Source of the DNA: a virus
IMG/VR virus record: IMGVR_UViG_3300042893_001924
Span: 1 to 21,631 of that record
Length of the DNA: 21,631 bases
Strand: one strand, 5' to 3'
Every line of letters starts with the position of its first letter. Within the stretch, counting starts at the first letter, position 1. Below, in pieces: positions 1 through 21,631 of the stretch. The position numbers and the translations under genes were made by a program. Under the pieces are notes generated by a model. The model had not been told where the DNA came from. It searched no databases and was given only the letters and a program-made list of their open reading frames with translations.

Positions 1-1151
1 CTAGATCTGACCTCCGGAAGAAAGTTATGTCTGCTGAAGAAGTGTTCAAATCAGGCATACTTAAGGAACGAACAGACACTGGTCGTATCTATCTAGTGTT
101 CATTGACAATGTGATGAATCAAGGACCATTTGATCCTGAGTATCACACCATTTACCAGAGTAACCTTTGCTGTGAAATTCTTCTTCCTACTAAACCCTTT
201 AAACGTCTGGATGACAGCGATGGTCGTATTGCACTATGCACCTTGGGCTCAATCAATTGGGGTGCGTTCCGCAATCCAGAAGACATGCGCCGTGCTTGCC
301 GTATATTGCAGCGTAGCCTGTGCAACATTCTTGACTATCAAGATTTTCTCTCCATCCAGTCTAAACTCTCAAATGACGAGATCCAACCCCTGGGCATCGG
401 AATCACCAACCTTGCCTACTGGCATGCCAAGCGCAGCCTCCAATACGGAGAATCAGACGCCTTGGCTGAAGTCAAGACGTGGATGGAACACCAAGCCTAC
501 TACCTGACCGAAGCCACCGTTGAGCTGGCCAAGGAGCGTGGTCCATGTAAAGATTCTCACCGTACCTGGTATGGTAAAGGTGTATTTCCTTGGGAACGAA
601 GAGCTGTTGGGGTTAACGAACTTGTAAATTTTGCACCGGAACTAGACTGGGAACCACTACGAGCACTCATGAAAGAACATGGCGTGCGCAATGCCACACT
701 GATGGCAGTGGCACCTGTGGAATCAAGTTCTGTAGTGATCAACTCAACCAATGGCATTGAAATGCCCATGAGCCTAATTACTGTGAAAGAATCCAAAGCC
801 GGTTCACTCACACAAGTTGTTCCTGAGTATCATAAACTCAAAAACAAGTACCAATTAATGTGGGCGCAAAAAGACTGCATCGGCTATTTGAAAACCGCGT
901 GTGTGTTGGCTGCTTATATTGATCAGTCAATCTCTACCAACACATTCTACAATCCAGCGCACTGGCCTGATCGCAAGGTGCCTACCACACTAATTGCTCG
1001 CAACCTAATGCAGGCACACTATTGGGGGCTCAAAACATTCTACTACAGTCTTATCAACAAGGCTGGATCAAAACAAACTGCCGAAGCGGCACCTCTTGAA
1101 GTCATTGACTTTGATCTCGAGGGTGAAGACTGCGAAGCTTGCAAGTTATGA
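1..1151 (+). CDS. nrdA: Ribonucleoside-diphosphate reductase alpha subunit (class Ia), 3' part
   Basis: Large subunit of aerobic class Ia RNR, which reduces NDPs to dNDPs together with NrdB. The frame is open from base 3, and the residues before the first in-frame ATG (27) still align with E. coli NrdA, so the gene is cut by the window edge; ATG 27 is internal. Visible landmarks: ERTDTGRIY; NLCCE, giving the active-site Asn, the thiyl-radical Cys and Glu (bases about 162-176); ALCTL with the second redox Cys (about 237); the radical-transfer tyrosine pair in KTFYY; and a C-terminal CEACKL tail whose CxxC is the shuttle pair re-reduced by glutaredoxin or thioredoxin. About half of the protein is present. 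The stop overlaps the next start (ATGA). Unlike E. coli, nrdB does not follow directly: six enzyme or unknown genes intervene. Family assignment is certain. Confidence 0.97.
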   Translation, partial: RSDLRKKVMSAEEVFKSGILKERTDTGRIYLVFIDNVMNQGPFDPEYHTIYQSNLCCEILLPTKPFKRLDDSDGRIALCTLGSINWGAFRNPEDMRRACRILQRSLCNILDYQDFLSIQSKLSNDEIQPLGIGITNLAYWHAKRSLQYGESDALAEVKTWMEHQAYYLTEATVELAKERGPCKDSHRTWYGKGVFPWERRAVGVNELVNFAPELDWEPLRALMKEHGVRNATLMAVAPVESSSVVINSTNGIEMPMSLITVKESKAGSLTQVVPEYHKLKNKYQLMWAQKDCIGYLKTACVLAAYIDQSISTNTFYNPAHWPDRKVPTTLIARNLMQAHYWGLKTFYYSLINKAGSKQTAEAAPLEVIDFDLEGEDCEACKL

Positions 1152-1345
1152 ACAGCATAGAAAAAATCTGGGCCCGGGCCACCGGGCACTTGATGGGTGA
1201 GAGTGATCATGACCGTCCGGATGTGCCTATTCTCACTTTGCGAGAAGCCCGAATGGCCTTGTTTTTCAAAACGTTTTGGGTTATAATACACGTTGTGACC
1301 TGTGGTTTCATCATAGCCAACACAATAAGACACTGGAATAGTTAA
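1148..1345 (+). CDS. Small membrane protein, unknown function
   Basis: 65 residues from the ATG that overlaps the nrdA stop (ATGA), chosen over a TTG three codons upstream because of this coupling. A charged N-terminal half (about residues 1-38, rich in D, E and R) is followed by one hydrophobic segment (about 39-60, FFKTFWVIIHVVTCGF and onward) and a short basic end IRHWNS. This predicts a single-span protein with unknown topology. From memory, T4-like cyanophages carry similar small proteins ending in a membrane span plus IRHW, but no function is known to me. It is probably cotranscribed with nrdA. A promoter-like sequence with a palindrome lies inside its 3' half. Confidence 0.75.
   Translation: MNSIEKIWARATGHLMGESDHDRPDVPILTLREARMALFFKTFWVIIHVVTCGFIIANTIRHWNS
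1259..1287 (+). promoter_or_regulatory. Possible sigma70-type promoter with palindromic spacer
   Basis: TTGTTT (1259-1264), a 17-base spacer, then TATAAT (1282-1287), predicting transcription from about 1294, ahead of the gene at 1347. The spacer contains the perfect 12-base palindrome CAAAACGTTTTG (1267-1278), placed as an operator would be. The -35 box matches consensus at only three of six positions, and the site lies inside a coding sequence, so this is tentative. If real, it would let the enzyme run 1347-5640 be expressed separately from nrdA. Confidence 0.35.
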
Positions 1346-1346
1346 A

Positions 1347-1940
1347 ATGAAACAACCACATTGTTTTGTAATTACACATAGTACGTCTCGAGTTTTTACG
1401 GACTGTGCAAATAGTTTACAAAAATATCATTGGAACTTCACCGCGGTTGATGCCACAGATGGGTGGAAGTTAACTGAGCAATCTTGGAATGACATTGACG
1501 TTAAGATAGCCGAAATAGGTAAAATGAAACGCAGACCAGGGGCGCAAGGTTGTTGGTTCAGTCATTGGCACTTGTGGCAACAATGCATCACAACCAATTC
1601 TCCAATGGTTATTATGGAACATGATGCTTTGGTCTTAGAAACTTGGCCGGAAGATTTAGTAATTGATGATAAAATTATCAAACTGTATTCCACAGCAGAT
1701 TGCAAAAGAAAACAAGGACTGGGATTATACAGTATAGGATCACATGCTTATACTATAACTCCAGCACAAGCACATCTCATTGTGAATTTTGTTCGCAAGA
1801 AGGGTGCTGTACCAGTAGACAAACAACTGTCAAGTGCAGTAGTTCCCTGGCAGTTTTATTCAAGTGACCTTGTAGTATTACACCCTAAAAGAGGCAAAAG
1901 CACTACACGCCATAAGACACTGGAACAATTAACATGTTAG
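1347..1940 (+). CDS. Glycosyltransferase family 25-like protein
   Basis: 197 residues, a probable GT-A fold sugar transferase of the LPS-biosynthesis type (GT25, as in Lex2B/LgtB-like enzymes). Visible landmarks: an N-terminal strand followed by THSTSR; a D(A)TDGW stretch near 35-40; the family motif GCWFSHWHLW (68-77), matching the usual GC..SH..lw; and VIMEHDALV (88-96), corresponding to the metal-binding E-D-D signature but with EHD. A C-terminal GSHAYTITPAQA matches the family's conserved g..aY.is...A region. It is slightly shorter than typical members (about 230-260). There is only a weak ribosome site before ATG 1347. Its last bases overlap the start of the aldolase gene. The acceptor could be host LPS or a phage product; the sequence does not decide. 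Confidence 0.8.
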   Translation: MKQPHCFVITHSTSRVFTDCANSLQKYHWNFTAVDATDGWKLTEQSWNDIDVKIAEIGKMKRRPGAQGCWFSHWHLWQQCITTNSPMVIMEHDALVLETWPEDLVIDDKIIKLYSTADCKRKQGLGLYSIGSHAYTITPAQAHLIVNFVRKKGAVPVDKQLSSAVVPWQFYSSDLVVLHPKRGKSTTRHKTLEQLTC

Positions 1941-2584
1941 AAACCTGTTGTGATATATTGGTAGATGCGTACAAGCGTAATTGGATAACCAGTAGAGATG
2001 GCAATATCTCTATTCGTCATCACGACCGTGATCACTTTTATATCACACCATCAGGTGTACGCAAGCAGACACTACAGCCGGACCAGTTTAAAAAGATTCG
2101 ATTGGTTGATCAAGTCAATCCTATTCCTCCATTTTTAACAAAGTCCTGGCAAGAAGAATACTACACTGATATCAGTGCTAATTTAACGCCCAGCGGTGAA
2201 CTTCCTCTGCACTTCGGCCTGCAAAAAGAAATGGGACAGCACTCAAACGATGTTAGAGTTGTTGTTCATGTGCATCCAACCTATTGTATTGCAGCCATGC
2301 ATGCTGGCATTGATCTAAGTACTATCAGCAATGCATTTCCAGAACTCAATCGCTATACCCGAGTAGCACCCAATGTAGGAGATGTAGCACCTATCAGTCA
2401 AGAACTTGCTGATGCATGTCATAGTAATTTGGGTCTGGATCAAGCAGGCAATATCAAGTTTGATATTGTGGGGATCAAAGGTCACGGAGTTGTGGCAATT
2501 GATGTCACACCCTGGCGTGCCTATGAGCACATTGAAAGATTAGAACACATTTGCAAGATTGTACTTGCATCAGGAAAATATTAA
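1934..2584 (+). CDS. Class II aldolase/adducin-family protein
   Basis: 216 residues resembling L-fuculose-1-phosphate aldolase, L-ribulose-5-phosphate 4-epimerase and MtnB-type dehydratases. Motifs in order: DGNISIR (22-28), TPSG (38-41), PSGELPLH (86-92) with the likely catalytic Glu89, VVHVHPTY (110-117) giving zinc ligands His112 and His114, and IKGHGVVAI with the third zinc His184. All residues needed for a zinc-dependent retro-aldol or epimerase reaction are present. The substrate is unknown but is probably a phosphorylated ketose or related C4-C6 sugar. It overlaps the upstream glycosyltransferase gene by 7 bases and ends directly at the next gene. A class II aldolase is unusual phage cargo; with the neighbouring enzymes it implies sugar-derived small-molecule chemistry. 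MtnB seems less likely because the SGE motif and spacing fit aldolases better. Confidence 0.88.
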   Translation: MLETCCDILVDAYKRNWITSRDGNISIRHHDRDHFYITPSGVRKQTLQPDQFKKIRLVDQVNPIPPFLTKSWQEEYYTDISANLTPSGELPLHFGLQKEMGQHSNDVRVVVHVHPTYCIAAMHAGIDLSTISNAFPELNRYTRVAPNVGDVAPISQELADACHSNLGLDQAGNIKFDIVGIKGHGVVAIDVTPWRAYEHIERLEHICKIVLASGKY

Positions 2585-3220
2585 ATGAGCTACATTGTAG
2601 GATCTCTTCCACCGATCAAATGCTTTGTCAAAAGAGAATTTCTCTATAACTTTGAAAAAGGGCACGGAGAATTAGAACCTGCAATATGGGTCAGCCTCAA
2701 AGCCCTGCGGGGACAAGTGTTTCGCATTGAATCACTGTTGCCCAATTACGGTGCTCTTTACGACAAGTTGCCTATCCATGCCTATGTGTGGCAAGAAAAT
2801 CACACAGGTAACCTGCCCATAGACACCTTGCAACTTTGGGACTGCATGGGCTATCGCTTTACTATCATTGAAAAAATAGGCTTGCGTAATCTAGGTGTGA
2901 AGTTTCTAGGTAAAGATAAAGAATGGCATTACGGAACTTATTTGTTCACTGTGGACTTTTGTGCTGATGGCATGGATGTGGATACAGGATTTACTGAGGT
3001 TGCCGAAGAGCACAAGAGCTTTAACTTTATCCGTTTGGAAAATGGTCAGTTTGCTTGCCAACCCAACAACCGATGCTTGTGGTACGATCAAAGTTTGATT
3101 TCAGGCACAGTAAAATTTCCAGACTTTAAAGCAGCCCAAACCATATTCACAGTGGATGGCACACGCAAGTGGTCAGCAGGAGATGATTGGTTTTACACCA
3201 TAGAAGAAAAAAATGAATAA
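2585..3220 (+). CDS. Conserved phage protein of unknown function
   Basis: 211 residues beginning immediately after the aldolase stop. Features: an N-terminal SLPPIKCFVKREFLYN, an acidic and aromatic-rich body, W-rich patches (WVSLKAL, YVWQENHTG, LQLWDCMGYRF), and a mixed beta-strand pattern with no signal peptide or membrane segment. I recall similar hypothetical proteins in marine T4-like phages (an opening like LPPv.CFVRrEyLYn and a YGALYDKLP block), so it may be an older phage gene rather than part of the imported enzyme set. The function is not recognised. Its last 8 bases overlap the aminotransferase start, so the two are probably translationally coupled. Confidence 0.8.
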   Translation: MSYIVGSLPPIKCFVKREFLYNFEKGHGELEPAIWVSLKALRGQVFRIESLLPNYGALYDKLPIHAYVWQENHTGNLPIDTLQLWDCMGYRFTIIEKIGLRNLGVKFLGKDKEWHYGTYLFTVDFCADGMDVDTGFTEVAEEHKSFNFIRLENGQFACQPNNRCLWYDQSLISGTVKFPDFKAAQTIFTVDGTRKWSAGDDWFYTIEEKNE

Positions 3221-4088
3221 TAGTAATTTTCCTGCTTGGCAAAATGGTAAATTTTGTCAAGTCGGCGATCTAAGCATCGGTGTCCAGGATCTTGGACTGC
3301 TGCGTTCTTACGGCGTGTATGATGTGATTAGTATTAAAAACAATCGAGCATTGGTCATTGATCAACATATCACTCGTTTTTTACAAGGTTGCAAGTACTA
3401 CTACATCAATGTAGACCGCACTGTTGATGAACTTGTTCAGATTGTAAAGGAAATAAATGCGCAGGTTACAGAAGACATGCATGTTTGGTTGGTTGCCACT
3501 CGAGGTGAACCTTCTTCGTATGACATACGTGACATCATAAAAACAAAACCTCAATTGATGATGGTTTCAGGACCATATACATCAGTCAGCCCAGACCGAG
3601 CAATGAAGTTATGTATTGCTAGAAAAGTTTGTCGCATTCCGGATTCATCAATCAACCAGTCCTACAAAAACTTTGCCAGACAAGATTTTACTATGGCGCA
3701 AATTGAAGCAACCATGCGAGGTTTTGACAATCCTGTGTTGTTGGATCATGATGGTATGCTTACAGAAGGTCCACAGTTTAGCGTGGCAATTATAAAGGAT
3801 GGCTGTGTGTTATCGCCTGCTAGGAATCGCTTGCCGGGCATTACCATGCAGTTAGTTAATACCCTATGTCAAGAACATAGCATTAAATTTGAATACTGCA
3901 ACATCAGCGAAGAATTACTAAACACAGCTGATGATGCATTTGCAACTACCACTGCTGGGGGAGTAATTCCCATTGCATCCATAGACCACAAGCAATTTGT
4001 AGAAACTGAATTGCAACAGCAAATTCAAAGTCTATACCAACAGGCGTGGGACCAGGACAAGTACTCTCTCAATTTTCTATGTTCATAG
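3213..4088 (+). CDS. Class IV PLP-dependent aminotransferase
   Basis: 291 residues of the fold-type IV PLP family (branched-chain aminotransferase, D-amino-acid transaminase, aminodeoxychorismate lyase). Landmarks: the early SIGVQDLGLLRSYGVYD segment matching the family's D.g..yGdgvfe start; HITRFLQG (52-59) with the PLP-phosphate Arg55; SYKNFARQD with the Schiff-base Lys152; LTEGPQFSV with Glu185, which contacts the PLP pyridine nitrogen; LPGITMQLV (the family's GitR motif, with Met for Arg); and ATTTAGGVIPI supplying phosphate-binding threonines. The Lys-Glu spacing of 33 fits the family. At about 290 residues its length is typical of DAAT/ADCL-type members. Sequence alone does not fix the substrate. 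It overlaps genes on both sides, so it belongs to the same operon. Confidence 0.9.
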   Translation: MNNSNFPAWQNGKFCQVGDLSIGVQDLGLLRSYGVYDVISIKNNRALVIDQHITRFLQGCKYYYINVDRTVDELVQIVKEINAQVTEDMHVWLVATRGEPSSYDIRDIIKTKPQLMMVSGPYTSVSPDRAMKLCIARKVCRIPDSSINQSYKNFARQDFTMAQIEATMRGFDNPVLLDHDGMLTEGPQFSVAIIKDGCVLSPARNRLPGITMQLVNTLCQEHSIKFEYCNISEELLNTADDAFATTTAGGVIPIASIDHKQFVETELQQQIQSLYQQAWDQDKYSLNFLCS

Positions 4089-4522
4089 TTTATTTGTTAT
4101 TATGGACATTTATGATATATTGGATTCATCGCATGGCACACCATGTGCCGGGAATCCGACGTATACACATGGGTCATCACAAGTTTATTGCAACCAATCC
4201 TCCACCAAATTGGCATTGGACCAATTTGTTTTTGTACCAAGACAATTGGATTTCTACAGCTGATGTGTGGATAACAGAAATAATTCCAACAATAATTTTT
4301 TGCTGGCTTACTGACACTTGGTGGCTGGCGGGATTGTTCTATCTATGGCAAGCATTGATACAAGAAAGACTAGAACACAATCCCAACTTTGATGGATATC
4401 CGTTATTCACTTGCGGCCAATGGCACATGATGCATCATTACTTTCAGGGTCGCTGTAACTATGGAATCTTTGTTCCAATTTGGGACATGGTTTTTAACAG
4501 TTTTCGGCGGCACCCAACATGA
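4079..4522 (+). CDS. Fatty acid hydroxylase/sterol desaturase-superfamily membrane enzyme
   Basis: 147 residues from ATG 4079; a GTG at 4046 would extend deep into the previous gene, so the ATG is preferred. The protein carries the histidine clusters of membrane di-iron oxygenases: H17-x3-H21-H22, H30-x2-H33-H34 (HMGHH), H100 in LEHNP, and H116-x2-H119-H120 (HMMHH). Hydrophobic segments lie at about 2-16 and 68-95. Known relatives use O2 to hydroxylate lipids, sterols or carotenoids in the membrane. It is short for the family (often 200-300) but keeps the whole histidine set, so it is probably complete and active. It overlaps the aminotransferase gene by 10 bases and the ATP-grasp gene by 4. 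A lipid-type substrate is plausible but unproven. Confidence 0.87.
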   Translation: MFIVYLLLWTFMIYWIHRMAHHVPGIRRIHMGHHKFIATNPPPNWHWTNLFLYQDNWISTADVWITEIIPTIIFCWLTDTWWLAGLFYLWQALIQERLEHNPNFDGYPLFTCGQWHMMHHYFQGRCNYGIFVPIWDMVFNSFRRHPT

Positions 4523-5640
4523 AATTGCTATGGTCTGTGGCTGCCCCACACGTGATGCAATCGGTTGCAAACACAATTGCATCTGGGCATGATGTAGAAA
4601 TAATTTTGCCCGGTTGGATCATTGACCCAACCACTGTCAGCACAGGCAATGCCACAGTGCATGTTGTTGCCAATCCCAGTGACTTATTAACTGCGTTAGA
4701 TCAAATATTGTCAAGCAACCAATTTGATTATTTGGTACCATCATTTCCTGATGCAATGACTGAACAAATAGCAGAAATATGTCAGCGACATAAAGTTGCG
4801 TTTGTCGGCAAATCCACAGCGCGGATGTTGAGTAGCAAATACAACTACTATAGACTGTGGAAAGCATTGTCAATACCAGTGCCAGACATTTATAGTGAAA
4901 TAACACAAGTTACGCTACCTTGCATTGTGAAACCCTATCGCGGCCAGGCCAGTATTGGAGTTAAAATTTTAACCAATGCCAGTGAACTAGCTGAATTCTT
5001 TTCAACTGATGAATACATTGTGCAACAATACATACCTGGCAACATTGTGTCGTTTGTGGGCACAGTTGTGGATGGATGTATTGACATTGACCTGTGCTAT
5101 GACATCGAAAGTGATGCTTTTCCGTATGTGCCAGAAACTGGGTTGAGTTTTCCAAGTAAATACAGTTTCCTACAACAACCAGTAACGGATCATTTGCAAC
5201 GATTTTTTGATGTTGCCCAGTTAAACAATGTTCCGTTCATGCTTGATGTTGTGGTTGATGCAGACGGTCAGTTTTATTTTATAGATTTTGCCGCAAGGCT
5301 ATCCATGGGCGGACTTTTGTTGATGCCATATGGTGGCGAAGAAAATTACGTAAGCAAAATGCTGTCAAGAATGCATCAAGAACAATTTGTTATAAATTTA
5401 ACTGGCGCAGTTTTGTTTAGGCAATTGGGATTGCCATGCGGAGACATCAAAGAGATTTCCTGCAAGAATTCCGAATTAGCTGCCAAGTTAGAGTTACCAA
5501 AACAAGTTGTTGTGGCTGATCATGACAATTGTGTTTATCCTAACGGATATGCAATTGTTGTTGGAGATAACCGTGATGAAGTTGAAGATAAATTTAGGAA
5601 ATGCATTGACAGTATCAGTGTTGAGTATTACAATACATGA
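4519..5640 (+). CDS. ATP-grasp family carboxylate-amine/thiol ligase
   Basis: 373 residues. An N-terminal Rossmann-like pre-ATP-grasp domain (about 1-95, with DYLVPSFPDA) is followed by the ATP-grasp core. The core shows SSKYNYYRLW; IVKPYRGQASIGV, whose Lys binds ATP phosphates above a Gly-rich loop; YIVQQYIPG, the hinge contacting adenine; MLDVVVDADG; and YFIDFAARLSMGG, which supplies metal-binding acidic and Arg residues in the place of the family's E.NpR.gG. A C-terminal lobe resembles carbamoyl-phosphate/biotin-carboxylase-type ligases. Such enzymes join a carboxylate to an amine or thiol through an acyl-phosphate. The start overlaps the hydroxylase stop (ATGA). It is the last gene of the island; a 37-base gap precedes nrdB. 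The substrate is unknown. Confidence 0.87.
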   Translation: MKLLWSVAAPHVMQSVANTIASGHDVEIILPGWIIDPTTVSTGNATVHVVANPSDLLTALDQILSSNQFDYLVPSFPDAMTEQIAEICQRHKVAFVGKSTARMLSSKYNYYRLWKALSIPVPDIYSEITQVTLPCIVKPYRGQASIGVKILTNASELAEFFSTDEYIVQQYIPGNIVSFVGTVVDGCIDIDLCYDIESDAFPYVPETGLSFPSKYSFLQQPVTDHLQRFFDVAQLNNVPFMLDVVVDADGQFYFIDFAARLSMGGLLLMPYGGEENYVSKMLSRMHQEQFVINLTGAVLFRQLGLPCGDIKEISCKNSELAAKLELPKQVVVADHDNCVYPNGYAIVVGDNRDEVEDKFRKCIDSISVEYYNT

Positions 5641-5677
5641 TTGCTGATAGACATAATTATACAACATAGGACAAAAA

Positions 5678-6778
5678 ATGAGCCAAGCACAATACAATCT
5701 CGCTACCAAAACAGACTATCTACATCGCAAGATGTTTTTGGATCCTGCTGGTCCTGTAACCATTCAGCGATTTGAAGAAGTCAAATACAACAAACTGGCC
5801 AAGTACGAACAAGAAGCTCGTGGTTTCTTTTGGGTGCCAGAAGAAATTTCATTGAGCAAGGATGCTAATGACTTTAAAGAAGCATCAGACACAGTCAAAC
5901 ATATCTTTACCAGTAATCTCTTGCGCCAAACAGCACTAGACAGCTTGCAAGGCCGTGGACCAGCACAGGTGTTTACTCCTGTAGTGAGCATTCCAGAACT
6001 GGAAGCACTAATGTACAACTGGAGTTTCTTTGAAACCAACATTCATAGCCGCAGTTACAGTCACATCATTCGTAACATCTACAATGTGCCCAAGGATGTG
6101 TTTAGCACCATCCACGACACCAAAGAGATTGTGGACATGGCATCAAGTGTGGGTCGCTATTACGATCACTTGCACATGGTCAATTGTGAAAAAGAACTGG
6201 AAGTTCCTGTCAAGGATCACGGCCATGTCAAAGCTATTTGGATGGCACTCAATGCAAGCTATGCATTGGAAGCATTCCGCTTTATGGTATCCTTTGCTAC
6301 TAGTTTAGCAATGGTAGAGAACAAGATCTTCATTGGCAACGGCAACATCATTCAGTTGATTCTACAAGATGAAATCCTGCACAAGGAATGGACTGCTTGG
6401 ATTATCAACCAAGTGGTGAAAGAAGACCCTCGCTTTGCTCAAGCCAAAGCAGAGTGCGAAGCCGAAGTGTATCAGTTATACTTGGATGTGATCCGTGAAG
6501 AAAAAGAGTGGGCAGACTACTTGTTCAACAAAGGTCCGGTGATTGGCCTTAACGCACAGATCTTGAAAGACTTTGTGGATTACACAGCAGCCAATGCACT
6601 GAAAGAAATTGGCCTCAAGTACCAAGAGCCTGCACCACGCTCTACACCTATCCCGTGGTTCAACAAGCACGTGGACACCAGCAAGAAACAAACTGCCCTG
6701 CAGGAAAACGAATCAACCAACTATGTTATTGGCGTGATGAGTGATGCTATCGACTACGACGAGTTACCAAACTTATGA
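5678..6778 (+). CDS. nrdB: Ribonucleoside-diphosphate reductase beta subunit (class Ia)
   Basis: 366 residues, the radical-generating small RNR subunit. Motifs: GFFWVPEEI; LDSLQGR with iron ligand Asp88; FFETNIHSRSY with Glu119, His123 and the radical Tyr127; YALEAFRF with Glu198; DEILHKE with Glu232 and His235. The C-terminal acidic tail (IDYDELPNL) is the peptide that docks into NrdA. All ligands are present, but Glu119 and His123 are four residues apart, whereas E. coli (Glu115, His118) has three; the Asp88-Glu119 spacing (31) is unchanged, so one residue (T or N) has been inserted between the two ligands. ATG 5678 has only a weak upstream AGGAC. It overlaps the next gene by 4 bases. Its partner nrdA lies 4.5 kb upstream, split off by the enzyme island. 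Confidence 0.96.
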   Translation: MSQAQYNLATKTDYLHRKMFLDPAGPVTIQRFEEVKYNKLAKYEQEARGFFWVPEEISLSKDANDFKEASDTVKHIFTSNLLRQTALDSLQGRGPAQVFTPVVSIPELEALMYNWSFFETNIHSRSYSHIIRNIYNVPKDVFSTIHDTKEIVDMASSVGRYYDHLHMVNCEKELEVPVKDHGHVKAIWMALNASYALEAFRFMVSFATSLAMVENKIFIGNGNIIQLILQDEILHKEWTAWIINQVVKEDPRFAQAKAECEAEVYQLYLDVIREEKEWADYLFNKGPVIGLNAQILKDFVDYTAANALKEIGLKYQEPAPRSTPIPWFNKHVDTSKKQTALQENESTNYVIGVMSDAIDYDELPNL

Positions 6779-7185
6779 TCAACGACGAATGGTTCCAACC
6801 GGGTGGGTTTGAAACCTACAAACATCCAACTCCTATCAAGTATGAAACAGCAACTGATAATGGTACAATAGACACACTGGAAGGTCCTGTCGCCTACACA
6901 GTGGGTCACAAGATTATCACTGGTCCTAAAGGCGAGCGGTATCCTGTTAGTCCTATTAAGTTTAATGCCTACTATGACGACAACGGTGATGGCACTGCTA
7001 CACCTAAGAAGATTATGAAAGTAGCAAAACTTGCTGACCATGACGGTGTTGTTCGAGCGTCATGGGGTAACTTAGAATACACTCGCGGCAATGACTACAT
7101 TGTTCGACACGGTCCTGGTGACTATGGTGTTGTAAAAACAGATATTTTTGCCAAGACTTACGACAAATCAAAAGAAGGAAAATAA
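6775..7185 (+). CDS. Small phage protein with two tandem copies of a beta-rich module
   Basis: 136 residues starting in an ATGA overlap with nrdB. It has no signal peptide or membrane segment. The sequence contains an internal repeat: residues 37-67 (GPVAYTVGHKII, then FNAYY) and 99-129 (NLEYTRGNDYIV, then IFAKTY) share the pattern Y-T-x-G-x(3)-I/V, a glycine turn, V-x(4)-F and a final Y. From memory, this resembles a short module common in phage proteins (the form PGDWI..G..GE.YP..PDIF..TY), here duplicated. No biochemical role is known to me. Position between nrdB and glutaredoxin suggests early or middle expression with nucleotide metabolism. Confidence 0.78.
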   Translation: MINDEWFQPGGFETYKHPTPIKYETATDNGTIDTLEGPVAYTVGHKIITGPKGERYPVSPIKFNAYYDDNGDGTATPKKIMKVAKLADHDGVVRASWGNLEYTRGNDYIVRHGPGDYGVVKTDIFAKTYDKSKEGK

Positions 7186-7186
7186 A

Positions 7187-7417
7187 ATGAAAGCAATTGT
7201 ATGGTCAAAAGACCAATGTCCTTACTGCGACCAAGCCAAGGCGCTACTGAAATCACGCAACATTGAATTTGAAGAACGCAATATCATGCATGGGTGGACA
7301 CGAGAACAACTATTAGAAGCAGTACCAAATGCTCGCACAGTACCACAGATCTTTTTAGATGATGAACTTGTGGGCGGGTTCACAGAACTCAGAACAAAAC
7401 TAACAGAAAGCAAATAA
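7187..7417 (+). CDS. Glutaredoxin
   Basis: 76-residue thioredoxin-fold protein beginning MKAIVWSKDQCPYC. The active site is C11-P-Y-C14. The cis-proline motif TVPQIF and the glutathione-site GGFTEL follow in the right places. The length is typical for a minimal phage glutaredoxin (compare T4 NrdC, 87). ATG 7187 is preferred over a TTG at 7148, because GAAGGAA (7174-7180) is well placed for it and alignment of the family starts here. It likely reduces the CxxC tail of the phage NrdA. The stop overlaps the next start in TAATG. Confidence 0.95.
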   Translation: MKAIVWSKDQCPYCDQAKALLKSRNIEFEERNIMHGWTREQLLEAVPNARTVPQIFLDDELVGGFTELRTKLTESK

Positions 7418-7710
7418 TGGAAATTGGAAAAGTTTACACATTCAAACTGAACTCAGGCGAGGAAATGATTGCCAAAGTTGTGGATGCTGGTGAAGGTTAT
7501 GCCATGTTACAGGACCCTGTAAGTGTGGCTCCTGGCCCTCAAGGCATGGGACTTGTGCCATCAATGTTTACCGCAGATCCTGACAAAAATCCCCGGCTAA
7601 ATATGAATTGTGTTGCTATCTCTGCATTAACAGACGAATCAGTTCGTATGAAATACATCGAAGCAACCACAGGCATCAAAGTGCCAGAAAAGCGAATTTT
7701 AGTAGGATAA
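7417..7710 (+). CDS. Small Sm-like/beta-barrel phage protein, unknown function
   Basis: 97 residues. The opening IGKVYTFKLNSGEEMIAKVVDAGEGYAML has the strand-turn-strand pattern of an Sm-like or SH3-type barrel (a position for G-x-x-V-x-F-x-L-x-x-G-E-x-I-x-A-x-V). A proline/glycine-rich middle (PGPQGMGLVPSMF) and a C-terminal stretch ESVRMKYIEATTGI follow. I recall similar proteins of about 90-130 residues in marine T4-like phages, always without a known role. It starts in a TAATG overlap with glutaredoxin and ends 2 bases before the PAAR gene, bridging the metabolic and virion genes. Confidence 0.75.
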   Translation: MEIGKVYTFKLNSGEEMIAKVVDAGEGYAMLQDPVSVAPGPQGMGLVPSMFTADPDKNPRLNMNCVAISALTDESVRMKYIEATTGIKVPEKRILVG

Positions 7711-7711
7711 A

Positions 7712-8002
7712 ATGCCAGCAGTACAACGAGTAGGTGATGCAGACGGTGCAGGAGGAGTAGCCAGTGGTGGCGTTGGTTCAGTGCGAGTCAACGGTCGAGC
7801 AGTAATTGTTGATGGCAACTCTGTAAGTGCTCATCCTTGTTGCGGTCAAAGAGGATGCCCGCCTATTCATTGTAGTGCTGTCACAGCTGGCGGATCAGGC
7901 TCAGTTCGAGCTGGTGGTATTCCTGTAGTTTACACAGGTGCCGGTGATACTTGTGGCCATGCTAGAGCTGGCGGCTCAGGTGATGTTAGGGTGGCAGCAT
8001 AA
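7712..8002 (+). CDS. PAAR-domain tail spike tip protein
   Basis: 96 residues, a complete small PAAR protein. It has glycine-rich repeats of the form GGSGSVRAGG/ GGVGSVRVNG, PAAR-like VNGRAV and AGGIPV turns, and conserved His and Cys residues (SAHPCC, PPIHC, DTCGHA) suited to binding the single metal ion that stiffens the cone. In T4-like phages the equivalent (gp5.4) caps the central spike of the baseplate and is the first part of the virion to touch the outer membrane. The following large gene starts within its stop codon (TAATG), as expected for a tail-assembly pair. A type VI secretion origin is not supported, as no other such genes are present. Confidence 0.9.
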   Translation: MPAVQRVGDADGAGGVASGGVGSVRVNGRAVIVDGNSVSAHPCCGQRGCPPIHCSAVTAGGSGSVRAGGIPVVYTGAGDTCGHARAGGSGDVRVAA

Positions 8003-10029
8003 TGGCACAAGGAATTCTAACTCCGTTGCAATTAACAGCAGCCTCGGCCTTGTTGGCTAACACTGGCATTGATCCATTACCTACTGCATTGACCACTGCA
8101 ATTGCATCATTTAATGCTGCATCACCAATTCCAAATTTTCTCACCGCTGTGGCCAATTACACTGCCGCATCATTTGCTAACGCAACAACATTGACATCAT
8201 TGTTGACCATTGGCAACACAACCATTCCTGCGTTAGGCGACAGCATTCCTGCGACCTTTACCAATCTTACTCCTGTATCCACTGTGCCTGCAGGATTTGC
8301 GGGGTTAATACAACAAACTGGAAACAACTATCTTGGTAACAGCGATGTTGGTCGATTCTCACAAGGCTTCATGGCAGTACAAGGTTACATCAACACAACC
8401 AATCAGTTTATTAATTCTGCTGTCAATGCACAAACTTATCTTGGTCCTACATTTACCAATATGGATACGTTGGTTACCAACAGCGTTAGTGATGTGAATC
8501 CAGACTTTGGAAACTTTGCCACAGACTTGACCAATCAAGGTAACTTGACCAACTTGAATGATCTTCGAATGTATGGCACACCAGCTGGACTATTGCGTCA
8601 ATTGGCTGCCGAGGGCAACATGGTAGGCGGTGTGTTTGGACCTGTACAAACGCCATTGTTGGCTGCAGGATTGTCAACTAACAATATTCAGACTTTGTTG
8701 ACAGGTGCAGACACAGTGTCAGAAAACGAATATTTACGTTTACAACAGTTGGCCTATCAAGGTATGACCAATGTTACTGGCACAGACCTAGACCAAGTTT
8801 TGAGTATATTGGAAGTTACCACACCTAATATTACCAGTATGGCTGACTTGTTGGATCAAACCAAGACATTTCCCAACAGCTATACCACATTACAAACACC
8901 CAGTCCCGTGGGTCCAGTTCCGGTATACGGACCAGACGGCAGTGTAAACATGAACTTGGCCGACAATGTGTCAGCATATCTGGCAGCTCCTAATGGGTGT
9001 GAAGATTTAGGCAAAGTAATTCCTCCGGCACAAGCAGTAAGTAACAAGGCTGTGCAAGTGGCATTTGAACAAGTTACCAACGTAACCAATACCACATTGC
9101 CTGCGTTGGCTGCAACAGTCAACACCCTGCCAAGAACTCCTTGGAACATTAACACAACTTATTTGGCCAACGATCTAGTGGCCAATGCGCCAGCAGTAAA
9201 TGGCCTGGCACAGTTGAGCCCAGACACGGTTTTTTATCGTGCTCAGCAAGACGTACCAGTTGGAACAAGTATCAATGATACCAGCTATTGGTTGCCTACT
9301 ACCGCAGGATGTGGATTGAGCACTATGTCTGGATTGCCACTGATACAAGCACAAACATCAGCTATTGATTCTTCGGTAGCTTCGTATTTTTCCAATAATT
9401 TAGCAACTGGTTCAGGACCTGACGGAACCATTACCACTTGTGATGTGATCGGTACTGCTATTGACAGCGGCAATATTGCCGCACAACTGGCCATTGCTAC
9501 TTCGGCCATGGCCAATATTGTGACCCTAGACGCCAGTAACATTGCCAACATTAATTCAGCCTACCTAGCCATAGCTGGTGCAGCCAATGCCACAGTGGTA
9601 GTTGCCAACATAACCAGAGCTAACGGCAACATCACTAACATTTACAACAACGCCAACACTCAAGTCGTGTCCAATGTCGCAACATTAAACACAGCATGGT
9701 CCGCCATTGCCAATGTGCTCAGCACAGAAAAAACATACCAAACATCCGCTGGCATTGATTACACTAATCTTCAGTCAGGTGAAAAGGTCAGCACAATGAG
9801 CTTTGTGCAACAGTTGCCCATTTATGGTACTCAAACCAGTTCATGTGGTCCTGCTTACTTTCTTGAACAAGTGGCCAATACCAGCATCATTGGTGGCCAA
9901 GCCATAGTGGGTGCCTTGCGCGAAGGACAAAACAATCAAGTTTTGAATGCGGCAGGATTAGGGGTCAACACCACTCCTGCGGCACGGTTAGCAGTGACTC
10001 CTGTGCCTGCTGTGACTCCTGTGTACTAA
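8002..10029 (+). CDS. Large tail/baseplate-associated structural protein with carbohydrate-binding-like insert
   Basis: 675 residues, strongly enriched in Asn, Thr, Ala and Ser, with no signal peptide; this composition is typical of phage tail adhesion or fibre-associated proteins. Residues 1-370 carry hydrophobic, helix-prone A/T/N segments. Residues about 381-431 form a discrete module opening with PW381 and T-x-Y, followed by a Y-R-A-x(3)-V-P-x-G-T pattern and closing with Y-W430; this matches the W..t.Y...D.V...Y.A....P..t....W layout of chitin-binding CBM5/12-like repeats seen in many phage tail proteins. Residues about 490-600 show N-A-N-I/I-A-N heptad-like repeats suggesting a long helical or coiled region. 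The start lies in the PAAR stop, so it is probably a baseplate hub or spike partner. No direct T4 homologue is recognised. Confidence 0.8.
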   Translation: MAQGILTPLQLTAASALLANTGIDPLPTALTTAIASFNAASPIPNFLTAVANYTAASFANATTLTSLLTIGNTTIPALGDSIPATFTNLTPVSTVPAGFAGLIQQTGNNYLGNSDVGRFSQGFMAVQGYINTTNQFINSAVNAQTYLGPTFTNMDTLVTNSVSDVNPDFGNFATDLTNQGNLTNLNDLRMYGTPAGLLRQLAAEGNMVGGVFGPVQTPLLAAGLSTNNIQTLLTGADTVSENEYLRLQQLAYQGMTNVTGTDLDQVLSILEVTTPNITSMADLLDQTKTFPNSYTTLQTPSPVGPVPVYGPDGSVNMNLADNVSAYLAAPNGCEDLGKVIPPAQAVSNKAVQVAFEQVTNVTNTTLPALAATVNTLPRTPWNINTTYLANDLVANAPAVNGLAQLSPDTVFYRAQQDVPVGTSINDTSYWLPTTAGCGLSTMSGLPLIQAQTSAIDSSVASYFSNNLATGSGPDGTITTCDVIGTAIDSGNIAAQLAIATSAMANIVTLDASNIANINSAYLAIAGAANATVVVANITRANGNITNIYNNANTQVVSNVATLNTAWSAIANVLSTEKTYQTSAGIDYTNLQSGEKVSTMSFVQQLPIYGTQTSSCGPAYFLEQVANTSIIGGQAIVGALREGQNNQVLNAAGLGVNTTPAARLAVTPVPAVTPVY

Positions 10030-10043
10030 AGTATACATTTTCT
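10021..10043 (+). terminator. Weak hairpin terminator candidate after the tail gene
   Basis: GTGTAC (10021-10026), loop TAAA, GTATAC (10031-10036) form a 6-bp stem with one G-U pair, followed by ATTTTCT. It overlaps the tail gene stop codon. The stem is short and A/T-rich, so termination would be partial, but the placement directly before a new promoter is right. Confidence 0.35.
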
Positions 10044-10044
10044 C

Positions 10045-10085
10045 TGGTTGACCGATAAATGCCGTGTCTGCTATAATTAGGGCAT
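10045..10085 (+). promoter_or_regulatory. Extended -10 sigma70-type promoter, first copy (P1)
   Basis: TTGACC (10048-10053), an 18-base spacer ending TGC, then TATAAT (10072-10077): an extended -10 element (TGCTATAAT) plus a 5/6 -35 match. Predicted start is about 10083-10086, essentially on the ATG at 10084. The block 10045-10085 is nearly repeated at 10177-10216 (tggttgacc, then gccgt, then gctataatt and ggcat shared). Confidence 0.75.
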
Positions 10086-10212
10086 GTGGACCAAAATGCA
10101 ACGCCAAATACAAAAGTACTACTATCGTACTAATTTTACGGTAGTAGAACTCCTAGTGATTGTAGGGTTATTATTTTGGTTGACCAGAAAAGCCGTTTTT
10201 GCTATAATTTAG
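10084..10212 (+). CDS. Possible 42-residue leaderless membrane peptide with pilin-like N-terminal signature
   Basis: ATG 10084 opens a 42-codon frame ending TAG 10210-10212. A basic, Tyr-rich N-terminus (residues 1-17: M-W-T-K, QRQIQKYYYRTN) is followed by F18-T-V-V-E22-L-L-V-I-V-G-L-L-F-W-L, then TRKA. FTVVELLVIV matches the start of mature type IV pilins (Phe1, Glu5, hydrophobic helix), but the residue before Phe is Asn, not the Gly that prepilin peptidase needs. Seven bases separate the P1 TATAAT box from the ATG, so the mRNA would be leaderless; there is no ribosome site. The 3' end runs through the second promoter. An 11-bp stem (10119-10129 with 10137-10147, one G-U pair) lies inside. 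This could instead be an untranslated RNA or spacer. Confidence 0.35.
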   Translation: MWTKMQRQIQKYYYRTNFTVVELLVIVGLLFWLTRKAVFAII

Positions 10213-10216
10213 GCAT
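10177..10216 (+). promoter_or_regulatory. Extended -10 sigma70-type promoter, second copy (P2)
   Basis: TTGACC (10180-10185), a 17-base spacer, then TGC-TATAAT (10203-10208). The predicted start near 10214 gives a leader of about 25 bases containing the AAAGGAG ribosome site (10228-10234) of the gene at 10240. It is a near repeat of P1; spacing is more optimal here. Confidence 0.82.
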
Positions 10217-10239
10217 AGTAAGCAACAAAGGAGCCCCAA

Positions 10240-10524
10240 ATGACCCAGATGTCCAAGATCCAGCAAGTCAACTCTGCAATCATGTTTGGTGAGTTTTCAA
10301 ACACTGAACTTGACAGCATCCTCAGTGCAGTGCAATTTGCCAAGGCCAGCCTGCGTAAACACAATATCCGTCAGTTCGCCAAAGGTGACACTGTGAAGTT
10401 TCACAGCACCAAGCGTGGCATGACCATGTCGGGCACCGTGAGCAAAATTGCCATCAAGTATGTGACAGTGAGCACCCCGCAAGGCTTGTGGCGAGTGCCT
10501 GCTAACATGTTGGAGGCAGCATGA
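10240..10524 (+). CDS. Conserved small phage protein with SH3-like barrel region
   Basis: 94 residues, ATG preceded by AAAGGAG. An N-terminal helical half (about 1-45, FSNTELDSILSAVQFAKASL) is followed by a beta-rich half: RQFAKGDTVKF, TMSGTVSKIAIKYVTV, QGLWRVPANML. The second half fits a small KOW/SH3-type barrel, a fold common in nucleic-acid-binding and translation proteins. I recall closely similar proteins in T4-like cyanophages, with a conserved STKRG...V..W.RVPANML ending, but no function. It is the first gene after promoter P2. Its stop overlaps the next start (ATGA). Confidence 0.82.
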   Translation: MTQMSKIQQVNSAIMFGEFSNTELDSILSAVQFAKASLRKHNIRQFAKGDTVKFHSTKRGMTMSGTVSKIAIKYVTVSTPQGLWRVPANMLEAA

Positions 10525-10688
10525 CATTTCGACGCTGGTTAAATCAGCGTTGGTATGCTCACTGCCTTGAAATAGAAGAATGGACTGGCCGCATGCCGCC
10601 CTATCCAATGTCAGAATATTTTGCCAAATACAAATATTGGCTCAAACGAGAATACCGTCATCAACAAGGAGAAAACTATGGGTCTTGA
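10521..10688 (+). CDS. Small basic/aromatic protein, unknown
   Basis: 55 residues starting in an ATGA overlap with the previous gene and running 11 bases into the next. Composition is rich in Trp, Tyr and Arg (MTFRRWLNQRWY, then EEWTGRMPPYP, EYFAKYKYWLKREY). No membrane segment or known motif. The tight coupling on both sides and preserved frame argue that it is real; function is not recognised. Confidence 0.6.
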   Translation: MTFRRWLNQRWYAHCLEIEEWTGRMPPYPMSEYFAKYKYWLKREYRHQQGENYGS

Positions 10689-11091
10689 TATGTACGCCTA
10701 TGTGGCCACCCGTGAAGGTCAGCAACGCGAATACTACGACGGTGCTGAGTGGGACGAAACCACCAAAGATCTTGTGAACACAAAAGTGAACAAGCCGCGT
10801 GAGATTGCCTACTGGCGTAAGCATCCTAACCTGCATGGCTGGATGGAACGGCTGGCAGAACAAAAAAAATTAAGCTATGACAGCTTCAACGGCATTGAAA
10901 TGGAACTCACCGCTGAGGACTTGGACGAACTTGAACGAGCAGTCACACACCGTCAACTGCCGGCCACATCAGGTTTCTTCTTTGGCAACAATTCGGACCA
11001 GCACTACTATGACAGTGACTTGGCGTTCGTCAAAGCCGCTAGAACAGAGATGTTCATGGGTTTGAAAGTGTTTTATAACTCGTCATGGTAA
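10678..11091 (+). CDS. Conserved 'MGLDMY' family protein, unknown function
   Basis: 137 residues from ATG 10678, with AAGGAG (10665-10670) well placed; a TTG at 10621 is rejected. The opening MGLDMYAYVATREGQ and the block IAYWRKHPNLHGWMERL are recognisable from a family found in phages and bacteria whose members begin MGLDMY and contain YWRKHpnlhgWm. The C-terminal part has TSGFFFGNNSD and a Y-Y-D-S-D-L stretch. It is probably soluble and acidic. No function is established to my knowledge; some databases give such proteins misleading enzyme names. Confidence 0.8.
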   Translation: MGLDMYAYVATREGQQREYYDGAEWDETTKDLVNTKVNKPREIAYWRKHPNLHGWMERLAEQKKLSYDSFNGIEMELTAEDLDELERAVTHRQLPATSGFFFGNNSDQHYYDSDLAFVKAARTEMFMGLKVFYNSSW

Positions 11092-11103
11092 GGCGTTAAG
11101 TAT

Positions 11104-12477
11104 ATGAATGAAACTGATTACAGCCACTCAAGGTTTGATGCCATAATGGCCGCAGGATGGATCCGCGACCTCGAAAGTTCAGACAGTCGCATTCACAAAG
11201 AAAAAGTAATTGAAAAAGCTCTTATGGCTGCTCGGCTGGGCAGTGCCGATGCACAGTGTTTCTTGTTCAACTGCTATCAAGCCTACAATCCTTTCTATGT
11301 GTTTGGTATCCGCCAGGTGCCAGAAACTACAGGACTGACTGGTCGTGACAATCCTTGGACACAGTTCTGGGCCATGTTAGAATCCCTGCGCACCAGATCG
11401 GTCACAGGCAATCGTGCTAGAGAAGCAGTTGAGCAAATGAGCCAGCAGTTTGACTCGGAAGAGTGGAACATGTTAGCCCGCCGTGTGTTGATCAAGGACC
11501 TGCGGTGTGGTATCTCTGAGAAGACCATCAACAAAGTTGTGGGCCGGACAGAGTACAAAATTCCCATATTCTCATGTCAGCTGGCACAAGACTCAACAGA
11601 TCATCCCAAGAAAATGAAAGGCATCAAACGTTTGGAGTGCAAGTTGGATGGGGTGCGTGTGCTGGCAGTGGTCAGTGGGTCCACGGTCACATTGTACAGC
11701 CGCAATGGCAAAGAGTTTGAGAACTTTCCGCAGATTGCTCAAGCCATACAAGACAATCGCAAGGCATTGGCCGTACCAAACCACACCAGCTATAGTTATG
11801 TGCTGGATGGCGAGATTGTGGGCGAGAGTTTCCAGAAATTGATGAAACAAGCACATCGCAAATCAGATGCTGTCACAGACGGCATGGTGTATCACGTGTT
11901 TGATATTATACCGCTGGACAGTTTTATCGAAGGCCACTACAACGCACAACAACACAAACGCATTGAAATGTTGGAACGTGTACGTGCCAAATTGCCTGCG
12001 GATGGTCCCTTGCAGATCATGAACGGTCTGGATGTAGATCTGGACACAGCCGAAGGGCATGATATCATGCAACGCTATGCCGAAGCTGCCGTAGAAGGTG
12101 GCTTTGAAGGCATCATGATCAAGAGCCTGGATGCACCTTATCAGTGCAAACGCTCAGACTCGTGGATGAAATGGAAACCTACCATTAGTGTTGATTTGAA
12201 CATTGTGGGTTTTGAAGAAGGAACTGGTAGGAACGAAAACCGGTTGGGTGCTATAATCTGTGAAGGAGATGACAATGACCGTAGAATTCGCGTTAATGTT
12301 GGCAGTGGCTTTAGTGATACTGTTCGTGATGAGTATTGGGCCAGTAGGGATCAGTTGCTTGGTCACTTGGTTGAAGTCCAAGCGGACGCAGTTACCCAAA
12401 ACCAAGACGGAACCTACTCACTCCGATTCCCCCGGTTCTTGAGGTTCCGTGACTTTGAAGCAGGCAATAAAGTATGA
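11104..12477 (+). CDS. ATP-dependent DNA ligase (T4 gp30-like)
   Basis: 457 residues. It seals nicks in duplex DNA through an enzyme-AMP intermediate, as in phage replication and repair. An N-terminal helical DNA-binding domain (about 1-160, including LIKDLRCGISEKTINKV) is followed by the nucleotidyltransferase domain: motif I ECKLDGVRV with the AMP-accepting Lys180, motif Ia near SRNGKEFENF, motif III VLDGEIVG with Glu237, motif IV EGIMIKS, motif V WMKWKPT. The C-terminal OB fold begins near VDLNIVGFEEGTGR and includes IRVNVGSGF. Length is close to T4 gp30 (487). It overlaps the next gene by 4 bases. A second reading frame with its own ribosome site lies inside the 3' part (12275-12442). Confidence 0.96.
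   Translation: MNETDYSHSRFDAIMAAGWIRDLESSDSRIHKEKVIEKALMAARLGSADAQCFLFNCYQAYNPFYVFGIRQVPETTGLTGRDNPWTQFWAMLESLRTRSVTGNRAREAVEQMSQQFDSEEWNMLARRVLIKDLRCGISEKTINKVVGRTEYKIPIFSCQLAQDSTDHPKKMKGIKRLECKLDGVRVLAVVSGSTVTLYSRNGKEFENFPQIAQAIQDNRKALAVPNHTSYSYVLDGEIVGESFQKLMKQAHRKSDAVTDGMVYHVFDIIPLDSFIEGHYNAQQHKRIEMLERVRAKLPADGPLQIMNGLDVDLDTAEGHDIMQRYAEAAVEGGFEGIMIKSLDAPYQCKRSDSWMKWKPTISVDLNIVGFEEGTGRNENRLGAIICEGDDNDRRIRVNVGSGFSDTVRDEYWASRDQLLGHLVEVQADAVTQNQDGTYSLRFPRFLRFRDFEAGNKV
12275..12442 (+). CDS. Possible embedded out-of-frame membrane peptide inside the ligase gene
   Basis: 55 codons in a different frame from ligase. AAGGAG (12263-12268) sits exactly 6 bases before ATG 12275, stronger than the site of most genes here, and an extended -10 box TGCTATAAT (12249-12257) lies just upstream, as in the two promoters near 10 kb, though without a clear -35. 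The peptide starts MTVEFALMLAVALVILFVMS, a good membrane span, continues IGPVGISCLVTWL, and ends with a basic then polar tail (KSKRTQLPK onward). Size and layout recall small holin- or antiholin-like peptides, but out-of-frame hydrophobic stretches also arise by chance. Low confidence. Confidence 0.25.
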   Translation: MTVEFALMLAVALVILFVMSIGPVGISCLVTWLKSKRTQLPKTKTEPTHSDSPGS

Positions 12478-12884
12478 AAATTGGATTGAGCTATAGTCGA
12501 TGTGTTCGAGACATTGTGCAAGGTCGCGTGGACATAGACAATGTGTTGGTGCTAATCTCTCGCACAGACTTTGACCCGCATGACGACAAGCAGTGGGCGG
12601 ATATCTGGTTTGGCTATCGCTACGGATTAAATCCTGAGTGGTGGGATTGCAGGGATCAGGATGAGGGTCACTATCGACAAGTTAGTATCGAACTTTGGGA
12701 AACTGGCCGGTTTCATCAGCCACGCAAGTTTGGAACTCGTCCTGCTCGCCGTTCTGAGATTTGGCTGGAAGCAGTGTTGCCGGACAGTGAACTTGAATCT
12801 CGCCCGGCAGTGAAAGATGCCTGGGACAAATTCCAAATGGTCGCTGGATTGACCAATGTCAAACTGGATCGAACTTATTCGTAA
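12474..12884 (+). CDS. Conserved phage protein downstream of ligase, unknown function
   Basis: 136 residues starting in an ATGA overlap with ligase. The opening MKIGLSYSRCVRDIVQGRVD and the DFDPHDDKQWADIW block are, as far as I recall, conserved in T4-like cyanophages as a hypothetical protein. Acidic and Trp-rich middle (WGYR-like YRYGLNPEWWDC), R-rich PRKFGTRPARRS, and C-terminal PAVKDAWDKFQMVAGL. No transmembrane segment, signal peptide or catalytic motif recognised. Interestingly the ending (pAVrDAyeqFq.v..L) resembles that of the protein at 14256, suggesting a shared C-terminal module. Confidence 0.8.
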   Translation: MKIGLSYSRCVRDIVQGRVDIDNVLVLISRTDFDPHDDKQWADIWFGYRYGLNPEWWDCRDQDEGHYRQVSIELWETGRFHQPRKFGTRPARRSEIWLEAVLPDSELESRPAVKDAWDKFQMVAGLTNVKLDRTYS

Positions 12885-12903
12885 TTTAACTTAGGAGATT
12901 CCC

Positions 12904-14259
12904 ATGTGGAAACTTGTAATCCCTGCACTAGCAGTGGCTCTAACAGGATGTGGTGGAGGCAGTGGCAGTGGCAGTTCCGGCAATAGCACGCCAGCCACTT
13001 CTATACTTGTGGCAGCTGGCACAATATCAACTGTCAGTAACTTTATACCTAGTCTAGCTGCCGGCAATTTTGACAATACTGGTGATAGCTATGTTATAGT
13101 CAGTGGTTGGTTAGCCAACAGCTCACCAACATCTACAGTTAAAATTTATCGATTGTCTGGCACTGGCCCGAGGCCTCAATGGGGCACAGGCACAATTACA
13201 GATGCCACTGCTGATGTGTTAGGCAGTGAGTTTGCTTGGTCAGTTAATTATCCGCAAGTAGCCGACTTCAATCGAGACGGCATTGATGACATTTTTTTTC
13301 CGGGATTTACTGACGGTCCTAACTTGTCCCAAAATAATGCATCAGTGGTTTTTTTAAGCAGAGCCGGACAAAGCCATAAACGAGTGGACTTGGCTGGGCT
13401 TACTTGGAATCACGGAACCACTGTGCTGGACGCCAATCAAGATGGTTGGTTGGATGTGATCAACAGCAATGGTGAAATGTGGATAAACACACAGGCAGAT
13501 GGATTTACCTATCGAGCTAAAGATACTTTTCGCACTATCAAACATCCTCTTGCTGGTGCCGGAGTGTGTGCAGGAGACTTAGATGGATCTGGTGACACAC
13601 AAGTGGTGCTAACTGACCAAACAGGACTTCAAGCCAGTCAATTGATCTACAAGTTAAACGCCAATATGGAGCCTATCTATCAGGGTGCATTGCCAGTGCC
13701 GTATTTTGACAAAAATAATACTGATGCCACAGTGAATCGAAGTCATGATGTAAGCTGTCAGATTGTGGATGTGAATGGCGACGGACGGCAGGATGTTGTG
13801 GTGATCAGTTATCTTCATGACAATACAGTGACCAGAACAATTGGTGCTCAAAGCATGGTTCAAATCTACTACAATCTTGGTGGTTATGTGTTTAGTGATG
13901 CAACAGACGTCAGCATGTCAGGATATAACCAAGGTGCCGTGGCTAGTTATACTCCTAAAATTGTAGACTTCAATGGTGATGGGCATGCAGACATTTGGTT
14001 GATGAATACCAACCGTGCAGAAAGCGGCAATCAAGTTTGGCTAAATGATGGCACAGGAAAATTCAAACAAAGCCGCAAGCAAGACTTCAACACCCTGACC
14101 AGCCTACATGCTGTGTTAAACAGTGTAGAATCCAATACTAGTGGTATCATGTTGCCAGTGCAGATTAACGACAAATGGAATTTTATTATAGCCACAGTGT
14201 CTGGAATTAAGAACACAGTATACGTGGCGTATGCTAGAACACAATGGAGTTTTCAATGA
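12904..14259 (+). CDS. Phage-encoded lipoprotein with FG-GAP/VCBS-type calcium-binding repeats
   Basis: 451 residues, ATG with AGGAG (12892-12896). A signal peptide (about 1-15, MWKLVIPALAVA) ends in lipobox LTGC with the acylated Cys16, followed by a Gly/Ser linker (17-28). Gly at +2 favours sorting to the outer membrane. The body has five calcium-loop repeats of D-x-N-x-D-G type: DFNRDGIDD (121), DANQDGWLD (176), DLDGSGDTQ (225), DVNGDGRQD (289), DFNGDGHAD (355), spaced about 50-65 residues, fitting an integrin-like beta-propeller. Phages rarely encode lipoproteins; known ones (T5 Llp) block receptor proteins after infection. Superinfection exclusion or cell-surface adhesion are the best guesses. 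It sits among small conserved phage genes, with ATGA overlap to the next. Confidence 0.88.
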   Translation: MWKLVIPALAVALTGCGGGSGSGSSGNSTPATSILVAAGTISTVSNFIPSLAAGNFDNTGDSYVIVSGWLANSSPTSTVKIYRLSGTGPRPQWGTGTITDATADVLGSEFAWSVNYPQVADFNRDGIDDIFFPGFTDGPNLSQNNASVVFLSRAGQSHKRVDLAGLTWNHGTTVLDANQDGWLDVINSNGEMWINTQADGFTYRAKDTFRTIKHPLAGAGVCAGDLDGSGDTQVVLTDQTGLQASQLIYKLNANMEPIYQGALPVPYFDKNNTDATVNRSHDVSCQIVDVNGDGRQDVVVISYLHDNTVTRTIGAQSMVQIYYNLGGYVFSDATDVSMSGYNQGAVASYTPKIVDFNGDGHADIWLMNTNRAESGNQVWLNDGTGKFKQSRKQDFNTLTSLHAVLNSVESNTSGIMLPVQINDKWNFIIATVSGIKNTVYVAYARTQWSFQ

Positions 14260-14717
14260 AAAAGATTTATTACGAAAAAAAGGGACGCAGGTATGTGCCT
14301 GTGAGTGAGTACGACAGTGAATACTTGGACAGTTTTTCTAAAGGCACACACATTGTGATGTGCTACCCGGGTGGACAAAGCCGCCGGTACAATATTGATC
14401 CCAACTACGCCGCAATGATTGCGGCTGGACGTTTAGCCGAAGATGGCATCTGCGAAGCCATGCGCAAAGCCAGCGAGATGCGGCCACAGCGTACACCTAT
14501 TACTCCTGGACAAAAGAAAGCCTGGGAAAAATTGGCAAAAGAGTTTGGTGATGGCCTGGCCGCACTGACCATGGGCAGTGCTCGAGATCATGCCGAAGCA
14601 GGTGTCAACGCCATGCAACTAGAAGCAGATAAATTGATGACTCATCCTGCTGTGCGTGATGCATACGAACAGTTTCAAACTGTGTGCAATCTTGTCAAAC
14701 AAAAACAAAACACTTGA
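14256..14717 (+). CDS. Conserved phage protein, unknown function
   Basis: 153 residues from ATG 14256, which overlaps the lipoprotein stop (ATGA) and has GGAG at 14246-14249; ATG 14244 would add four residues. Begins MKKIYYEKKGRRYVPVSEYDSEY, then GTHIVMCYPGGQSRRYNIDP and AAMIAAGRLAEDGI, a central TPGQKKAWEKLAKEFGD, and ends HPAVRDAYEQFQTVCNLVKQ. I recall homologous hypotheticals in T4-like cyanophages with the same YVPVSEYDS and SRRYNIDP blocks. Helical C-terminal half; no membrane span. The C-terminal P-A-V-R/K-D-A-x-x-x-F-Q pattern is shared with the gene at 12474. Confidence 0.82.
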   Translation: MKKIYYEKKGRRYVPVSEYDSEYLDSFSKGTHIVMCYPGGQSRRYNIDPNYAAMIAAGRLAEDGICEAMRKASEMRPQRTPITPGQKKAWEKLAKEFGDGLAALTMGSARDHAEAGVNAMQLEADKLMTHPAVRDAYEQFQTVCNLVKQKQNT

Positions 14718-14742
14718 CAGCCACCTCGAGTGTTGTTATAAT
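14714..14742 (+). promoter_or_regulatory. Consensus sigma70-type promoter
   Basis: TTGACA (14714-14719), 17-base spacer, TATAAT (14737-14742): a perfect match to both consensus boxes. It overlaps the stop of the upstream gene. Predicted start is near 14749. This is the best promoter in the window and probably drives the genes from 14776 through clpX and beyond. Confidence 0.88.
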
Positions 14743-14749
14743 TACTGTG

Positions 14750-14931
14750 CATGATCAAAGAGATGGGGTAGTCTAATGGTGGGGCGGGGTGAATCGATAA
14801 CCTGGGCCTGCTTGAACCGTGGCAAGTTAGACTTAAATCCTGTAGGTTGCGACAAGGACCTCGATCTTAGGATCAAAACCGGGCTGATACCCCGGGAGTA
14901 TGCCGAGAGGATAAATCTAGAAAGGTTAGAA
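14750..14931 (+). other. Possible structured RNA leader (alternative to N-terminal coding)
   Basis: The first 180 bases after the promoter contain nested complementary segments: AGTCTAA (14770-14776) with TTAGACT (14827-14833); ATCCT (14837-14841) with AGGAT (14869-14873); CCGGG (14879-14883) with CCCGG (14891-14895, 7-base loop). Runs of G (GGGG at 14765, GGGG-C-GGGG at 14781) are unique in the window. Codons in the overlapping frame (AGG, ATA, CTA, CCC, CGG) are uncommon in the neighbouring genes. ATG 14932 has AAAGG seven bases upstream and could be the real start of the next gene. No known riboswitch or ncRNA family is recognised. Confidence 0.3.
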
Positions 14932-15252
14932 ATGACTGTCAAAATTGAGGGCTCTGCGTTGAGTATCCCTGAGTCACTTGACTCGCTTGAAATAACGCCT
15001 TTGGTCATGCACCGTATTTGGTTTCAATTGCACACTGTTAAAGAATGGTATGCAATCATGAAAGAGGCTAGAGCCATGTTTGGAACAAACTGGCGCACTC
15101 AAAGCAGGGTAAAACGCAGATTAGAACACACTGCATTGTGGGGGATTTCGTTGCAGCCAGTGCCAGTTTGGTTCGAAGTGCCAGATCAGACCTTTGCCAC
15201 ATGGGTGGCAGTAAAGCATGCGGTGATTGCCATGCCGCCGCCCGGTAAATAA
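14776..15252 (+). CDS. Hypothetical protein, start uncertain
   Basis: 158 residues if it starts at ATG 14776 (GGGG seven bases upstream), or 106 if at ATG 14932 (AAAGG seven bases upstream). The part after 14932 looks like a genuine protein: a helical IWFQLHTVKEWYAIMKEAR, the basic QSRVKRRLEHT, then PVPVWFEVPDQTFATWVAVKHA and a proline-rich end. The first 52 residues have unusual codons and overlap a potentially folded RNA. No membrane segment or recognised domain. It is the first gene after the consensus promoter and ends 5 bases before the next ATG. Real coding from about 14932 is likely; the upstream part is uncertain. Confidence 0.6.
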   Translation: MVGRGESITWACLNRGKLDLNPVGCDKDLDLRIKTGLIPREYAERINLERLEMTVKIEGSALSIPESLDSLEITPLVMHRIWFQLHTVKEWYAIMKEARAMFGTNWRTQSRVKRRLEHTALWGISLQPVPVWFEVPDQTFATWVAVKHAVIAMPPPGK

Positions 15253-15257
15253 TTTTT

Positions 15258-16754
15258 ATGATATTTGGATTTGCAATTCTCGCCACCGCATTACTCTTAA
15301 GCGCCGTAGCAGCCTGGTACTCAGTAGCAGGCCTTACTGCGATATTCTCAGCGGCCACAATACCTGTGATCATCATGGGTGGCTCATTAGAACTGGGCAA
15401 AATTGTTGCCACTGTATGGTTGCACAACAACTGGCGCCGTGCCGGTATTGTGTTCAAGCTGTATTTGATACCAGCCATAGCATTCTTGATGATCTTGACC
15501 AGCATGGGTATCTTTGGATATCTTTCAAAGGCACACTCAGATCAAAGCCTGGTGTCAGGAGACGTTGTTGGCAAGATTGCAATATATGATGAAAAGATCA
15601 AAACAGAAAGAGAGAATATAGATGCTAATCGCAAAGCACTCAAACAGCTTGATGAATCAGTGGACCAAGTTATGGGTCGCAGTTCGGATGAAAAGGGCGC
15701 AGAAAAAGCCGTTGCCATTCGAAGAGCCCAGCAGAAAGAACGTGGTCGCCTCGCTCAGGACATTGCAGACTCTCAGAAAAGAATCGCTGGGCTCAATGAA
15801 GAACGTGCGCCGATTGCCGCTGAGGTTAGGAAAGTTGAGGCGGAAGTAGGCCCAATAAAATACATTGCAGCTCTAATGTATGGGGACAATCCAGATGCCA
15901 ATTTATTAGAACGAGCAGTGCGTTGGATGATCATAATGATTGTGCTGGTGTTTGACCCACTAGCACTTACACTTATTTTAGCATCCAACAAACAGTTTGA
16001 ATGGGCACGACAAGGCACAGGCGGTTTTGTGCATGACGAACCCAAGTACGAACCTGACGATGGCCCACTTACCGAACAACAGCTAGAACAGATCCAAGCC
16101 AGTGCTGAATTACCCAAGGATCCACATCCGCCAGGGTGGATGTTTGATAAGAAAGAAGATGAACGACCATGGAATGAACGCTATCCTTATTTGACTTGGC
16201 CGTTTGTGCATTTTGAAAATCTCAAGCCCATAGTGGCTCCTGATCCTGTTAAAGAAGATCAAGCGGCAATGGCTATTGTTCCCCCAGAAGAAATGCCTGG
16301 TGTGGAAATCCGTCCTTGGACTGCGGAAGAAATTGAAGCGTTAAATGCAGACGACGTTGCTGACAAAGAAGCTATTCGTCGTTGGAAGTTAGACCACCCA
16401 GATGAAACTATCAAAGGCCAAAGAAGCAAGTTAGCTCGAGGGCAGATTGCTCAATTGCCTTGGACTGATCCCAAATACACACAATCAAGTTTTGGAAACC
16501 AGTTTCCATTAACACCCAATCGTGGCGACACCTTTGTAAAAACTGATCGCATGCCTCCACAGTTGTACAAATTCAACGGAGACGAGTGGATTATTATTGA
16601 CAAAAACTCTACAGATAACTATACTTACGACACAGCATACATTGATCATCTCATAGATAAGATTGCTACCGGTGAGTATGATCCAGATTTGTTGAGTGAT
16701 ACTGAGAGAGAACAAGTAGCAGAACGTCTTAAACAAACCAATACCAACGCATGA
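15258..16754 (+). CDS. Multi-span membrane protein with periplasmic or cytoplasmic coiled coil
   Basis: 498 residues. Hydrophobic segments at about 2-22, 26-45 and 68-90, then a charged coiled-coil region (about 105-205, rich in K, E, R and Q, including ERENIDANRKALKQLDES and the QQKERGRLAQDI area), then another span or hairpin at about 222-245 (RWMIIMIVLVFDPLALTLIL). A long acidic and proline-rich soluble tail follows, with a compact C-terminal part containing GDTFVKTD, LYKFNGDEWIIID, YIDHLIDKI and DLLSDTEREQV. I recall the same arrangement as a conserved unknown in marine T4-like phages. The role could be envelope remodelling or lysis control, but nothing in the sequence proves it. It overlaps clpX in ATGA, so the two are translationally coupled. 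Confidence 0.85.
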   Translation: MIFGFAILATALLLSAVAAWYSVAGLTAIFSAATIPVIIMGGSLELGKIVATVWLHNNWRRAGIVFKLYLIPAIAFLMILTSMGIFGYLSKAHSDQSLVSGDVVGKIAIYDEKIKTERENIDANRKALKQLDESVDQVMGRSSDEKGAEKAVAIRRAQQKERGRLAQDIADSQKRIAGLNEERAPIAAEVRKVEAEVGPIKYIAALMYGDNPDANLLERAVRWMIIMIVLVFDPLALTLILASNKQFEWARQGTGGFVHDEPKYEPDDGPLTEQQLEQIQASAELPKDPHPPGWMFDKKEDERPWNERYPYLTWPFVHFENLKPIVAPDPVKEDQAAMAIVPPEEMPGVEIRPWTAEEIEALNADDVADKEAIRRWKLDHPDETIKGQRSKLARGQIAQLPWTDPKYTQSSFGNQFPLTPNRGDTFVKTDRMPPQLYKFNGDEWIIIDKNSTDNYTYDTAYIDHLIDKIATGEYDPDLLSDTEREQVAERLKQTNTNA

Positions 16755-17986
16755 AACAATCTGAAAATTTAGATAATTGCAGTTTTTGTCACAAACACAA
16801 GGATGCAGTGGTTAAATTGATAGTAGGCGAAGATGTCGCTATCTGTAACGAATGTGTGGAACTTTGCCAAACTCTTTTGGTAGACGAACACATACTCACT
16901 CCTGTAGCGCAGACTATTAGTCTTGATCCGAGAGCTATTTTAAAACATCTTGACCAATATGTTATAGGACAAGATCGAGCCAAGATGGTATTGAGTGTGG
17001 CCATTGCCAACCACTACAAGCGCATACGCAACCAGGACAAAAATACCGAAATTGAAAAAGCCAATATTCTTATGTTGGGCCCTACAGGGTCAGGCAAAAC
17101 ATTGTTGGCACGATCAGTAGCAAGATACTTGGATGTGCCTTTTGTAATTGCTGATGCAACCAGTTTAACTGAAGCAGGTTATGTAGGTGATGATGTTGAA
17201 AGTTTGATTTCACGACTGTATGCAGCCTCGGGCAATGATGTCGAAAAGACACAACGTGGTATTGTGTTTGTGGACGAGATAGACAAAATCAGTCGGCGCT
17301 CAGAAAGTCAAAGCATCACAAGAGATGTATCTGGCGAGGGTGTGCAACAGGCCTTGCTCAAGTTAGTAGAAGGCACCAAATGTAGAATCACACCCACTGG
17401 TGGCCGCAAACATCCCAATGGCGAAACTGTGGAAATTGACACCACCAACATTTTGTTTATTGCTGGTGGTGCGTTTGTGGGTCTAGATAATATTGTGAAG
17501 AATCGCATTCGTGGCACATCTATTGGATTTCAAGCTGAAGTGTCAGTAGACCGTGCTGGCGACCTTGATCAAGTAACACCCGATGACTTGGTTAGATTCG
17601 GTATGATTCCAGAGTTTGTGGGTCGCTTCCCCAGCTGGGTTGCCTTAAACGAACTTGCGTTAGAAGATTTGATATTGATTTTGACAGAAATCAAACACAG
17701 TTATGTAGAACAATATCAGTGGCTGTTTGCACAAGATCACATTAATTTGAAATTTGATAAATCTGCACTAGAACAAGTGGCCAAAAACACACTAAAAAAC
17801 AAAACAGGTGCCCGTGGACTTCACAGCGAACTGGAACGTGTGCTACTGCCACACATGTTTAATCTAGCACGTTACAAAGAGCAGGGGGTTGACCAAGTAA
17901 AAATCACCGATGACCTGGTAAATACTCCTACAGAATTAAAGGTGCCCAATGAACAAATTGCGAGGAAGGTCGGTAATAGTCGCTGA
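16751..17986 (+). CDS. clpX: ClpX, AAA+ unfoldase of the ClpXP protease
   Basis: 411 residues, a full-length ClpX (E. coli 424). N-terminal zinc domain with Cys10, Cys13, Cys32 and Cys35; Walker A GPTGSGKT (110-117); pore loop GYVG (143-146); Walker B VFVDEIDK with Asp175-Glu176; RKH loop (219-221); the ClpP-docking IGF loop (258-260, in SIGFQAEV); PEFVGRFP box; and sensor 2 GARGL near the C-terminus. Every element needed to bind adaptors, translocate substrate and dock on ClpP is present. No clpP is seen here, so it would partner with host ClpP, redirecting its substrate choice. Carrying clpX is unusual for a phage. It is coupled to the membrane-protein gene upstream and to bS21 downstream (38-base overlap). 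Confidence 0.97.
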   Translation: MKQSENLDNCSFCHKHKDAVVKLIVGEDVAICNECVELCQTLLVDEHILTPVAQTISLDPRAILKHLDQYVIGQDRAKMVLSVAIANHYKRIRNQDKNTEIEKANILMLGPTGSGKTLLARSVARYLDVPFVIADATSLTEAGYVGDDVESLISRLYAASGNDVEKTQRGIVFVDEIDKISRRSESQSITRDVSGEGVQQALLKLVEGTKCRITPTGGRKHPNGETVEIDTTNILFIAGGAFVGLDNIVKNRIRGTSIGFQAEVSVDRAGDLDQVTPDDLVRFGMIPEFVGRFPSWVALNELALEDLILILTEIKHSYVEQYQWLFAQDHINLKFDKSALEQVAKNTLKNKTGARGLHSELERVLLPHMFNLARYKEQGVDQVKITDDLVNTPTELKVPNEQIARKVGNSR

Positions 17987-18173
17987 TGGTAATGTAGAAA
18001 AAGCCCTGCGCAAATTCAAGAAAAAAATCCAGACCTCTGGTATTCTTAACGATTTACGAGATCGTGAATTCTACACCAAGCCTACCACAGCTCGCAAGCT
18101 CAAGCGTAGTGCCGCCAAAAATCGCTGGCGCAGACAACTGGCCGAGCAAGCACTGCCTAAAAAAATGTACTGA
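17949..18173 (+). CDS. rpsU: Ribosomal protein bS21 homologue
   Basis: 74 residues (E. coli bS21 71). The signature NVEKALRKFKKKIQTSGIL then LRDREFYTKPTTARKLK matches bS21 (E. coli VALRRFKR, REFYEKPTTERK), followed by a basic helix AAKNRWRRQLAEQ. bS21 sits on the 30S platform next to the anti-Shine-Dalgarno end of 16S rRNA and helps initiation. The start ATG 17949 overlaps clpX by 38 bases but has AAAGGTG (17939-17945) in place, and no later in-frame start exists; it adds about six residues to the usual N-terminus. bS21 is among the few ribosomal proteins reported in phages, including pelagiphages, and could bias host ribosomes toward phage mRNA. The stop overlaps the next start. Confidence 0.94.
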   Translation: MNKLRGRSVIVADGNVEKALRKFKKKIQTSGILNDLRDREFYTKPTTARKLKRSAAKNRWRRQLAEQALPKKMY

Positions 18174-18421
18174 TGTACATTGAGTTTGCACTCGATAAGG
18201 ATCAGGCTGCCTCAAATTTGCTGTTGATTAGATACCACTTGGTAAAATGGGCTAATCAAAATGATCAAATCAAATACACCGAAAAAACAATAAAACTCAA
18301 GCATCGTGTGACGTTTGATGACGAAAAACTCTATACCTACTTTGCGATGACTTGGAACGCCGGCCAACACAATTGGCTCAAATACCGTCTAATTGAGCCA
18401 ATGAAAACTAGACAACCTTAG
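18173..18421 (+). CDS. Small conserved phage protein, unknown function
   Basis: 82 residues, ATG sharing the last base of the bS21 stop. Begins MYIEFALDKDQAASNLLLIRYHLVKWANQ, then YTEKTIKLKHRVTFDD, LYTYFAMTWN and KYRLIEPMK. An alpha-beta pattern with no membrane span. I recall similar proteins with conserved HRVTFDD, FAMTW and YRLIEP blocks as hypotheticals in T4-like cyanophages. It is probably translated with bS21. No function recognised. Confidence 0.8.
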   Translation: MYIEFALDKDQAASNLLLIRYHLVKWANQNDQIKYTEKTIKLKHRVTFDDEKLYTYFAMTWNAGQHNWLKYRLIEPMKTRQP

Positions 18422-18431
18422 AGATTTCCTG

Positions 18432-18439
18432 TATAAATA
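18432..18439 (+). promoter_or_regulatory. T4-style late promoter box TATAAATA
   Basis: An exact TATAAATA, the T4 late -10 consensus, 66 bases before the hsp20 ATG in an 83-base gap, with no good -35 (as expected for late promoters). The transcript would begin near 18446 and contain a small stem-loop (TGTAGA 18444-18449 with TCTACA 18464-18469, inner CCCA/TGGG). It is the only exact copy I found between genes in this window. Confidence 0.6.
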
Positions 18440-18504
18440 CACTTGTAGATGCCCATGGTGGGGTCTACATTACAAGTCATCTTGCTTATTAAAGGAGAAA
18501 ACAA

Positions 18505-18957
18505 ATGACAAAAACTCTCACCCTTCGGTCTTTCGACCTTCCCGCACTCACCAAATTTGGTATCGGGTTTGATAACATGTTTGATGAACTCATGCGAGTA
18601 AGTGCTCAACAATCCTCAACAAACTATCCACCCTACAACATTGTGCAAATCAATGAAGATGAGTACATGATTAGTCTTGCTGTGGCTGGCTTTGGATTGG
18701 ATAACCTTTCAGTTACCAAGGACAAAAAGTTCTTGATCATTGAAGGCAAAGAGTATCAACCTGATAGCGAAAAGATCGTGCCAAACTATCTGCACAAAGG
18801 CATCAGCAATAGAGATTTCCGTCGTGAATTCCAACTTGCGGATCACGTGGAAATCAGCAATGCTCACCTTGAACTTGGTATCTTAAGCGTTTACCTAAAG
18901 CGAGAAGTGCCGGAAGACGCCAAGCCAAAGACCATTGCGATCACCTACACTTCCTAA
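18505..18957 (+). CDS. Small heat shock protein Hsp20/IbpA-like
   Basis: 150 residues, ATG with AAAGGAG (18493-18499). N-terminal RSFDLPALTKFGIGFDNMFDEL parallels E. coli IbpA (rnFDLsPLyrsaIGFDrLF), then YPPYNI, the alpha-crystallin domain (about 43-140; EYMISLAVAGFGLDNLSV, FLIIEGKE, YLHKGIS, RDFRREFQLAD, and the G-I-L form of the conserved GVL motif before SVYLKREVPEDAKPK). The protein is an ATP-independent holdase that keeps unfolded proteins refoldable. Hsp20 genes are frequent in T4-like marine phages and may aid virion assembly. Expression appears late, given the TATAAATA box. A perfect hairpin follows. Confidence 0.95.
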   Translation: MTKTLTLRSFDLPALTKFGIGFDNMFDELMRVSAQQSSTNYPPYNIVQINEDEYMISLAVAGFGLDNLSVTKDKKFLIIEGKEYQPDSEKIVPNYLHKGISNRDFRREFQLADHVEISNAHLELGILSVYLKREVPEDAKPKTIAITYTS

Positions 18958-18963
18958 TATAAT
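18934..18963 (+). promoter_or_regulatory. Candidate promoter for clpS
   Basis: TTGCGA (18934-18939), 18-base spacer, TATAAT (18958-18963). The -35 matches consensus at four positions. It overlaps the hsp20 3' end, and the predicted start (about 18970) is just before the perfect hairpin 18974-18999, so the hairpin would sit at the 5' end of the clpS mRNA. Confidence 0.45.
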
Positions 18964-18973
18964 AGTGTAAATA

Positions 18974-18999
18974 CAGTGGCAGCAATCCTGCTGCCACTG
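18974..18999 (+). terminator. Perfect 11-bp stem-loop: hsp20 terminator or clpS 5' stabiliser
   Basis: CAGTGGCAGCA (18974-18984), loop ATCC, TGCTGCCACTG (18989-18999): an 11-bp stem with no mismatch, seven G-C pairs. It is followed by ATTGTAT, a weak U tract, so it fits an intrinsic terminator after hsp20, only partly efficient. If transcription starts at the box at 18958, the same hairpin would cap the clpS mRNA. Confidence 0.6.
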
Positions 19000-19025
19000 A
19001 TTGTATAGCAAAGCAAGGAATAGAA

Positions 19026-19337
19026 ATGGCACAGAGCGATACCCGCACACGAATCAAACCATCAGAGGCCGTAAAAGAGCCACCTATGTTTCGCGTGGTT
19101 TATTTGAACGACAACACAACTTCCATGGAGTTTGTGGTTGAAAGTTTGGTTGAATATTTTGAATACACTCCCGAAACCGCAGAACAAATCACCATTGACA
19201 TTCACGAAGAAGGCTCTGCTTGTGTGGCAGTGTTGCCTTATGAGATTGCCGAGCAAAAAGGTGTTGAAGTTACTGTGAGTGCTAGATCACAAAACTACCC
19301 GCTCCAGATCAAACTGGAACCTGAAACAGTTCAATAA
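19026..19337 (+). CDS. clpS: ClpS adaptor homologue (N-degron recognition)
   Basis: 103 residues, ATG preceded by AAGGAA. Core PPMFRVVYLNDNTTSMEFVVESL matches E. coli ClpS ([23 protein letters not shown]), then YFEYTPETAEQI, IHEEG, and a C-terminal IKLEPE strand. Pocket residues: Asn28, Asp29, Asn30 (E. coli has a second Asp), Thr32, Met34 and His60 present; the position of E. coli Met62 is Thr56. ClpS binds destabilising N-terminal residues and hands proteins to ClpA (not ClpX) for ClpP. A long basic-polar N-terminal tail is kept, needed for delivery. No clpA is in the window, so host ClpA is the implied partner. The altered pocket could change specificity. Its end overlaps the convergent phosphoesterase gene by 7 bases. 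Confidence 0.95.
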   Translation: MAQSDTRTRIKPSEAVKEPPMFRVVYLNDNTTSMEFVVESLVEYFEYTPETAEQITIDIHEEGSACVAVLPYEIAEQKGVEVTVSARSQNYPLQIKLEPETVQ

Positions 19338-20122
19338 TCAACAACCACACGCAGTGGATGATACACATGCTGTGACCACGGTGTTTGGCCTTGCCCACGA
19401 CAGTTGTTGACATAACGAACACCATCTCGATACTGATCAACTTTGCCGTGATAGTGGCCGAAACACCAAGTATCAATTTTGTGTTCAGTATCCATGTTCA
19501 ATGCATTTAACATGTGCCTGTTGCCCATGACATTGAATTTTAACTTGTTGGCCAGATCAATATCATGTGCAATCAATTCGGGCATGGGTACAGTGTGTGT
19601 GGCTATGACTATTTTCTTAACGTCTCTATGTGTTTGTAATCGCTTTACACTGGCTATCAAGTAATTGGCATCAGTAGTACTGGCTCGACGTATAGCATTA
19701 TAGTTGTCGTGCGTGTAAGAATATCTCTCGCACCACCAATCTCTAACTGCTTCAGGATCAATTGTGTTGTCAAAATCAAATCCCCACCATCCATTTGTTC
19801 CCAATATAGCCACACCGTCGATTACAACTACATTATCTTGTAAATACACCACATTGGGAATTTGTGCAATTCGTTGAGACATGTTCTGATAACTCAGTCC
19901 AAGATCGTTAAAAAAATTCACATGCTCATCATTGCCATCAACATAAAACACAGCTTGGTAGCATTTTCCCAAATGTTCAAGAGTACTATGCAGCAGATTT
20001 CTGTTTTCGCACACATCACCAATTACCACACAATATGGACTGGTAGGTTGACCAGACCAATCAAACTGGGTATCCCAAGTATCTACATGTAAATCAGAAA
20101 TTAAATCAAAGGCAAGTTGCAT
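19331..20122 (-). CDS. Calcineurin-like metallophosphoesterase with variant active site
   Basis: 263 residues. Motifs: SDLHVD (Asp10, His12), IGDVCEN (Asp36), VDGNDEH (63-67), ATHTVP (about 175) and GHYHGK (about 220) with metal-binding histidines. These are the di-metal ligands of the superfamily. The third block is normally GNH(E/D); here the His position holds Asp65, so the usual proton-donating histidine is missing, though His67 lies two residues away. Relatives cleave phosphodiesters in nucleotides or nucleic acids; the substrate here is unknown. It runs against the phage's main direction and overlaps clpS convergently by 7 bases. Its ATG is 25 bases from the divergent gene at 20148. Confidence 0.88.
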   Translation of the reverse strand: MQLAFDLISDLHVDTWDTQFDWSGQPTSPYCVVIGDVCENRNLLHSTLEHLGKCYQAVFYVDGNDEHVNFFNDLGLSYQNMSQRIAQIPNVVYLQDNVVVIDGVAILGTNGWWGFDFDNTIDPEAVRDWWCERYSYTHDNYNAIRRASTTDANYLIASVKRLQTHRDVKKIVIATHTVPMPELIAHDIDLANKLKFNVMGNRHMLNALNMDTEHKIDTWCFGHYHGKVDQYRDGVRYVNNCRGQGQTPWSQHVYHPLRVVVDY

Positions 20123-20147
20123 GATACATATTTAAAAGGAACTGACC

Positions 20148-20510
20148 ATGAACATAATATTTGGAGATGCTGTTAATCAAGTATCCAACACTCACACCAT
20201 TTTAGAACTAGATACATTCAAGTTGATGCCGTCTGGCCAATTGGTAAAAACATATTGTGTGATTAATAGTGTACCGTTGGCAGAGTTTCCCCGACTGGAC
20301 GCAAATAAACACATACATCAACAGTTGATAGAACAATATCAGCAACAAAATTGGGAATTTTGTCGTAGTGCATTGCATTCATTAACAGGTTGTTGGAATG
20401 GGGAGATGGATACTTTTTATCAACATCTTGCTGACCGAATTGATGAACATGCTACCAACCCTCTAGATGAAAATTGGGACTACACAATCACGCGAGAACA
20501 GACTGTTTAA
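20148..20510 (+). CDS. Conserved phage protein, unknown function
   Basis: 120 residues, ATG with AAAGGA (20136-20141). Begins MNIIFGDAVNQVSNTHTILELDTF, then KTYCVINSVPLAEFPRLD, a helical HQQLIEQYQQQNWEFCRSALHSLTGCWNGEMDTFYQHLADRI. From memory, T4-like marine phages have a hypothetical with the same MNIIFG.AVNQ...LELDTF start and WNGE.D.FY region. Soluble alpha-beta, no known motif. Its 3' end overlaps the convergent glycosyltransferase gene by 23 bases. It is flanked by two minus-strand genes, so it likely has its own promoter within the 5' end of the phosphoesterase gene, not clearly visible. Confidence 0.82.
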   Translation: MNIIFGDAVNQVSNTHTILELDTFKLMPSGQLVKTYCVINSVPLAEFPRLDANKHIHQQLIEQYQQQNWEFCRSALHSLTGCWNGEMDTFYQHLADRIDEHATNPLDENWDYTITREQTV

Positions 20511-21609
20511 TCTTTGAAAACCCACAATCAACATTGATTTTAAATTCATCAACTACTTGATTGAAAAATTCTTTGCTAAAAAATCTGTCTTTGTTAAATT
20601 TGCAAATGTCTTTGAGTTGGTGATGTAACTTCTGTTGTTGTTCTGTTGATAGTTCAGACAATGATTTCATGAGATCAACCACAGCCTCAAGTCTCTGCAC
20701 AGGATCTTGTATGCAATCGTAACTCTCATCAAAATAATCGCCAAATGTTCGAAACCCGTAACGTTTTAGATATTCCAAACTGCCCGGGGTACTGACCAAA
20801 ATAAACGGCTGTCCACAAGCAATTGGTCTAAGAGTTTTCTCTGTAAGATGCCACTTGGTATCATCAAACACTGTTTCTAATACAACTTCTATTAGAGTTT
20901 GATTGTAATCCAAACTGGTATAATCTGCGCTGGCTACAGAATCAAAATTTGCCGGTGGAAAATATTGATCTAGATCAGTTCGTGTGGGTTCAAATGCAGG
21001 ATTGGCAAACTTATGTTGCAACCAGTGTTGTCCAGAATCTTCTGGATTAAATGTCAATTGGCAGTGATCTTGAAGATTTTGAGTTAACACCAATTCTGTA
21101 AATTTAATTCGGTATTCTCTTAGTCCAGACCAAGCACGATTGTAAATTAAAAATGTTTTTTGAATTGATTTTGGGTTAGCAAACACCGGGTCAATCTCAG
21201 CATATCTAAACCAGTCTCTTGCAATTACAGCATGACTCCACCAGTATACACCAACTGAATAATGTTGCTCAAACCATGCTACATCTTGGCTGTTCATCTC
21301 TGAATGCAACATCAAACTTTGATTATAAAACTTGGTGGATGTTCCTACATACCGTCTTGTTGCTATTTCAAAAATTGAACACAACAGTTCAGGGCTGTTT
21401 GTAAACTTTGCTGTCAACAAGTCATAATCTTTATAATTTAAAGTTTCTTGGTCATGACAAAACATCTTTATGTATTGATCGGTACATAATTTTAATGGCT
21501 TACAATCATCTATTTTTCTTGACCCGTGTGGAAGAAAGCGATAAATTAAGATATCTTGGTTGCAAATGTCTTGCAAAAAATTGTATAATCTATCTAAAGG
21601 AACGCTCAT
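20488..21609 (-). CDS. Exostosin-like/GT-B putative glycosyltransferase
   Basis: 373 residues. The first two thirds have no motif I can name (a C-rich DDCKPLKLC region, many aromatic residues, SHAVIARDWFRYAE). About residues 240-300 hold the recognisable part: VVLETVF then WHLTEKTLRPIACGQPFILV, STPGSLEYLKRYGFRTF, DYFDESYD. The T-E-K-T...P-I..G.PF....PG.L..L...GF.TF...DESYD pattern is common in phage and bacterial glycosyltransferases of exostosin/LPS type, the acidic E-K-T contacting the sugar nucleotide. The acceptor is unknown; host LPS or phage tail proteins are plausible. Its start codon lies in CATG shared with the divergent gene at 21608. Confidence 0.72.
   Translation of the reverse strand: MSVPLDRLYNFLQDICNQDILIYRFLPHGSRKIDDCKPLKLCTDQYIKMFCHDQETLNYKDYDLLTAKFTNSPELLCSIFEIATRRYVGTSTKFYNQSLMLHSEMNSQDVAWFEQHYSVGVYWWSHAVIARDWFRYAEIDPVFANPKSIQKTFLIYNRAWSGLREYRIKFTELVLTQNLQDHCQLTFNPEDSGQHWLQHKFANPAFEPTRTDLDQYFPPANFDSVASADYTSLDYNQTLIEVVLETVFDDTKWHLTEKTLRPIACGQPFILVSTPGSLEYLKRYGFRTFGDYFDESYDCIQDPVQRLEAVVDLMKSLSELSTEQQQKLHHQLKDICKFNKDRFFSKEFFNQVVDEFKINVDCGFSKIKQSVLA
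21560..21589 (+). promoter_or_regulatory. Candidate promoter for the gene at 21608
   Basis: TTGCAA (21560-21565), 18-base spacer, TATAAT (21584-21589), -35 matching four of six. It lies within the coding start of the minus-strand glycosyltransferase gene. The predicted start near 21596 leaves the AAAGGA ribosome site partly at the 5' end of the mRNA. Confidence 0.45.
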
Positions 21610-21631
21610 GGCAAAAATTGGTTTTATTGGA
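21608..21631 (+). CDS. Start of a Rossmann-fold gene, cut by window end
   Basis: Eight codons are visible: M-A-K-I-G-F-I-G, with AAAGGA (21597-21602) upstream and the frame open to the edge. K-I-G-F-I-G is the first strand and start of the glycine loop in NAD(P)-binding Rossmann proteins, as in 6-phosphogluconate dehydrogenase, 3-hydroxyisobutyrate dehydrogenase or UDP-glucose dehydrogenase. Cyanophages carry 6-phosphogluconate dehydrogenase, but the fragment cannot decide. It begins in the same CATG as the divergent glycosyltransferase. Confidence 0.6.

Follow-up and report, generated by a model that had tools for sequence, protein, structure and literature searches.

The junction between nrdA and nrdB in this phage is, on comparison of sequences among relatives, probably a cassette-exchange hotspot that accepts auxiliary metabolic genes, a DHAP-type aldolase among them, and any pathway encoded there would be limited to sub-pairs of its genes. 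In the window, by which is meant the whole 21,631-nt stretch of DNA analysed, six tightly packed plus-strand ORFs at 1347-5640 separate nrdA from nrdB, overlapping or abutting at successive junctions of -7, 0, -8, -10 and -4 nt (Table 1). The preliminary description of such a six-gene run holds in that all six ORFs are present at the positions it gave and its gene identities are upheld by family profile matches, with gene 3 now assigned to phrog_3704. Not listed there is a small membrane-like ORF between nrdA and the glycosyltransferase gene, which matches no Pfam family in a profile search, is kept in 42 of 107 nrdA-nrdB intervals and in other phages also lies between aldolase/gene 3 and queE. 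The 3' end of this small ORF is the predicted point of cassette insertion. Of the two bordering genes, nrdA is represented in the window by the C-terminal 374 aa of its product and nrdB is full-length, encoding a protein 61% identical to NrdB of Xanthomonas phage X1. The aldolase, aminotransferase, gene 3 and ATP-grasp genes are taken to be truly coding because their dN/dS values, for pairs with usable dS, are 0.04-0.18.

Table 1. Features of the nrdA-nrdB slot and its borders, in window coordinates.
Feature	Coordinates	Strand	Basis or remark
nrdA, 3' part	27..1151	+	PF02867 E=1e-60, phrog_84 8e-115; left slot border
Small membrane-like protein, ~66 aa	about 1148..1345	+	start set by comparison with relatives
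25-nt direct repeat, left copy	1325..1349	+	small-ORF end through ATG of glycosyltransferase gene
GT25-like glycosyltransferase, 197 aa	1347..1940	+	PF01755 (Glyco_transf_25) E=7e-10
25-nt direct repeat, right copy	1912..1936	+	glycosyltransferase-gene end through aldolase ATG
Class II sugar-phosphate aldolase, 216 aa	1934..2584	+	PF00596 (Aldolase_II) E=3e-26
phrog_3704 family protein, gene 3, 211 aa	2585..3220	+	phrog_3704 E=2e-74
Class IV (fold-IV) aminotransferase	3213..4088	+	PF01063 (Aminotran_4) E=1e-34
Small membrane di-iron hydroxylase-type protein, 147 aa	4079..4522	+	PF04116 (FA_hydroxylase) E=7e-15; ATG 4079
ATP-grasp ligase-like protein, 373 aa	4519..5640	+	PF02655 (ATP-grasp_3) E=6e-8
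nrdB	5678..6778	+	PF00268 E=1e-42; right slot border

The evidence for exchange comes from 107 distinct nrdA-nrdB intervals of related uncultured phages, drawn from the best 80 loci per query. The gap between the two genes ranges from -1 to 4,794 bp (median 1,131) and exceeds 250 bp in 83% of intervals, as against 1% for the junction between g97 and PAAR and 0% for that between PAAR and the next gene. The aldolase occupies the slot in 54 intervals and gene 3 in 28, followed by the aminotransferase (nine), the ATP-grasp protein (three), the hydroxylase (two) and the glycosyltransferase (one). When the best 80 loci were retrieved by NrdB alone, which removes bias from cassette content, the aldolase was found in 20, gene 3 in ten, the ATP-grasp protein in three and the aminotransferase in two. 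Other tenants include isocitrate lyase, SOD (superoxide dismutase), Fe-S assembly proteins (IscA-type and NifU/IscU-type), radical SAM, DAO (of D-amino-acid-oxidase type), a fatty acid desaturase, Tim44, an MTS methyltransferase, Vut_1, 2OG oxygenases and NUMOD1. Among cultured phages, Xanthomonas phage X1 has a slot of 144 bp and Pelagibacter phage HTVC008M has the order nrdA, an unknown gene, phrog_3704, nrdB. The phages that share this junction are taken to be large members of the T4 superfamily, and T4-type gp23 is present in four of six long relatives.

One cassette boundary can be read directly. The 25-nt repeat reads as the footprint of a cassette because its two copies bracket the glycosyltransferase gene, while phages without that gene (L002 and L098) have just one copy where the insertion is missing. 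The copies match at 22 of 25 positions, with a maximum of 19 over 200 dinucleotide shuffles, and an unrelated methyltransferase-like cassette (no Pfam match) terminates in the same repeat sequence. A clear footprint of this kind was found at the glycosyltransferase junction only. The end of a SOD-type cassette loosely resembles the repeat and was not counted as a footprint. A dedicated scan matched the glycosyltransferase itself in one viral contig, and the gene is confined to this phage and the near-identical contig L001; its match to PF01755 spans residues 22-99 only, half of the profile, and its acidic motif reads EHD.

The probable mechanism is that units of one or two genes are gained or lost between a stop codon and the start codon that follows it, a placement by which each would remain within the nrd operon and its shared direction. 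Recombination between short homologous stretches at the ends of genes would bring in at least some of these units, a route that the bracketing repeat suggests for the glycosyltransferase and that we infer for the others. Homing endonucleases that use the same slot may help; an endonuclease-like ORF occupies it in two relatives only, L053 and L072, of which L072, the one tested, is NUMOD1-positive, and the slot of the window itself holds no endonuclease gene. In such a scheme the recurrent, selected core would be the class II aldolase, in many cases with the phrog_3704 protein after it, and with the aminotransferase, the hydroxylase and ATP-grasp pair, and the glycosyltransferase as narrow add-ons, and this phage would carry its full load of six by chance. 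The add-ons probably each modify a small molecule or the host surface independently.

The statement in the preliminary description that catalytic residues are intact is borne out where testable, in the aldolase, the aminotransferase and the hydroxylase. The aminotransferase (120 bits against a cut-off of 28.5) has the domain and PLP lysine of class IV enzymes, the latter (Lys152) invariant in eight phage copies, and its best PDB match is the (R)-amine transaminase 3wwh (E=3e-39 over 278 residues). It shares with such fold-IV transaminases the motif that holds this lysine, but is clearly divergent in sequence, and most nrd intervals lack it. The hydroxylase (56 bits, cut-off 31) combines the domain of the fatty acid hydroxylase superfamily with its His clusters, H17/H21, H30/H33/H34 and H116/H119/H120 being invariant in four sequences down to 53% identity. 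The ATP-grasp protein (33 bits, cut-off 23) is weakly PylC- or D-Ala-D-Ala-ligase-like (TIGR03909, 36.6 bits where the cut-off is 248); K138, D243, D256 and R260 are conserved in three sequences, and the usual Asn metal ligand is replaced by Ala or Gly. In cultured phages neither the aminotransferase nor the hydroxylase has a match and the ATP-grasp protein has one weak match of 61 residues; a scan at E<=1e-15 found the latter in 0 of 398 genomes of the phylum, a result that is uninformative as the scan had no positive control.

It had been proposed that the six genes together form a single small biosynthetic pathway, with a lipid or LPS, a peptide-like metabolite or modified DNA as candidate products, and most of the pathway proposal is contradicted by their separate occurrence. 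A dedicated route in which a carbonyl made by the aldolase is aminated, oxidised by the hydroxylase, ligated by the ATP-grasp protein and decorated by the glycosyltransferase would suit the tight, overlapping, co-directional ORFs, the intact catalytic residues with their complementary chemistries, and the joint travel of hydroxylase and ATP-grasp in two phages, but is very unlikely. The joint inheritance across relatives expected of a conserved biosynthetic cluster was not found, the full set occurring in one of 107 intervals (that of this phage, and also in L001), and the glycosyltransferase has an insertion footprint of its own. Every member except the glycosyltransferase and hydroxylase turns up in the slot when most of its partners are absent: the aldolase alone in many relatives, gene 3 alone in L025, the ATP-grasp protein alone in L065 (38% identical), and the aminotransferase without the aldolase, beside isocitrate lyase, in L006 and L007. 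Relatives of the hydroxylase lie outside any such cluster (L160-L164). A search for the same set elsewhere did not recover it as a unit in cultured phages or at the four nearest bacterial aminotransferase loci, which have no island partner within about 8 kb. What survives of the proposal is the recurrent linkage of aldolase with gene 3, gene 3 with aminotransferase, and hydroxylase with ATP-grasp, which is non-random, so that a partial pathway is possible; the window is a 21.6-kb fragment, and more pathway genes may therefore lie elsewhere in the genome.

As the mobile element that recurs in the slot, the aldolase is widespread: more than 600 viral contigs carry it. Cultured phages offer nothing close, the one match being 24% identical. 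It has the domain, residues and predicted fold of a class II sugar-phosphate aldolase of the FucA/RhaD type: the catalytic Glu E89 and metal-binding H112/H114/H184 are invariant in 47 sequences, in alignment with the T. maritima sugar-phosphate aldolase 1pvt, and the top VIA-align matches to its model (mean pLDDT 70.6; prediction is poor at residues 39-55 and 80-96) are FucA/RhaD structures at Z 15-17 and rmsd about 3 over ~168 residues. Closest is the L-fuculose-1-phosphate aldolase 2fk5 (Z 17.3, rmsd 3.0, 168 residues). Fold, catalytic Glu and His triad are thus shared with FucA and with DrdA (6btg, Z 16.5; PMC6079011), whereas sequence identity to these is about 18%, no NCBIfam equivalog is reached at its cut-off and the island holds neither a kinase nor an isomerase as a partner. 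Judged by its fold and residues, the enzyme most likely splits a phosphorylated ketose into dihydroxyacetone phosphate and an aldehyde, or forms the ketose from them, and during infection its gene would act as an auxiliary metabolic gene. A role in methionine or 5-deoxyribose salvage was considered as a hypothesis, against which stand the lack of a kinase or isomerase among slot tenants and the poor fit to MtnB (methylthioribulose-1-phosphate dehydratase), whose model TIGR03328 gives 45 bits against a cut-off of 137.

The aldolase is not tied to one location. It also occupies slots between ahpC and ahpD and between queD and queE, the former more often than the latter in the sample studied, and on the aldolase tree the slot label changes 20 times against a minimum of 4, several of these changes being forced by well-supported branches. 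It is single-copy in 20 of 20 long records that carry it, drawn from two sets with one record counted in both. Phages would keep one copy, with the ahp and que slots as alternative homes, and the gene is, as judged from its substitutions, under strong purifying selection. Close bacterial relatives are sporadic, in freshwater Burkholderiales; two bacterial aldolases (L189 and L190) are 43-44% identical and lie in neighbourhoods with no recognisable pathway.

Gene 3 has no Pfam match at E up to 1, no NCBIfam and no PDB match, and its structure model, built from 35 sequences, has a mean pLDDT of 40.6. Cyanophage entries carry the names 'PurM' or 'ferredoxin' for this protein; neither domain was detected by Pfam or NCBIfam. 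The family is found in 114 cultured phage records. Of 67 distinct gene-3 loci, 28 have the aldolase immediately upstream, always in that order, and the ordered pair is found in all three slots (nrd, ahp and que), which would fit a smaller pathway in which the two proteins act on one metabolite, the aminotransferase is an optional extender and the remaining genes are unrelated passengers. Strong purifying selection on all three genes, and the company of gene 3 and the aminotransferase in five intervals, agree with this arrangement, which we regard as possible but doubtful, since the members are also common alone (38 of the 54 intervals with the aldolase lack gene 3, and many cyanophages and freshwater phages have gene 3 but no aldolase) and recombination can carry neighbours together without functional coupling. 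A more specific version is improbable, namely that aldolase and phrog_3704 protein constitute a mobile two-protein module, of which each phage keeps a single copy and which is repeatedly re-homed among RNR, peroxide-defence and 7-deazaguanine operons, for an undescribed sugar-phosphate reaction in DNA precursor supply or redox balance.

The location of the slot inside the RNR operon, the presence of the aldolase between queD and queE, and a GTP cyclohydrolase I nearby in L142, these being 7-deazaguanine-type genes, might also suggest that the six-gene set modifies the bases or sugars of phage DNA. This is extremely unlikely, given that the aldolase is found in the peroxide-related ahp slot more often than in the que slot in this sample, that its bacterial chromosomal relatives adjoin a Pyr_redox_2 disulphide reductase and not DNA-modification genes, and that the six include no base-modifying or nucleotidyl-transfer enzyme.

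T-even phages have a site for the homing endonuclease mobE between nrdA and nrdB (PMC2988022), and the two cases have in common both the junction used for insertion and the overlap of the inserted gene with the nrdA stop, which suggests translational coupling; the slot described here differs in holding mostly metabolic enzymes, often in tandem, and in the window no endonuclease gene. Hypervariable regions of T4-like cyanomyophages and pelagimyophages likewise break core modules with islands of auxiliary metabolic genes and glycosyltransferases (PMC7029224), but those islands lie in a host recognition cluster of the structural region or between modules, whereas the present slot occupies one junction within a core operon. 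A class II aldolase/adducin gene and a 'purM' have been reported in Lake Baikal methylotroph phages (PMC7678222); the portions of that report consulted mention neither a genomic slot nor any breadth of the family, mobility or pairing, and the aldolase/adducin gene may belong to the present family. This mention and the mobE work were all that was found in the literature on nrdA-nrdB hotspots and phage class II aldolases, taken exclusive of preprints.

The neighbours in such a slot are a poor basis for inferring pathways. At the same time the conservation, single copy and repeated relocation of a very common phage aldolase call for a function. One junction in a core phage operon would serve as a loading dock for metabolic genes, and loading at this slot may account for some of the patchiness with which auxiliary metabolic genes are distributed among freshwater T4-type phages.

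The six open reading frames between nrdA and nrdB lie exactly where the preliminary description placed them in this 21,631-base virus record, neighbours abutting or overlapping, and domain searches agree with its gene identities: a half-length glycosyltransferase family 25 match, a class II aldolase, a class IV aminotransferase, a member of the fatty-acid-hydroxylase superfamily and an ATP-grasp domain in the last frame. Gene 3, first described as a conserved unknown, is phrog_3704; neither of its database names, 'PurM' and 'ferredoxin' (e.g. NC_019516.2, KC465899.1), is backed by a domain match. Catalytic residues reported as intact are conserved across relatives. In the aldolase, aminotransferase, gene 3 and ATP-grasp genes non-synonymous changes are far fewer than synonymous ones, with dN/dS of 0.04-0.18 in close pairs with estimable dS, and at least these four genes are therefore maintained. 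Product functions of all six genes, as read from family membership, are putative.

The same description took the six genes for one small biosynthetic pathway, a reading that comparison with relatives, where they assort separately, does not support. Protein scans of IMG/VR yielded 107 distinct complete nrdA-nrdB intervals; many records are fragments, and because each query contributed its 80 best relatives, the frequencies apply to near relatives. The complete set was found in this phage alone (the window and the near-identical contig L001). The aldolase is the recurrent tenant (54 of 107 intervals) and the aminotransferase, which resembles (R)-amine transaminases, occurs in nine, two of them with isocitrate lyase and without aldolase. 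Among 80 loci picked by NrdB alone, 20 have the aldolase, 10 gene 3, three ATP-grasp (two truncated), two the aminotransferase and none the glycosyltransferase. Hydroxylase and ATP-grasp form a 1.5-kb unit between the aminotransferase and nrdB in this phage and the relative L002, absent from L003-L005 and L096; ATP-grasp stands on its own in L065 (38% identical), and hydroxylase relatives (53-54%) in other phages, one with a T4-type gp23 (L163), adjoin an APS-kinase-like gene without ATP-grasp. Gene 3 is common in cyanophages and pelagiphages (114 records), and Pelagibacter phage HTVC008M has the order nrdA-unknown-phrog_3704-nrdB. The chemistry types are ordinary and their combination unusual, and a cassette slot accounts for that combination.

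This junction is variable, the interval ranging from -1 to 4,794 bp. Downstream, 41% of nrdB-grx and 15% of grx-g97 junctions exceed 250 bp, and g97-PAAR and PAAR-next gene are nearly constant in length; variability thus falls with distance from the slot. The slot is nearly empty (144 bp) in Xanthomonas phage X1, the closest cultured phage by NrdB, whose downstream order (nrdB, short ORF, glutaredoxin, later DNA ligase) resembles that of the window. Contents in relatives include isocitrate lyase, superoxide dismutase, Fe-S assembly proteins, fatty acid desaturase, methyltransferase (MTS), radical SAM, FAD oxidase (DAO), Vut_1 transporter and 2OG oxygenases, among others. Isocitrate lyase occupies the slot in L007, L039, L056, L079 and L084 (PF00463 tested for L007), and in L128, L129 and L150 IscA/IscU-type Fe-S assembly and superoxide dismutase genes share the slot with the aldolase.

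A direct repeat flanks the glycosyltransferase gene, covering the small membrane ORF's 3' end as well as the start codon that follows; the best chance match in 200 dinucleotide shuffles was 19. Two relatives without the glycosyltransferase (L002, L098) have a single copy, and an unrelated methyltransferase-like cassette, c2, which has no match in Pfam, ends in the same sequence (L022, L014). The pattern suggests insertion through short homology at gene ends, which would keep stop/start junctions close. The homing endonuclease mobE occupies this junction in T-even phages (PMC2988022) and a NUMOD1-type ORF does so in one relative, L072, so that an endonuclease-assisted route may be envisaged. 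The split nrdA of L072 suggests an intron or an inserted endonuclease. The small membrane ORF, which recurs between aldolase/gene 3 and queE (L142, L202, L211, L237, L242, L246, L247), is a second mobile small gene.

Coordinates of features in the window and in relatives' loci
Feature	Position	Remarks
Small membrane ORF	1148-1345	~66 aa; beside nrdA
25-nt direct repeat	1325-1349 and 1912-1936	two copies, 22/25 identical
Six-gene run	1347-5640 (+)	between nrdA and nrdB
Lipoprotein-like ORF	12904-14259	FG-GAP repeats (beta-propeller); unusual for region
ClpX-like ATPase	16751-17986	zinc finger; close to the next two
Hsp20	18505-18957	
ClpS adaptor	19026-19337	
Small membrane ORF, que-side copy	L142:8647-8838	
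nrdA match split in two	L072:510-2405	~750 bp apart; endonuclease-like (NUMOD1) ORF directly after nrdA
Bacterial aldolase locus	L173:5001-7041	aldolase adjoins Pyr_redox_2 disulphide reductase reading like glutathione reductase
Bacterial aldolase locus	L176:5001-9701	aldolase near glutathione-reductase-like Pyr_redox_2 disulphide reductase; peroxiredoxin-like ORF between

The aldolase also resides at ahpC-ahpD and queD-queE, in L142 near GTP cyclohydrolase I. Its tree has modest support, bootstrap not settled and only a few slot changes firmly forced; on it the slot label switches 20 times or more, compared with a minimum of 4. All 20 long virus records carrying the aldolase have exactly one copy each; one of them, 208 kb long, has it in the ahp slot and carries its own nrdB at another site. 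In 28 of the 67 distinct loci with gene 3 (phrog_3704), the aldolase lies directly before it; these cover three slots, and the order is never reversed. Matches occur in at least 599 viral contig stretches; no close relative appeared in 50,697 cultured-phage records, the one match being 24% identical. When 84,980 species genomes were scanned by pattern, eight bacterial relatives (74-81% identity) came up, all Betaproteobacteria/Burkholderiales and several from freshwater genera (Limnohabitans, Polynucleobacter); within the Limnohabitans family, only one genome out of 201 has a close copy. On the tree, bacterial copies fall into two groups among phage copies. This distribution suggests that hosts of these phages may be freshwater Burkholderiales. 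The aldolase surroundings in bacterial L173 and L176 echo the phage ahpC-ahpD setting.

In predicted fold the aldolase comes nearest to L-fuculose-1-phosphate aldolase (Z 17.3), then DrdA (16.5) and APIP/MtnB (13.0), the first two being tied at family level. From family knowledge, H112, H114 and H184 presumably hold a divalent metal that polarises the ketose, with E89 as the assumed proton shuttle and loops near S40-G41 and S87-G88 taken to bind phosphate. Elsewhere in the window, the phage-borne ClpX-like ATPase, Hsp20 and ClpS suggest control of host proteolysis. The interest of this region lies in the slot and its mobile, single-copy aldolase rather than in a six-step pathway.
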